Below the pieces are notes generated by a model. The model worked only from the letters and a program-made list of their open reading frames with translations. It was not told the origin of the DNA and did no database searches. The position numbers and the translations under genes are program-made. A stretch of 52,516 bases of DNA from Pseudanabaena biceps PCC 7429 (GTDB taxonomy: Bacteria > Cyanobacteriota > Cyanobacteriia > Pseudanabaenales > Pseudanabaenaceae), in NCBI RefSeq assembly GCF_000332215.1, contig NZ_ALWB01000008.1:1-52516 (forward strand). Direction: 5' to 3'. Positions within the stretch are counted from its first letter, which is position 1. Each line of letters begins with the position of its first letter. This document shows, in pieces, positions 1-52,516 of the stretch.

Positions 1-60
1 TTGCGAAGCAACGCTTTCAAAAATTTCCTTGGTTTGGGTTTGAGCGCAAAGCGCTGTAAA
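1..60. repeat. Family D palindromic repeat, cut by the window edge
   Basis: This is the right half of a repeat seen complete at 5516-5622, 26120-26225, 45401-45507 and 51445-51551. It carries the right arm of the palindrome and then the conserved tail that ends in GCGCTGTAA. The left half lies outside the window. Confidence 0.85.
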
Positions 61-90
61 GCCCAAAGGGATGAAGGTTAGCGCTTGAGG

Positions 91-981
91 CTATTCGCGA
101 TCATCTTCAATGCGACTTGCTCCCTTTTCATAGAGTTTGCATATACCACGACGGCTATTTTTAATGAAACTACAGAACATTTGAATATCGGGATTATCGA
201 TAAATTCGGGTGCGGTTTCTAAAAATGCGATCGCTTGGGAACGATTGCGACTGGACTTATAAATAACCTCATAGGCTGAGAGAATGGCACGGCGGCGTTC
301 ATGGTTAAATCCATTGCGACGCAAGCCCAAGCGATTTAGCCCAAAGACCATATTTGTATCAACAGCCATGCAGTAGGGCGGGACATCCATGCCCAGACGA
401 GTTTGTCCGCGAATCATGGCGTAGGAGCCAATGCGCGTAAATTGATGTACTACCGAATCGCCGCCCATAAAGGCATGGTCGTGGACTTCCACATAGCCCG
501 CGAGTAAAACATTGTTGACAATGATGACGCGATTACCGATCTCGCAGTTATGGGCAATATGTGCGCCTGTAAATAACAAATTATCGTTACCGATTTTGGT
601 TGCTGAGCCTTCTTTTGTGCCACGATTTACCGTTACATATTCCCGCAATATATTGCGATCGCCGATTTCTACAAAACTAATCGCGCCTTTGTAGGAAGTA
701 TCCTGTGGCTCCGAGCCCACGATCGCCCCATAGCCAATTTGGTTATCATTGCCAATTTTTGTATGTCCCGTCACAATTGCTCTAGCGCGGATCTCGCAGC
801 GATCGCCGATTTCCACAAACTCATCAACAATAGCATCAGCCCCGATCGATGTCCCCTCGCCAATCTTGGCATTGGGATGAACGATCGCCCTTGGGTGAAT
901 TGTAATATTTCTATCTGGTTTAGTATTTGGTTCAGTATCTGGCTTGTTATCTGGCTTGTTATCTGGCTTGGTATTTGGCAT
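91..981 (-). CDS. lpxA: UDP-N-acetylglucosamine acyltransferase (LpxA)
   Basis: LpxA transfers an R-3-hydroxyacyl chain from acyl-ACP to UDP-GlcNAc, the first step of lipid A synthesis in the cytoplasm. The protein shows many isoleucine-rich hexapeptide repeats of a left-handed beta helix from about residue 28 (IHPRAIVHPNAKIGEGTSIG) to residue 200, including HIAHNCEIGN and the HQFTRIG segment, followed by the C-terminal helical domain. At 296 aa it is about 25 residues longer than usual LpxA. The excess is an N-terminal run of K-P-D-N-like units coded by a 12-bp tandem repeat that includes the start codon (912-983). The ATG at 981 is the only good start in frame before the IHPRA block. No other lipid A gene is adjacent. 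The family call is secure; the meaning of the N-terminal tail is unknown. Confidence 0.95.
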   Translation of the reverse strand: MPNTKPDNKPDNKPDTEPNTKPDRNITIHPRAIVHPNAKIGEGTSIGADAIVDEFVEIGDRCEIRARAIVTGHTKIGNDNQIGYGAIVGSEPQDTSYKGAISFVEIGDRNILREYVTVNRGTKEGSATKIGNDNLLFTGAHIAHNCEIGNRVIIVNNVLLAGYVEVHDHAFMGGDSVVHQFTRIGSYAMIRGQTRLGMDVPPYCMAVDTNMVFGLNRLGLRRNGFNHERRRAILSAYEVIYKSSRNRSQAIAFLETAPEFIDNPDIQMFCSFIKNSRRGICKLYEKGASRIEDDRE

Positions 982-983
982 GG
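912..983. repeat. 12-bp tandem repeat inside the lpxA 5' end
   Basis: Six consecutive 12-bp units of the type TATCTGGCTTGT (plus strand) occupy 912-983; two are identical and the others differ at one to four bases. Read on the minus strand they encode the K-P-D-N/T repeats at the LpxA N terminus. The last unit contains the start codon. Because the unit is a multiple of three, copy changes would lengthen or shorten the tail without a frameshift. Confidence 0.9.
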
Positions 984-1075
984 AAATAGGAATCTATAAC
1001 TTCGGGCAATAGAGAACAAGCAACAGTTTATCGTAATCGCTCACTAACTGCATAATACCAATTCCCAAAATCAGA

Positions 1076-1108
1076 GAGCGTACCGCCCGCGTAGCGGGCG
1101 GTACGCTC
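1076..1108. repeat. Family A palindrome core (lpxA-kinase gap)
   Basis: A perfect 15-bp inverted repeat (GAGCGTACCGCCCGC, loop GTA) sits downstream of the kinase gene. The same core with variable bases recurs at 7886, 27361, 32392, 36105, 40996 and 52493. This copy lacks clear family A outer ends, so it is a degenerate or solo core. It may act as a transcription terminator for the kinase gene. Confidence 0.8.
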
Positions 1109-1129
1109 TTCTAGGTTTTTTAGAAGAAA

Positions 1130-4057
1130 CTATGGCTTCTTGCTTTTGGTTAAAATGCCAAACTTATGCAGTCTCTGTACGATGCCCTCAAGCAGTTGAG
1201 CATAACTGTGATTAGTCTTTTGCAAGATTTTTTGCACCGAACCGCTCAAGCGAATACATTCATCATCACTTAGATCCCTTGCCGTAATAATAATGATCGG
1301 AATTAAGGGCGTATCATAGCGCAGCCTTAGCAAATGCATAAATTCAAACCCATCAATATTCGGCATCATCAGATCTAGCAAAATTAGTTGCGGTAACTGC
1401 TTAGTCATAATTTCTAAAGCCTCATGTCCATCCTGAGCTTCCACCACCAGACAGTTTTCCTTCTCCAACATTCGCTTTAGCATGGCTCTGACATTGAGGT
1501 CATCTTCCACTACTAATACTGATAACTGAGTCTTTACTTCAGGGCGATACTTGTCAATGGTGGTAATGAGGCGATCGCGATCGATGGGTTTAAATAGATA
1601 ATCATTTGCGCCAATTTCGTACCTCTCATGGGTCTCATCATTGACTGTCAGTAAAATAATGGGAATTCCTGAGGTTAAAGGCTGCGATTTTAGATCCCTT
1701 AGCAACTCCCAACTATGGATAGATGAGGTTTGCATATCGAGAATAATTGCACTAGGAAGGATTTGATGCGCTAACTCCAGCCCATCAGTAATATTTAGAG
1801 ATGAATAAATCCTAACTCCTAGATAGCTCAGATAGGATTGAGTGCATTGATGTAACATCAAATCATCGGCAACGATCAAAATCGATGGATAAGACTCATC
1901 TGAATTGGCAGGATTCAGTACGGAATATTCAGGCAATATGGTTGCCGCCAATTGATCCAGAGGGGGTTTTAACGGTGATTGGGTTAACTTTTCACAATCG
2001 GTAGGTAGACAAATCGTGAAGGTTGATCCTTTGCCTAACTCGCTCTCTACGTGAATATCTCCACCCATCATTTGGCATAGTCTTCTGCTAATGGCAAGCC
2101 CTAAGCCCGTACCGCCATATTGTCTTGTCGTCGAACTGTCGGCTTGATTAAAGGGTTGAAATAGGTTTTGTAAATTCTCTGGACTAATGCCGATGCCAGT
2201 ATCAGTAATTGTGAAATAGAAAATCTCGCCTTGCAGGGAATTGAGACGGTTCACTTTGATGGTAATTTCTCCAGACTTGGTGAATTTACAGGCATTGCTT
2301 AAAATATTTAATAGAACTTGACGCAGTCTTGTCATATCGGTGCGAATGGAACCAAGCTGCCGATCGCATTCGATATGGATTTGATTGCTGTTTTTGCTGA
2401 GTAAGGGTTCGATCGTTTTACAGGTTTCCCATACCAGCATCGGTAAATCGAAGTTGTCATAGTAAATTTCCAATTTACCCGCTTCGATTTTGGTCATGTC
2501 TAAAATATCATTAATCAAATCCAGCAGGTGCTTGCCAGATCGATAGATCTTTTGTAAATCTTCACCAAAATCATCTAATCCTAATAGAGCCGCATCTTCC
2601 TGCAACATCTCGCTATAGCCAATGATCGCATTCAAAGGAGTGCGTAATTCATGGCTCATATTGGCAATAAAGCTACTTTTCGTCCGATTGGCTTCTAAGG
2701 CGCGATCGCGGGCTAGGGACAATTCCTCATTCATCAGCCTTAGGGATTCCTCATCGCGTTTGCGACGCATTAAGGCTCCTAACTGCATTGCGATCGCCCC
2801 AATCAATCCTACTAATTGTTGATCGCCATCATTGGGACTGCGGGTGAAAAAAGCGATGATCGCTACCACATTAGTGTCAGCACTGACGGGAATAGCCAGC
2901 CCCGACTGTAACCCACATTCCAAAGCAGGATATTTACGAAGAAAATTTAATTCCGTTTCTAAAGAGATATCCCAAATCCATTCGGGACGCTGATATTCCC
3001 AAACCCTTCCTGGAAAGCCAATGCCCGAAGGGAATGAAATTCTCTCACTCAGTTGGCGGAATTCTTCCAAGCCTTCAAGGCTACTGTACCAAGCAGGGCT
3101 ACATACCAAAATTTGTTTTTCGTCTCCCGCTGGAACCCAAGCCTCGCCATAGTCCCATCCTGTGAACTGGCAAATTTTCCGCAGGGCAATTTCTAAAGCG
3201 GTTTGAAAATCATTAACCGCACTAATTTCTAACGTTAAGCTCTGCAATAATTGCGATTCTTCCTCGGCTCTCTTTCGCTGAGAGATATCTTGTACGGTTC
3301 CTTCAAAACCAATCAAAACCCCATCAAAATCTCTTACGGCGCGGACGTTTTCTGAAATCCAGATTTTCGTACCATCGCGTCGATAAACCTGTGACTCAAA
3401 ATTAGAAACTGTGTCATGGGTTCGTAAAATATTAATAAATTCTTGACGACGATTGGGATTGACGTAAATTTGGTTGGCGATATTGGTGACGTTATTAATT
3501 AGGGATTCTGAAGAGGGATACCCATAAATTTGCGCCAACATGGGATTCGCAATTAAGTAGCGTCCATCAATCGTTGTCTGAAAAATCCCCTCAACCGCAT
3601 TCTCAAAAATACTCGTATATTTAGCTTCAGCATTTTCTAGATCGTTGCGAAGCTGGGATGTTCTCGATTTTAATAGTTTATGAATTTCCGTTGCCTGTTG
3701 GACGACCTTCGTTAACTCCTCGACCTTGTAGGGCTTAGTAATGTATTGAAAAACCTTTGATTGATTGATTGCCTCGACCAAATCCTTAATATCTGCATGG
3801 GCAGTTAAGATAATCCGTAGAGTATCGGGATACAGCTCAGCAACTTGACTTAAAAACTCCGTGCCAGACATCATCGGCATCCGCTGATCGGAGACAATCA
3901 CGGCGATATCTGGCTCGTTTGCTAAAATTTCTAACGCATCAAATCCATTTTTAGCTCGTAGGACTTGATAGCCTCGATGAAAAATGCGCTGAAGTAGATC
4001 TAAGTTATCTGCTTCATCATCAACAATCAATAATTTGGTTTTTTGTGAGCTATACAT
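1130..4057 (-). CDS. Hybrid sensor histidine kinase with three receiver domains (REC-PAS-GAF-HisKA-HATPase-REC-REC)
   Basis: This is a 975-aa soluble phosphorelay protein. Domains in order: a receiver (residues 5-125; acidic pair D13/D14, phosphoacceptor D57 in IVSDQRMP), a PAS domain with PAC tail (about 145-265), a GAF domain (about 275-440), a HisKA dimerisation domain with phosphorylatable H469 in [20 protein letters not shown], an ATPase domain with the [13 protein letters not shown]2 box, and two more receivers (about 735-850 and 855-965), with phosphoacceptor aspartates in IILDMQ and [16 protein letters not shown]. There is no membrane segment, so the signal is probably cytosolic or comes from a partner through the first receiver. 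The ligands of the PAS and GAF domains cannot be read from sequence. It is a single gene with no adjacent output regulator. Confidence 0.93.
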
Positions 4058-4374
4058 GTATGTGGTTACAAGGTTTTTTTCGCATTAAGGTAAGCGCCTA
4101 CAACAATTCTCATTATGGAACCAATTTCAAGATTTATGGCACTTGTGATGTGGCAAACCTGAAAATAGTTTTTGGTAGAAAGTCCCCCAACAGCAGATTT
4201 TCTGTAAACCAAATTTTTATAATGAAAACTGAATCAATCAAATATTTCTGACAGCAATCTTCCCATGGAAGGGGTGAAGGGTTTGTGTCCTTGCCAAAAG
4301 CAGAGACTCGACCGTTTATTTCAGTAGACTGGAAAACACTAGAGTTAATTTTTTTATAATTTAAGCAAAAAAAT
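4058..4374. other. Intergenic region between divergent kinase and epimerase genes
   Basis: This 317-bp gap must contain both divergent promoters. I see no strong hairpin, repeat or convincing -35/-10 pair. Short open frames here (for example 4045-4251 plus) have no family features and look spurious. Confidence 0.5.
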
Positions 4375-5298
4375 ATGATGCAAATTGTAGTGACGGGTGC
4401 TACTGGATTTATCGGGATAAAATTGGTCGAGCGTCTACAGGCTTTGGGCGATCGCATTATTGTCCTAGCTCGCAATTATCAAAAGGCAAGCTTACAATTT
4501 CCTCAGGCGGATTTCCCCAATGTGGAAGTAATTGGCTACAACCCCTTGGAGCTTGGGGAATGGACAAGGGTGATATCTGGCAGTGATGCCGTAATTAATC
4601 TCGCAGGAGAACCCCTTGCGGGGGTGCGCTGGACAGAAAATCGCAAACAGCAGATCCGCGATAGTCGTATTTTAACGACGAAAAAGTTAGTTGAAGCGAT
4701 CGCGAAATCCGATCAAAAACCACGAGTCCTCATCAGTGGTTCGGCGATCGGCTATTACGGCACGAGCCCTGATAAGTCCTTTGATGAATATAGCTATGCA
4801 GGCGATGACTTTCTTGCTAATGTTTGCAAAGATTGGGAAGCTGAGGCGGATGCCGTAACTGGCTTAGGTGTACGGTTAGTTAAGCTGAGAACGGGAATTG
4901 TATTGGGGCTGGGTGGCGCGATCGCCAAGATGCTACCGATTTTTCAGATTGGTGGTGGGGGCAAAATCGGTAGTGGTAAACAATGGTTTTCTTGGATTCA
5001 TCGAGATGATCTCGTTAATCTGATCATTTATGCTTTACAAGATGATCGGATCGTTGGTGCTTTAAATGCGACAGCTCCGCAAGCAGTTACCAATGAAGAC
5101 TTTACCGTTGCTTTTGCTAAAGCGATTAAACGTCCAGCCTTTTTACCTGTGCCTGCGGCAGCATTGATTTTGGTGTTTGGTGAAGGGGCAACGGTTTTAC
5201 TAGATGGTCAGCGCGTTGTGCCCCATAAAGCCCAGATTAATAAGTTCGCTTTCCGATATCCTGATATTGATTCAGCCTTAGGGCAAATTTTTGCTTAA
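4375..5298 (+). CDS. TIGR01777-type NAD-dependent epimerase (SDR39U1/YfcH family)
   Basis: This is an extended short-chain dehydrogenase-like protein of 307 aa. The N terminus begins with a Rossmann strand and a GATGFIG nucleotide-binding loop (residues 8-15). The middle has the SGSAIGYYG block typical of the family in place of the usual Ser-Tyr-Lys arrangement. The C terminus (VVPHKAQINKFAFRYPDI) matches the DUF1731 tail. The length is usual for the family. The substrate is unknown; in plants and cyanobacteria relatives have been linked to plastid or cell division roles, but nothing here proves that. ATG at 4375 or the next codon at 4378 could be the start. Confidence 0.9.
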   Translation: MMQIVVTGATGFIGIKLVERLQALGDRIIVLARNYQKASLQFPQADFPNVEVIGYNPLELGEWTRVISGSDAVINLAGEPLAGVRWTENRKQQIRDSRILTTKKLVEAIAKSDQKPRVLISGSAIGYYGTSPDKSFDEYSYAGDDFLANVCKDWEAEADAVTGLGVRLVKLRTGIVLGLGGAIAKMLPIFQIGGGGKIGSGKQWFSWIHRDDLVNLIIYALQDDRIVGALNATAPQAVTNEDFTVAFAKAIKRPAFLPVPAAALILVFGEGATVLLDGQRVVPHKAQINKFAFRYPDIDSALGQIFA

Positions 5299-5330
5299 TA
5301 TTTTTGCTTAATATTTGCTTAATATTTTTT

Positions 5331-5432
5331 CTTACTCCCTTCCCACCAAAGCAATAGACAGACAAAACCAAGAATTAGACGTTGCGGCGCTTTGCGCCGC
5401 AACGTCTAATTCTTCACTGGGAAGGGAGTAAG
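5331..5432. repeat. Family F palindromic element
   Basis: The outer ends are inverted repeats (CTTACTCCCTTCCCA at 5331-5345, TGGGAAGGGAGTAAG at 5418-5432). Inside is a perfect hairpin at 5371-5413 built on GTTGCGGCGC with loop TTT. A related copy lies at 24980-25060. It is the first of three repeats packed end to end downstream of the epimerase gene. Confidence 0.85.
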
Positions 5433-5515
5433 TACCTCAGCATAATTAAAATCCAGATCTAAAACCTACGGCGCAAGTGCAGCGTACGCCGCAGGTTTTA
5501 GGGCTTTATACTTAA
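5433..5515. repeat. Family B palindromic element
   Basis: Family B ends (CTCAGCATAATTAAAATCCAGA on the left, a TTTATACTTAATTA-type end on the right) flank a palindrome at 5461-5499 with arms AAAACCTACGGCG and its near complement. It abuts the family D repeat that follows. Confidence 0.8.
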
Positions 5516-5622
5516 TTACAGCAATTATCGATCAAACGAACCACAAAGAAATTTTTGAAAGCGTTGCAAAGCAACGCTTTCAAAAATTTCTTTGGTTTGG
5601 GTTTGAGCGCAATGCGCTGTAA
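5516..5622. repeat. Family D palindromic element, complete
   Basis: The element runs from TTACAGCAATTATCGATC to GCGCTGTAA, so the tips TTACAGC/GCTGTAA are inverted. The centre is a long perfect palindrome (AGAAATTTTTGAAAGCGTTG and complement). Confidence 0.88.
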
Positions 5623-5635
5623 GTTCACTTAGCTT

Positions 5636-5675
5636 AACAAAAAAAGAGAGTGAATTATTTCACTCTCTTTTTTTT
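5636..5675 (-). terminator. Bidirectional intrinsic terminator downstream of tRNA-Tyr
   Basis: A hairpin with arms AAAAAAGAGAGTGAA and TTCACTCTCTTTTTT and a 4-base loop lies just past the tRNA 3' end on the minus strand. The A-rich and T-rich flanks let it work in both directions. Confidence 0.85.
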
Positions 5676-5677
5676 GA

Positions 5678-5759
5678 TGGGCCGAGCTGGATTTGAACCA
5701 GCGTAGGCGTAGCCAGCGGATTTACAGTCCGCCCCCATTAACCACTCGGGCATCGACCC
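5678..5759 (-). tRNA. tRNA-Tyr (GTA)
   Basis: Read on the minus strand, the 82-nt sequence starts GGGTCGATGCCCGAGTGG and ends in CTCGGCCCA. The acceptor stem pairs GGGTCGA with TCGGCCC (one T-G wobble), followed by discriminator A. The anticodon loop CTGTAAA gives anticodon GTA. A long variable arm is present, as expected for bacterial tRNA-Tyr. CCA is not encoded. Confidence 0.95.
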
Positions 5760-5915
5760 TTGGCTTGTTTTCCAAGCGAATCTAATCATATACACTTATT
5801 GCATTACTTGCAATAGCTATTTCAAAAAAAATTAAAATCGGGTCAAAAAATTTTCAATGTAGCCGTAGGTGGAGATTGGCATTGCTATAGGCAAGGTTTA
5901 ATCTGCTATAGCGCT

Positions 5916-6785
5916 CTATAGCGATATTTTTTGGGGAAATCTGGCAAATCCCAGCGATATCGCGCTGAGAAATGCAATCCCCATGATCCCTGCGATCGGA
6001 TTGCCATTAATGCCTGTAACCCACTCAGGAACTATCCCTGTCGGCGCTAGCCAATGCGTCGTATTAACAATGTAGTAACACCAGACTAGACCCGCATGTA
6101 GACCTATGGATATTCCTAGTCTGCCGTTACATCTACGTCTGGCGAGGACAAGAGCAATGCTGAGCATGACTAAACCTAGAAACTGACTCCATGTCGCCAA
6201 AATTACGCTTAGGGGTTTGATAAAGTGCAAGATTGCGAATACGAAACTACAACCGATTAAGGCGGCTTTTGGCGAATAATCCCGCTCTAACTCTGATAGA
6301 ATCCAACCCCGAAACAACATTTCTTCTGCAAATCCTACCCCCACTGAAGTTAATAACCCAGGGGCGATCGCTCCTTGCCAATCCACAAAATACAATCCGA
6401 TCGCTGGTAATAGCCTTGCAGGTAAAGGATGCCGCCAATCGACACTTTGAGACACCAGCCATCCCAGACTCACTTGCAAGCTAAAAAAAATAATAAGGGT
6501 TACACAGCCCAATCCTAATCCCAGCAAAAAATCCCGCCCATTTTCTTTCGTAAATAACAGTCCGTAATAGCGGTAAGGATGTAAATATTTGGCGATTTTA
6601 CGCCCCCATCCCCAAATTAATCCCAAAAATCCGCAGTACAACAAAATTGTCAAACCAACGCCGACGGATTCCCCCCAAATTAAATACATCGGAGCTGCGA
6701 TTGGTAGCCAAAGCAGCAATAAAGTTATTAAAAAAAGTAGGATACGGATTGGGGCTGGATAGGAATTGAGGCGATCGCGATTCAC
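5916..6785 (-). CDS. CPBP family intramembrane glutamic endopeptidase
   Basis: This is a 289-aa multi-pass membrane protein with hydrophobic stretches near residues 13-36, 42-60, 86-110, 140-155, 175-215 and 265-280. It has the family's catalytic signatures: EEMLFRGW with E154/E155 and R159, and FAILHF with H187. CPBP (Abi/CAAX-related) proteases cut membrane-embedded substrates; the substrate here is unknown. The start is GTG at 6785 with only a weak ribosome binding site; an inverted repeat (6792-6830) lies directly upstream. It has no co-transcribed neighbour. Confidence 0.9.
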   Translation of the reverse strand: MNRDRLNSYPAPIRILLFLITLLLLWLPIAAPMYLIWGESVGVGLTILLYCGFLGLIWGWGRKIAKYLHPYRYYGLLFTKENGRDFLLGLGLGCVTLIIFFSLQVSLGWLVSQSVDWRHPLPARLLPAIGLYFVDWQGAIAPGLLTSVGVGFAEEMLFRGWILSELERDYSPKAALIGCSFVFAILHFIKPLSVILATWSQFLGLVMLSIALVLARRRCNGRLGISIGLHAGLVWCYYIVNTTHWLAPTGIVPEWVTGINGNPIAGIMGIAFLSAISLGFARFPQKISL

Positions 6786-6791
6786 AATAAA

Positions 6792-6830
6792 AGAACAGGT
6801 AGGATGGTTATTACCAATCCTACCTGTTCT
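6792..6830. repeat. Inverted repeat in the 5' region of the CPBP gene
   Basis: The arms AGAACAGGTAGGAT and ATCCTACCTGTTCT flank a short centre, 6 bases upstream of the GTG start on the minus strand. It may be another palindromic element or a 5'-UTR hairpin that could affect translation. Confidence 0.6.
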
Positions 6831-6862
6831 CTATCCATTGCTGAGAGCTATATTCAAATCCT

Positions 6863-6919
6863 AAAATCCATAGAAGATAAGGGCAGCGTGAAACGCTGCC
6901 CTTATCTTCTATGGATTTT
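6863..6919. repeat. Perfect 57-bp palindrome
   Basis: The arms begin AAAATCCATAGAAGATAAGG and pair perfectly over 26 bases around a TGAAA loop. This core sequence is not seen elsewhere in the window. Confidence 0.85.
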
Positions 6920-6945
6920 GTTCTAATGGGATCGGCTACAGATAT

Positions 6946-7048
6946 AAGTAGCTGGGCATAATTAAAATCCAGAGTCAAAACCTATAGCGCACGCACAGCG
7001 TGCGCTATAGGTTTTGGGGTTTTATATTTAATTGCGCCTATCTGCTTA
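6946..7048. repeat. Family B palindromic element
   Basis: The left end AAGTAGCTGGGCATAATTAA and the right end TTAATTGCGCCTATCTGCTTA are imperfect inverted copies of each other. They flank a palindromic core at 6977-7015 with arms AAAACCTATAGCGCACGC. Located downstream of clpS. Confidence 0.88.
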
Positions 7049-7099
7049 TATAGGAAAATATAGGAAAACATTATAGGGAAATTTATGAATTGCCCTTAC

Positions 7100-7381
7100 C
7101 TATGACTCTGGCTCGATTGTGCTAGTTAAACCTTTACTTTGTAACCCTTCACAATAGAACTCAGCATGTTCCTGTACACAAGTAATTACTAGGGCACAAC
7201 CACTGGCATGGGCTGCCATCATAATATCTACCGCTTGGGGTTGGGTTAACCCATTGACAACTTGCATTAAGGTTTGCACTACATATTCCATAGAATTGTA
7301 ATCGTCATTATGTAAGAGCACGCGATATCTTGGTGCAATTTTGCGTATGGTTTCAGGACGAGTAACAGTTTCGGTAGCCAT
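7100..7381 (-). CDS. clpS: ATP-dependent Clp protease adaptor ClpS
   Basis: This 93-aa protein matches ClpS over nearly its full length. Key features are YRVLLHNDDYNSMEYVVQTL, where the Asn-Asp-Asp forms part of the N-degron binding site, followed by the MMAAHASGCALV helix lining the pocket and a C-terminal EFYCEGLQSKGLTSTIEPE segment. ClpS binds the N domain of ClpA/ClpC and hands over substrates with destabilising N-terminal residues. Cyanobacteria often carry two ClpS paralogues; this one has the classic HNDD motif. It is monocistronic. A probable ribosome binding site AGGAGG lies before the ATG at 7381. Confidence 0.95.
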   Translation of the reverse strand: MATETVTRPETIRKIAPRYRVLLHNDDYNSMEYVVQTLMQVVNGLTQPQAVDIMMAAHASGCALVITCVQEHAEFYCEGLQSKGLTSTIEPES

Positions 7382-7707
7382 AGATTTGGTTGCCTCCTAT
7401 AGGAATTAATTTATGATTTCGGATAATCGCAGGGTTTAAGTTTTGCGCATTAAGGGAAAAGTGTTTGCAAGTATGCAATGTAGGTAGGACACATTTCAGT
7501 CTCATGCTTGTGCGATAAATTTGAAAGCCGAGACAGTAATAATACTTAATGGGTATCTACCCATATTATAAATAGAATTCCCAAAAATGTGAAGTGTAGG
7601 GATTACGCCCGACTAAAAACCTAAAAGATGTCTTGGAAATCTGTAATCCTGCGATCGCGATGCTCATTACGCTATTTGTATTAAGCTACGCTGTTCCCAG
7701 TGCATAA
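7382..7707. other. clpS upstream region, no gene seen
   Basis: This stretch must carry the clpS promoter. I see no open frame with family features and no strong palindrome before the family C element begins at 7708. Confidence 0.5.
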
Positions 7708-7859
7708 TTAACGTCAGTTCGGGTTAAATTGGCAAATTTTCAAAGCCCAAAAGTAAAAGCCTTGCTACGCAAGGCTTTTACTTTTGGGCTTTGAGAAAGG
7801 GTTTGTGTAACAAACCCTTTCTCAAAGCCTACTTCAAATTATCCTGAACTCACGTTAAT
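7708..7859. repeat. Family C double-hairpin element with 17-bp inverted ends
   Basis: The ends ATTAACGTCAGTTCGGG (7708-) and, inverted, ATTAACGTGAGTTCAGG (ending 7859) differ at two positions. Inside are two consecutive perfect hairpins: 7741-7793 (GTAAAAGCCTTGC arms) and 7790-7828 (GAGAAAGGGTTTGT arms). A second, left-truncated copy follows the pentapeptide gene at 20544-20650. The whole unit looks like a non-autonomous mobile element. Confidence 0.8.
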
Positions 7860-7954
7860 CTAAGCATAAGTAAACTTAAAACCAGAGAGCGTACCGCCCG
7901 CTATGCAGGCGGCACGCTCTCTGGTTTGTTTTTTTAATTATGCTTAGCTACTTA
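7860..7954. repeat. Family A palindromic element
   Basis: The outer ends TAAGCATAAGTAAACTTAAA and AATTATGCTTAGCTACTTAT surround the GAGAGCGTACCGCCCGC palindrome at 7886-7922. The right end runs into the 3' end of the next minus-strand gene and supplies its stop codon. Confidence 0.85.
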
Positions 7955-8171
7955 TTTGAAAATCTTCGACTTCTACAACATCGCCAATCATTGTAAATGA
8001 CATCACATCTTCGCGGACTTTTGCCGTAACGCTCACTTTCAGTCCATCTTGTAAAATCCCTTCAGGTGCGGGCTGCCAAATTTCATATTGCTCTTGGGTA
8101 TCAGTAGCGATCGCCCAAGCCCCCGTACCAATATCAATATATTCTACCGTGCCAACAATTTTAATATCCAT
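7944..8171 (-). CDS. Small conserved hypothetical protein
   Basis: I do not recognise the family. The 75-aa protein from the ATG at 8171 (MDIKIVGTVEYIDIGTG) is acidic, soluble and beta-rich, with alternating hydrophobic strands such as LKVSVTAKV and SFTMIGDVVEVEDF. That pattern is compatible with a small OB-like or SH3-like barrel, but no motif proves it. A frame extends upstream to 8204, but AAGGGATATT just before 8171 is a good ribosome binding site, so the shorter form is preferred. The final Ser-Ser and stop (AGT AGC TAA) come from the end of the adjacent family A repeat, so the native C terminus may have been changed by that insertion. Confidence 0.6.
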   Translation of the reverse strand: MDIKIVGTVEYIDIGTGAWAIATDTQEQYEIWQPAPEGILQDGLKVSVTAKVREDVMSFTMIGDVVEVEDFQISS

Positions 8172-8208
8172 AATATCCCTTGTATATAGCCTGTATATAG
8201 CCATTTTC

Positions 8209-8312
8209 TATAGCGCTTCGCGCTCAAGTCCAAACCAAGGAAATTTTTGAAAGCGTTGCTTCGCAGCGCTTTCAAAAATTTCCTTGTGGTTCGTTTGCTC
8301 AATAATTGCTGT
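8209..8312. repeat. Family D palindromic element, inverted orientation
   Basis: It is the reverse of the copy at 5516, from a TATAGCGCTTCGCGCTCAAG-type end to AATTGCTGTG. The central palindrome GGAAATTTTTGAAAGCGTTG is nearly perfect, with one mismatch at the base of the loop. Confidence 0.85.
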
Positions 8313-8313
8313 G

Positions 8314-8423
8314 TATTATACCAAATTACAAAATGGCTACGCCATTTTGTAATTTTAAAACCCTTACTGGGTTTGGTTTTCAACTCCCAAAAGTGTAGCC
8401 ACACTTTTGGGAGTTGGTATTAT
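8314..8423. repeat. Family E composite element (two hairpins)
   Basis: The tips TATTATACCAA and TTGGTATTA are inverted. Two different hairpins lie inside: AAATTACAAAATGGC with loop TAC, and CAACTCCCAAAAGTGTGGC-like arms. A conserved spacer, AAAACCCTTACTGGGTTTGG, separates them. The same architecture with different arm sequences occurs at 15447-15550; short one-hairpin versions lie at 14200 and 16967. Confidence 0.85.
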
Positions 8424-10241
8424 TTATATAGTTGCGGTTTCAGATTTGATCGATAGATAGGCACAACCAAAACATAGCCCTGAGTTGACCACAAGAAAGG
8501 CGATCGCGGGAAATCCTGACCCAATCCACATCATCTGGGGGGCGAGGATGGCGCTTGTCGCCAAACAGACAGAAGTTCCAATCGATGAACCGATCGCAAA
8601 CCACTTCCATTGCGGATGTCCTAGCAAAACCAGCAATAACGCTAGGGGGAGCAATACGCTCGCCGTAATGGGATTGAGAGCATTGGTATCGCTAAAAGCA
8701 TTCCCTAACTCAGGAAGAGAACTGCCTGCAATGCGAAAGGGAATTTGGGTAACATCAAACAAGTAGAAACCACGGAGAAAAAACAACCCTGCACCACCAA
8801 AAAACACTCCATTTGAAAATGACCAGTTCCAGCGGAAGGGAAACCAGCGATTGAGAAACCATGCAAGCAGATAGGAACCAATCACCATAATCAATTTCGG
8901 AATTAAGGCGATCGCCCCACCATCCACCCAGAAACGAGGACTCAAGTAGCCATTATCTCGCGCCCATTTCAAGAAATCAGGAATTCCTAATTGTCCTTCA
9001 GAGGCTAAATTGACGGCGGCAGCAGCATTCAGATGACCAGCCCCATAGTAATTAAGAGTATCATCAGCGACTTTGCGGGAAGACTGCTTCAAGATTTGGG
9101 CAATTTTCTGAGGATCTTTTACACCTGACGCTTCGATCAGGGCGACCACCCCTGATACATGGGGCGCAGCCATACTCGTTCCTTGAAAGGCGCGAAAGAC
9201 TGATTCCTTCGTTTTGGGATCGATGGTATTTTGTAAAATTCCACCAGATGTATCGCCCGTTTCGCCCGTTTTGCTTCTGGCGATCGAGCCACCAGGAGCC
9301 GCTACATCAATCCCTGCACCATAGTTAGAATAGGGAGCCTTATCACCCGTAATCCCTGTCGCCGATACAGCGATTACCTTCGGATAGCGGGCAGGATAAA
9401 AGGCAGCATTGCGATTGGAATTACCTGCCGCTGCGACAATTGTTACTCCTTTTTTATAGGCGTAATCGATCGCATCTTGCATAAGCTTACTTTCACCGCC
9501 ACCACCGAGACTCATATTGATGACATTTGCACCATTATCCGCCGCGAAGATAATTGCTTCGGCAATGTCCGCAATCGTGCCAGCACCAGAGGCAGACAGA
9601 ACCTTGAGGGGCATGATACTAGCTTCATAGGCAATACCTGCCACTCCGAAATTATTGTTTGTCGATTGGGCGATCGTCCCTGCTACATGGGTTCCATGAC
9701 CATTATCATCGCTAGCATCTTCGCGATCATTGACAAAATCATACCCTTTCACAAAATTAGTATTCTTGAGATCGGCAACTCGGCTAACACCAGTATCGAT
9801 AACCGCGATCGTAATACCCTTACCCTTAGTTTTTTGCCAAGCCTTCTCGATATTGATCGCCTTTAGATTCCATTGTTCTTTATACATGGGATCGTTGGGC
9901 GCTGTGTCACCGATAAACTCCATCGAATAAACGTAATTTTCTTCGACATATTCAGTCAATTTACGCAGTTCGTCGGACTGCTTTAGTTTCTCAATAACTT
10001 GGGCATCACCTTTGACAACGTATAGTTTGTCAGTCTTTGAGAAGGCACTATTAAACTTTGGCTCGATCCCATACTTTGAGGCGATCGACTTGAGTTCTAG
10101 ATCGACTTGGGCGGGGGACAAACTATCCATGAAGTTTAATACCATTGAGTCGAACTTACCTTCGACTGCTAACCCTTTATAGTTAGAGAGTGCCCAGAAT
10201 AAACCTACCAAAAACAAGCAAGAGAGCAGAAATTTTTTCAT
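8424..10241 (-). CDS. Subtilisin-like serine protease (S8) with membrane-embedded C-terminal domain
   Basis: This 605-aa protein has an N-terminal hydrophobic signal (residues 4-22), an inhibitor-like propeptide region (about 30-105), and a full S8 domain. Catalytic residues are visible: D149 in VIDTG, H182 in GHGTHVAG, oxyanion N273 in AAGNS and S356 in GTSMAAP. After the protease domain, residues about 440-600 form several hydrophobic helices that contain no other recognised domain. The enzyme is therefore probably exported or periplasmic and anchored at the cytoplasmic or thylakoid membrane. S8 proteases with such long multi-helix tails are unusual compared with secreted subtilisins. The substrate is unknown. 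It lies downstream of the Rieske gene but behind a terminator. Confidence 0.92.
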   Translation of the reverse strand: MKKFLLSCLFLVGLFWALSNYKGLAVEGKFDSMVLNFMDSLSPAQVDLELKSIASKYGIEPKFNSAFSKTDKLYVVKGDAQVIEKLKQSDELRKLTEYVEENYVYSMEFIGDTAPNDPMYKEQWNLKAINIEKAWQKTKGKGITIAVIDTGVSRVADLKNTNFVKGYDFVNDREDASDDNGHGTHVAGTIAQSTNNNFGVAGIAYEASIMPLKVLSASGAGTIADIAEAIIFAADNGANVINMSLGGGGESKLMQDAIDYAYKKGVTIVAAAGNSNRNAAFYPARYPKVIAVSATGITGDKAPYSNYGAGIDVAAPGGSIARSKTGETGDTSGGILQNTIDPKTKESVFRAFQGTSMAAPHVSGVVALIEASGVKDPQKIAQILKQSSRKVADDTLNYYGAGHLNAAAAVNLASEGQLGIPDFLKWARDNGYLSPRFWVDGGAIALIPKLIMVIGSYLLAWFLNRWFPFRWNWSFSNGVFFGGAGLFFLRGFYLFDVTQIPFRIAGSSLPELGNAFSDTNALNPITASVLLPLALLLVLLGHPQWKWFAIGSSIGTSVCLATSAILAPQMMWIGSGFPAIAFLVVNSGLCFGCAYLSIKSETATI

Positions 10242-10329
10242 AACTCTAAGACCTCAATCCTAAGTCCCTAGTCAGTACTTTTATCATTATTTCGGAGAGT
10301 CGGCAAAACCTCCTTTATAGACAGATATA

Positions 10330-10366
10330 GACAGAAAAAGCGGTACAAAGTACCGCTTTTTCTGTC
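10330..10366 (-). terminator. Intrinsic terminator after the Rieske gene
   Basis: A 17-bp perfect hairpin, GACAGAAAAAGCGGTAC with loop AAA, contains T-rich and A-rich arms. It lies 8 bases past the stop codon of the minus-strand Rieske gene and separates it from the protease gene. Confidence 0.85.
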
Positions 10367-10373
10367 CTACAAC

Positions 10374-10841
10374 TTAGGCACTAACTAGCACCTGATCTTT
10401 CTCGATTTTGGCAGTATAAGTTTGCAGTGGTTTCTTGGCAGGTCCTTCAAGGACATTACCATCAGGGGCAAAATCAGCGTCATGACAGGGGCAAACAAAC
10501 TTTTTGTCTGCGGATTTCCATTTCACGTCACAACCTTTATGGGTACAAGTAATATTTACCGCTAATACATTCTTGGCATTTTTAGGATCGCGCACCACTG
10601 CAATTTTGTCAGATATTAGCTGTCCATCTTTCTCGAGTTGGGCAACTGTACCAATCACCTTAAATTTACCACTGGGAGAGGCTGCAACGCTTGTAGGTGG
10701 AGCAGCAGGTGCTGATGCGGCTGGCGTAACCGAAGCTTCAGGGGCTTTAGTATCACTACAACCAACCAAAGATGGGGGCAAAAGACTAGCCAGCCATCCC
10801 AATCCAAACCAAGAAAGTAACTTACGGCGATTCAGATTCAT
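10374..10841 (-). CDS. Rieske [2Fe-2S] domain lipoprotein
   Basis: This is a 155-aa protein with an N-terminal export signal containing NRRKLLSWFGLG, a Tat-like twin arginine, followed by a lipobox ending at C28 (LVGC). A low-complexity Ala/Pro/Ser linker (about 33-57) follows, then a Rieske fold. Ligands are visible as C99-T-H101-x-G-C104 and C117-P-C119-H120: C99, H101, C117 and H120 for the cluster, with C104 and C119 as the structural disulfide. It resembles small cyanobacterial Rieske proteins unrelated to PetC, since it lacks the PetC transmembrane anchor and hinge. It probably sits on the outer face of the cytoplasmic or thylakoid membrane; its electron partner is unknown. Confidence 0.9.
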   Translation of the reverse strand: MNLNRRKLLSWFGLGWLASLLPPSLVGCSDTKAPEASVTPAASAPAAPPTSVAASPSGKFKVIGTVAQLEKDGQLISDKIAVVRDPKNAKNVLAVNITCTHKGCDVKWKSADKKFVCPCHDADFAPDGNVLEGPAKKPLQTYTAKIEKDQVLVSA

Positions 10842-10962
10842 ATTTTTTCTATGCTTTAGTGATTGTACAGATTAGTGAAATATTCATCGAAACCATCTGG
10901 TAAAGCAATGCAGCGTTTAAACCAGAAAATCGATCCCAGCTGATTTAATTCTATCGTAATCA

Positions 10963-11045
10963 TTAAGTAGCTAGGCGCAATTAAATATAAAACCCAAAAA
11001 CTTGTAGCGCACGCTGCGCGTGCGCTACAAGTTTTTGGGTTTTAA
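10963..11045. repeat. Family B palindromic element
   Basis: The left end TTAAGTAGCTAGGCGCAATT leads into a perfect palindrome, AACCCAAAAACTTGTAGCGC and its complement (10990-11041), with HIP-like CGC repeats in the loop. Located between the Rieske gene and the CheW-like gene. Confidence 0.85.
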
Positions 11046-11170
11046 TAAGGATTAAAGCAAGTCACCCGTTAAATTCAAAGGCAAGCTAAATATCAGCATT
11101 CATGCTGTATACAAACGATCGCCTCGATCGCTATACATGGTTAATATTTACCAAGGTCGACATACTAATC

Positions 11171-11743
11171 ATGACCACACTTGCAGAAAATAGTTATCAG
11201 TCTCAAGAGGCAAATGCAATTACAAATGCAATTACAAATGCAATTACAAATATCAATACGAATATAAATGCGAATATAAATTCAGAGTTAGAGTCAGGGC
11301 TTAATACCTGCTTAAAATTTGCGATCGATCCGCAGACCATCGGCTTACTTGAAAGTGAATTTACGCAAGAGGTTTTAACGATCAAAGCCGATCGTGTCAT
11401 ACCCGTTCCCAACAAACCATCATGTATTTTAGGGATCTTAAGCCGTCGTCGTCGGGTTTATTGGGCAATCGATTTGGCAATGTTATTAGGATTACAACCT
11501 CTAGATCAGAACATCAAACTTTACGAAGTAATTCTGATATCCGTACATGAACTTTCTCTAGCTTTAATTGTGCCTAAAGTTTTAGGAGTTGTTCGCATTT
11601 CTAGCGATCGCTTCGATCAAAACATTAATTCTGTAACCTCAACACTCAGACCATATCTTAAAGGCTATATTAATGAAGGGGGCGAATTTTCTTACTTAAT
11701 GAAAGCTGAAAGTATTGTTAGATCAACCATACTTCATTCGTAA
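11171..11743 (+). CDS. CheW-like domain protein
   Basis: This protein of 190 aa from the ATG at 11171 has an N-terminal low-complexity tail of N-A-I-T and N-I-N units (about residues 14-38) coded by six 12-bp repeats. A CheW-like domain follows: VIPVPNKPSCILGILSRRRR corresponds to the CheW region that docks to the receptor and kinase, then the YWAIDLAMLLG and SLALIVPKVLGVVRI strands. CheW proteins couple chemoreceptors to CheA kinases; cyanobacteria use such systems for type IV pilus phototaxis and motility. No CheA or receptor is present here, so it is an orphan. An alternative start at 11102 would add 23 residues but lacks a better ribosome binding site. The next gene, 63 bp downstream, encodes tandem ComFB domains. 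Confidence 0.8.
   Translation: MTTLAENSYQSQEANAITNAITNAITNINTNINANINSELESGLNTCLKFAIDPQTIGLLESEFTQEVLTIKADRVIPVPNKPSCILGILSRRRRVYWAIDLAMLLGLQPLDQNIKLYEVILISVHELSLALIVPKVLGVVRISSDRFDQNINSVTSTLRPYLKGYINEGGEFSYLMKAESIVRSTILHS
11213..11284. repeat. 12-bp tandem repeat in the CheW-like gene
   Basis: Three perfect units AATGCAATTACA (11213-11248) are followed by three diverged units ending at 11284. They encode the N-A-I-T and N-I-N repeats. The unit length, copy number and N-terminal position match the array in lpxA, but the sequence is unrelated. Confidence 0.9.
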
Positions 11744-11806
11744 TCACATTCATGATTATTTCTTTGATTTTTAGAAAAATAATACTAATACGAAGCCAGC
11801 AATTTC

Positions 11807-12817
11807 ATGGAATCCTGTCGTAATGTTCTGCTTGAATTTGTGTATAGGGAGGCTAATGCTCAAATTCAGAACTTAGGCATAGGAATTAGGCATAAATATA
11901 ATATTGATGAAGTAATTGCCTTTGCCTTAAACCGATTGCCAGTAATGTTCGCATCGACGGATGCTGGATTGCATATCAAAAGACAAGAATGTCTGGCAAT
12001 CCATGCCGATATTACGAAGATTACCCGACAAGCATTGTTAGGCGTGCGGCGCGACCCATTGCGAGAGCCTCAACCCTTGGAGGATGTTGAGCTAGCCAAT
12101 GCCCCCTATGTATTGCTAAACGTTCAAAGCAGTTTGGGGTGGCAAAATCTCATGTGGTGCGACTTGCCGAAGGCTTTAGAAGATGCCTTGGAAAATGCGA
12201 TCGCTAAATATAATTCAGGAAACCTTTCACCTCGCGTTAGTAAGTATGGTGCGTTAGGTTCGAGGCAGATCAATTCCCAAATGTATTTAGGAAAGTCTCA
12301 CAACAAAATCAGCGTTGCCCCTGAGTCTAAGCAAAAAGAATACGATATTTACATGATAGAATCGCGACAACTAGTTCACGTCTTAGAAAGACTGGTAATT
12401 AGAATGGCGCAAAACCGTGCCCAAAGCTTTCCCAAATCTGATTTGCGGTTTATTCGTCTCGAAGATGTCGTGGCACAAACCTTAAATCAATTACCACCTT
12501 TATACGCTACATCAGCCAAGGGAATAGCGCATTTGCGGCATTATGCACAAATGAATATTGGTTCTGAAGTGGCCATCCTCGTCCATGAATCGATGCTCGC
12601 AGTTCGCAATGCCAGCTATCAAAAAATCGATCCCTTAATGTTCTCTAAAATTCGTTACGAAAGAGAGCAGGCTTTAATTAAAGTGAGTAATTTATTGAAT
12701 CAGGATGTAAAGTGGCAAAATTTACGCGAGGTCGTAACTGATTCTTTAGATTTAGCGAGATCGGGTAAAGTCTGCTGGGTGCGATCGCCACAGCATGAGG
12801 GGATAAAAAAATCTTAA
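11807..12817 (+). CDS. Tandem ComFB-domain protein (late competence ComFB family)
   Basis: The 336-aa soluble protein contains two ComFB-type domains. The first (about residues 5-95) has IDEVIAFALNRLPVMFAST followed by a TRQALLGVRR helix; the second (about 190-280) has LEDVVAQTLNQLPPLYATS and ILVHESMLAVRNA. The second copy is closer to the family consensus, with the helix-helix-NRLPPLYATS-like signature. ComFB proteins of cyanobacteria have been described as cyclic di-GMP receptors affecting cell size, pilus-dependent motility and natural competence; most are single-domain and about 170 aa long, so this tandem form is unusual. It sits directly behind a CheW-like gene on the same strand, suggesting a role in pilus or motility signalling. 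Ligand binding by either domain cannot be judged without alignment. Confidence 0.85.
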   Translation: MESCRNVLLEFVYREANAQIQNLGIGIRHKYNIDEVIAFALNRLPVMFASTDAGLHIKRQECLAIHADITKITRQALLGVRRDPLREPQPLEDVELANAPYVLLNVQSSLGWQNLMWCDLPKALEDALENAIAKYNSGNLSPRVSKYGALGSRQINSQMYLGKSHNKISVAPESKQKEYDIYMIESRQLVHVLERLVIRMAQNRAQSFPKSDLRFIRLEDVVAQTLNQLPPLYATSAKGIAHLRHYAQMNIGSEVAILVHESMLAVRNASYQKIDPLMFSKIRYEREQALIKVSNLLNQDVKWQNLREVVTDSLDLARSGKVCWVRSPQHEGIKKS

Positions 12818-12860
12818 AAATAAAAATGGTGCAATGACCACTTTTATTTTTAAGATTTTT
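12806..12860 (+). terminator. Intrinsic terminator after the ComFB gene
   Basis: A hairpin with arms AAAAATCTTAAAAATAAAAA-TGGT and ACCA-CTTTTATTTTTAAGATTTTT (one bulge) overlaps the stop codon of the ComFB gene. The A/T-rich arms allow action in both directions, so it may also serve convergent ftrC. Confidence 0.75.
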
Positions 12861-12899
12861 CAAGATATTTTTAAGATACTTGTAGGATAATTTTATCTT

Positions 12900-13271
12900 T
12901 TAAGCATCGTAAACCACATCAACTACTTCGAGTTCTTGTTTCGTGCCCACAAAGGGATTGTCTTCAGTGAGAAATAACATACAGTGACATTCTTTGCGTT
13001 CGCGCATTGGCACGCAAGGACAGTTCCAGTAGGTATCTTTAACTTCAGCTTCCTTATCCTCGTAATAGCGACAGGGACAGAGGGGAGATCCTAGTTCTTC
13101 TTTGTGCTTAGCCAACCCTTCAATAACGGCATTGGTTACGCTAGGATCGACACAAAAAAAAGTGCCTGTATTTTTTGCGTACTTTTCGGAAAATTTTCGC
13201 ATTGCCTCAAAACTTTTAGAGGAAGCTTTATTTTTACCGCGAGACAAATCTGGCTCTGGGTTAAGGGACAT
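12900..13271 (-). CDS. ftrC: Ferredoxin-thioredoxin reductase catalytic chain (FTR beta)
   Basis: This is a 123-aa protein with the diagnostic cysteine pattern: C65-P-C67-R, C84-P-C86 and C95-H-C97. By family analogy C65, C84, C86 and C95 hold the [4Fe-4S] cluster, while C67 and C97 form the redox-active disulfide; C40 is extra and outside this set. FTR passes electrons from photosystem I-reduced ferredoxin to thioredoxins, controlling carbon metabolism in the light. The variable subunit (ftrV) is not in the window. The presence of this gene strongly supports an oxygenic phototroph. Confidence 0.96.
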   Translation of the reverse strand: MSLNPEPDLSRGKNKASSKSFEAMRKFSEKYAKNTGTFFCVDPSVTNAVIEGLAKHKEELGSPLCPCRYYEDKEAEVKDTYWNCPCVPMRERKECHCMLFLTEDNPFVGTKQELEVVDVVYDA

Positions 13272-13360
13272 AAGCTAAAAAAATTGCAAAGAAACTATTA
13301 AGTATTACCTATAGCATGAAACCGCCACACCACTCGATCTCGAATTAATACCAATGGCAA

Positions 13361-13450
13361 TAAGAAGAGAAGGTTGGCGCTTCGCGCCAACCTTCTCTTC
13401 TTAGATGCGGCAGACGCGCAGCTTGTAGATCTGGATTTTAATTATGCCCA
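13361..13450. repeat. Palindrome plus family B end fragment
   Basis: A perfect hairpin at 13361-13403 (TAAGAAGAGAAGGTTGGCGC arms, TTC loop) is followed at 13428-13450 by GATCTGGATTTTAATTATGC, the right end of a family B element without its core. The pair looks like a decayed or recombined element. Confidence 0.75.
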
Positions 13451-13541
13451 ATTTATTGCCAGCAGTCACAAAACAAGAATTTTTGATAAGGTAGAAGCAG
13501 CAAAATTGATGCCTTGTGGTTGATATCCTATAGGTGCATGT

Positions 13542-14201
13542 ATGGCGACTAAATTTGATTTTCAAGTATGTATGGGTCTTGCGATCGCCGCCAGCATATT
13601 TAACGCGATCGCCTATATACCTGTAGCCCAATCCCATGATGCAGGCAGTGAAAAGCTGGGAACGGTGCGCGCATTACCCAGCCTCCAAACTAGGGCGCGT
13701 CCACCTTTACAGCCTGAGACTTTGCATATCGGGATGTTGGAAACACAGTTTTTTGAATACGCCAAAGATAATAACTGGGCGGCGATCGCTACTATCCATC
13801 GCAATGAATTCACCATGCATCAGTTGCAACCTGGAGGTGAAGGGTTGTATGCCTTACCTGAACGCAAATTAGTCTATGTCAGAGGTTTTACGGCAAATAT
13901 TTACTTTGAAAGCGATCGCTTAGTTGGAATTCGGTTAACCACCGATAACCGCGATCGCCCCCTTACTAGCACCGAATTACTCAATCTTGTGAGAGCTTGG
14001 TTTCCAGATGATGTCCTAAGCGTCCTCTACCAAGTCGCTCCATCGGATCCGCATAAGAGTATAGTCGAAACGCTAATTGGTACAATACCAAAGGTTTTTG
14101 AACGGGATTTCGGAAAGTCGAGCTTGCCCTTCTGTCGAGTGATCGTTTTTCCCTCTCCAGTTCCAGTAAATACTCTCTCGACCTGTAGCCTAAGTACATA
14201 A
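13542..14201 (+). CDS. Hypothetical exported protein
   Basis: I do not recognise the family. The 219-aa protein starts with MATKFDFQ and has a hydrophobic signal-like stretch (residues 8-27, ending near VAQS), so it is probably exported. The middle (about 60-165) has the mixed alpha/beta look of a small ligand-binding or cystatin-like fold: LETQFFEYAKDNNWAAIATI, then VYVRGFTANIYFESDRLVGI, then TSTELLNLVRAWFPDDVL. The last 45 residues are of different composition (Ser, Pro, Val rich) and the stop codon sits right at the border of a family E repeat at 14200, so the C terminus may be a frameshifted or displaced end. Confidence in a real gene is good; in function none. Confidence 0.65.
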   Translation: MATKFDFQVCMGLAIAASIFNAIAYIPVAQSHDAGSEKLGTVRALPSLQTRARPPLQPETLHIGMLETQFFEYAKDNNWAAIATIHRNEFTMHQLQPGGEGLYALPERKLVYVRGFTANIYFESDRLVGIRLTTDNRDRPLTSTELLNLVRAWFPDDVLSVLYQVAPSDPHKSIVETLIGTIPKVFERDFGKSSLPFCRVIVFPSPVPVNTLSTCSLST

Positions 14202-14243
14202 TACCAAGTTAAGAAATGGCGTAGCCATTTCTTAACTTGGTAT
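14200..14243. repeat. Family E short palindrome
   Basis: A perfect inverted repeat: ATACCAAGTTAAGAAATGGC and its complement around loop GTA. It abuts the stop codon of the upstream gene. The same arms recur in the first hairpin at 15447. Confidence 0.9.
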
Positions 14244-14320
14244 AAAAGCTGCGGCGCAGGCGCAGCGTGAGCCGCAACTTTTAGATTTTTATATTTAATT
14301 AAGCGCACTTACTTAGCTCA
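14244..14320. repeat. Family B-like element, left end missing
   Basis: A palindrome AAAAGCTGCGGCGC with mismatches is followed by the usual family B tail TTTTTATATTTAATTAAGCG. The left end has been replaced by the family E palindrome. Confidence 0.65.
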
Positions 14321-14385
14321 CTTACTTATACGATAGCCAAAGAGCTTCAAAACCTTGTTGCAAATCTATTGATAAATCACTTTCC

Positions 14386-15381
14386 ATGCAAAAACGAGTT
14401 CTATCTGGCGTACAACCAACTGGCAACCTCCATATCGGCAATTATTTGGGGGCAATCCGCAACTGGGTGGAGACTCAGGCTGATTACGAAAACTTCTTTT
14501 GTGTTGTCGATCTGCACGCAATTACTGTCCCTCACGATCCGAAAACCTTAGCTAGCAATACTCGCGATATTGCAGCTTTATATATTGCCTGTGGTATTGA
14601 CCCCAAAATTTCCACGATTTTTGTGCAGTCCCATGTTTCGGCACATGCGGAGTTAACGTGGTTGCTCAATTGCATCACGCCTCTAAATTGGTTAGAGCGA
14701 ATGATTCAGTTTAAGGAGAAGGCAGTCAAACAGGGGGAAAATGTGGGCGTGGGTCTGCTGGACTATCCTGTGCTGATGGCGGCGGATATTTTGCTGTACC
14801 AAGCGGACTTAGTGCCAGTTGGCGAAGATCAGAAGCAACATTTGGAATTGACGCGAGATATTGCGGGAAGATTTAACGATCAGTTTGCGCCAGTTTTGAA
14901 AGTGCCTGATCCCTTAATTCGGAAGGAAGGGGCGCGGGTGATGAGCCTCACCGATGGCACCAAAAAAATGTCTAAGTCGGATCCCTCAGAAATGAGTCGG
15001 ATTCATGTGCTAGATAAGCCCGATGAAATCACTAAGAAAATCAAAAAATGTAAAACCGATGCCGTCCGCGAGTTAGCCTTTGACGATCGAGATCGCCCTG
15101 AAGCAAATAATTTACTTGGGCTATACGCGATTTTTGCGAATAAAACTAAGGAACAAGTGCAGGCTGAGGCAGCGACATGGCGCGGTTGGGGCGATTTTAA
15201 GAATGTGCTGACTGATGCTGCGATCGCGCATCTTGAGCCCATTCAAGCTAAATATGACGAAGTCATCCAAGAATCAGGATATCTTGATGGTGTTTTACGT
15301 GATGGGCGCGAAAAAGCCGCTGAGACAGCTTTTAAAACATTAAAAGCTGTCAAAGATGCAATGGGCTACTTACCATTTTAA
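14386..15381 (+). CDS. trpS: Tryptophanyl-tRNA synthetase
   Basis: This class I aminoacyl-tRNA synthetase of 331 aa charges tRNA-Trp in the cytoplasm. The HIGH-type motif is present as PTGNLHIGNYLGAI near residue 11, and the KMSKS loop as KKMSKSDPS near residue 195. The LLNCITPLNWLERMIQFKEK and AADILLYQADLVPVGEDQKQ blocks are typical of bacterial TrpRS, and the length fits the family. The ATG at 14386 precedes a canonical QKRVLSG start. A terminator-like hairpin follows at 15415. It is monocistronic. Confidence 0.97.
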   Translation: MQKRVLSGVQPTGNLHIGNYLGAIRNWVETQADYENFFCVVDLHAITVPHDPKTLASNTRDIAALYIACGIDPKISTIFVQSHVSAHAELTWLLNCITPLNWLERMIQFKEKAVKQGENVGVGLLDYPVLMAADILLYQADLVPVGEDQKQHLELTRDIAGRFNDQFAPVLKVPDPLIRKEGARVMSLTDGTKKMSKSDPSEMSRIHVLDKPDEITKKIKKCKTDAVRELAFDDRDRPEANNLLGLYAIFANKTKEQVQAEAATWRGWGDFKNVLTDAAIAHLEPIQAKYDEVIQESGYLDGVLRDGREKAAETAFKTLKAVKDAMGYLPF

Positions 15382-15414
15382 AGTTACCTCCACTAAGAAA
15401 GAGATGGGAAGAGA

Positions 15415-15445
15415 GGGTTAGAGCAATAATTGCTCCAACCCTTTT
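15415..15445 (+). terminator. Probable trpS terminator
   Basis: A hairpin GGGTT-GAGCAAT / ATTGCTC-AACCC with one bulge on each side is followed by TTTT, 34 bp after the trpS stop. Confidence 0.7.
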
Positions 15446-15446
15446 A

Positions 15447-15550
15447 ATACCAAGTTAAGAAATGGCGTAGCCATTTCTTAACTTGAAAACCATTACTAGG
15501 TTTAGTTTTTAATTCACAAAATTGTTGTCACACTTTCGTGAATTGGTATA
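15447..15550. repeat. Family E composite element (two hairpins)
   Basis: Tips ATACCAAG and TTGGTATA enclose two hairpins separated by AAAACCATTACTAGGTTTAG. The first hairpin has arms AAGTTAAGAAATGGC. The second (AATTCACAAAATTGT type) is imperfect. Compared with 8314-8423 both arms of each hairpin differ together. Confidence 0.85.
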
Positions 15551-15653
15551 AGTAGCTGGGCATAATTAAAATCCAGATTAAAAACCTGTGGCGAACGCTG
15601 CGCGTTCGCCACAGGTTTTTGGGTTTTATATTTAATTGCACCTAGCTACTTAC
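15551..15653. repeat. Family B palindromic element
   Basis: AGTAGCTGGGCATAATTAAA and TTTAATTGCACCTAGCTACT form the outer inverted ends. The core AAAACCTGTGGCGAACGC and complement lies at 15580-15618. It abuts the preceding family E element without a gap. Confidence 0.88.
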
Positions 15654-15769
15654 CACAATATCAAACGATATTTGTACATTTTTCAAACATTAAATTGTAT
15701 TGCGAACACTTGTTACTCCCAACAAGCTGCCTTAACCTGTATAAGACCTAATATTTAAGAGGATTTTAA

Positions 15770-16150
15770 ATGCATAACGTAATTAACTGGTTTGAGATCC
15801 CCTCAACTGACTTTGATCGGGCGGTAAACTTTTACAGCACAGTGTTGGCAACAGAGTTCCATAAATCGGAATTCATGGGAGAACCACAAGCGATATTCCC
15901 TAACGATCTCCAAGGTGTTGGTGGCGCGATTGTCAAGAGCGATCGCTTAACACCTTCCGCGACTGGTGCTTTGATCTACCTAAATTTGGGTACTGTTGAG
16001 AACCTAGAGCAAGCACTCGAACGGGTAGAATCCAGTGGCGGCAAAATTTGTATGTCCACAACCGATATTGGTGACCCAGGTTTTATTGGACTAATTCTCG
16101 ATACCGAAGGGAATTCCATTGGGCTTCATGCACCGAAACCAACTGAATAA
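15770..16150 (+). CDS. VOC family (glyoxalase/bleomycin-resistance fold) protein
   Basis: This is a 126-aa single-chain VOC protein with the start NVINWFEIPSTDFDRAVNFY and two beta-alpha-beta-beta-beta modules; the second includes LEQALERVESSGGKI and ends with LILDTEGNSIGLHAP. Possible metal ligands are E at WFEIPS and E at DTEGNSIGLH. VOC proteins include dioxygenases, lyases and antibiotic-binding proteins, so the substrate cannot be assigned. AGAGGA is a good ribosome binding site 8 bases before the ATG. It converges with trmB at a shared terminator. Confidence 0.9.
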   Translation: MHNVINWFEIPSTDFDRAVNFYSTVLATEFHKSEFMGEPQAIFPNDLQGVGGAIVKSDRLTPSATGALIYLNLGTVENLEQALERVESSGGKICMSTTDIGDPGFIGLILDTEGNSIGLHAPKPTE

Positions 16151-16151
16151 C

Positions 16152-16182
16152 AAAAAAGGCGGTGTGAAGCACCGCTTTTTTA
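16152..16182. terminator. Bidirectional terminator between the VOC gene and trmB
   Basis: A hairpin with arms AAAAAAGGCGGTG and CACCGCTTTTTT and a 5-base loop lies between the two convergent genes, 2 bp from one stop and 12 bp from the other. Confidence 0.9.
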
Positions 16183-16193
16183 TGAGAAACAGT

Positions 16194-16904
16194 CTATTTC
16201 CGTTTGAAATAAGCGCGATAAACTGGCAGACCTTGCGAAATTACCGAACTTTCGCGCTCGGTGGGAATATGTTCAGGAAAAATCGAATCATCGGCAAAGT
16301 TTTCTGCTCCCGCTAAATTGACAAAATTCTCATTTACCTCAAAATGTTGGCGCATATCTAGGGCAACATCATAGACATCGGATTGCACAAACACATCGGC
16401 ATTGGGTACGAGTAGTTCCGCTAAGGTGGCGACTAGTTCGGGCTGAACGGCACGGCGCTTTTGTTGGCGACGCTTAAACCAAGGATCGGGAAATTGAATG
16501 GTGACTTCATGCAATGAGCCCTTAGATAATAGTCCAGCCAAAGATACATTGGCATTGCAAAAAATATAATGCAGATTTTTTAAGCCCAGTTCGTCACGCA
16601 CTTCATTACAGCGATCGACGAGGGGTTCCCGAATTTCTAAGCCTAAAAAATTCCAATCAGGCTTCAGTTGAGCCATCTGCAAAATATAGCGTCCCCTCGC
16701 CGAACCTATATCCAGACTCAGGGGCTTTGACCAGTCAGTATAAATTTCTGTCCAGATCGGCGGTGCGATCGCCACACTATATTTCTTGGCTAATGGATTA
16801 ACATGTTCGCGGACACGCGCTCGGCGCGAGACATTTTCATTGCTAACATTGACAATGATTTCGTTTGCGGTTGTTTTGGGTTGGGGATTTGGGGAGTTTG
16901 TCAT
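16194..16904 (-). CDS. trmB: tRNA (guanine-N7-)-methyltransferase TrmB
   Basis: The SAM-dependent enzyme makes m7G46 in the variable loop of tRNAs. The SAM site is visible as SLDIGSARGRYILQMA followed by NFLGLEIREPLV; the family signature TIQFPDPWFKRRQQKRR is complete and is followed by LVATLAELLVPNADVFVQSDV. From the ATG at 16904 the protein is 236 aa. A frame reaching 16961 would add 19 hydrophobic residues not typical for TrmB, so the shorter start is chosen. It is convergent with the VOC gene. Confidence 0.95.
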   Translation of the reverse strand: MTNSPNPQPKTTANEIIVNVSNENVSRRARVREHVNPLAKKYSVAIAPPIWTEIYTDWSKPLSLDIGSARGRYILQMAQLKPDWNFLGLEIREPLVDRCNEVRDELGLKNLHYIFCNANVSLAGLLSKGSLHEVTIQFPDPWFKRRQQKRRAVQPELVATLAELLVPNADVFVQSDVYDVALDMRQHFEVNENFVNLAGAENFADDSIFPEHIPTERESSVISQGLPVYRAYFKRK

Positions 16905-16966
16905 AGTATTTAAGAATACCCCAGATAGAAAATGTAGTTTAAAATATGAATTAAAAACCAAAGCCG

Positions 16967-17017
16967 AATAATACCAAAGCTCAAAATGGCGTAGCCATTT
17001 TGAGCTTTGGTATTATT
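16967..17017. repeat. Family E short palindrome, nested
   Basis: AATAATACCAAAGCTCAAAA with GTA loop and a perfect complement arm. Outside it a second inverted repeat, ACCAAAGCC/GGCTTTGGT, is present at about 16957 and 17020. Confidence 0.85.
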
Positions 17018-17124
17018 TGGGCTTTGGTCATAAAAATAACTTTTGGTTTTTGACAAACAATTTTGATGGCGACTCTGCGATATATGTAATTTAACAGCAA
17101 AAATTCACCAACATATCGATCGCC

Positions 17125-18147
17125 ATGCCTGTCGCGGATTGGTCTTTAAAGCATGTTCAGAATATGTCTGACCAACATTTCCCCATCACCTATTCCACCC
17201 TCGCGCCACAGGCTTTGGTAGATCGTGTTTTATCTCGCTATGCTGTGGGCGAAATTACCAGTTGTGTATTTTGGATGCGGGGACTAAGTGATATCTATCT
17301 GGTCGAAGCAGGCGATCGCCGCTATGTCTTACGTGTTTCCCATGCCCATTGGCGATCGCGCGCCGAAATCGAGTTTGAGTTAGAACTATTAGCATTTTTA
17401 CATAAAAATCATATTCCCGTTGCCCATCCCCTTTCCACCCTCGATGGCAAACTAGCGATCGAAATTTCTGCCCTCGAAGGCAAACGTTATGCCTCTCTCT
17501 TTAGCTACGCCGCAGGTCAAGTTGCCGTTGGTGATCTTAATAAATTGCAAGCTCAAAGATTGGGCGAAACCTTAGCAAGACTCCATAAAACCGCCCAAAA
17601 TTTTCACTGTCCTGCCGATCGCCCTCATCTCACAGTTAACTATTTATTAGATGATTCCTTACGAGAGCTCGCACCATTTTTAAAGATTTCCGCACGTTCG
17701 TACATAAATGAAGCGATCGCTCAAATTAAAGAACAACTCCGCCATCTACCCAAAGAATTACCAATTTGGAGCGTTTGCTGGGGCGATCCCCATAGTGGCA
17801 ACGTTCACTTTACCGAAACCAATGAAATCACCCTTTTTGATTTCGATCAATGTGGCTATGGTTGGCGAGCCTTTGATATTGCTAAATTTTTACAAGTTAC
17901 GTTGCAAGCAGGCATTAGTCCCAGCGTTCGCAAAGCCTTCTTGCAAGGTTATCAGTCAACAGAACCGCTGGAAGAGATTGAGTTGAAATGTATGCAACCA
18001 CTGATTCAAGTTGCGCAGATCTGGTCATGGGCAATCAGTGTCAAATCAGCGATCGTTCACAATCACAGCAAACTTGATGATAGTTATTTCCATCAGCGTT
18101 TCGAGCATTTCAAAATGTTGCGATCGCCCGACTGGAAACCTTTTTAA
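17125..18147 (+). CDS. Aminoglycoside phosphotransferase-fold kinase (APH/SrkA-like)
   Basis: This 340-aa protein has a protein-kinase-like fold. YVLRVSH carries the ATP-binding lysine position replaced by Arg in an LRVS context, the catalytic loop is WGDPHSGNV (the HGD-type Brenner motif with a Trp in place of the His), and the metal-binding DFD appears in ITLFDFDQCGYGWRAFDIAKF. The family includes homoserine, choline and fructosamine kinases and the stress kinase SrkA; the specific substrate cannot be told. An alternative ATG at 17164 (MSDQHFPITYSTL) resembles the usual start of this group and would shorten the protein by 13 residues. It has no antibiotic-resistance context. Confidence 0.88.
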   Translation: MPVADWSLKHVQNMSDQHFPITYSTLAPQALVDRVLSRYAVGEITSCVFWMRGLSDIYLVEAGDRRYVLRVSHAHWRSRAEIEFELELLAFLHKNHIPVAHPLSTLDGKLAIEISALEGKRYASLFSYAAGQVAVGDLNKLQAQRLGETLARLHKTAQNFHCPADRPHLTVNYLLDDSLRELAPFLKISARSYINEAIAQIKEQLRHLPKELPIWSVCWGDPHSGNVHFTETNEITLFDFDQCGYGWRAFDIAKFLQVTLQAGISPSVRKAFLQGYQSTEPLEEIELKCMQPLIQVAQIWSWAISVKSAIVHNHSKLDDSYFHQRFEHFKMLRSPDWKPF

Positions 18148-18257
18148 GCAGCCAGAAATCCAAGGGAGACAGAAAGTAACCTCTCTAATTTTTTGGCTTT
18201 AATACTGTAAGATAACAACTACACCTTGGGGCATCCAATTTTGCTCAATTTTTTGCC

Positions 18258-19019
18258 ATGACGATCGCCATGACACGCAATGACGACTTAAATATTTTAG
18301 ACATTGACGCATCTCCACTCAGTCCATTGGATTTGCCACCCGAAGAGGCAATACCTCTTCCCGATCCTGATGAGATGTTAGCCTTCCTCAACTCGGACAT
18401 AATTTTAGAGAGAATGCAAGCGGCGAGAGCTTTCTGTGAATTAGAAGACCTAAGAGCAATCCCCCGCCTCATCGAGCTTCTCCAAGATGAATGTCCCCTC
18501 GTTAGGGTGAGTGCCGCCTATGCTCTAGGCAGAAATAAAAGCGAGCAGGCGATCGCCCCCTTAATTAGTCAACTCAACCAAGACTGGAATGGATATGTCC
18601 GCAAAGGCATCGTTTGGGCGTTGGGAACCTGCCGCGCCTCCTTGGGATTGCAGCCCTTAATCTCAGCCTTGAAGTATGACATTACTGCGGTACGTCTATG
18701 GGCAGCAAGTGCCTTAGGTCAATTAGGCGATGCAGAGGCGATCGAACCCTTAACCGATGCCTTGATCAGTGACACCATATCAGCCGTGCGGGGCAACTGT
18801 GCTTGGTCACTGGGTAAATTGATTTTGCCAATGCACCGAAACTTTCACACCCAAGACGAAATCTATCAAAATGCGTTAGACGCACTGATCGATGCCCTCG
18901 ATGACGACGATCTGAGCGTCCAAACTGATGCGAGAAATGCTCTACGGAAGCTGGGAGATCCCCGTGGTTTAAAGGTACTTGAGCGAATTGAAATGGATCA
19001 AGGCTATTGCGAATTCTAA
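18258..19019 (+). CDS. HEAT-repeat protein (PBS-lyase-like repeats)
   Basis: This 253-aa all-helical protein has about five HEAT units between residues 50 and 250. The units show the repeated Ala-Ala-Leu-Gly-x-x-(Gly/Asn) pattern, for example VRVSAAYALGRNKSEQAIAP, VRLWAASALGQLGDAEAIEP and VQTDARNALRKLGDPRGLKV. Such proteins in cyanobacteria include phycobilin lyases (CpcE type) and scaffold proteins. No phycobiliprotein gene is nearby and the bilin-lyase-specific regions are not evident, so it is called only as a HEAT protein. An internal ATG at 18270 is equally plausible as the start. Confidence 0.88.
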   Translation: MTIAMTRNDDLNILDIDASPLSPLDLPPEEAIPLPDPDEMLAFLNSDIILERMQAARAFCELEDLRAIPRLIELLQDECPLVRVSAAYALGRNKSEQAIAPLISQLNQDWNGYVRKGIVWALGTCRASLGLQPLISALKYDITAVRLWAASALGQLGDAEAIEPLTDALISDTISAVRGNCAWSLGKLILPMHRNFHTQDEIYQNALDALIDALDDDDLSVQTDARNALRKLGDPRGLKVLERIEMDQGYCEF

Positions 19020-19145
19020 ATAGATCCGTCGTTCGGGTCAACCGCAATTCGCCATAGATTTGTCAGAAAAATCTTTGACAATTGCGCGATCGCTGCTACA
19101 ATAAGTAACTGCATCTAGTGAATTCCTATTTGCGAATATCTATAT

Positions 19146-19216
19146 GCGAATGTAGTTTAGTGGTAAAACCTCTGCCTTCCAAGCAGATGTTGCGGGTTCG
19201 ATTCCCGCCATTCGCT
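19146..19216 (+). tRNA. tRNA-Gly (TCC)
   Basis: The 71-nt cloverleaf has acceptor arms GCGAATG and CATTCGC, discriminator T, anticodon stem TCTGC/GCAGA with loop CTTCCAA giving anticodon TCC, and T-arm CGGGTTCGATTCCCG. CCA is not encoded. Confidence 0.96.
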
Positions 19217-19220
19217 TTTA

Positions 19221-19317
19221 TAGCTACCGCCAGTCTTATTAGCACAAAATTAAAACCTAAATATTGCCGCGCTCCGCGCGGCAATATTTAGGTTTTATGT
19301 CCTGATGATGACAGCTA
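19221..19317. repeat. Family G element
   Basis: Ends TAGCTACCGCCAGTCTTATT and TGTCCTGATGATGACAGCTA resemble those of the copies at 25071 and 26029. The core is a perfect palindrome with arms AAAACCTAAATATTGCCGCG (19252-19296). It lies 4 bp past the tRNA and probably also terminates its transcript. Confidence 0.75.
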
Positions 19318-19333
19318 CACTATGCGATTAAAG

Positions 19334-20050
19334 CTATGCGATTAAATCGCGAATGACGATACTGGCAAGGTTTAAACCAAATAGGGCAGGTAAGTAGGAA
19401 ATTGTGCCGTAATACGATCGCTTAAAGTTACTGCCATCAGTTAACTGCAATGAATTCCGATTGACTAACTCCTCAGAATAAACAGCAATAATATTTGCCT
19501 GAGCGAAACCCTTACGTCTTAGCCCTTTACGAATTTTGTAAGCAAACCGACAACAATCAGTTTCAAAAATTGGCGCGATTTTCACCTTTTGCGGATCGAT
19601 CCTGCCGCCAGCGCCCATACTACTGGCTACCTTTACCCCATTCGTAGCCGCTGCCCCCAGAAAATAAAGCTTGGGCTGCAAACTATCAATGCAGTCTAGT
19701 ACCCAATCAAACTTAGTCGTAACTAACTCCATCATCAGATCGGGAGTTAAAAATTCCTTAATGACGGTCAATTGCATCTCTGGATTGATATCACGCATTC
19801 TCACCGCCATGACATCCGCTTTATGAACATCGACAGTGCTATCGAGAGCGACAATCTGACGATTTTTATTGGAGGGATCGACGCGATCGCCATCCACAAT
19901 TGTCATGCGACCGATCCCCGCTCGACATAAAAACTCCGCCGCGAAACTGCCCACACCTCCCATTCCTACAACTAGGACGTTAGCCTGTTGGAGTTTTTTC
20001 AATCCATCTGCACCAATCAGCAGTTCCGTTCGTTGTAACCAATCTGTCAT
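19334..20050 (-). CDS. tcdA: tRNA threonylcarbamoyladenosine dehydratase (TcdA/CsdL family)
   Basis: This 238-aa member of the ThiF/E1-like superfamily cyclises t6A37 to ct6A in ANN-decoding tRNAs in an ATP-dependent manner. The nucleotide-binding loop VLVVGMGGVGSFAAEFLCRA (about residues 25-44) follows an N-terminal helix with TELLIGADGLKKLQ. The WVLDCIDSLQPKLYFL and SSMGAGGRIDPQKV blocks are diagnostic, and a C-terminal NLASIVIRDLI helix is present. The length is slightly below the E. coli protein. It is a single gene. Confidence 0.93.
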   Translation of the reverse strand: MTDWLQRTELLIGADGLKKLQQANVLVVGMGGVGSFAAEFLCRAGIGRMTIVDGDRVDPSNKNRQIVALDSTVDVHKADVMAVRMRDINPEMQLTVIKEFLTPDLMMELVTTKFDWVLDCIDSLQPKLYFLGAAATNGVKVASSMGAGGRIDPQKVKIAPIFETDCCRFAYKIRKGLRRKGFAQANIIAVYSEELVNRNSLQLTDGSNFKRSYYGTISYLPALFGLNLASIVIRDLIA

Positions 20051-20160
20051 TACAAAAAATCAGATTATAACAAAGAGCCTGCTCAAAGTGCCATTTCTCC
20101 TATTCATCTGTTTGTTGTTATGATTGTAAAACCGAATTTTAGCGGTTTTAGCCCAAACCT

Positions 20161-20544
20161 ATGACATTACCCTCCCATGCCGCGCTAACTAAGAACGAAC
20201 TACTCGATCGCTATGCTAAAGGCGATCGCAACTTCGAGCAAACCCATCTGCATGACATCGATATGCAGGGAGTCTCGCTGCATGGGATTGACCTTAGCGA
20301 ATCGATCTTAACCCACGTTAATTTGAGCGGCGCAGACCTACGCGGAGCCGATCTCGGCTGGGCAGATCTCAGTCAAGCAAATCTCACAAAAGCCGATTTA
20401 AGAGGAGCAATTTTAACTCGCGCCGATCTCAATCATGCCAATCTAAGCGAAGCCAATCTCCTCAAAGCTGACCTTAGCTTGACGAAACTCGATCATACAA
20501 ATTTAAGTGGAGCAACTATGCCCGATGGTTCCATTCATCCCTAA
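20161..20544 (+). CDS. Pentapeptide-repeat protein
   Basis: The 127-aa protein has an N-terminal helical cap (about 1-30, with LLDRYAKGDRNFEQ) and some 15 consecutive A(D/N)LxX pentapeptides from residue 38 to 122, for example GADLRGADLGWADLSQANLT. These fold as a right-handed quadrilateral beta helix. Small pentapeptide proteins are numerous in cyanobacteria, and function is known only for a few. No signal peptide is seen. The gene runs up to a truncated family C element. Confidence 0.92.
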   Translation: MTLPSHAALTKNELLDRYAKGDRNFEQTHLHDIDMQGVSLHGIDLSESILTHVNLSGADLRGADLGWADLSQANLTKADLRGAILTRADLNHANLSEANLLKADLSLTKLDHTNLSGATMPDGSIHP

Positions 20545-20650
20545 AAAGTAAAAGCCTTGCTAAGCAAGGCTTTTACTTTCGGGCTGTGAGAAAGGGTTTG
20601 CTACGCAAACCCTTTCTCACAGCCCGTTGCAAATCATCCCGAACTCACAC
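20544..20650. repeat. Family C element, left end missing
   Basis: It has the same two hairpins as at 7741-7828 (arms AAAGTAAAAGCCTTGC and GAGAAAGGGTTTG) and the same right-hand tail (AAATCATCCCGAACTCAC). The left inverted end is absent because the element directly follows the pentapeptide gene stop. Confidence 0.8.
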
Positions 20651-20692
20651 AAAAAAACGCTAGGAAAAGCTTTGCTTTTCCTAGCGTTTTTT
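20651..20692. terminator. Intrinsic terminator between convergent genes
   Basis: A hairpin AAAAAAACGCTAGGAAAAGC with loop TTT and perfect complement ending in TTTTTTG. It can terminate both the pentapeptide gene and the convergent response regulator gene. Confidence 0.88.
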
Positions 20693-20736
20693 GTGGGGTT
20701 ATAGCGAAATAACTATCGATAATGGCTAATTTCAGA

Positions 20737-21366
20737 CTATTTTAGTTTTTTCTTGATAAAATCAACCAGTTGTTGGAATTGCTTCTGTTGGGAAGCCACT
20801 TGCTGTTCTAAAAGCTTATGTTTAGCTTCTAGCTCTTCAATACGTTGCAGTAAACCATCATCCGCTCTTTCTTGAGGTACAGCATCGGCAACGGGGGTAC
20901 TTGGGGTAACGACAGAGATGGGGGGCATCTTCTGTACCAAAACCATCGCTTTTTTAATTGCTGTGATCAGTTCTTTCTGTTCAAAAGGCTTTTCAATAAA
21001 TACAAGGTATTTGTCTTCAAACGGCTCAGCAATTTTGCTAGTTACTTCCTCTTTGCGACCAGACATCAAAACTAGGGGGATCCGTCTCAATTCTGGGCTC
21101 TGTTGCAAAGTCTCGTAAACCTCAAAGCCGCTCATCCGAGGCAATAGAAAATCTAGCATGATCATCCAAGGCTTTTGCTGTTGGATCATTTCTAGCCCCT
21201 TAATACCATCAGCTGCCTCTAGCACCTCAAAGTTTGCTGGCGGGAGCATATCACGAACCATATTACGGATTACGCGACTATCATCAATTACTAATATTTT
21301 GTGAGCTGCCACTGCTGATAACCCCTCAGTTATTTTGGTGAATAGAGATTTAGCTTGATTAGCCAA
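20737..21366 (-). CDS. CheY-like response regulator with C-terminal coiled coil
   Basis: This 209-aa protein has an N-terminal helix (1-22), a receiver domain (about 23-142; acidic D28/D29, phosphoacceptor D72 in IMLDFLLPRMSGF, conserved Lys in FIEKPF), then a Pro/Val-rich linker, and a predicted coiled coil (about 165-205, LLQRIEELEAKHKLLEQQVA). No DNA-binding or enzymatic output domain is present, so it probably acts by protein contacts. It may be controlled by an unlinked hybrid kinase; no kinase is adjacent. Confidence 0.9.
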   Translation of the reverse strand: MANQAKSLFTKITEGLSAVAAHKILVIDDSRVIRNMVRDMLPPANFEVLEAADGIKGLEMIQQQKPWMIMLDFLLPRMSGFEVYETLQQSPELRRIPLVLMSGRKEEVTSKIAEPFEDKYLVFIEKPFEQKELITAIKKAMVLVQKMPPISVVTPSTPVADAVPQERADDGLLQRIEELEAKHKLLEQQVASQQKQFQQLVDFIKKKLK

Positions 21367-21670
21367 TTTTCTGGGCGATTAGATTACTGTCACTGACAGG
21401 ATAGTAAAAATTCTAAACGACAATGATAGCAAGCATATTCTGATTTAATTAGGGATTGATTAGAGCTTACGTAAATTAGAAGCCTAACAAGTAAATAAAA
21501 GCTTACTAGCTTTTGTCAGTTTTAGCTCTTAAACCCGCAATAATTTAGCATATCGCTACCCAAAAATTAGAAGCGATCGCCTTTAATTTGCAGATGGCAA
21601 CAATAGCTGATGTCGATCCCTTGACTGGGTCTGTATAATCTCAAGTACAAAGATCGGGCATGGTGCAACT
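21367..21670. other. Divergent regulator-ftsE intergenic region
   Basis: A TATAAT at 21634-21639 could be the -10 of ftsE, but no well spaced -35 is present: TTGACT lies only 7 bp upstream. A HIP1 site and AT-rich DNA are the only other features I see. Confidence 0.4.
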
Positions 21671-22495
21671 ATGCTCTGGTTTTTCAGAATATTTAAGCGA
21701 TCGCCCATGCTAAAACTGCCAACCAAACCCAACCCCACTTCAACTAACGCCAACAAGAATAAGCCTGACGACAATGCTAGCCATGGTCAAAATAACCAAA
21801 GCCAAAATAGCCAAAGTCAAAATAACCAAAGCCAAAAGTCAACGATCGTCAAATTAGAAAATGTTCGTAAGACCTATGCCAATGGCGCAGTTGGATTACG
21901 CGATGTCAATATCGAGCTTTACAAAGGGGATTTTAAATTTATTACGGGGCATTCAGGATCGGGGAAATCGACCTTATTAAAGTTACTCTATGGAGCAGAA
22001 CAAGCAACCGATGGCGAAGTAATTGTGAATGGATTTAACCTTAAGGGTTTAAAAGGTAATAATTTGGCGATGCTGCGTCGCAAGATCGGTATTGTCTTTC
22101 AAGACTACAAACTCGTACCTAAACGTACGGTCTCTGAGAATGTTGCCTTTGTATTAATGGCTCAGGGCTATACCTACAAGGAAATTCAGCGAAGGGTTCA
22201 GCCAGCCCTCAAGATGGTGGGGCTAATGCATAAGGCGAACTGTTTTCCTGAAGAGCTTTCGGGAGGAGAGCAGCAGCGGACGAGCATTGCCCGCGCGATC
22301 GTCAATACGCCACCTCTCGTCCTAGCCGATGAGCCGACAGGAAATCTCGATCCTGACAATGCTTGGCAAGTCATTAAGATCTTGAAAAAATTAAATTCCT
22401 TTGGAGTAACCGTACTATTGACAACCCACGACGAGCAGTTAGTCCGAGCCGCCAATCATCCCGTATTACATTTACAGAACGGATATATTGTTTAA
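21671..22495 (+). CDS. ftsE: Cell division ABC transporter ATP-binding protein FtsE
   Basis: FtsE is the ATPase of the FtsEX complex, which regulates septal peptidoglycan hydrolysis at the division site. The core has Walker [10 protein letters not shown], the ABC signature LSGGEQQR, Walker [13 protein letters not shown] and the H-switch TTHDEQLV. The 274-aa chain carries an extra N-terminal segment of about 50 residues before [13 protein letters not shown], rich in Asn, Ser and Gln and coded in part by a 15-bp tandem repeat. The annotated ATG is at 21671; the ATG at 21707 is an alternative. Its partner ftsX follows 199 bp later, and the gap is filled by repeats, whereas the two genes usually overlap or nearly touch. 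Confidence 0.93.
21786..21837. repeat. 15-bp tandem repeat in the ftsE 5' end
   Basis: Units of the type GTCAAAATAACCAAA run for about 3.4 copies. They encode the [10 protein letters not shown] pattern in the N-terminal tail. Confidence 0.85.
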
Positions 22496-22590
22496 GTAAG
22501 TGAGCTTAATTAAATATAAAACCCTAAAACCTGCGGCGTAAGCTGCTTGTACGCCACAGGTTTTAGCCTTAGATTTTAATTATGTTGCGG
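22494..22590. repeat. Family B element between ftsE and ftsX
   Basis: It starts at the ftsE stop codon (TTTAAGTAAG). The core AAAACCTGCGGCGT and its imperfect complement is at 22535-22564; the right end is TTTTAATTATG. Its position inside a pair of genes that normally form one transcript is notable. Confidence 0.8.
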
Positions 22591-22603
22591 GAATTAGGTT
22601 TTA

Positions 22604-22698
22604 GTAATTAATTGGTAATTAGTAATCGGTAATTGGTAATTGGTAATTGGTAATTGGTAATTGGTAATTGGTAATTGGTAATTGGTAATTGGTAATGG
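22604..22698. repeat. 7-bp tandem repeat directly upstream of ftsX
   Basis: Nine perfect GTAATTG units occupy 22629-22691, preceded by diverged units (GTAATTA, GTAATCG) and followed by GTAATGG at 22692-22698. The ftsX ATG (22695) lies inside this last unit. The array contains no ribosome binding site and every reading frame meets TAA every 21 bases. Such heptamer arrays are known in cyanobacteria as STRR sequences. Confidence 0.95.
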
Positions 22699-23612
22699 TG
22701 CAGGGTTTCGTTCGCTTCTTTACTAAAATTGACTATCTGCTGCGCGAGACTTTTTTAGGTTTAAAGCGTGGTGGCTGGATGAACTGGGCCGCAATTAGCA
22801 CAGTGGCGGTGTTGTTGTTCCTATTTGGGGCTAGCCTCCAAATTTCGTGGCAGCTAGAAAATGTGCTGGGTCAGTTGGGCAGTCAACTAGAGATTTCGGT
22901 CTATCTAGATGAGAATACCGTGGGTGAGTCGATGCAATCGCGTTTGCTTTTGGTGGATGGAGTTGCCGCCGCTAAGCTCATTCCCAAGGAAGACGCATGG
23001 CAAAATTTGATGAAGGATCTAGGCAAGAACGATCTCAGCCAAGCAACCCAACAACTGGGAGGCAATCCTCTGGTTGACGAATTTAAAGTGCGAGCTACTT
23101 CTAGCGATCGCGTGCCCGATGTAGCTAAACGTATTTCTGGTTTGAAGGGAATTAATGAGGTTTGGTATACGAACGAAGTTGTCGAAAGAATTGGGCAACT
23201 ACGCCGCGCTTTGAGCAATAGCAGCGTGGCAATTGTGGCGATTTTTACGGTAATTGCGATCGCCGTAATTACCACGACGATTCGGTTAATTGTATTGGCG
23301 CGGCGGCGAGAAATTGAGGTCATGCAATTAGTCGGGGCAACGGCAGCATGGATCTACTTCCCGTTTGTACTCCAAGGTGTATTTTTTGGGATCATGGGTG
23401 CGGCTACCGCCTACGTAATGCTGATGCTCAGCCTCAATCTTTTAGGTGGGGCGATCGTCAATCAACCCGAACTGATTAAATCCCTTACGCTCGGTTTAAC
23501 TACGGATTTACGGGTACAGTTCCTCTTGCCCGTAGTATTAGTAATTTTCGGCGCGACGATCGGTGTATTAGGCAGTTTGCTTGCCGTACGTCGATTTTCT
23601 TTTAATTCCTAG
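22695..23612 (+). CDS. ftsX: Cell division ABC transporter permease FtsX
   Basis: The 305-aa FtsX has a cytoplasmic N terminus, TM1 (about residues 30-50), a large extracytoplasmic domain (about 50-165, including SQLEISVYLDENTV, NPLVDEFKVRA and ISGLKGINEVWY) and three C-terminal helices (about 180-205, 230-255 and 275-300) with the ARRREIEVMQLVGAT signature. Together with FtsE it controls cell-wall hydrolases at the septum. The start is uncertain. ATG at 22695 gives MVQGFVRFF; an upstream TTG would add two residues. The 5' side is entirely heptamer repeat, so no Shine-Dalgarno sequence is visible, an odd situation for a conserved division gene. Confidence 0.93.
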   Translation: MVQGFVRFFTKIDYLLRETFLGLKRGGWMNWAAISTVAVLLFLFGASLQISWQLENVLGQLGSQLEISVYLDENTVGESMQSRLLLVDGVAAAKLIPKEDAWQNLMKDLGKNDLSQATQQLGGNPLVDEFKVRATSSDRVPDVAKRISGLKGINEVWYTNEVVERIGQLRRALSNSSVAIVAIFTVIAIAVITTTIRLIVLARRREIEVMQLVGATAAWIYFPFVLQGVFFGIMGAATAYVMLMLSLNLLGGAIVNQPELIKSLTLGLTTDLRVQFLLPVVLVIFGATIGVLGSLLAVRRFSFNS

Positions 23613-23649
23613 GGTTACGGGAAAGTGCCTGCCAAGGATAAACCTATGG

Positions 23650-23655
23650 TATAAT
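23650..23655 (+). promoter_or_regulatory. Probable -10 box of tRNA-Arg
   Basis: A perfect TATAAT 13 bp before the mature tRNA 5' end places transcription start about 6 bp upstream of the tRNA. The -35 region (around 23627) is weak. Confidence 0.6.
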
Positions 23656-23667
23656 CAAATCCTGCTT

Positions 23668-23741
23668 GGGTATGTAGCTCAGTTGGATAGAGCATCAGAT
23701 TCCGGTTCTGAGGGTCGGGGGTTCGAGCCCCTCCATACTCG
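23668..23741 (+). tRNA. tRNA-Arg (CCG)
   Basis: The 74-nt cloverleaf has acceptor arms GGGTATG and CATACTC with one G-T pair, discriminator G, anticodon loop TTCCGGT (anticodon CCG) and T-arm GGGGGTTCGAGCCCC. CCA is not encoded. Confidence 0.94.
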
Positions 23742-23824
23742 TAACTATAGCGTTTCAAAGCGATCGTAAGGGTAAAGGCTTGTAGCGCGATATCAAGCAA
23801 GATTAATAGAGTAAATTCTGATCT

Positions 23825-24253
23825 ATGGAACGTGGATTATTATGGTTGCCTCTTTTGGCTGTATTCTTTTGGCTAGCATGGTCAGGCTGGAATGAATACC
23901 AAAAAATTGAGTCCTATAAACGTTGGGCGGAACAGTTTGAACGACACAAATATGATATCTATGCCGTTTTAGGTCAAAAGGGCGACCGCCTAACATGGGG
24001 AAAGCCCACTCGCAAAGAACCTAGCCATCTCCAGACGGTCACCTTTCAAGATATTGCCCGCATTCGGTTTCGGATTGATAGCAAGTTCTTTGATGAGAAA
24101 GATGCGGAATTCCCCATCAATGCCAAACAAATCTCGGTGGAGTTACTCCTAAAAACGGGGGAAATGCCCAGCATCAGATTTACAGATGTTGATATTGCCG
24201 CTGGATGGTATCGCTTTTTGAGCGATCGCCTAGCCGCTTCTGACAACCCTTAA
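23825..24253 (+). CDS. Membrane-anchored conserved hypothetical protein
   Basis: I do not know the family function. The 142-aa protein has one N-terminal hydrophobic helix (residues 4-20, LLWLPLLAVFFWLAWSG) that serves as anchor or uncleaved signal. The rest is soluble, with alternating strands such as LQTVTFQDIARIRFRIDS and KQISVELLL, and a final helix AAGWYRFLSDRLA. It is basic and aromatic-rich near the membrane. It is a single gene between tRNA-Arg and the hydroxylase gene. Confidence 0.75.
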   Translation: MERGLLWLPLLAVFFWLAWSGWNEYQKIESYKRWAEQFERHKYDIYAVLGQKGDRLTWGKPTRKEPSHLQTVTFQDIARIRFRIDSKFFDEKDAEFPINAKQISVELLLKTGEMPSIRFTDVDIAAGWYRFLSDRLAASDNP

Positions 24254-24416
24254 ATTCTTAAGTTTTATTAAGCAAACCCACAACTAGCTAAAGAATAAAT
24301 TAACGATTTAAGGGCACTTCAAGTACATTTACTCATCACAAATCTTTTCTTAACCTCGGTATAAACGCAACTTTAACTTCATCTCTTAGGCTTAATCCAA
24401 GTTGTGAGGGTTTACT

Positions 24417-24965
24417 TTGGAAGTTATTTTAGAAGTTACTTTAGAATTGGTTAAAGCGATCGCAGCAACAACATTGCTACTTCTGCTAGGCGACTTCTTT
24501 TCAACGTTTTTTTATCATGTTCCCGAACATGTATTTGGTAAGTTTCACTCCATCGTGCATCATGGCAAAAACCGCAGTTTTCTTCACTATGCAGTTTTGA
24601 CCAGAAATCCTCTCGTATTGCTTGATGGCATTTTAGGAGCAGTTCCTTACTTTATCTTTACGCCTTGGTTATGGCAGTTATCGGCAGTGGGTACTGTAAT
24701 CGGTCTATTAATCGGTGAGTTTCATGTGGTGTGGCGACATGTATCGATCCTTGAGTGGAAGACTCCAGAACCAATTAAATCCATTTGTGAATGGTTCTAT
24801 ATTACGACTCCCGAAAGACATTGGTTGCATCATCAAAATGCCTTTGCCGCCTATGGTGATATCTTTGCCTTCTATGACTCTCCTGCTCAGAAATGGTTAA
24901 CTTTTCTGAGGTTTGTCCGCCGCAAATTTAAGCAATTAAATCAAACAAATATCGCTATCCAGTAG
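24417..24965 (+). CDS. Fatty acid hydroxylase/sterol desaturase superfamily membrane protein
   Basis: This is a 182-aa membrane protein with histidine clusters that fit a di-iron site: H(x)3H-H in FHSIVHHGK, H(x)4H in FHVVWRHVS and H(x)2H-H in RHWLHHQNA. Hydrophobic spans lie near residues 5-25, 55-75 and 80-105. Members hydroxylate or desaturate lipids, sterols or carotenoids; the substrate is unknown here. The gene starts with TTG at 24417, supported by GTGAGGG 9 bases upstream; no ATG exists nearby in frame. It is smaller than typical sterol desaturases (about 250-300 aa), so it may represent a compact subfamily. Confidence 0.8.
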   Translation: MEVILEVTLELVKAIAATTLLLLLGDFFSTFFYHVPEHVFGKFHSIVHHGKNRSFLHYAVLTRNPLVLLDGILGAVPYFIFTPWLWQLSAVGTVIGLLIGEFHVVWRHVSILEWKTPEPIKSICEWFYITTPERHWLHHQNAFAAYGDIFAFYDSPAQKWLTFLRFVRRKFKQLNQTNIAIQ

Positions 24966-24979
24966 TTTTTTGAATAGGG

Positions 24980-25060
24980 CTTACTCCATTCCCAGTGAAG
25001 GATTAGACGTTGCGGCGCAAAGCGCCGCAACGTCTAATCCTTGGTTTTTGATGTCTATTT
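24980..25060. repeat. Family F palindromic element
   Basis: CTTACTCCATTCCCAGTGAA leads to the perfect palindrome GGATTAGACGTTGCGGCGC with loop AAA. The core is almost identical to the one at 5371-5413, with the flanks partly exchanged in orientation. Confidence 0.8.
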
Positions 25061-25070
25061 TGAGTATCTA

Positions 25071-25177
25071 TAGCTGTCGCCAATTGTACTAGGACATAAA
25101 GCCCAAGATGACTGGCGGCGCTCCGCGCCGCCAGTCATCTTGGGCTTTGATTTGTCCTAAAGCAAGTGACTGTAGCT
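25071..25177. repeat. Family G element, empty-site version
   Basis: TAGCTGTCGCCAATTGTACT and TTTGTCCTAAAGCAAGTGACTGTAGCT are the outer ends. The core AAAGCCCAAGATGACTGGCGGCG and its complement forms a long palindrome. Its right end matches the right end of the copy at 26029 apart from the family D element inserted there. Confidence 0.85.
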
Positions 25178-25190
25178 CTATATTTCAGTC

Positions 25191-25229
25191 AAAAGCTATA
25201 GCGCAAGCGGCGCTTGCGTTATAGCTTTT
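25191..25229 (-). terminator. Palindrome downstream of fetB
   Basis: The near-perfect hairpin AAAAGCTATAGCGCAAGCG / CGCTTGCGTTATAGCTTTT lies 11 bp past the fetB stop on the minus strand. It probably works as terminator. The core is of the family B type. Confidence 0.7.
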
Positions 25230-25239
25230 TCAGACACCT

Positions 25240-26019
25240 TTACGGCAATTTCAATTGTTGAGCAGATGTAAAAAATTGCCGACTCACAAGATTAGTTAAG
25301 ATCAAAGCCGTGATTAGATTAGCGGTAGTAATCGCAAATAAAATTACCAATTGATAACGCACTGCCAATAGAGGGGAAACACCACTTAAGATCTGTCCTG
25401 TCATCATTCCTGGTAATGACACTACGCCTGCCACCATCATCACGTTAATCGTGGGGATCATTGCCGCTCTGATTGCGTCGGATTGATAATTGGCGATCGC
25501 CTGTTGCGGCGTAGCGCCCAAACACAAATACGTCTCGATTTCTCGCGATCGCTTGACTAGATCCTGTGTAAATCTCTCCGCTGAGATCGCAGCTCCATTC
25601 ATGGAGTTACCCAAGATCATTCCTGCCAATGGGATCAAGTATTGTGGTGCATACCAAGTATCAGGCTGGACGACTAAAAATGTGGTGTAAGCAAGAATAG
25701 TGAGCGTTCCTACGATTACGGAAACCCACATAATCGGCAAAGCGTAAGGCAATTTTTCACGGATGCGGTTTTTAGCTTCACGGGCTGCCATCAGACTCAT
25801 CAAGATAATAATGAAGAGGATCGCGACAGGTTGTTTAATGGCAAATACCGTATCTAGCAAGAAACCAACAACGATTAGCTGAATCACACTGCGAAAGGTC
25901 GCAATCAATAGGCTGCGCTCGATCGCGAGCTTTTGCCAAATCGAAAACCCAATGGCGATCGCAACCAACCCCAGTGAGATCACCATTTTGGGGATATTCA
26001 GATCGATAACAGAATTCAT
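25240..26019 (-). CDS. fetB: FetB-type ABC transporter permease (UPF0014)
   Basis: This is a 259-aa integral membrane protein with about six hydrophobic helices. The RSREIETYLCLGATPQQAI loop and GAAISAERF and MTGQILSGVSPLLAVRYQL segments are characteristic of FetB/YbbM proteins, implicated in iron export and oxidative stress tolerance in E. coli. The ATPase partner FetA is not adjacent in this window, so the permease is either partnered by an unlinked ATPase or works differently. It is a single gene with its 5' end next to a family G/D repeat. Confidence 0.85.
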   Translation of the reverse strand: MNSVIDLNIPKMVISLGLVAIAIGFSIWQKLAIERSLLIATFRSVIQLIVVGFLLDTVFAIKQPVAILFIIILMSLMAAREAKNRIREKLPYALPIMWVSVIVGTLTILAYTTFLVVQPDTWYAPQYLIPLAGMILGNSMNGAAISAERFTQDLVKRSREIETYLCLGATPQQAIANYQSDAIRAAMIPTINVMMVAGVVSLPGMMTGQILSGVSPLLAVRYQLVILFAITTANLITALILTNLVSRQFFTSAQQLKLP

Positions 26020-26028
26020 AAATTAGTC

Positions 26029-26243
26029 TAGCTGTCGCCAAGTTTATTGGGACATAAACCCCAAGAATTGACTAGCGGCGCTTCGCGCCGCCAATCAATT
26101 CTTGGGGTTGGATTTGTCCTACAGCAATTATCGATCAAACGAACCACAAGGAAATTTTTGAAAGCTTTGCTTTGCAAAGCTTTCAAAAATTTCCTTGATT
26201 TGGGTTTAAGCGCAATGCGCTGTAAGTCAAGTGACTGTAGCTA
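26029..26243. repeat. Family G element with a nested family D insertion
   Basis: The outer family G ends are at 26029 (TAGCTGTCGCCAAGTTTATT) and 26226-26243 (GTCAAGTGACTGTAGCTA). The family G palindrome is CCCCAAGAATTGACTAGCGG with a nearly perfect complement. A whole family D element (26120-26225) interrupts the right side: the uninterrupted copy at 25071 reads GTCCTAAAGCAAGTGACTG, whereas here GTCCT and GTCAAGTGACTG are separated by the insert. Confidence 0.9.
26120..26225. repeat. Family D palindromic element, nested in family G
   Basis: It runs from TACAGCAATTATCGATCAAA to GCGCAATGCGCTGTAA. The palindrome arms (GGAAATTTTTGAAAGCTTTG) differ from other copies in both arms at the same positions. 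Confidence 0.9.
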
Positions 26244-26280
26244 TGATAGAGCGATCGCCGCATATCCTAGGACAAATTCA

Positions 26281-26378
26281 AACTCCAAAATTACTCCAAA
26301 ATAACTCCAAAATAACTCCAAAATAACTCCAAAATTAAAGGTGGTGCAAAGCACCACCTTTAATTTTGGAGTTATTTT
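26281..26378. repeat. 11-bp tandem repeat joined to a palindrome
   Basis: Five 11-bp units AACTCCAAAAT (26281-26335; one has a single change) lead into a perfect hairpin, ATAACTCCAAAATTAAAGG with GTGGTGC and loop AAA (26322-26378). The last tandem units are part of the left arm. The right arm has one copy only, so the unit appears to have been amplified on one side. The hairpin also lies downstream of the PG-binding gene and may terminate it. Confidence 0.88.
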
Positions 26379-26395
26379 GACCTCAAGCAATCTGA

Positions 26396-27262
26396 TTAAG
26401 ATTGCAAAGCAGCTAAGGTCTGAGCGCCAAGCACGCCATCAACAGGTAATCCATAGAGGGCTTGCGCTTTTTTAATCGCCGCCGTAGTCTGGGCTCCCTG
26501 AATGCCATCAATCGCACCGTCATACAGACCGAGATTGCTTAATAGGACTTGTCCCTTCTTAATCACATCATCGGAATTACTAGCGGTTGGCTGACTGGCA
26601 GGGTCTTTATAACTAATAGGCACGACATTGCTACCCGCTTCTAGAGCCGCAAGGGTGAGCGATCCCGCAACTCCATCAGGAATTAGACCATAGGTCTTTT
26701 GAGCCAGAATAACTGCTTCTTGGGTCATTGGACCTTTAATGCCATCAATCGCACCACCATAAAAACCGCGATCGCTGAGTAGCTGCTGTAGATTTTTAAT
26801 AGCGTCGGATTTATTAGGACTATCAACCGCAGGTTTCACGTCCGAAATTGGCGTAGTTGGAACCGTATTCGCGGCATTAGCTTCGTAGGTATCTGCTTGC
26901 AAAGCGGCTAGGGTCTGAGCGCCAGCGACACCATCGGCATTTAATTTATAAAATATTTGCGCGGCAACAATTGCTTCTGTAGTGGTAGGTCCCTTTACCC
27001 CATCGATCGCACCTGGGTTAAAGCCGCGCTTGGCTAGTAACTGTTGAATGTTTGCCACCTCAGGCTGGTAAGCAAAAGCACCGCTAGGCATATTCATCGC
27101 GATCGCGCTGGCGGCTAGCCCTACACAGAGGAGCGACTTAGCTTGCTGTGAAGATTGAGCGATCGAGTTCAACAATTGACAATCCACATTCCGATCAATA
27201 GATTCGCCTTGCTCTAAGCGTTCGCAAAGCATTTCACCATGAAGATAAGCAACAAGTTCCAT
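26396..27262 (-). CDS. Exported protein with three peptidoglycan-binding domains (PG_binding_1)
   Basis: The 288-aa protein from the ATG at 27262 has an N-terminal cytoplasmic region of about 40 residues, a hydrophobic segment (about 42-62, LLCVGLAASAIAMNMPSGAFA) and three PG_binding_1 repeats, each with the pattern VxxLQxLLxxxGxxxGAIDGxxGPxT. They lie at about 65-125, 148-207 and 225-285, joined by Pro/Ser/Asn linkers. No catalytic domain is present, so it may be a wall-tethering or regulatory protein. The reading frame extends 5 codons upstream to a TTG (27277), but ATG at 27262 with GAGG upstream is more likely. Confidence 0.88.
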   Translation of the reverse strand: MELVAYLHGEMLCERLEQGESIDRNVDCQLLNSIAQSSQQAKSLLCVGLAASAIAMNMPSGAFAYQPEVANIQQLLAKRGFNPGAIDGVKGPTTTEAIVAAQIFYKLNADGVAGAQTLAALQADTYEANAANTVPTTPISDVKPAVDSPNKSDAIKNLQQLLSDRGFYGGAIDGIKGPMTQEAVILAQKTYGLIPDGVAGSLTLAALEAGSNVVPISYKDPASQPTASNSDDVIKKGQVLLSNLGLYDGAIDGIQGAQTTAAIKKAQALYGLPVDGVLGAQTLAALQS

Positions 27263-27324
27263 ACAGTTCAGCCTCAATAAAAAATGCCATTAGGCTTATC
27301 AATTGACTCTTTAGCATTCGTAAA

Positions 27325-27430
27325 GTTAGTAGCTAAACATAAGTAAACTTAAAACCTAGAAGAGCGTACCGCCCGCTACACAAGCGGTACGCTCTCTGTT
27401 TTTGTTTTTTTAATTATGCTGAACTACTTA
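27325..27430. repeat. Family A palindromic element
   Basis: Ends TTAGTAGCTAAACATAAGTA and TTAATTATGCTGAACTACTT. The core GAAGAGCGTACCGCCCGCT-type palindrome has a few mismatches. Confidence 0.85.
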
Positions 27431-27663
27431 TGTAATTTCAAATTTTGAGAGGACTCATCTTCCGCAAAGCGACCGATGAATTGCCGCCTTAAAACTACAT
27501 ACTTAAACTACATGCTTAAACTACATGCTTAACAGAGACGATATATTTGCCTATATTTCTATTGTAAGGAAAAAACAAGTAAATGTCAGAAATTGCTGTT
27601 TTTTATACCCAAATTACCCGAATCAAATCTATGGCTCCTGCTTGTCATCTTATGCAAAGACCA
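27431..27663. other. Non-coding region downstream of cobA-hemD
   Basis: No gene recognised. Around 27490-27535 there is a short direct repeat of ACTACATGCTTAA-like units (three copies). Otherwise I see nothing. Confidence 0.4.
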
Positions 27664-27703
27664 CCTAAAAGAGAGATACGGCGCGCCGCATCTCTCTTTT
27701 AGG
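27664..27703 (-). terminator. Terminator hairpin of cobA-hemD
   Basis: CCTAAAAGAGAGAT and ATCTCTCTTTTAGG with an inner CGGCGCGCCG stem. The stop codon of the gene lies inside the right arm. Confidence 0.75.
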
Positions 27704-29255
27704 TTTTAAGTTTTTTCGCGATCGCCTCCGCCAGTCCATCTAGGGTATATTCCTCGGCTTCACAATCGACACGCCCCAACAACTCGTGACAAGTGCTAGA
27801 AGTCTGAGGACCAATGGAGGCAATTTTTACCGAGGCTAGCCAAGACTGCCAAGTTTCCCGACTAGCAACCCGATCTAGTAACAAACAAAAATGTCTCACC
27901 GTCTTCGAGCTGGCAAAGGCGATCGCATCTAGATCTTGATTTTGAATGGCTTCTAGGGCTAAGGGATCGATCGCTTCAGGACATCCCGACTCGTAGGCCG
28001 CGATCGCCTCGACCACTGCCCCATGTTGCTGCAACTGCTCCACCAAAATCTCGCGCCCACCCGATTCAACACGCGGAAATAACAACCTTTTGCCTGTTAA
28101 AACATGATTGCCTGTCAGAAAAGCATCGATCAAGGAATCAGCTATAAAATCTACGGGTACTAAATCGGGTGTAATTCCATAATTTGCTAGAACTTCGGCT
28201 GTTTTGCGCCCTACTACGGCTACTTTAAGGGAATACAAAGCACGACTATCTTGACCAGATTTTTGCAAGCGCCCAAAAAAGCTCTCCACCGCATTTGCGG
28301 AAGTCAAAATCAACCAATCATAATTGGCGAGATCGGCGATCGCGCGATCGAGCATTTCCCAACTGGTCGGCGGCAAAATCGCTAAAGTAGGCATCTCGAT
28401 CACCTTTGCACCAAGACCGATCAGCAAATCCGTAAACTGACTAGCCTGCCCCGCAGACCTCGTTACTAAAATAGTTTTCCCTTGCAACGCAAAATTTTCC
28501 TTTTCTGGACTCTGCTCAAAATTTTCCAACGATCGCTCACCCTGCATCGACAATTGCTCATGAAATTTTACGACTTCACCAATAACAATCACCGCAGGCG
28601 ATAGGGATCCATCTGGTAATTTGGATTGAATATCCGCCAGAGTCCCTGTCCATACCTGCTGTTCGACTCTTCCACACCAGCGCACGATCGCCATTGGGGT
28701 ATCCGCCGATTTTCCTCCCTGCAATTTTGCCAATAATCTCGCCAGATTATTGGTTCCCATCAAAATTACCAGCGTCGGGATTTGAGCGATCGCTTCCCAA
28801 GGTAACCGATCCAAATCATGCCCCGTCATTACCGCGAAGCAAGAACTTGCATCTACTTCCGTTAGCGGAATCCCCGCTAGCATCGGCGCGGCGATCGCAC
28901 TCGAAATCCCTGCCACGACTTCCCATTCACAATTTGCCTCTTGTAAAGCAAGTATCTCAGGTAGCGATCGCCCAAATATCCAAGGATCGCCACTTTTGAG
29001 CCTCACCACGCGCTTACCTTTTAAGCAATATTCCACCAACATTTGATTGATTTCGGCTTGTTTGACGCTCTCCTGTCCGCCCCGTTTACCAGCAATAATG
29101 CGATCGCATTTCTCTGGAGCCAGATCTAATAAAGTGCGATCGACCAGCGCATCACTAATAATTACCTCCGCAACACTAATCAAATCCCTAGCGCGAACCG
29201 TCAAAAACTCCACGCCACCAATTCCCGCGCCCACAATAAAAACTTTACCTTTCAT
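27699..29255 (-). CDS. cobA-hemD: Fused uroporphyrinogen-III C-methyltransferase and uroporphyrinogen-III synthase (CobA-HemD)
   Basis: This 518-aa bifunctional protein feeds the siroheme/cobalamin and heme/chlorophyll branches. The N-terminal half (1-245) is a SUMT: KVFIVGAGIGGVEFLTVRA start, RLKSGDPWIFGR and EVVAGISSAIAAP motifs, and the MGTNNLARLL SAM-binding region. The C-terminal half (about 255-515) is a uroporphyrinogen-III synthase: TILVTRSAGQASQFTDLLI, DWLILTSANAVESF and IGPQTSSTCHELLG. Such fusions are known in several bacterial phyla and are common in cyanobacteria. rlmN lies 9 bp upstream on the same strand, so the two are probably co-transcribed. Confidence 0.95.
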   Translation of the reverse strand: MKGKVFIVGAGIGGVEFLTVRARDLISVAEVIISDALVDRTLLDLAPEKCDRIIAGKRGGQESVKQAEINQMLVEYCLKGKRVVRLKSGDPWIFGRSLPEILALQEANCEWEVVAGISSAIAAPMLAGIPLTEVDASSCFAVMTGHDLDRLPWEAIAQIPTLVILMGTNNLARLLAKLQGGKSADTPMAIVRWCGRVEQQVWTGTLADIQSKLPDGSLSPAVIVIGEVVKFHEQLSMQGERSLENFEQSPEKENFALQGKTILVTRSAGQASQFTDLLIGLGAKVIEMPTLAILPPTSWEMLDRAIADLANYDWLILTSANAVESFFGRLQKSGQDSRALYSLKVAVVGRKTAEVLANYGITPDLVPVDFIADSLIDAFLTGNHVLTGKRLLFPRVESGGREILVEQLQQHGAVVEAIAAYESGCPEAIDPLALEAIQNQDLDAIAFASSKTVRHFCLLLDRVASRETWQSWLASVKIASIGPQTSSTCHELLGRVDCEAEEYTLDGLAEAIAKKLKT

Positions 29256-29264
29256 CCTGTGCGG

Positions 29265-30332
29265 CTATTTCGCTAAAGCCTTTTCATGTTGACCGCGCAA
29301 CTGTCCGCAAGCTGCGTCAGCCTCTAGCCCTCTTGTCCGACGCACGCTCACGGCAATTTTATGGTCTTCTAAGATCTGGACAAAGGTTTGAATTGCCCTC
29401 TCGCTGGGGCGTTTGTAATCGGCATCGGATACGGGATTATAGGGGATCAAATTAACGTGACTTTGGAAACCACGAATCAAATAGGCGAGTTCCTGCGCTT
29501 GCTCCGCCGAGTCATTCACCCCTGCCAGTAGCGTATATTCAAAGCTAATTCTGCGCCCAGTAATCTCTACATATTCGCGACAATCATCCATGAGTGCGAT
29601 CAGAGGATAGCGATCGGCTGAGGGAATTACTTGGGCGCGAACTTCCTGCGTGGGGGCATGGAGGCTAACTGCCAGCGTGACTTGCAAATGTTCTTCCGCA
29701 AATCGGGGAATTTGATTGGGAATGCCGACCGTCGAGACGGTGATATTCCGCTGACCGATGCCAATATCTTTGTTGATCACCCCGATCGCTCCAACTAAAT
29801 TTTCATAATTGAGCAGGGGTTCACCCATACCCATAAACACGATATGACTGACGCGCTGCTGCATTACTTCCTGTACGGTCAGCACTTGGTCGATAATTTC
29901 ATGCTTGGCTAAGTTGCGCCGAAATCCACCTTTGCCCGTGGCACAAAAGTCACAGCCCATGGGACAGCCCACCTGAGTGGAGACACAGACAGTCAAGCGC
30001 TTACTGGTAGGAATACCAACGGTTTCGACAATTTCGCCATCGGCTAGTTTTAAGAGAAATTTCTCCGTCCCATCGCGAGTTTGTTTGTGAAGATAAATCT
30101 GCGATCGCCCAATTTCGACGGTTGGGTTTTGCGCAAATTCTTCGCGCCATGCCTTCGGAAAAACCGTAATATCGTCAAGACTCCGCGCCCCTTTTTCATA
30201 CAGCCACGCATAAAGCTGCTTACCGCGATAACTGGGCTGCCCCTGCGAAACTACCCATTCCGTAAGTTCGGATTGCGATCGCCCCAATAGTGGTAGGACT
30301 TTTGAAGAAGCAGGAATTGGATTGGCAGTCAT
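29265..30332 (-). CDS. rlmN: 23S rRNA (adenine2503-C2)-methyltransferase RlmN
   Basis: The radical SAM enzyme of 355 aa methylates A2503 of 23S rRNA and A37 of some tRNAs. The cluster motif [11 protein letters not shown] (CxxxCxxC, about residues 122-129) is followed by KGGFRRNL, the GMGEPL glycine-rich SAM loop, ISVSTVG-like [27 protein letters not shown] and the VNLIPYNPV block. The second catalytic Cys is expected in the C-terminal [11 protein letters not shown] segment, present here. It overlaps no gene; cobA-hemD starts 9 bp after its stop. Confidence 0.96.
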
Positions 30333-30486
30333 AGCGGCATGGCAAATGGGACGAATATATAGATCTTACCCATAAATCACTATCGTTGCTGTAACTTATA
30401 GAGATTGCCCCCTCAAACATTGCCCCCTCAAACATCATCGGATCGGAAATAATTAGAATTGAATTAGGGTTTATGGAAAGAAATTT

Positions 30487-31494
30487 ATGAAACGCCGTCA
30501 ACTTTTATTTACCTTGGGTGGAGCCTTATTAGGAATCCCCATTATTGGTTCTTTAATTTACGATGCGATCGCCAAATCAAAAACGCAAAACCAAACCTCC
30601 TACGAACCAGCCGCAGCCAAAGCACCTGTAGCTAAATCGGCAAGTACCGCTGATGCAAAAGTAAATTCAAAAGTAAATTCAGACGCAGAAATATCCCTAG
30701 AAACCACTGAGGAACCATTACTGCGCTTTGCCGCGATCGCCGACAATGGATTTGGTAGCGCCGATCAGATGGCGGTGGCTAAGTCCATGTGGGAAACCTA
30801 TCAACAAAAGCCCTATGCCTTTGTGTTAATGGCAGGTGACAATATCTACTCCTATGGGGAGATCAAATTAGCCAAGGCTTATTTTGAAGAACCCTATGCC
30901 CCATTGCTCAAAGAGAACGTGAAATTTTATGCCGTGCTGGGCAATCACGATATTGCCAAAACTAATAACGGACTCGATCAGATTAATTACAAGCCTTTTA
31001 ACATGAGCGATCGCTACTACACTTTCACCAAAGGCGAAGTTGCGGAGGGAACCGTAGAATTTTTTGCGATCGATACCAATGGCAATGCCGATTGGGAAAC
31101 GCAGCTTGCTTGGCTCGATCTCCAATTAACCAAGAGTAAAGCACCTTGGAAAATTGTCTATGGGCATCATCCCCTTTACTCGTCGGGCAGACATGGTAGC
31201 GACCCCAAACTAGCCGCCAAACTCTCGCCTCTATTCGCCAAACATAAAGTGCCTATATATCTCTGCGGACATGATCACGGGTATGAGCGGTTCAACCCGA
31301 TCGATGGCACGACCTACATTGTCAATGGGGGCGGTGGCGCACCTTTATATAAATTTACAGGCTTACCTCAAACCGCCTTTGTGAGTTCCCAGCATAGCTT
31401 CATGACCTTTGATGTCTATCAAGATAAAATCATCACCAAAGCGATCGCTACCGATGGCAAAGTCTTCGATCGCGCGATCATCACTAAGGTTTAG
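30487..31494 (+). CDS. Exported metallophosphoesterase (purple acid phosphatase type)
   Basis: The 335-aa protein starts with KRRQLLFTLGGALLGIPIIG, a Tat-like signal with twin Arg and a hydrophobic stretch, followed by a Lys/Ala/Ser linker (about 35-75). The catalytic domain has AAIADNGFG (metal ligand region, where the usual second acidic residue is Asn), AGDNIYSYG, LGNHD, GHHPLYSSG and CGHDHGYER. Together they form the two-metal site of the metallophosphoesterase superfamily, near acid phosphatases of the PAP type. It probably hydrolyses phosphate esters in the periplasm; the substrate is unknown. It is a single gene 94 bp before gvpF/L. Confidence 0.9.
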   Translation: MKRRQLLFTLGGALLGIPIIGSLIYDAIAKSKTQNQTSYEPAAAKAPVAKSASTADAKVNSKVNSDAEISLETTEEPLLRFAAIADNGFGSADQMAVAKSMWETYQQKPYAFVLMAGDNIYSYGEIKLAKAYFEEPYAPLLKENVKFYAVLGNHDIAKTNNGLDQINYKPFNMSDRYYTFTKGEVAEGTVEFFAIDTNGNADWETQLAWLDLQLTKSKAPWKIVYGHHPLYSSGRHGSDPKLAAKLSPLFAKHKVPIYLCGHDHGYERFNPIDGTTYIVNGGGGAPLYKFTGLPQTAFVSSQHSFMTFDVYQDKIITKAIATDGKVFDRAIITKV

Positions 31495-31588
31495 CGATAA
31501 TTCACCTCTAGCATCCCAGCCATAATTACCTTGAGGGCAAAGCATCGCAAAGCTTAGAATAGATATCCTTAACTAATCTGTTAATCCC

Positions 31589-32341
31589 ATGAGTTTATAT
31601 CTGTACGCAATTTTGCAAGCTGAAAATCTGGATCTCATTCAAAATCTCGATCTTCAAGGTATGAATGCTCAATCCGTCCAGTTTCATGCCCTCCCCCCCT
31701 TTGCAATCGCCTACAGTGAAGCCCAACAAGAACGCTATCTGGCAAGTCGCGCCAACCTCATCACCCATGAAACCGTTTTAGAATCGCTGATGAAAGTGAT
31801 CGATCCGCATCAAGCCGTTCCCCTCCCCTTACAGTTTGGGCTAGTTGTAGAAAACTGGGAAGATGTTCAACGCGACCTACTCATCCCTTACGAAACCAAG
31901 CTTAAGGAGCTAATTCACAACCTAATTGGCAAGCGGGAGGTAAGCGTCAAATTATTTTGGAATCAAACCGAAGAATTAAACCTTGCTGTTGCCGAAAATG
32001 CGGGCTTGCGCCAGAGGCGCGAAGCTTTAGTGGGTAAAGTCTTGAGCATGGATGAAGCGATCGCGATCGGTCAAGAACTAGAATCCGCAATCGAAGAACG
32101 CCAACAAGTAATTATCACAGCCTTTTTAAATACCCTTAAGCCCCTATCCCATGAATATGCTGAGGGCGAACTACTCACGGAAAGCATGATTTATAACGGA
32201 TCTTTCCTCATCGATTGGGACAAAGAACCCGAATTTGCCAAGGCTGTTGAAGCCCTCGATCAACAATTTGAAAACCGCCTCAGAATTCGCTACAACGATT
32301 TCACGGCTCCCTACAACTTTGTCAAGGTAGATCGAGATTAG
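31589..32341 (+). CDS. Gas vesicle protein GvpL/GvpF family
   Basis: This 250-aa protein shows the GvpF/GvpL pattern: YLYAILQAENL start, PFAIAYSEAQ, RANLITHETVLESLM, VPLPLQFGLVV, REVSVKLFWNQ and a C-terminal NRLRIRYNDFTAPYNFVKV. The family takes part in gas vesicle nucleation and assembly as a minor component that interacts with GvpA. No gvpA, gvpC, gvpN or other gvp gene is present in this window; its neighbours are a metallophosphatase and repeats. It may belong to a split locus or be a leftover of a lost cluster. Family assignment is firm, the F versus L choice is not made. Confidence 0.9.
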   Translation: MSLYLYAILQAENLDLIQNLDLQGMNAQSVQFHALPPFAIAYSEAQQERYLASRANLITHETVLESLMKVIDPHQAVPLPLQFGLVVENWEDVQRDLLIPYETKLKELIHNLIGKREVSVKLFWNQTEELNLAVAENAGLRQRREALVGKVLSMDEAIAIGQELESAIEERQQVIITAFLNTLKPLSHEYAEGELLTESMIYNGSFLIDWDKEPEFAKAVEALDQQFENRLRIRYNDFTAPYNFVKVDRD

Positions 32342-32356
32342 ATCGAGATTCGCGCA

Positions 32357-32462
32357 TTAAGTAGCTAGGCATAATTAAAAACCAAAACCAGAGAGCATAC
32401 CGCCCGCACAGCGGGCGGTATGCTCTTCTAGGTTTTAAGTTTACTTATGCCTAGCTACTTAG
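32357..32462. repeat. Family A palindromic element, well preserved
   Basis: Ends TTAAGTAGCTAGGCATAATT and ACTTATGCCTAGCTACTTAG are almost perfect inverted repeats. The core is AGAGCATACCGCCCGC with loop ACA. This is the best template for the family. Confidence 0.92.
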
Positions 32463-32465
32463 TGT

Positions 32466-32558
32466 ACTTGTGCAAAATAAATTACCAAAACCCTTCAAGT
32501 TGTGCCCCGAAGGGGCACAACTTGAAGGGTTTTGGTTTGTAATTAATTATGCCTACTA
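32466..32558. repeat. Palindrome with family A/B-like right end
   Basis: A perfect 25-bp hairpin, ACCAAAACCCTTCAAGTTGT with GCCCC, loop GAA, spans 32484-32536. The right end TAATTAATTATGCCTACTA matches the A/B terminus while the left end TTGTGCAAAATAAATT does not. The ssb stop codon lies inside the right end. Confidence 0.85.
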
Positions 32559-32921
32559 AAAGTCATCGTCATAGCTGCTGTTGCTGGCAGCTTCATTGTC
32601 TTTGCGCGAGCCCAGCAACTCAAGGCGATCGATCAGGATTACCGATTTTTGGCGTTCTTCTCCCGTAGAGCGATCGTTCCAGCGATCGAACTTAAGGGAG
32701 CCAACAACGCCTACTAAACTACCTTTCTTGACATAGTTTGAAGCAATTTCGGCGGTTTTGCCCCAAGCTTCTAAGTCAAACCAATCGGGCGGTTCGTCGC
32801 GGTTGCTCGTAACTCGGTTGATGGCAACTGTAAATTTGCAAACTACCGAACCAGACTCGAAATATTTAACTTCGGGATCGCGCCCTGCCCGTCCCACGAG
32901 ATGAACTTTATTTAGGGTCAT
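32556..32921 (-). CDS. ssb: Single-stranded DNA-binding protein (SSB)
   Basis: This 121-aa SSB binds ssDNA during replication, recombination and repair. The OB fold is complete: LNKVHLVGRAGRDPEVKYF, VCKFTVAINR, DWFDLEAWGKTAEIASNYV and LVGVVGSLKFDRW. The C-terminal linker is short and the tip is DDDF, without the usual Ile-Pro before the final Phe that contacts partner proteins. The stop codon coincides with the end of a palindromic element, so the C terminus may have been altered by its insertion. A 12-bp tandem repeat lies 60 bp upstream of the start. Confidence 0.93.
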   Translation of the reverse strand: MTLNKVHLVGRAGRDPEVKYFESGSVVCKFTVAINRVTSNRDEPPDWFDLEAWGKTAEIASNYVKKGSLVGVVGSLKFDRWNDRSTGEERQKSVILIDRLELLGSRKDNEAASNSSYDDDF

Positions 32922-32986
32922 AAGACAAGTATCGGGAAATCTTATTGGTGAGAGATATTTAATATTTTATCTGTTTTTCAGCGATC

Positions 32987-33030
32987 GCCAATACAATCGC
33001 CAATACAATCGCTAATACAATCGCCAATAC
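32987..33030. repeat. 12-bp tandem repeat upstream of ssb
   Basis: GCCAATACAATC occurs about 3.7 times in tandem (one unit has T for C), starting at a HIP1 site and ending at a repeat element. It lies in the presumed 5' region of ssb. Confidence 0.85.
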
Positions 33031-33212
33031 ATAAGTAGCTAGGCGTAATTACACATCCAAACCCGTAAGGTTGCACCCCGCAGGAATTGCGCTTAGCAGG
33101 ATCGATCGCTAAAATCGATCGCTAAATCAGAAATTACACCAAAGCCATAAGGTTACGCCCCTGCGGGGCGCAACCTTATGGCTTTGGCAGATTTATTTTG
33201 CACAATTACTTA
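33031..33212. repeat. Composite repeat with A/B-type left end
   Basis: The left end AAGTAGCTAGGCGTAATTAC is of the A/B type. It contains one broken half palindrome (CCGTAAGGTTGCACCCCGC) and a second, perfect hairpin at 33139-33187 (CCAAAGCCATAAGGTTACGC arms, near perfect). The right end TTATTTTGCACAATTACTTA matches the left end of the element at 32466 inverted. It looks like two palindromic units merged. Confidence 0.75.
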
Positions 33213-33229
33213 CTACCTCCCCATTAAAA

Positions 33230-33274
33230 AGTAGAGTCATAAGCAGTGGCGCAAGCCACTGCCTGTGACTCTAC
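33230..33274. repeat. Hairpin upstream of clpB
   Basis: AGTAGAGTCA-AGCAGTGGC arms with a GCAA loop and two mismatched bases. It lies 168 bp before the clpB start. It is not of the CIRCE consensus, so I do not propose HrcA binding. Confidence 0.7.
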
Positions 33275-33427
33275 TTATCTTGAGCTAAAAAGTGGTGCTA
33301 AAGGAGATTTGTACGGAAACACGCACCCTTTCGCAATGTAGAACCGATCCTGTTTAAAAGGGAGACACTCTAAAATATTCACAATAGATATTTATCGATC
33401 TCTAAAATAATCTCTAAACCCGACCAC

Positions 33428-33433
33428 AGGAGG
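33428..33433 (+). promoter_or_regulatory. clpB ribosome binding site
   Basis: AGGAGG 9 bases upstream of the ATG at 33443 is a full-strength Shine-Dalgarno and fixes the start. Confidence 0.85.
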
Positions 33434-33442
33434 CAACTCGCG

Positions 33443-36061
33443 ATGCAACCGACAAATCCTAATCAGTTTACCGAAAAAGCTTGGGCAGCGATCGCAAGGA
33501 CACCCGATGTGGTGAAAGCGTCTCAGCAACAGCAAATTGAACCTGAACATTTGCTCAAAGCCTTACTAGATGAAGAAGGACTAGCAGCAAGTATTTTTAC
33601 TAAAGCAGGGCTAAACATTCAACGTTTGCGCGATCGCACTGACGAGTTTATCAATCGACAGCCCAAGGTTTCCAGTTCTAACAGTAGTGTGTACCTAGGC
33701 AAAAACTTAGATGTACTGCTCGATCGCGCTGAAAAGGAACGCAAAAGTTTTGGGGATGATTTTATTTCCATTGAACATATCCTTTTACCCTATTGTCAAG
33801 ATGAGCGCTTTGGCAAACAGCTCTATCAAGAAATGGGACTGGATGAAACCAAGCTCCGCAATGTTATTCAGCAAGTCCGAGGCAATCAAAAAGTGACCGA
33901 CCAAACTCCCGAAAATAAATATGAAGCATTGACCAAATATGGTCGCGATCTTACAGAATTAGCGCGTGAGGGCAAGCTCGATCCCGTGATTGGTCGCGAT
34001 GATGAAATTCGCCGCACGATCCAGATTTTGTCGCGCCGTACCAAAAATAATCCCGTTTTAATTGGTGAACCTGGGGTCGGCAAAACGGCGATCGCGGAAG
34101 GACTCGCCCAACGGATTTTGAGTGGTGATGTTCCTGAATCTCTCCAAGGTCGCAAGCTGATCGCCCTAGATATGGGTGGACTGATCGCGGGAGCGAAATA
34201 TCGTGGCGAATTTGAAGAAAGACTGAAGGCGGTTCTGAAGGAAGTTACCGAATCAAGCGGTCAATTTATTCTCTTTATCGATGAGATTCATACCGTTGTG
34301 GGAGCGGGTGCGACTCAGGGGGCTATGGATGCTGGTAACTTGTTAAAACCCATGTTGGCAAGGGGGGAGTTGCGTTGTATTGGTGCAACTACCCTCGATG
34401 AATATCGTAAATATATTGAGAAAGATGCCGCACTCGAACGACGGTTTCAACAGGTCTATGTCGATCAGCCCAATGTCGAAGATACGATCTCGATCCTTCG
34501 TGGTCTGCGCGATCGCTATGAATCCCATCACAATGTCAAAATATCCGATACGGCTTTAGTGGCGGCTGCCACCCTTTCTAATCGCTATATTAGCGATCGC
34601 TTTTTGCCTGACAAGGCGATTGACCTCGTGGATGAAGCTGCTGCGAAATTAAAAATGGAAATCACTTCGCAACCTGAAGAGCTTGATGAAATCAATCGCA
34701 AAGTGATTCAACTGGAAATGGAATGTCTTTCTTTGAAGAAGGAAAATGATCGCGAATCCCTCGATCGTCTCGAAAAGTTGAATAAAGAACTGGGTGGATT
34801 GAAAGAAGAACAAACTACCCTCAAAGCGCGATGGGAAGCGGAAAAGCAGGTGATTGACAATCTCGGCAAGATCAAGGAAGACATTGCCCATGTGAATGTG
34901 GAAATCCAACAAGCCGAACGTGATTACGATCTGAGCAAGGCTGCCGAACTGAAATATGGCAAACTGACCGACCTCCAACGTCAGTTGGAAATTGCCGAGG
35001 TCAATTTAGAGGAAGCGAAAAATTCTGGGCGATCGCTACTTCGTCAGGAAGTTACCGAAGAGGATATTGCCGAAATCATTTCCAAGTGGTCGGGTATCCC
35101 CGTGAGCAAGCTCGTAGAATCTGAGAAGGAAAAGCTTCTCCAACTAGAAAATGTGCTTCATGATCGCGTCGTCGGTCAAGAAGAAGCAGTTACGGCGATC
35201 GCCGATGCTATTCAGCGATCGCGGGCAGGACTGGCGGATCCCAACCGTCCGATCGCTAGTTTTATTTTCTTAGGACCAACGGGAGTTGGTAAAACCGAAC
35301 TCGCCAAAGCTCTTGCCGCCTATCTCTTTGATACGGAAGAGTCGATGGTGCGGATCGATATGTCTGAGTATATGGAGAAACACAGCGTTTCTCGCTTGGT
35401 GGGCGCACCTCCTGGCTACGTCGGTTATGAGGAAGGTGGTCAATTGACCGAAGCTGTGCGTCGTCGCCCCTATGCTGTCATTCTCTTTGATGAAATTGAG
35501 AAAGCGCATCCCGATGTCTTTAACATCATGCTACAAATTCTTGATGATGGAAGGGTTACTGATTCCCAAGGTCGCACTGTAGACTTTAAGAATGCCATTA
35601 TCATCATGACCAGTAATGTTGGCTCTCAGTATATTCTCGATATTGCTGGCGATGACTCCCGCTATGAAGAAATGCGCGAGCGGGTTATGGAATCAATGCG
35701 AGCGAGCTTCCGTCCTGAGTTCCTCAACCGCATTGATGAAATCGTGATCTTCCATGCGCTTCGTCGCGATGAATTGCGACGGATTGTCAAGCTACAGGTT
35801 CAGCGCTTAGAAAAACGTTTAAGCGATCGTCGCATGACTCTAAAAATTGCCGATGTTGCCTTGGATTTTCTTGCTGAAGTTGGCTATGATCCTGTTTATG
35901 GGGCGCGTCCACTCAAGCGGATCATTCAGCGTCAACTGGAAACGAAAATTGCGAAGGGTATTCTACGAGGCGAATTTACGGATGGAGATACAATTTTTGT
36001 CGATATCGAGAACGAACGGCTTGTCTTCAAGCGTCTTTCTGCAAATCTAGTACCAATTTAA
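33443..36061 (+). CDS. clpB: Disaggregase chaperone ClpB (Hsp100)
   Basis: The 872-aa ClpB resolubilises aggregated proteins together with DnaK. Parts in order: a Clp N domain (about 1-145), AAA1 with Walker A GEPGVGKT (about residue 208) and Walker [10 protein letters not shown], a coiled-coil M domain (about 410-525) with DNA-K contact heptads, and AAA2 with Walker [10 protein letters not shown] (about residue 612), Walker [12 protein letters not shown] and the sensor [12 protein letters not shown]. The pore loops [12 protein letters not shown] and YVGYEEGG are intact. No ClpP-binding IGL loop is seen, consistent with ClpB rather than ClpC. Cyanobacteria often have two ClpB proteins; this is one of them. 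A family A repeat follows. Confidence 0.97.
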
Positions 36062-36067
36062 ATATGA

Positions 36068-36160
36068 CTAAGTAGTTTGGCATAATTAAAAACCAAAATC
36101 AGAGAGCATACCGCCCGCTACGCGGGCGGTATGCTCTTCTAGGTTATGCCTAGCTATTTC
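36068..36160. repeat. Family A palindromic element
   Basis: CTAAGTAGTTTGGCATAATT and TTATGCCTAGCTATTTC flank the GAGAGCATACCGCCCGC palindrome (loop TAC). The right end truncates the YhcG/DUF1016 remnant. Confidence 0.88.
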
Positions 36161-36310
36161 AAGGTAGCGATCGCTAATATCTAGAAAGTCTAGGATGTAG
36201 GGATCTTTTAACAGTAAATCGGGTGATATTTGCTTGTTTGCGCTATTTCTTGGATATTTGGAGTAATCTGTGGCGGATTGCGATCGGCTTCGTTCATAGT
36301 GCTTCTCCAT
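36159..36310 (-). pseudogene. Remnant of a YhcG/DUF1016-family nuclease gene
   Basis: The minus-strand frame contains SPDLLLKDPYILDFLDISDR, which resembles the LxKDPYxxDFL block that precedes the PDDEXK domain in YhcG (DUF1016) proteins. Only some 25 codons of it remain. The upstream codons (36240-36310) are of unclear origin. Downstream the frame runs straight into the family A repeat and encodes repeat sequence, so the protein is broken. The call rests on motif resemblance only. Confidence 0.5.
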
Positions 36311-36347
36311 TTTGAGAATAAGTATTAGGGCAGGTATATGGCGATCG

Positions 36348-36720
36348 CTAGGCGTTGCATTTCATCCTTGAATTGGCGAAATCAAGTCCTTTTTCTTCAC
36401 TGCAACTAAAACCTTTAAAAATAGGTACACGATCATTTTCAAGTAATTTTGCTAATTTCAATCGTTTAAAATTTTCTTGGAACAAATCTAAAAGTTCTAA
36501 TTCATGATTCTAAGTACAGGACAAAAAACTTGAAACCCTCTCCCAGCAAGGATTTGAGGCGAAAAGCTTTAAAGCCTTACCTAGTAACGGTTTCGATGGA
36601 TTTTGGCGCTCTACTTTTGATTTTTTGTCCTGTACTAAGTTCATGATTATTAAATATTAATTCTAAGGTTTCTTCTATCCCATCACCATTTTGGATTACT
36701 TTGATAATTACTTTTTTCAT
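36348..36720 (-). pseudogene. Small ORF interrupted by a 130-bp MITE
   Basis: Starting at ATG 36720 on the minus strand the frame reads MKKVIIKVIQNGDGIEETLE and meets the MITE at 36639. If the 130-bp element and one 9-bp target duplication are removed, the frame continues without a shift to TAG at 36350, giving exactly 78 codons (77 aa plus stop), with an acidic, helix-rich C terminus. With the insert the frame instead stops inside the element, after about 20 extra residues. I do not recognise the intact protein. The perfect restoration of frame supports a real gene before insertion. Confidence 0.75.
36510..36639. mobile_element. 130-bp MITE with 19-bp inverted ends and 9-bp target duplication
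   Basis: The left end CTAAGTACAGGACAAAAAA (36510-36528) and the right end, inverted, CTTAGTACAGGACAAAAAA (36621-36639) differ at one base. The direct repeat TTCATGATT flanks the element on both sides (36501-36509 and 36640-36648). No coding capacity is present, so a related full-length insertion sequence would have to supply the transposase. The inner part does not form a long hairpin. No second copy lies in this window. Confidence 0.9.
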
Positions 36721-36812
36721 GTCTAAAATTATCTTTAGGTTAAATATTTTATAAATGTATCAATTATTCTAGAATATAAACGATTGATTATCACAGAATT
36801 AACAATTAAACA

Positions 36813-37691
36813 TTATTTTCTAGGCTTACCTCTACTATTCTTAGGTCGCCTAAATTTATATTTGCCATGCTCTTTTTCTGCTTCTTCTACAGATTCGTAG
36901 CACCATTTAGGCTCGATCCCCTCATACTCTGTATCAGAAGGCTTCCAAATAATTCCATCAAACCCATCTTCTTTTTTGTCTATGGTTACTTTAATTGGAT
37001 AACCATCCCTACATTTTTTATTGTATGGAGGACATCCACCTGTAAATTGTGCTTTTCTACGCTGCTCATTTAACCACTTTTCTTGTCTAGCCTTTAGTTC
37101 TGCTGCTTTTTTTAAACTTTCTTGATAATCTTCCCATTCCTTCCTCTTGAACTCAGCTTCTTCGTATCTCTTTCTCTCTTTGATCTTATTATTATGTGTG
37201 ACTTTAGTAACAGCTATATCATGAGTTTGATTGATATTATCTAAGGCTAATTGAAGTTTGGAGATTTGCTCAACTAACTTTGGATTTTCATTAAAAATTT
37301 TTTGTACTTCATGAATTTGTTTTAATCGTTGTTCCAAGTCATCTCCTGAAAGTCTTAATATTTCTTTGAGGTTATATTCAGATATGAACTGGATAGTTGA
37401 CGCAAATTGATTGTTTGCCGTAAAGTTTTCAGAATTCATATATACAGGTGCTAACAAAGAAAACATTCCTGCTGCAATAGGACTCAAAATGACTACTATT
37501 AGTAATAATGGAACTTGCCACCATAGCAAGTAACCAGAAGCACATATTGCAGTAGTAACTAAAATAAGTTCAAACCAAGCTTTTAAACCTTCTTCAACTG
37601 AGAATATACCTATGGTAAATAGCTTTACTAAGAGTTCAAGCAACAAATATCTTAGGGATAAAGGTGTTTGAGGAAAGTCTCGAAAAGTCAT
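36813..37691 (-). CDS. Membrane protein with coiled coil and sunset-like C-terminal domain
   Basis: This 292-aa protein of unknown function has an N-terminal leader followed by two close hydrophobic helices (about residues 40-80, including LLWWQVPLLLIVVILSPIAA), a long charged helical and probable coiled-coil region (about 105-215, with many Lys, Glu and Gln), and a C-terminal domain (about 218-285) with paired Cys (GGCPPYNKKC) and the end block WCYESVEEAEKEHGKYKFRRP. This last block resembles sunset-type domains, small Cys-containing modules found attached to nucleases and surface proteins (ECFATEAEAEAAGYRRS pattern), but it is diverged. It is 19 bp downstream of a second unknown membrane gene; the two are likely one operon. 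Codon usage is more AT-rich than the flanks. Confidence 0.7.
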   Translation of the reverse strand: MTFRDFPQTPLSLRYLLLELLVKLFTIGIFSVEEGLKAWFELILVTTAICASGYLLWWQVPLLLIVVILSPIAAGMFSLLAPVYMNSENFTANNQFASTIQFISEYNLKEILRLSGDDLEQRLKQIHEVQKIFNENPKLVEQISKLQLALDNINQTHDIAVTKVTHNNKIKERKRYEEAEFKRKEWEDYQESLKKAAELKARQEKWLNEQRRKAQFTGGCPPYNKKCRDGYPIKVTIDKKEDGFDGIIWKPSDTEYEGIEPKWCYESVEEAEKEHGKYKFRRPKNSRGKPRK

Positions 37692-37710
37692 TCTTCATTA
37701 ACCCATTTTT

Positions 37711-38127
37711 CTATGGTTTCTTTTGAGGTTGTAAATAATACTTTCTAGTTCGATTAGGATCATTACTCAGACTTAGAGTATATCGTGATTGCTTGAATCC
37801 TTCTTTACTAATAGTAATTTCGATGTCTTGTCTAACAGGGATGTCAATTTGAGTAAATCCATTTGTATCGGTTCTTCTGACTTCAGGAGAACCTTTAGAT
37901 ATAAACCGAATCTCTGCATTTTCTATAGGTTTAGAGGTAGCCTCATCCGACAATACAACTATGTCAACATTCAGTAGTTCTGTTGCATTTTTTTGAGAAG
38001 TGTTATCTTCTGCCTTCTGTTGTTTATTTAGTTTAGGAATTTCTGTAGCACCAGCAATAACAAGAGCTGTAGTAATTAAACCAAAACAAACTTTAATGAA
38101 AATTGGCCAGTCTTTAATGTTTTGCAC
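37711..38127 (-). CDS. Membrane-anchored protein with carboxypeptidase-regulatory-like domain
   Basis: The 138-aa protein has one N-terminal transmembrane helix (about residues 9-28), a polar linker and a beta-sandwich-like domain (about 50-135) with DEATSKPIENAEIRFISKG and TDTNGFTQIDIPVRQDIEI, typical of CarboxypepD_reg/PEGA-type immunoglobulin-like domains. The final KQSRYTLSLSNDPNRTRKYY strand pattern fits. These domains bind or display other molecules; the role here is unknown. Translation probably couples with the coiled-coil gene that follows after 19 bp. It is AT-rich like its partner. Confidence 0.7.
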   Translation of the reverse strand: MQNIKDWPIFIKVCFGLITTALVIAGATEIPKLNKQQKAEDNTSQKNATELLNVDIVVLSDEATSKPIENAEIRFISKGSPEVRRTDTNGFTQIDIPVRQDIEITISKEGFKQSRYTLSLSNDPNRTRKYYLQPQKKP

Positions 38128-38399
38128 AAATGTACACCCTTGGGATTTATTTCAGTTTTACTTACTTTAACTAAAATTGTCTGGCAAGACAAATATTATT
38201 TCACCATAGTCTAACTCGACAATATGGGGTGGGTTAAAAGTGCGATCTCCCTCAAACGAGTAAACCTTATAATAGGTAAAACTCACAGATAATTCATCAA
38301 CACTTAAACCTATGCTACTACTCCCAGTACAATACATTGCCAACGCTCAAGGCAATCACATAAGAAATTCCCTTGAAATCTAACGAGATTTGTAAAACT

Positions 38400-38735
38400 A
38401 TGAATACAAAACTAGTAGAATCCTTAGCCCAAGTAATCGAATCCCTTGCACCAGATGAATATGCCCTATTGCAAGAAAAACTAAAATCTCGCGCAATCCA
38501 GAAAACCATCGGCGTATGTGGAGGTCATGCAAGAATCCGCAATACCCGCATCCCCGTTTGGACAATCATCTCACTCCAACAACAAGGAGCCGATACCCCA
38601 GAGCTTTTACGCAACTTCCCCTCATTGACAACAGATGACTTGAGCAACGCCCGATTCTATTACACTACGCATCAAGAAGAAATCGATCGCGCAATCGCCT
38701 CTCATCAATACGAGCAAGAGAAAGCGATCGCCTAA
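38400..38735 (+). CDS. DUF433-domain protein (putative antitoxin, unpartnered)
   Basis: The 111-aa protein from the ATG at 38400 contains the DUF433 winged-helix-like pattern GVCGGHARIRNTRIPVWTII followed by PELLRNFPSLTTDDLSNARF. DUF433 proteins usually act as the antitoxin of a pair with a DUF5615 PIN-like toxin gene just downstream. Between 38736 and 38923 no such toxin gene can be found, so this copy is alone. The frame extends to 38373, but the ATG at 38400 begins MNTKLVESLAQVIESLAP, usual for the family. Confidence 0.85.
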   Translation: MNTKLVESLAQVIESLAPDEYALLQEKLKSRAIQKTIGVCGGHARIRNTRIPVWTIISLQQQGADTPELLRNFPSLTTDDLSNARFYYTTHQEEIDRAIASHQYEQEKAIA

Positions 38736-38923
38736 TTCGCATCCAAAAGCAAAATCAACCCAAGTCAAGCACACCAGTATTTATCATTCGCGAATACTAA
38801 GGGATATTTATTTAGCGATCGCCACTTCCTCGCTTACTTAACTCTGATAATGGTAATAGGCGATCATGGCTAAAATAGCTAAAATAGTTATAATAGCTAA
38901 CAACATTATGCGGAGCAGAAAAG

Positions 38924-39172
38924 ATGAAAACATTAGGTGCATCAGAAGCTAAAAACCGCTTTGGCGAACTATTAGACCTAGCCCGTAGAGAGCCAGTGCA
39001 AATAGCTAAAAAAGGGCGTAGTGTCGCAATTATGATGTCGATTGAAGAATTTGAAAGGTTTTTAGATTTAGAAAATCAATTTTTGGCTTTAAAAGCAGAG
39101 CAAGCTAGACAAGAAGGCTTTGTCGGAATCACAGAAAGCGAGGCTTTACTATCAGAGATTTTAAATGCTTAA
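38924..39172 (+). CDS. Phd/YefM-type antitoxin
   Basis: The 82-aa protein matches type II antitoxins of the Phd/YefM fold: GASEAKNRFGELLDLARREP, then VQIAKKGRSVAIMMSIEEFE. The N-terminal part binds DNA and autoregulates the operon, while the C-terminal helix wraps the toxin. It overlaps the following RelE/ParE-type toxin frame by 8 bp, the usual arrangement. The antitoxin frame itself is intact. Confidence 0.9.
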   Translation: MKTLGASEAKNRFGELLDLARREPVQIAKKGRSVAIMMSIEEFERFLDLENQFLALKAEQARQEGFVGITESEALLSEILNA

Positions 39173-39434
39173 GATTAATCTATCGCGACAAGCCGTCAAA
39201 CGCTTAAAAAGCCTGCCAGATAAGCACGCTAAACAAGTCGCCACTAAAATCAAAGAATTGACTTCTAATCCTTATCCCCAAGATTCTCTAAAGTTAAAAG
39301 GATATCCCTACCATTGAGCAGATATCGGTGAATATCGGATAGTTTATTATGTTGAATCTGAAACTCTAGAAATCTTACTAATTGACAAACGGAACGACGA
39401 TGAAGTCTATAAACAACTCAAAAGGATAATGTAA
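39165..39434 (+). pseudogene. RelE/ParE-type toxin with an internal stop codon
   Basis: From ATG 39165 the frame encodes 50 residues (start MLKINLSRQAVKRLKSLPDK), then TGA at 39315-39317, then continues in the same frame to TAA at 39434 with DIGEYRIVYYVESETLEILL and DKRNDDEVYKQL. The two halves form an 89-codon RelE-type toxin. At the stop position the family has Arg or a similar residue (YRxADIGEYRIVY), so one base change (CGA to TGA) explains the break. The C-terminal half holds the catalytic and RNA-contact residues, so the toxin should be inactive. A sequencing error is the alternative. Confidence 0.88.
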
Positions 39435-39614
39435 TGCAGATGTTATGGGAAGCAAAAGTACGCTGATGAGAATGTTATCTCTGTCTGAGTTGAGATAAAT
39501 GGTGATCGCCTTGGTAAATTAGCGATCGCCATTTGTAGAGATAATTTAGTGCGATCGCTATCTTCGTTGAGTTTTGCTAAGCTTAGAATAGTGGGATGGA
39601 AACAATAGGTGCAT

Positions 39615-40946
39615 ATGCAAATATCTTTAGAAAATTTATTAGAAGAGTTATCTGGAATTGAAGTAATTACAAATCCAGAACAGGTTGCGAAACTATCAGA
39701 AGATTTCGCCCACTTTAGTCCAGTCCTTGTTCCACTTCTAACTGGCAAAGTTGGCGATGCTGTAGTTCGTCCTACCAATGAAAACGAGGTACTGAGAATA
39801 GCAAAAGCCTGCGTGAAATATAACATTCCCCTCACGGTGCGCGGCAGCGGCACGGGCAACTACGGACAATGCACGCCCCTCAAAGGTGGCATTATTTTAG
39901 AAACCCTGCGAATGCAAGAAATCAAATGGATTAAAGCGGGACTAGCCTGCGTAGAAACGGGCGTAAAAATGGCAGTCCTCGATAAAAAAGCCCAAGAAAT
40001 TGGCTGGGAATCGCGAATGATTCCTTCTACCTTTAGAAGCGCGACGGTTGGGGGATTTATCGCGGGAGGTAGTGGCGGTATTGGTTCCGTGCTCTACGGA
40101 CAACTACGCGATCGCGGTAATTTAAGAGCCGTAAGAGTCGTCACCCTCGAAGATGAACCCAGAATTATCGAATTGCGGGGCGATGATGTCCAAAAGGTTG
40201 CTCATGCCTACGGAACCAACGGCATTATTACCGAATTAGAAGTTCCCCTAGCTCCAGCCTATGGATGGGATGAATTCGTAGTGAGTTTCCCCGACTTCAT
40301 GACAGCCGCTCGGTTTGGGCAAGCCCTCGGCAATAGTGACGGCATTATCAAAAAGATGATTAGCGTCCATACAGCACCGATTGCTAATTATTTCAATGCC
40401 CTCCAGAGCTACATTCCCAAGGATTCCCACTGCGCTCTAGTGCTCGTAGCGGAAAGCGATCGCGAACCATTTCAGAGCCTCGTACGAGACTTTAAGGGCG
40501 AAATTTGCTACGAAAAAAGCGCAAGGGATGCAGGTAAAGGAATCAGCCTGATCGAATTTTCTTGGAATCACACCACCTTACATGCTCGCGCCGCCGATTC
40601 TTCCCTCACCTATCTTCAGAGCCTATTTTTGAACGATCCGCAATTGGAACTAGTCCAACGGATGCATGAGTATTTTGGCGATGAAGTGCTGATGCATTTA
40701 GAGTTTATTAAGGTGAATGGAGTAGTCATCCCTGCGGCGATTCAGGTGGTGCGTTTTACCACTAGCGATCGCTTAAACGAGATCATTCGATATCATGAGG
40801 CGCAGGGCGTATTCATTGCCAATCCCCATACCTATATTCTCGAAGATGGTGGCATGAAAACGGTTGACTATGAGCAGCTAAACTTCAAGCGCATGGTCGA
40901 TCCTTACGGTTTAATGAATCCTGACAAAATGAAAGCATGGCAATAA
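39615..40946 (+). CDS. FAD-binding oxidoreductase (GlcD/FAD-linked oxidase type)
   Basis: This protein, 443 aa from the ATG at 39615 (443-445 aa depending on start), belongs to the vanillyl-alcohol-oxidase superfamily: VVRPTNENEVLRIAKACVKY, RGSGTGNYGQCTPLKGGIIL (FAD pyrophosphate binding), GGFIAGGSGGIGSVLYGQLRDRG and the C-terminal PHTYILEDGGMKTVDYEQL segment. These enzymes oxidise hydroxy-acids or related substrates; no Fe-S reductase subunit lies nearby. A GTG at 39609 is an alternative start. It is followed by a family A element, then convergent cydAB. Confidence 0.88.
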   Translation: MQISLENLLEELSGIEVITNPEQVAKLSEDFAHFSPVLVPLLTGKVGDAVVRPTNENEVLRIAKACVKYNIPLTVRGSGTGNYGQCTPLKGGIILETLRMQEIKWIKAGLACVETGVKMAVLDKKAQEIGWESRMIPSTFRSATVGGFIAGGSGGIGSVLYGQLRDRGNLRAVRVVTLEDEPRIIELRGDDVQKVAHAYGTNGIITELEVPLAPAYGWDEFVVSFPDFMTAARFGQALGNSDGIIKKMISVHTAPIANYFNALQSYIPKDSHCALVLVAESDREPFQSLVRDFKGEICYEKSARDAGKGISLIEFSWNHTTLHARAADSSLTYLQSLFLNDPQLELVQRMHEYFGDEVLMHLEFIKVNGVVIPAAIQVVRFTTSDRLNEIIRYHEAQGVFIANPHTYILEDGGMKTVDYEQLNFKRMVDPYGLMNPDKMKAWQ

Positions 40947-40959
40947 CTTCAAGACAGTA

Positions 40960-41086
40960 TTAAGTAGCTAAGCATAAGTAATCCTAAAACCTAGAAGAGC
41001 GCACCGCCTACATTGCGGGCGGCACGCTCTCTGGTTTTGTTTTTTAATTACTTGGTTTTGAGTTTTAACTATGCTGAGCTACTTAA
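40960..41086. repeat. Family A element with extra spacer
   Basis: Ends TTAAGTAGCTAAGCATAAGT and ATGCTGAGCTACTTAA. The core AGAAGAGCGCACCGCC and its imperfect complement is followed by an additional TTACTTGGTTTTGAGTTTTA stretch before the right end. The cydB stop codon lies in the right tip. Confidence 0.85.
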
Positions 41087-42096
41087 TCATGATAAGCACT
41101 ACCTATTACTTTCCCCCGAAAAACAATGTATTGGTAAATGTTGTAGAAAAGCATAATCGGAATTAGAAAACCGACAAAAATTAGCATAAATACTAAAGCG
41201 CTAGGAGAAGCTGCCGCTTGATAAATCGTGATTTGATTAGGAATAATAATTGGAAATATGATTAGCCCCAATCCTAAAAATGTTAAAAGAAATAGCAAGG
41301 TAGTCCATACAAAAGGGGCAACTTCAGCTTTATGATTTAAACTACTGATTAACTGCCAAATCAGTAACATCCCTAAGATCGGAATGAGTGCGAATAAATA
41401 GAGTAGTGGCGGCTCCAGTAGCCTCGCTCTAGCACTTTCATAAAAAATTGGCGTGATCGCTGTAATTATCACAGCGCCAACCAGCGTAGTCCAAGCTGCA
41501 ATTTTTGCCGTGCGGTAATGAGTCTCCTGTAGCTCTCCTTCAGTTTTGATAATTAGATAAGTAGAACCAATCAGAACATAGCCCTGAATTAAAGTGAGTG
41601 CAACTAACAATGATTGCCAACTTAACCAATCCCATGTACCACCGATAAAATGTCCATTGGTATCAACCTTAATCCCTTGTAAAACACTTCCTAGAGCAAA
41701 TCCCTGATTAAGTGCGGCTACAAAACTACCGATACCAAAAGCGAAATTCCAAAAGAATTTACGATTTGAATGCTCACGAAACTCAAAGGCTACAGCTCGA
41801 AAAATCAACCCAAATAGCATCCCCATGATAGGAATGTAAAGAGAAGATAGAATTGTGCTGTAGGCAAGGGGAAATGCGCCAAACAAAGCACCACCCATTA
41901 GAACTAGCCAAGTTTCATTAGCATCCCAAACATTTCCTAAGCTTGTCATCAGCATACTGCGACGTTCTTCGTTAGAGGAAGTTAGAGAGAGAATTCCTAC
42001 ACCCAAATCAAATCCGTCAAGTAAGACATACAAAAGTAAAAATAATCCTAAAATAACAAACCAGACCTGAGGTAAAAAGTGCTGAAGAGCTTCCAT
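41083..42096 (-). CDS. cydB: Cytochrome bd quinol oxidase subunit II (CydB)
   Basis: The 337-aa membrane protein with about eight to nine helices pairs with CydA as the second subunit of the cytochrome bd-type terminal oxidase, which oxidises plastoquinol or ubiquinol and reduces O2 without pumping. The start MEALQHFLPQVWFVILGLFL, then LLDGFDLGVGIL, NVWDANETWLVLMGGALF and FGLIFRAVAFEFREH are diagnostic. It lies 36 bp downstream of cydA. The stop codon is in the tip of a family A repeat, without loss of C-terminal sequence that I can see. No cydX-like short gene is visible between repeat and stop. Confidence 0.95.
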   Translation of the reverse strand: MEALQHFLPQVWFVILGLFLLLYVLLDGFDLGVGILSLTSSNEERRSMLMTSLGNVWDANETWLVLMGGALFGAFPLAYSTILSSLYIPIMGMLFGLIFRAVAFEFREHSNRKFFWNFAFGIGSFVAALNQGFALGSVLQGIKVDTNGHFIGGTWDWLSWQSLLVALTLIQGYVLIGSTYLIIKTEGELQETHYRTAKIAAWTTLVGAVIITAITPIFYESARARLLEPPLLYLFALIPILGMLLIWQLISSLNHKAEVAPFVWTTLLFLLTFLGLGLIIFPIIIPNQITIYQAAASPSALVFMLIFVGFLIPIMLFYNIYQYIVFRGKVIGSAYHD

Positions 42097-42132
42097 AGGT
42101 TTTGAAGTGTTTTTGATTTTCTTGATTTTTTA

Positions 42133-43560
42133 TTATTTTGCTTCCACAGGGCGGCTATCTTCAATATGTTCCGCAGGAGCAAGAACTATTTCTTCTCCTG
42201 GGATTGGTAATTCTAAGTTTGCACCTTTCCGAATAATGCGACTACCAAAATAAAGTGTGGAAATGAAGAGAATTGAATAGATGACCGTAAAAATTGATAA
42301 AGAAGTCAAAACATTACTTGCAGGTATGTTAGACACACCGTCGGCGGTGCGAATCTGTCCATAGACGACCCAAGGTTGTCTGCCGACACAGCGTACGATC
42401 CAACCTGATTCTACGGCAATATATCCCAGTGGTGCAGCGAAAATCCATCCTCGCATTAGCCATTTCTGTGAGGCGATCGCATTCATTGATAATTTACCTC
42501 TTAGCCATTGGATGACGCTCCATAGCATTAATCCTACTAAAAAGAACCCAATCCCACTCATGATTCTAAAAGAATAATAAACCAGTCCCACCATGCGCGG
42601 ACGATCTTCGGGTTTCCATTCCTTTAATCCTAGTACTGGCTCAGCGAGATTTTTCTTGAATTCTAAAATATATCCTAGTCCGTTAGGAATTCTAATTTCC
42701 CAATCATTACTTTCAGTCTTACTATTGGGGATGGCGAGTAAACTCCAATCGGCTGGTTCTCCTGCTGGTGAAGTTTCCCATTTTGCTTCCATAGCTGCTA
42801 GTTTACTGGGCTGATATTGGTAAACCTGTTCGGCGCTTAAATGTCCAATATAGATTTGTAAGGGAGCAACAGCGATCGCTGTCGCTAAAGCTATTTTGAA
42901 GGATTTTGTAAAAAAAGTCACTTGACGTTGATTGAGGATATACCAAGCACTGATACCACCAATAACAAATAGAGAAGTCTCTAAAGTACCAAAGAACATA
43001 TGTAAAATGCTCTTAAGCGCAAAAGGATTCATAACTGCCTGAAAATAGTCGTTAACGATGAATTTACCGCCAACGAAATCTCCGCCTGCTGGAGTTTGCA
43101 ACCAAGAATTAGCCACTAAAATCCATACTGTTGATAAGTTTGCTCCAAAAGCAACCATGATCGTCGCAAAATAATGAACCACAGGCGGCACTCGCTCCCA
43201 TCCAAATAACATAATGCCAAGGAAACCTGCCTCTAGCATGAAGGCGACTGCACCTTCAAAGCCGAGAATACTTCCAAAGAAATCTCCTACTGCTTCCGAA
43301 AATGGAGCCCAATTAGTGCCAAATTGAAATTCCATTGGTAGCCCCGAGGCTACGCCAATTCCAAAATTAAGAACGTAAAGCTTTGCCCAAAATCTCGCAT
43401 GACGATAATAATCTGGATCTTTAGTTTTCAGCCATAGTCCTTCTACGATTACTAAAAATATGCCCATACCCGTTGTTAATACCGGCCAAAGCATGTGAAA
43501 AATAGCAGTTAAAGCAAATTGCGTTCGGGACAATGCAACTGTATTTGATAGGAATTCCAT
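42133..43560 (-). CDS. cydA: Cytochrome bd quinol oxidase subunit I (CydA)
   Basis: This 475-aa multi-helix membrane protein carries the three hemes. Heme ligand candidates are the His in LTAIFHMLWP (about residue 18), the His in LKSILHMFFG (about 187) and the Met in the RIMSGIGFFLVG helix region. The conserved GRQPWVVYGQIRTADGVS segment is present. The quinol-binding Q loop is of the short form usual in cyanobacteria and many non-enterobacteria. Cyanobacterial bd oxidases protect the thylakoid or cytoplasmic membrane chain from over-reduction. It is the first gene of the cydAB operon. Confidence 0.95.
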   Translation of the reverse strand: MEFLSNTVALSRTQFALTAIFHMLWPVLTTGMGIFLVIVEGLWLKTKDPDYYRHARFWAKLYVLNFGIGVASGLPMEFQFGTNWAPFSEAVGDFFGSILGFEGAVAFMLEAGFLGIMLFGWERVPPVVHYFATIMVAFGANLSTVWILVANSWLQTPAGGDFVGGKFIVNDYFQAVMNPFALKSILHMFFGTLETSLFVIGGISAWYILNQRQVTFFTKSFKIALATAIAVAPLQIYIGHLSAEQVYQYQPSKLAAMEAKWETSPAGEPADWSLLAIPNSKTESNDWEIRIPNGLGYILEFKKNLAEPVLGLKEWKPEDRPRMVGLVYYSFRIMSGIGFFLVGLMLWSVIQWLRGKLSMNAIASQKWLMRGWIFAAPLGYIAVESGWIVRCVGRQPWVVYGQIRTADGVSNIPASNVLTSLSIFTVIYSILFISTLYFGSRIIRKGANLELPIPGEEIVLAPAEHIEDSRPVEAK

Positions 43561-43870
43561 AATTATTTCTATGTAGAATCTGTGAGAAATCTGTTTTCTG
43601 AGATTTTAAGACTTTCAACTCGACTCTATGCTCAATAATTCAACGACTTATTGCCGATTATAGTGCTATGTCTGTGAGAAATTCTGAAACTTAGAATTTA
43701 TAAAGATTTAATCTTAATAGGTTCTCAAGAGGTATTTTGGAGATCTGGAAAGAATATGTAAGAAATGCTGGGGATGGCTTATATGAAATTCATCCCAACA
43801 TCCCAATATATTGGCGATCGCAAGCTAAACTATACATAACTTTACAATGTTAAAATAAGAAGTTAAAAGT
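43561..43870. other. Divergent cydA-oxygenase promoter region
   Basis: A 310-bp AT-rich gap with no palindromic element, unusual in this window. It must hold both promoters. I see no certain promoter boxes. Confidence 0.4.
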
Positions 43871-43882
43871 TTGGCTGTAACC

Positions 43883-45325
43883 ATGACTGCAAATACCTTA
43901 CTGATAGACGATCCCAATCCTGTAAGCAATAGCCTAAATAGCCTGAATAGTAATTGCGCCCAAATATTGCCAGCAGGCGGACGAGATCCAGATCGCTTTG
44001 ATTGGCAGGAGGTATGGTATCCCGTTTTTTATCTAGAAGACTTAGATAAAACCAAACCTGCCAAGTTTACCTTGCTAGAACGGGATCTCGTCATTTGGTG
44101 GGATCGCCATAGTAATGCATGGCAAGCCTTCGACGATCGCTGTCCGCATCGCCTCGTACCTCTATCGGAAGGTAGAATTGCCGAAGATGGCTTACTAGAA
44201 TGTCCCTATCATGGCTGGGCCTTTAAGGGTGATGGCAGTTGCGATCGCATACCGCAGCAACCTGAAGGTGGAACCGCCCATACTTCAAAGCGAGCCTGTG
44301 TGTCATCCCTGCCGACAGCGGAACGACAAGGACTGCTATTTATCTACGCGGGTAAACCCGAAAATGCACCTCAAGTCAAAATCCCCATTATCGAACCCCT
44401 CGAAACTGAAACTGATAAATGGACTCTTTTCGGAACCTTTCGTGATCTTCCCTACGATGCGATTACCCTTTTAGAAAATGTTCTCGATGCCAGCCATCTT
44501 CCCTTTACCCATCATAAGTCCGTTGGCAATCGGGCTAATGCCGCGCCGATGTTTTTAGAAGTTCTCGAAACCGAAAAATATGGATTTAAAGGCACTTGGG
44601 AAGAAGGACCGAGACGAGGGAAGTTAGGAAGGCAAGATACTACTTTTATTGCGCCTTCTTTGATGTGGCACGATCTTACTTCTAAACAATTTGGGAGAAC
44701 GATCACGGCTGTCTATGCGACACCGACCCGTAAGGGAGAATGTCGGTTATTTGCAAGATTTCCTTTTCAATTTAGTTCGGCTATTCCTCGATTCTTTATT
44801 GGAATTACTCCTCGTTGGTATTCCCATATCGGACAAAATGGAATCCTTGAGGATGACCAGATCTTCTTGCATTACCAAGAGCGCTATCTCGAACAGACCC
44901 TTGCCAAGATGGAAGATCGGGCCAATTATGCAAAAGCTTTTTATCTTTCTACCTCAGCTGATACCTATGTGACTGAATTACGGAAATGGGTCAGCCGCTA
45001 TCAAGCCGACCCATTTGCTGGTCAGCAACTAGCCGCTCCATTAGTTAAGGAAGTTCTCCTAGATCGCTATCATTCCCATACTTCTAAATGTGCGAGTTGC
45101 AGTCAAGCTTTGCGAAATGTCCGCAGACTCAAAACCGCAAGTATGACGATCGCGGCGATCGCATGGACGGTTATTCCCTTACTTAGTTTCTTTGCCCCAG
45201 CTAATATAACTGTGATAGGTATTGGTTCGATTGTCGTGGCGATCGCGATCGCTCTATGGTTTCTTGGCAACAATTTGGAGCAAAAATTTATTTACGGTCA
45301 AGAAACTCCATTGCGAAATTTATAG
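43883..45325 (+). CDS. PaO-type Rieske non-heme oxygenase (pheophorbide a oxygenase/Tic55/Ptc52-like)
   Basis: The 480-aa protein has an N-terminal Rieske domain with CPHRLVPLSEG and CPYHGWAFKGDG ligands, then the mononuclear iron site ENVLDASHLPFTHHKSVGN with the usual Asp and His ligands, the PaO domain, and a C-terminal CASC redox pair (KCASCSQALRNV) followed by two transmembrane helices. This layout matches the plant and cyanobacterial group that includes PaO, Tic55, Ptc52 and choline monooxygenase-related proteins; the substrate is uncertain and could be a chlorophyll derivative. The ATG at 43883 is preferred over the upstream TTG at 43871. Confidence 0.9.
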   Translation: MTANTLLIDDPNPVSNSLNSLNSNCAQILPAGGRDPDRFDWQEVWYPVFYLEDLDKTKPAKFTLLERDLVIWWDRHSNAWQAFDDRCPHRLVPLSEGRIAEDGLLECPYHGWAFKGDGSCDRIPQQPEGGTAHTSKRACVSSLPTAERQGLLFIYAGKPENAPQVKIPIIEPLETETDKWTLFGTFRDLPYDAITLLENVLDASHLPFTHHKSVGNRANAAPMFLEVLETEKYGFKGTWEEGPRRGKLGRQDTTFIAPSLMWHDLTSKQFGRTITAVYATPTRKGECRLFARFPFQFSSAIPRFFIGITPRWYSHIGQNGILEDDQIFLHYQERYLEQTLAKMEDRANYAKAFYLSTSADTYVTELRKWVSRYQADPFAGQQLAAPLVKEVLLDRYHSHTSKCASCSQALRNVRRLKTASMTIAAIAWTVIPLLSFFAPANITVIGIGSIVVAIAIALWFLGNNLEQKFIYGQETPLRNL

Positions 45326-45400
45326 GAATCATGCGATTGGGGGAGAATCCTCCTGTCCCCGCCATCTTATATACTGGCGATCGCCTATGTTGGCGATCAC

Positions 45401-45507
45401 TTACAGCACTTTGCGCTCAAACCCAAAACAAGAAACTTTTTGAAAGTGTTGCGAAGCAACACTTTCAAAAAGTTTCTTGTGGTTCTTTTGATCGAAAATT
45501 ACTGTAA
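45401..45507. repeat. Family D palindromic element, inverted orientation
   Basis: It runs from TTACAGCACTTTGCGCTCAA to AATTACTGTAA. The palindrome CAAGAAACTTTTTGAAAGTG with its complement differs from other copies at several positions in both arms at once. Confidence 0.9.
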
Positions 45508-45546
45508 ATTGAAAGCGCAAAGCGCTGGAAGATTTTAGAGCGTCGT

Positions 45547-48500
45547 CTAAATTTCATTAATCAATTGCAATAATGCATCGGTAGTCACCTTGCCACTCAT
45601 ATCCGTGCCTTCCAGTAAACTATCGGCAAGATCGCGCTTTTGGTGGTGCAGATCGACGATTTTCTCTTCGATAGTGCCCTTGGCGACGAGTCGATAAATG
45701 GTGACGGGGCGTTTTTGACCGATGCGATGGGCGCGATCGCTCGCTTGATCTTCTACCGCAGGATTCCACCAAGGATCCATATGGATTACATAGTCCGCAG
45801 CCGTGAGATTTAACCCAGTGCCACCCGCCTTAAGGCTAATCAAGAAAACATCACCTTCGCCTGCTTGGAAAGCTTCGACACGCTTTTTGCGGTCTTTTGC
45901 GGGAGTACTGCCATCAAGATATTGATAGCTAATTTTTTGTGCATCTAGATAGTCGCGAATGAGATGGAGATGATCGACAAATTGACTAAATACCAGAGCT
46001 TTGTGTTTGTTATCTAGCAATTCGTTGAGCACCTCACCAAAAAGCTGCAATTTGGAACTGGGCAAGGGAATATCGGGGCGAACCAATTTTGTATTGCAGC
46101 AAGCGCGACGTAACTTCATGATTTCCGCTAGCACTTGCAGATGCTTTTGCCCAGCATTGGCTTCGGTGTTATTGAGCTTGGCGATCGCTTCCCGACGGAG
46201 GGCTTCATAAAAGGCAAGTTCTTCTTTAGTAAGTTCTACCTGTAATGTGACTTCAGTACGCGATGGTAACTCCTGTAGGACTTGGTTTTTGGTGCGGCGG
46301 AGAATGAAAGGTTGGATTAATTTTTTAAGTTGATTGCGGGCTTCGCGATCCTGCGATCGCTCGATGGGATTGGCATAATTGGTATTGAAATTATCGAGGG
46401 AACCTAATAGTCCTGGGTTAATGAAACGGAAGAGATTCCAGAGTTCGCCGAGATGATTCTCAATTGGAGTGCCTGTCGTGATTAGCTTGAAACCACTTTG
46501 GAGATTCATCGCTGCCTGCGATCGCTTGGTGGCAGTGTTTTTAATCGCCTGCGCTTCATCGAGAACGACGGTTTGCCATTCTACTTTGGCGAGCTTTTCG
46601 GCAACCTCTTCCTGCTGGAGTAAACCATAGCTACAAATAACAATATCTAATGGCTGGAGATTATCGAGAACTTTTTGGCGATCGCCCGAACCAAACACGA
46701 TGACATTGAGCGTTGGCGCAAATTTGGCCGCTTCACTAATCCAGTTCATACATACGGAGGTGGGCGCAACAATCAATGTCGCCCCTTGGGGCGCACGGGT
46801 AAGAATCAAGGCTAAAGATTGGAGCGTTTTACCTAAACCCATGTCATCGGCTAAGCAAGCTCCCACACCCCAATGGGCAAGCCTTGCCAACCATGCAAAC
46901 CCTTCAACCTGATAATCCCGTAAATCCGCCTGCAAGGTAGATGGTAACTGCGGCTCAAACTTCCGCATTTCCTTGATTTTTTTGACATGAGCCTTCCAAT
47001 GCTTATCAACTTTGAGATCGTCAATTTCATCGACAAAATCTTCAAGCGCTAAGGCAGCCAAGGGATGAAATCTTGTCTCTGAACCATGTTGTTCGGACAG
47101 TCGGCGAAACTCATCTAGACGTTTGCGAAATTGATGGGTCAGGGCAATAAATTGACCATCACCGATGGGAATAAATCGGCTAGGTGTTTTATCTAGCAGT
47201 TCCAAAAGATGCTGCATATTTAACACCTTATCATCGCCCAAATGTAATTCTCCTTCAGCGGCAAACCAATCGCGGCTCTGATTGATCGACATCCGAAAAT
47301 TATTAAAGTCCGCACGATGGCTAATTCGCATTTTTTCGCCCTCTGGCCATTCCAAAATAATGCGATCGCCTAAAGCCTGCAATTCCAGTAGTAGTTCCAA
47401 GCAGAACTCTGGATCGTCAACTATCCATTCGCTTTCACTATCTTCGTAGTTGCCCAAGGTCGGACAGGCGGCGATTACTTCATTGGCAAGCTTTTTTTCT
47501 TCCTTCAGATTGCGAGTCGTTTGCAATCGCTTCCCGTCAATTTCCGCAAGTACGGTTGTGCCACCTGTTCCAGGACGATAATAGGCTCCCGCATTGGCGA
47601 AAGGACGGGCTAATATAGCCACTTTCAATCCATCGCCTGCGGGTAAAATATGGACATGGGGTTTGCTATCCGATGCTACTTCCTCCGCATCACTCACGCC
47701 TCCGCCAATATCTGAATGCACGGTAACGATGGAGGAAATGCCATGAATTGCCGCAAGGACGCGATCTTTAGCGGCGACGGGGATTTCTAAACGATTTTTT
47801 CTGCCGATAATTTCGGTGATCCGCCGGTGGGATTCATTTACCTGTGTCACCTTCAATCTGGTGGGACTTTCCTTAACAACGACAAAATTTTGACCGTCTT
47901 TTAGTTGGGGTGAAAATTCTAAAAATAGGCGATCGCCTCGACCCGCTTTCACGAGCAGTTCGGGTTCTCCTTTGACAATATCGACCCTTGTGGTTGGCGA
48001 ATCTTCCCAAAACACTAGGGGATGTCCTACAAGGGCACAAATGGTATCTTCATCAAATTCGTATTGACTTTGACCGTAATACCCATGATAGGAATAAGCT
48101 TGGATATGGGCACAAACGAGAATATCTTGTGGTGTCATATAAGGAAACTCATGGATAGATTCCTTGAGCCGCTTTATGGCGATATTCCTTCCCGCACTCC
48201 ATACTCCTTTAGCATTAATTTTTTGCTCCTTGGGCTGAACCGTACAGGTTCCCTTATTAAAAGTAATCAACCATACCAAACGTTGTGGTGAGGCATTAGC
48301 TGATTTTGGTTGTTCCTGTGGAGCTTTGCCAAGATTTAACAAAGCATTCAAACTTAGTTCCCAAGTCTCTTGAGGTCGAATCAAGTTCACAATGGTGGCA
48401 ATTTGATTACTCTGTCTCAACTTTTGTGCGTGTTTTCGATGGATAGAATTAGGTACAAGCTCTCCTAGTAATTCAGCCGCTTCCATGGAGAACCAATGAT

Positions 48501-49881
48501 ATCCAGCATTGACTGCTTGTTTGAGTAATGGTTCTAGGATTTTGGGTGATTCAATTCTAGCCTTCTCTGGATTGACCCAATAGAGACAGAGGGTACTAAA
48601 AAAGGCTTCTAAACAGTGAGTTTCCGTATGATTGTGAATGTATTCGCTGCTCAGAAGATCTTTTTGAGGGATATCACCTAGTTGAAATTTCAAAACCTTT
48701 TGCAATCTGCTATAGGTTGTTTGCAACCAATGGTTAGTCTGTCTATTCATAATGCTGGCATATCCTTCAGCTTCGCGCATAGCCTCCGCTGTGCCATCCT
48801 GAATCAGCGCCAGTATAAAAAACAGTCCAGGTTCGCCACTCAAGTAAACCTGACGCTTGCCCGTGGCTTTTCTAATTATCTTGAGTGACTGGCGAAACTT
48901 AGCGATCGCTAATTCGCGATCGCCTTTGAGGAAATATAACCAAGCGAGGAGTTCATCATTTGATTCTTTGAAAGAAATCGGTAGGCGATCGTAGGCGGCT
49001 TGCGCTGTCTGCAAATCGGCACGTAAGAGACTTTGTTCTACTAAAACAAGTAATAATGTATCTGTACAGCGATCGCTATTTCCCTTAAATTCCCTAAGTA
49101 AGAGCTTATAGGCTTCTTCCGTTGGTTTTAGCCTCAGCATTCCATTACTCAAAATCGTGTCTAATCCGACCTCATAAAACTCTAGCTTTAAGGTCTGAAA
49201 CCATTCATAGTCAAAGGGATTACTGCAAACTTGATGTAAAATCGTTTCTAATGTAATTTTCTGCTGGGAATAGCCATAGCGGTAGAAGTCTGCGAACTGC
49301 TTGAGCACAAAGTCCATATCTTGCCGATAGATCCCAATTCTGACTTCACGGATAAACTGGGATTCATTTCTGAAAGTACGTGCATCATTGCGACCATAAG
49401 TTGGCACAGGGATTTGGGTTTCAACCACATTTACAATTTTCTCAAATTCACCTGTTTTAACTGCGTCCCGCATGACGATATCGACCAGACAACTATGGCA
49501 TTGTGTGCCTTGAGTCCGATCCAATGTGAGTAGATTTAACTTTAAAAAGCGATCAATATGTCCTTTGACACTGATGGCTGTGAAATGTTTATTGTCTTTA
49601 TCCTTAAGTCCAAGGTGAATTAAGCAATCAAAGTACTCGTTGCGATTAATTGGGGCATAGGCGATCGCAAATATTTGAATCATCTGTCGCTCCAAAGATG
49701 ACAACTTGAAATAAATTGCACTCAAGTTCTCATAGAGTTTGGCAGAATCAACTTGGAGGTCAGTCATAGCAGAGCTTGTATGGTTACTACAGAAATTCGG
49801 AGTATTTGTAACAACGGAAACCTTAAATCTGTTGTTACGAATATTTCCAAGTAATAATTGTAACAAAGAACTAGATTTCAT
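45547..49881 (-). CDS. SNF2-family DNA helicase/translocase with long N-terminal region
   Basis: This 1444-aa protein carries at its C terminus (about residues 990-1440) a complete SNF2 ATPase: LADDMGLGKTLQSLAL (about residue 1012, Walker A), LDEAQAIKN (about 1105), TGTPIENHLGELWNLF, LVFSQFVDHLHLIRDYL and ASDRAHRIGQKRPV (about 1380). The middle (about 540-980) resembles the SNF2-associated module of bacterial HepA/RapA-like helicases. The N-terminal 500 residues are helical and TPR-like and may bind partners. Such very long, single-gene SNF2 proteins are common in cyanobacteria but their role is not defined; RNA polymerase recycling or repair are possibilities only. It is not next to restriction or phage defence genes, so a defence role has no support from the neighbourhood. 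Confidence 0.92.
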   Translation of the reverse strand: MKSSSLLQLLLGNIRNNRFKVSVVTNTPNFCSNHTSSAMTDLQVDSAKLYENLSAIYFKLSSLERQMIQIFAIAYAPINRNEYFDCLIHLGLKDKDNKHFTAISVKGHIDRFLKLNLLTLDRTQGTQCHSCLVDIVMRDAVKTGEFEKIVNVVETQIPVPTYGRNDARTFRNESQFIREVRIGIYRQDMDFVLKQFADFYRYGYSQQKITLETILHQVCSNPFDYEWFQTLKLEFYEVGLDTILSNGMLRLKPTEEAYKLLLREFKGNSDRCTDTLLLVLVEQSLLRADLQTAQAAYDRLPISFKESNDELLAWLYFLKGDRELAIAKFRQSLKIIRKATGKRQVYLSGEPGLFFILALIQDGTAEAMREAEGYASIMNRQTNHWLQTTYSRLQKVLKFQLGDIPQKDLLSSEYIHNHTETHCLEAFFSTLCLYWVNPEKARIESPKILEPLLKQAVNAGYHWFSMEAAELLGELVPNSIHRKHAQKLRQSNQIATIVNLIRPQETWELSLNALLNLGKAPQEQPKSANASPQRLVWLITFNKGTCTVQPKEQKINAKGVWSAGRNIAIKRLKESIHEFPYMTPQDILVCAHIQAYSYHGYYGQSQYEFDEDTICALVGHPLVFWEDSPTTRVDIVKGEPELLVKAGRGDRLFLEFSPQLKDGQNFVVVKESPTRLKVTQVNESHRRITEIIGRKNRLEIPVAAKDRVLAAIHGISSIVTVHSDIGGGVSDAEEVASDSKPHVHILPAGDGLKVAILARPFANAGAYYRPGTGGTTVLAEIDGKRLQTTRNLKEEKKLANEVIAACPTLGNYEDSESEWIVDDPEFCLELLLELQALGDRIILEWPEGEKMRISHRADFNNFRMSINQSRDWFAAEGELHLGDDKVLNMQHLLELLDKTPSRFIPIGDGQFIALTHQFRKRLDEFRRLSEQHGSETRFHPLAALALEDFVDEIDDLKVDKHWKAHVKKIKEMRKFEPQLPSTLQADLRDYQVEGFAWLARLAHWGVGACLADDMGLGKTLQSLALILTRAPQGATLIVAPTSVCMNWISEAAKFAPTLNVIVFGSGDRQKVLDNLQPLDIVICSYGLLQQEEVAEKLAKVEWQTVVLDEAQAIKNTATKRSQAAMNLQSGFKLITTGTPIENHLGELWNLFRFINPGLLGSLDNFNTNYANPIERSQDREARNQLKKLIQPFILRRTKNQVLQELPSRTEVTLQVELTKEELAFYEALRREAIAKLNNTEANAGQKHLQVLAEIMKLRRACCNTKLVRPDIPLPSSKLQLFGEVLNELLDNKHKALVFSQFVDHLHLIRDYLDAQKISYQYLDGSTPAKDRKKRVEAFQAGEGDVFLISLKAGGTGLNLTAADYVIHMDPWWNPAVEDQASDRAHRIGQKRPVTIYRLVAKGTIEEKIVDLHHQKRDLADSLLEGTDMSGKVTTDALLQLINEI

Positions 49882-49989
49882 AACAGTTTGAAGCTTAGTT
49901 TGAAGCTTATTTATCTCCTTATTTCAGTGAGGTTAGGAGTCAAAAGTGCGAATTGTTGCCTCTTTCCCTAGAGGCGCTTTGGTAAAGTG

Positions 49990-50075
49990 TGATGCGGCTA
50001 TGGCTAAGCCAATATAGAGAAGGGCGGCGCTTTGCGCCGTCCTTCTCTATATTGGGGTTTGTCAACAGCCATATA
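49990..50075. repeat. Palindromic element between SNF2 and aminotransferase genes
   Basis: The core CCAATATAGAGAAGGGCGGC and its complement with loop TTT (50009-50055; one mismatch) is flanked by ATGGCT and AGCCAT. It is related in outline to family G. A second smaller hairpin, AAAAGAATGAGG-TAGC near 50110-50150, follows. Confidence 0.75.
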
Positions 50076-50256
50076 TTGCAATGCAAGCAAGGATTTCAGA
50101 CGCTTATCTAAAAAGAATGAGGTAGCGTTTAGCACCATCTCATTCTTTTTGAGATATCTAGATTTAAGCGCTAAAGATTTTAATCGGTTCTAGGGACAGT
50201 TTAATGGTTACAATACTAGATCTAGTATTTAATCAAGCATTACAAGATTTCGACTC

Positions 50257-51411
50257 ATGGAAGATAAGTTGATGTTAATGATCCCAGGACCAACACCTGT
50301 GCCTGAACAGGCTCTGTTGGCGCTGGCAAAAGCTCCCATCGGACACCGTAGCGGCGATTTTAGCAAGGTCATGGCAGATGTGACTGCCAAGCTCAAGTGG
50401 CTGCACCAAACTACTAATGATGTATTAATTCTCACCGTAAGTGGTACGGGGGCGATGGAAGCAGGCATCATTAATTTCTTAAGCAAAGGCGATCGCGTCC
50501 TTGTGGGAGACAATGGCAAATTCGGCGAACGTTGGGTAGAAGTCTGCCAAGCCTATGGCGTAAATGCTGAAGTCATTAAGGCTGAATGGGGCAAAGCTCT
50601 CGATCCTGAAGATTTTCGCGTTAAATTAGAAGCTGATACCAATAAGGAAATCAAAGCGGTTATCATCACCCACAGCGAAACCTCGACAGGTGTTCTTAAC
50701 GATTTAGCTGCGATTAACCGTCACGTGAAAGCCCATGAAAAGGCTTTGATTATCGTTGATGCGGTGACTAGCTTGGGGGCAATGAATGTCGCCATTGATG
50801 AATTAGGACTGGATGTCGTTGGTTCTGGTTCGCAAAAAGGCTACATGATTCCTCCTGGGTTAGGATTTGTTGCCGTTAGCCCTAAGGCATGGGAAGCTTA
50901 TAAAACAGCCAACTTGCCAAGGTTCTATCTAGATTTAGGCAAAGCTCGTAAAGATGCGGCTAAAAATTCCACTCCTTTTACCACTTCGGTGAATATGGTG
51001 ATGGCTTTACAAGCTTCGTTGGAAATCATGCAACGTGAAGGATTAGAAAATATTTTTGCGCGTCATCTTCGCCATCGTGATGCTACTCGTGCGGCGATCA
51101 AGGCTCTGAATTTGGGGCTACTAGCTCCCGATGATGCAGCGAGCGCTTCGATCACATCGGTTGTTCCCCCTGAAGGACTTGATGCCGAAAAAATCCGCGC
51201 CACGATCAAGAAGAAATTTGATATTGTCATGGCAGGCGGTCAAGATCATCTCAATGGCAAGATCTTCCGCATCGGACATCTTGGCTTTGTGGGCGATCGC
51301 GATATTTTAACAGCGATTAGTGCATTGGAAGCTTCCATCTCTGCCCTCGGCTATAGTAATTTTACCTACGGCGCTGGTGTAAAAGCGGCGATCGAGGTGC
51401 TGAACGGCTAG
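50257..51411 (+). CDS. Alanine--glyoxylate / serine--pyruvate-type aminotransferase
   Basis: This 384-aa fold-type I PLP enzyme starts MEDKLMLMIPGPTPVPEQAL, and GSGSQKGYMIPPGLGFVAVS contains the Schiff-base Lys. VDAVTSLGAMN holds the Asp that contacts the pyridine nitrogen, and HSETSTGVLNDL is diagnostic. In cyanobacteria such proteins also appear as the small subunit-like partner of a soluble hydrogenase in old annotations, but the family is better described as AGXT/SPT, which recovers glyoxylate in photorespiration. No glycolate gene is adjacent, although an FAD oxidase lies 10 kb away. Confidence 0.92.
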   Translation: MEDKLMLMIPGPTPVPEQALLALAKAPIGHRSGDFSKVMADVTAKLKWLHQTTNDVLILTVSGTGAMEAGIINFLSKGDRVLVGDNGKFGERWVEVCQAYGVNAEVIKAEWGKALDPEDFRVKLEADTNKEIKAVIITHSETSTGVLNDLAAINRHVKAHEKALIIVDAVTSLGAMNVAIDELGLDVVGSGSQKGYMIPPGLGFVAVSPKAWEAYKTANLPRFYLDLGKARKDAAKNSTPFTTSVNMVMALQASLEIMQREGLENIFARHLRHRDATRAAIKALNLGLLAPDDAASASITSVVPPEGLDAEKIRATIKKKFDIVMAGGQDHLNGKIFRIGHLGFVGDRDILTAISALEASISALGYSNFTYGAGVKAAIEVLNG

Positions 51412-51444
51412 TGGCTATAGCTAAGTATCTAAGCATAAGTAAAC

Positions 51445-51551
51445 TTACAGCAATTACCACTCAAACGAACCACAAGGAAATTTTTGAAAGCGTTGCTTCG
51501 CAACGCTTTCAAAAATTTCCTTGCTTTGGGTTTGAGCGCGAAGCGCTGTAA
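51445..51551. repeat. Family D element nested beside A/B ends
   Basis: TTACAGCAATTACCACTCAA to GCGCGAAGCGCTGTAA. Immediately left is a family A-type end (AAGTATCTAAGCATAAGTAA) and immediately right a family B element, so D lies at the junction between two repeat ends. Confidence 0.88.
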
Positions 51552-51555
51552 ATCC

Positions 51556-51660
51556 CAAGTGGCTGGGCATAATTAAAACCCAGAATCAAAAGCTATAGCG
51601 CACGTTGCGCGTGCGCTATAGCTTTTGATTCTGGGTTTTATATTTAATTGTAGCTACTTA
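51556..51660. repeat. Family B palindromic element
   Basis: The left end AAGTGGCTGGGCATAATTAA and right end TTTAATTGTAGCTACTTAT enclose the longest perfect core of the family: AACCCAGAATCAAAAGCTAT with GCGCACG and its complement. The Uma2 stop codon abuts the right end. Confidence 0.9.
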
Positions 51661-52413
51661 TAAATTATCAGGATCTATACCTTGCGATCGCAGGTAAGCA
51701 GCCAACTTATCAGCTCGTTGGCTAGCTGCCTCAGCTTTCTCTGCTAGGGTTGGCAGCCAACTAGTTTGGTTATACCACCGCAACCAAAGCCCTTCGGTTC
51801 CTTGATAACCCCCTTGCCAGAGTCCCAATCCCATCCCTAAACTTTCAATCCAAAAACGTCCCTCGGTTAATGGGATCGCCTTATATCCGTTCACTGAAAT
51901 CTCAAAGGCGCGCAGATTATTTTCGTAGCGATCGTAAATAACATAGTAAGGAACGCGCAAAATCCGCTCATAGACCTCCCACTTAGTCGGGGGCTGATTG
52001 ACCTCTCTAAGCCTTTGTCCTAGGTCATCTTCTTCAGTGCCTGGAGATAGCAACTCCACAACCAAAAAAGGCGTAACACCTTCTTGCCAGATTAAGTAAC
52101 TCAGCCTCAACTCCTGCTGTTGAATAGCCCTCGGTACACCCAAAACCATATACCAATCAGGACGCTTGTACCATTGAGTATGTCTGGGGTCGTAATAGAG
52201 ATTGAGATCGCTTGCGAGCAGCATCTCTTCTGGCGAATAGCCAACAGGCTGGCAGGTCTCACTGAGTAAATTCGCCTGTATGCAATGAAATTCGTCAGGA
52301 AAACCAGACTCTCCCACCAACTCACTTGGTAAATCGTACATCGTTGGCATTGTCTCTAGGGGCGATCGCGGATGAATTGGCTGATACATAGCGTGACTAG
52401 CCTTCAGTAGCAT
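51658..52413 (-). CDS. Uma2 family (DUF820) putative restriction endonuclease
   Basis: The 251-aa protein belongs to the Uma2 group, a PD-(D/E)XK-like nuclease family greatly expanded in cyanobacteria. Visible features are PSELVGESGFPDEFH near the start, FLVVELLSPGTEEDDLG (active-site region with Glu-Leu-Leu-Ser-Pro) and KWEVYERILRVPYYVIYDRYENNLRAFE. The C-terminal TLAEKAEAASQRADKLAAYL forms a helix often seen in the family. The true role of Uma2 proteins is unclear. The start is unsure: ATGs at 52413 and further in (MYQPIHP) are both possible. No methylase is adjacent. Confidence 0.85.
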   Translation of the reverse strand: MLLKASHAMYQPIHPRSPLETMPTMYDLPSELVGESGFPDEFHCIQANLLSETCQPVGYSPEEMLLASDLNLYYDPRHTQWYKRPDWYMVLGVPRAIQQQELRLSYLIWQEGVTPFLVVELLSPGTEEDDLGQRLREVNQPPTKWEVYERILRVPYYVIYDRYENNLRAFEISVNGYKAIPLTEGRFWIESLGMGLGLWQGGYQGTEGLWLRWYNQTSWLPTLAEKAEAASQRADKLAAYLRSQGIDPDNL

Positions 52414-52455
52414 TGTCTAAATACAATTTTACCAAATTTGTTTAGGCTGAAATAA

Positions 52456-52516
52456 TTAAGTAGTTCGGCATAATTAAAAACCAAAACCTAGAAGAGCATA
52501 CCGCCCGCTGCGCGGG
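52456..52516. repeat. Family A element, cut by the window edge
   Basis: TTAAGTAGTTCGGCATAATT left end and the left arm of the GAGCATACCGCCCGC core are present; the right half is outside the window. Confidence 0.85.

Follow-up and report, generated by a model that had tools for sequence, protein, structure and literature searches.

Most MITEs are seen as internal-deletion derivatives, and their interiors are commonly regarded as meaningless leftovers of dead insertion sequences (IS). In cyanobacteria, MITEs of Anabaena sp. 90 are described in the excerpted text of PMC3542288 as small elements with TIRs and inner inverted repeats, some of them located inside genes. They are termed 'type II' there, and are reported to lack a parent IS in that genome (PMC3542288).

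We analysed a 52,516-nt stretch of DNA (the window; contig C8) from the genome of Pseudanabaena biceps, which comprises 5.47 Mb in 464 contigs. The window contains a non-coding element of 130 bp, and we estimate a probability of about 80% that this is a MITE which, being non-autonomous, is mobilised by an IS4-family transposase encoded elsewhere in the same genome, and that its conserved core resembles that of a second MITE family.

The 130-bp element and its IS4-family parent

The element occupies positions 36510-36639 and is assigned no strand. Its TIRs, CTAAGTACAGGACAAAAAA at 36510-36528 (plus strand) and CTTAGTACAGGACAAAAAA at 36621-36639 (minus strand), are 19 nt long, lie 92 nt apart and pair at 18 of 19 positions (95% complementary). 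A perfect 9-bp target duplication (TSD), TTCATGATT, is present as a direct repeat at 36501-36509 and 36640-36648, both on the plus strand. Because the two copies abut the ends of the element, its length is exactly 130 bp. When the genome was searched with the end pattern, allowing two mismatches, six matches were obtained, two of which belong to this element, compared to none for the reversed pattern. Ends of this type were found on three other contigs, as a complete IS on C105 and as single ends on C131 and C319. In other genomes the ends recur with similar interiors and with 9-bp duplications of their own, which is beyond chance. The element is thus short and non-coding, with inverted ends, a TSD, copies in related genomes and ends in common with an autonomous IS, which supports the original prediction of a cleanly bounded MITE.

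The IS on C105 (positions 2001-3142) is complete, with a length of 1142 bp and a 353-aa transposase that belongs to the IS4 family (NCBIfam NF033591, E 4.5e-80, 269 bits against a cut-off of 152). IS4-family transposases have the signature Y(2)R(3)E(6)K, and this was read by eye in the translation as YAKRWGIETLFGCFK. The IS is flanked by its own 9-bp duplication, AAACTCTCA. Its outer 18 bp are identical to the MITE ends, left to left and right to right, and one asymmetric base is also common to both (CTAAG on the left, CTTAG on the right). The original prediction had left the parent unidentified and proposed a genome search for a full-length IS with these ends; that search located it in the same genome. 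Complete IS4 copies numbered eight among 13 loci examined, with a perfect 9-bp TSD in six and none found in two. Relatives of the C105 transposase were detected in 18 of 26 Pseudanabaena genomes (E<=1e-10, fragments counted), and an IS annotated as IS4 family on a plasmid of P. galeata CCNP1313 is 87% identical to the C105 IS. The C105 transposase would recognise the common 18-bp ends of the MITE and move it to a new site, leaving a 9-bp TSD; the ends and the duplication are directly visible, and the movement in trans is what we infer.

Matches to the MITE at E<=0.001 were found in at least 22 of 97 related genomes, with up to nine candidates scored in each genome; many of these matches are to IS ends only. 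Among the matches listed, positions 1-130 were covered only in Pseudanabaena, at 69-87% identity. An 84,980-species collection was scanned for 14 bp of each end, separated by 83-113, which revealed 47 loci, 14 of them cyanobacterial (Pseudanabaena, seven; Phormidesmis, three; Chlorogloea, Acaryochloris, Microcystis and a cyanobacterial MAG, one each) and 33 in Saprospiraceae. In 26 aligned cyanobacterial rows the element measures 130 bp in 21, 129 bp in four and 125 bp in one (L116); the near-constant length is a property of these 26 rows, since damaged or partial relatives (for example L035-L038) were left out of the alignment. Two of the rows, L032 and L106, represent the same locus; the alignment therefore holds 25 distinct copies, of which 18 have a perfect 9-bp TSD, one has an 8-bp TSD and six have none that was found. 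The MITE is also present in two P. galeata plasmid records, and searches of viral contigs and phages gave no matches.

Interiors were compared using the 21 rows of 130 bp. Those of five copies, from Phormidesmis (two), Chlorogloea, Acaryochloris and Microcystis, have mean ungapped identities of 48-63% to 16 Pseudanabaena interiors, compared to 26-28% for shuffles, and for each of the five copies the observed identity was reached by none of 2000 shuffles. The Acaryochloris copy, which was absent from the training set of the interior profile, scored 24.3 bits with it. The Microcystis copy is the least secure member because it scored below 8 bits with the profile, leaving the ungapped comparison as its basis. 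The relationship of the L116 interior is not clear (24 of 300 shuffles reached its value), and the five Saprospiraceae interiors compared were not clearly related to those of Pseudanabaena. Collectively, these results make it very likely that the window MITE belongs to a cyanobacterial family and depends on IS4.

In two other Pseudanabaena genomes, identical copies occupy different sites (L028/L047 and L030/L048), which indicates that the family moved there recently and suggests that the MITE can be mobilised in trans. Recent transposition had also been proposed for the window copy itself. Its intact ends and TSD agree with this; the copy is, on the other hand, the only full one in its genome, and none of the 20 other 130-bp copies with which it was compared is separated from it by fewer than 17 differences in 130 positions.

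Core similarity between two MITE families with unrelated ends

The 93-bp core of the MITE (36529-36621, plus strand) is alike across cyanobacterial families. To compare it independently of the ends, a sequence-only profile of the interior, R1, from which the TIRs were excluded, was run over 388 genomes. The window core scored 77.8 bits (E 2.7e-21) in its own genome, a value that is high by construction because R1 was built partly from the window copy. Besides MITEs with IS4-type ends, R1 detected weak matches in other families. The 77 of 388 genomes listed are not usable as a distribution, because many of the weak matches are partial and the scan was run without a reversed-model control.

Twelve loci were inspected, and six (L177, L179, L181, L182, L184 and L186) lie in elements with clearly different ends, of which TAGACCTGTTGGGTAATAA is typical. 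Such ends were less clear in L180 and L185. L183 is a copy with IS4-type ends, L172 is a damaged one, and neither type was assigned to L178 and L187. The elements with different ends constitute a second MITE family of ~139 bp, whose IS5-type ends are unrelated to the IS4-type ends. To avoid circularity, members of this family were then picked by their ends alone, which gave 18 elements in 13 of the 388 genomes; the reversed pattern gave none. Sixteen of the 18 were scored against the core profile. Scores under about 10 bits mean little because perfect hairpins elsewhere in the window reach up to 9.5 bits. Fifteen of the 16 elements exceeded 10 bits (mean 18.3, lowest 4.9), compared to 0/16 reversed elements, 0/32 Saprospiraceae MITEs, 0/400 random genomic sequences and 0/320 shuffles. 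The best control, a shuffle, scored 7.9 bits. Sequences without an nhmmer report were scored -5, and L112, an element at a locus end, was excluded from the 33 Saprospiraceae loci.

Background scores were obtained from three sets of loci. In 49 loci selected by IS30 ends or IS4 transposase, and thus independently of the core (158 kb), two places reached 10 bits or more (best 10.1). The 14 named cyanobacterial loci (104 kb) had one such place outside MITEs, at 12.0 bits, and none reached 8 bits in the 33 Saprospiraceae loci (239 kb). Because background places of 10 bits or more are this rare, the end-selected elements stand well above background. Similarity of the core between two MITE families with unrelated ends is thus present against controls at the level of sequence, and the two families' cores appear to have descended from a common source.

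Seven of the 13 genomes with the second family are Pseudanabaena, and five (G010, G016, G022, G024 and G025) also have full-length copies with IS4-type ends. The second family was absent from the plasmids searched, and viral contigs gave no matches. An IS with ends of the second type, 1014 bp in length, is found on G001:C166. Its 299-aa transposase matches Pfam DDE_Tnp_4 (E 3.4e-23, 82.5 bits against a cut-off of 24.8) and scores 73.9 bits with NCBIfam IS5 model NF033581, below the cut-off of 140. Because it falls below the NCBIfam IS5 cut-offs, we call this second parent IS5-type and not a member of IS5. In the genome of the window, a single IS5-type end lies at positions 1316-1334 of L255 (G000:C72), beside what appears by eye to be the tail of its transposase.

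The core would set the MITE apart from a simple deletion derivative. A scan of 10 IS (eight complete IS4 copies, the IS5-type IS and an IS30) gave a sole match of 1.9 bits, in one IS4 copy, and a core-like interior is also present in the second family. The alternative is that the element is an ordinary internal-deletion MITE, with a core that is the remnant of an unseen IS4-family IS and a likeness to the second family that is convergence. This would fit the last 30 bp of the MITE, which are 91% identical to the IS4-family IS at its right end, and the span of the end-selected matches: ~47-64 of the 93 model positions, about two thirds, are covered by the best match in 12 of the 16 elements, and nearly all in the other four (L190, L192, L194 and L200). 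The scores of the window hairpins are also in keeping with it. However, the core is missing from all eight complete IS4 copies, and the profile is matched neither by reversed palindromes or shuffles nor by other MITEs with IS4-type ends. In L177, L179 and L181, which were first found via the core, the alignments run across both of its palindromic units and contain 10-11 additional bases around model positions 30-34. We consider the deletion alternative unlikely. Genomes beyond those searched could contain an IS4 relative that carries the core, and convergence of palindromic DNA could explain part of the similarity.

The nature of the core

The core consists of two imperfect palindromic units, which together make four arms that alternate in orientation and are related to AAAATCnnTGAAAC; the arms are of the form TGAAA/TTTCA. 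We asked what such a core might be. It is improbable that MITEs carry it as a structured RNA that is transcribed, or as a pair of transcription terminators. RNA folding gives z-scores of -4.3 and -5.3 on the two strands, values that are partly owed to the TIRs, and the units are flanked by A-rich and T-rich stretches. However, arm pairing is no better than column composition predicts in three alignments, in which single double changes occur. RNAalifold revealed little covariation and no convincing fold inside the core, Rfam gave no match at E<=1 in seven loci, and a terminator scan of 36000-37000 listed none inside the MITE. On the pairing, covariation and Rfam results a conserved RNA fold was rejected. 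Conserved arm sequence without detectable pairing is a better fit to a DNA-binding site than to an RNA fold.

Two coding explanations were also rejected. A minus-strand frame is open through the window copy of the MITE and mostly open in the closest Pseudanabaena copies, and a conserved peptide was discarded on account of stops in L027, L032, L034, L097, L108, L121 and L124, among others. The core is not the C-terminus of a transposase, as the core profile finds nothing there; the FLSCT ending of both the MITE frame and the transposase is explained by the left TIR, which is coding sequence in the IS.

From the sequences, we infer that the core may be a DNA module, for example a predicted binding site for a host protein, that has been fitted with different transposase ends. 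Its presence in two MITE families, its absence from the parents tested and its approximately single length in several cyanobacterial genera would indicate either selection on the interior or swapping of ends. A more specific proposal, which we offer tentatively and hold to be possible rather than probable, is that the core is a selfish or useful module whose four arms are bound by a host or element protein. Such a module would have been combined with at least two unrelated end types (IS4- and IS5-type), and would have persisted across cyanobacterial families, at near-constant length in the family with IS4-type ends. If this is true, MITEs would be vehicles for a selected core and not mere deletion debris.

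Other palindromic sequences were observed in the window. Near-identical perfect hairpins of the form AAGGAAATTTTTGAAAGCGTTGC-TTC-GCAACGCTTTCAAAAATTTCCTT, and variants of it, are located at 51470-51525, 26145-26200, 8235-8290, 5542-5596 and 45428-45492, outside frames of 120 aa or more. A second sort, starting with AAAAGTAAAAGCCTTGC, is located at 7738-7795 and 20540-20585. Both sorts are dispersed repeats that are REP-like or terminator-like.

The insertion site and comparison with known elements

Removal of the MITE and one copy of the TSD restores a single minus-strand frame of 77 aa plus stop, from 36720 to 36348, and it had been predicted that the MITE splits a gene. The upstream piece (36640-36720, minus strand) encodes 27 aa including the TSD, and the downstream piece (36348-36509, minus strand) encodes 53 aa plus stop. 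Pfam gave no match for either. No clear ribosome-binding site was seen by eye ahead of the ATG. No convincing homologue of the downstream piece was found in 97 related genomes, where three foreign matches (E 0.04-0.07) were judged to be chance: L077 because it is antisense to a glycosyltransferase-like frame, L075 because it lies at a contig end, and L076, which contains a stop. The search of protein homologues that had been proposed for the restored frame was made with both pieces joined, and found no convincing relative in 388 genomes of the class or in 72,556 plasmid records; a match in G307 (E 0.0097) contains two stops and was likewise judged to be chance.

The end of the frame overlaps an IS30-family end, present as a solo remnant at 36343-36379 with no strand assigned, in which positions 36354-36379 form a 26-bp TIR. 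This segment aligns with the outermost 37 bp of an IS in a relative (L060) that belongs to the IS30 family, with 100% identity in the TIR portion. The L060 element has a TIR with 26 of 26 pairs and a 327-aa transposase (NF033563, 262.7 bits against a cut-off of 80). Because of this match, the C-terminal residues of the frame and its stop are IS30 sequence; they comprise the last nine residues (ANSRMKCNA), part of the tenth and the stop. The relative locus L067 aligns to the window only up to 36345, around the start of the IS30 end, and L055 has the IS30 end in common with the window through 36379. For the left-flank DNA outside the IS30 end, matches were weak and short (28-46 bp in G064, G010, G076 and G020; E 9e-5 to 1e-3).

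The MITE is very unlikely to have inactivated a real small gene: the empty site does hold one 77-aa frame, and a frame of at least this length appeared in only 32 of 2000 dinucleotide shuffles (1.6%) of the 374-nt empty site when frames on either strand were counted, but its end and stop are those of an IS30 element, and neither a convincing homologue nor a Pfam family was found in the searches above. The frame probably has no function, or is a gene that IS30 had cut earlier. The MITE would thus have inserted into DNA that was already degraded by IS30, and the frame it interrupts was most likely no working gene.

Further features lie nearby. Window positions 36154-36345 have DNA relatives in L055 and L067. 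A 74-aa frame at 36086-36310 (minus strand) has a weak match to YhcG_C (E 0.056, below the cut-off) and is perhaps a gene remnant. At 36103-36137, shortly after an 872-aa frame that looks ClpB-like by eye and ends at 36061, lies a perfect palindrome of 16 bp. Its stem is GC-rich, and on the minus strand the palindrome resembles a terminator.

Among known elements, the MITE is like the IS4-family IS of C105 in having the same TIR and a 9-bp TSD, and differs from it in having no transposase and in having a core that was not found in the IS. The named element nearest to this IS in annotation is ISSysp2 of Picosynechococcus, with a 66% match over 46-47% of the C105 IS length; the comparison was made with two places annotated as ISSysp2. 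The Saprospiraceae MITEs with IS4-type ends have the same 14 bp at both ends and a similar length. In contrast, their interiors are unrelated, with the core matched in 0 of 32. Many of them (L078-L083 and others), of ~122-133 bp, have different palindromic interiors and fall into several subfamilies.

The Anabaena sp. 90 MITEs resemble the window MITE in being small elements with TIRs, a likeness at the level of their description in the excerpted text (PMC3542288). Nezha (Zhou, Tran and Xu 2008) is also a cyanobacterial MITE and was compared by name only, from mentions in excerpts of PMC10969869 and PMC3733652; it might be one of the two MITE families described here. No report of a core common to different MITE families was found in excerpts of the open-licence PMC literature, which included PMC10969869, PMC3733652, PMC2246112 and PMC3542288. 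Relative to these known systems, the new point is the core, which the window MITE appears to have in common with a MITE family with IS5-type ends.
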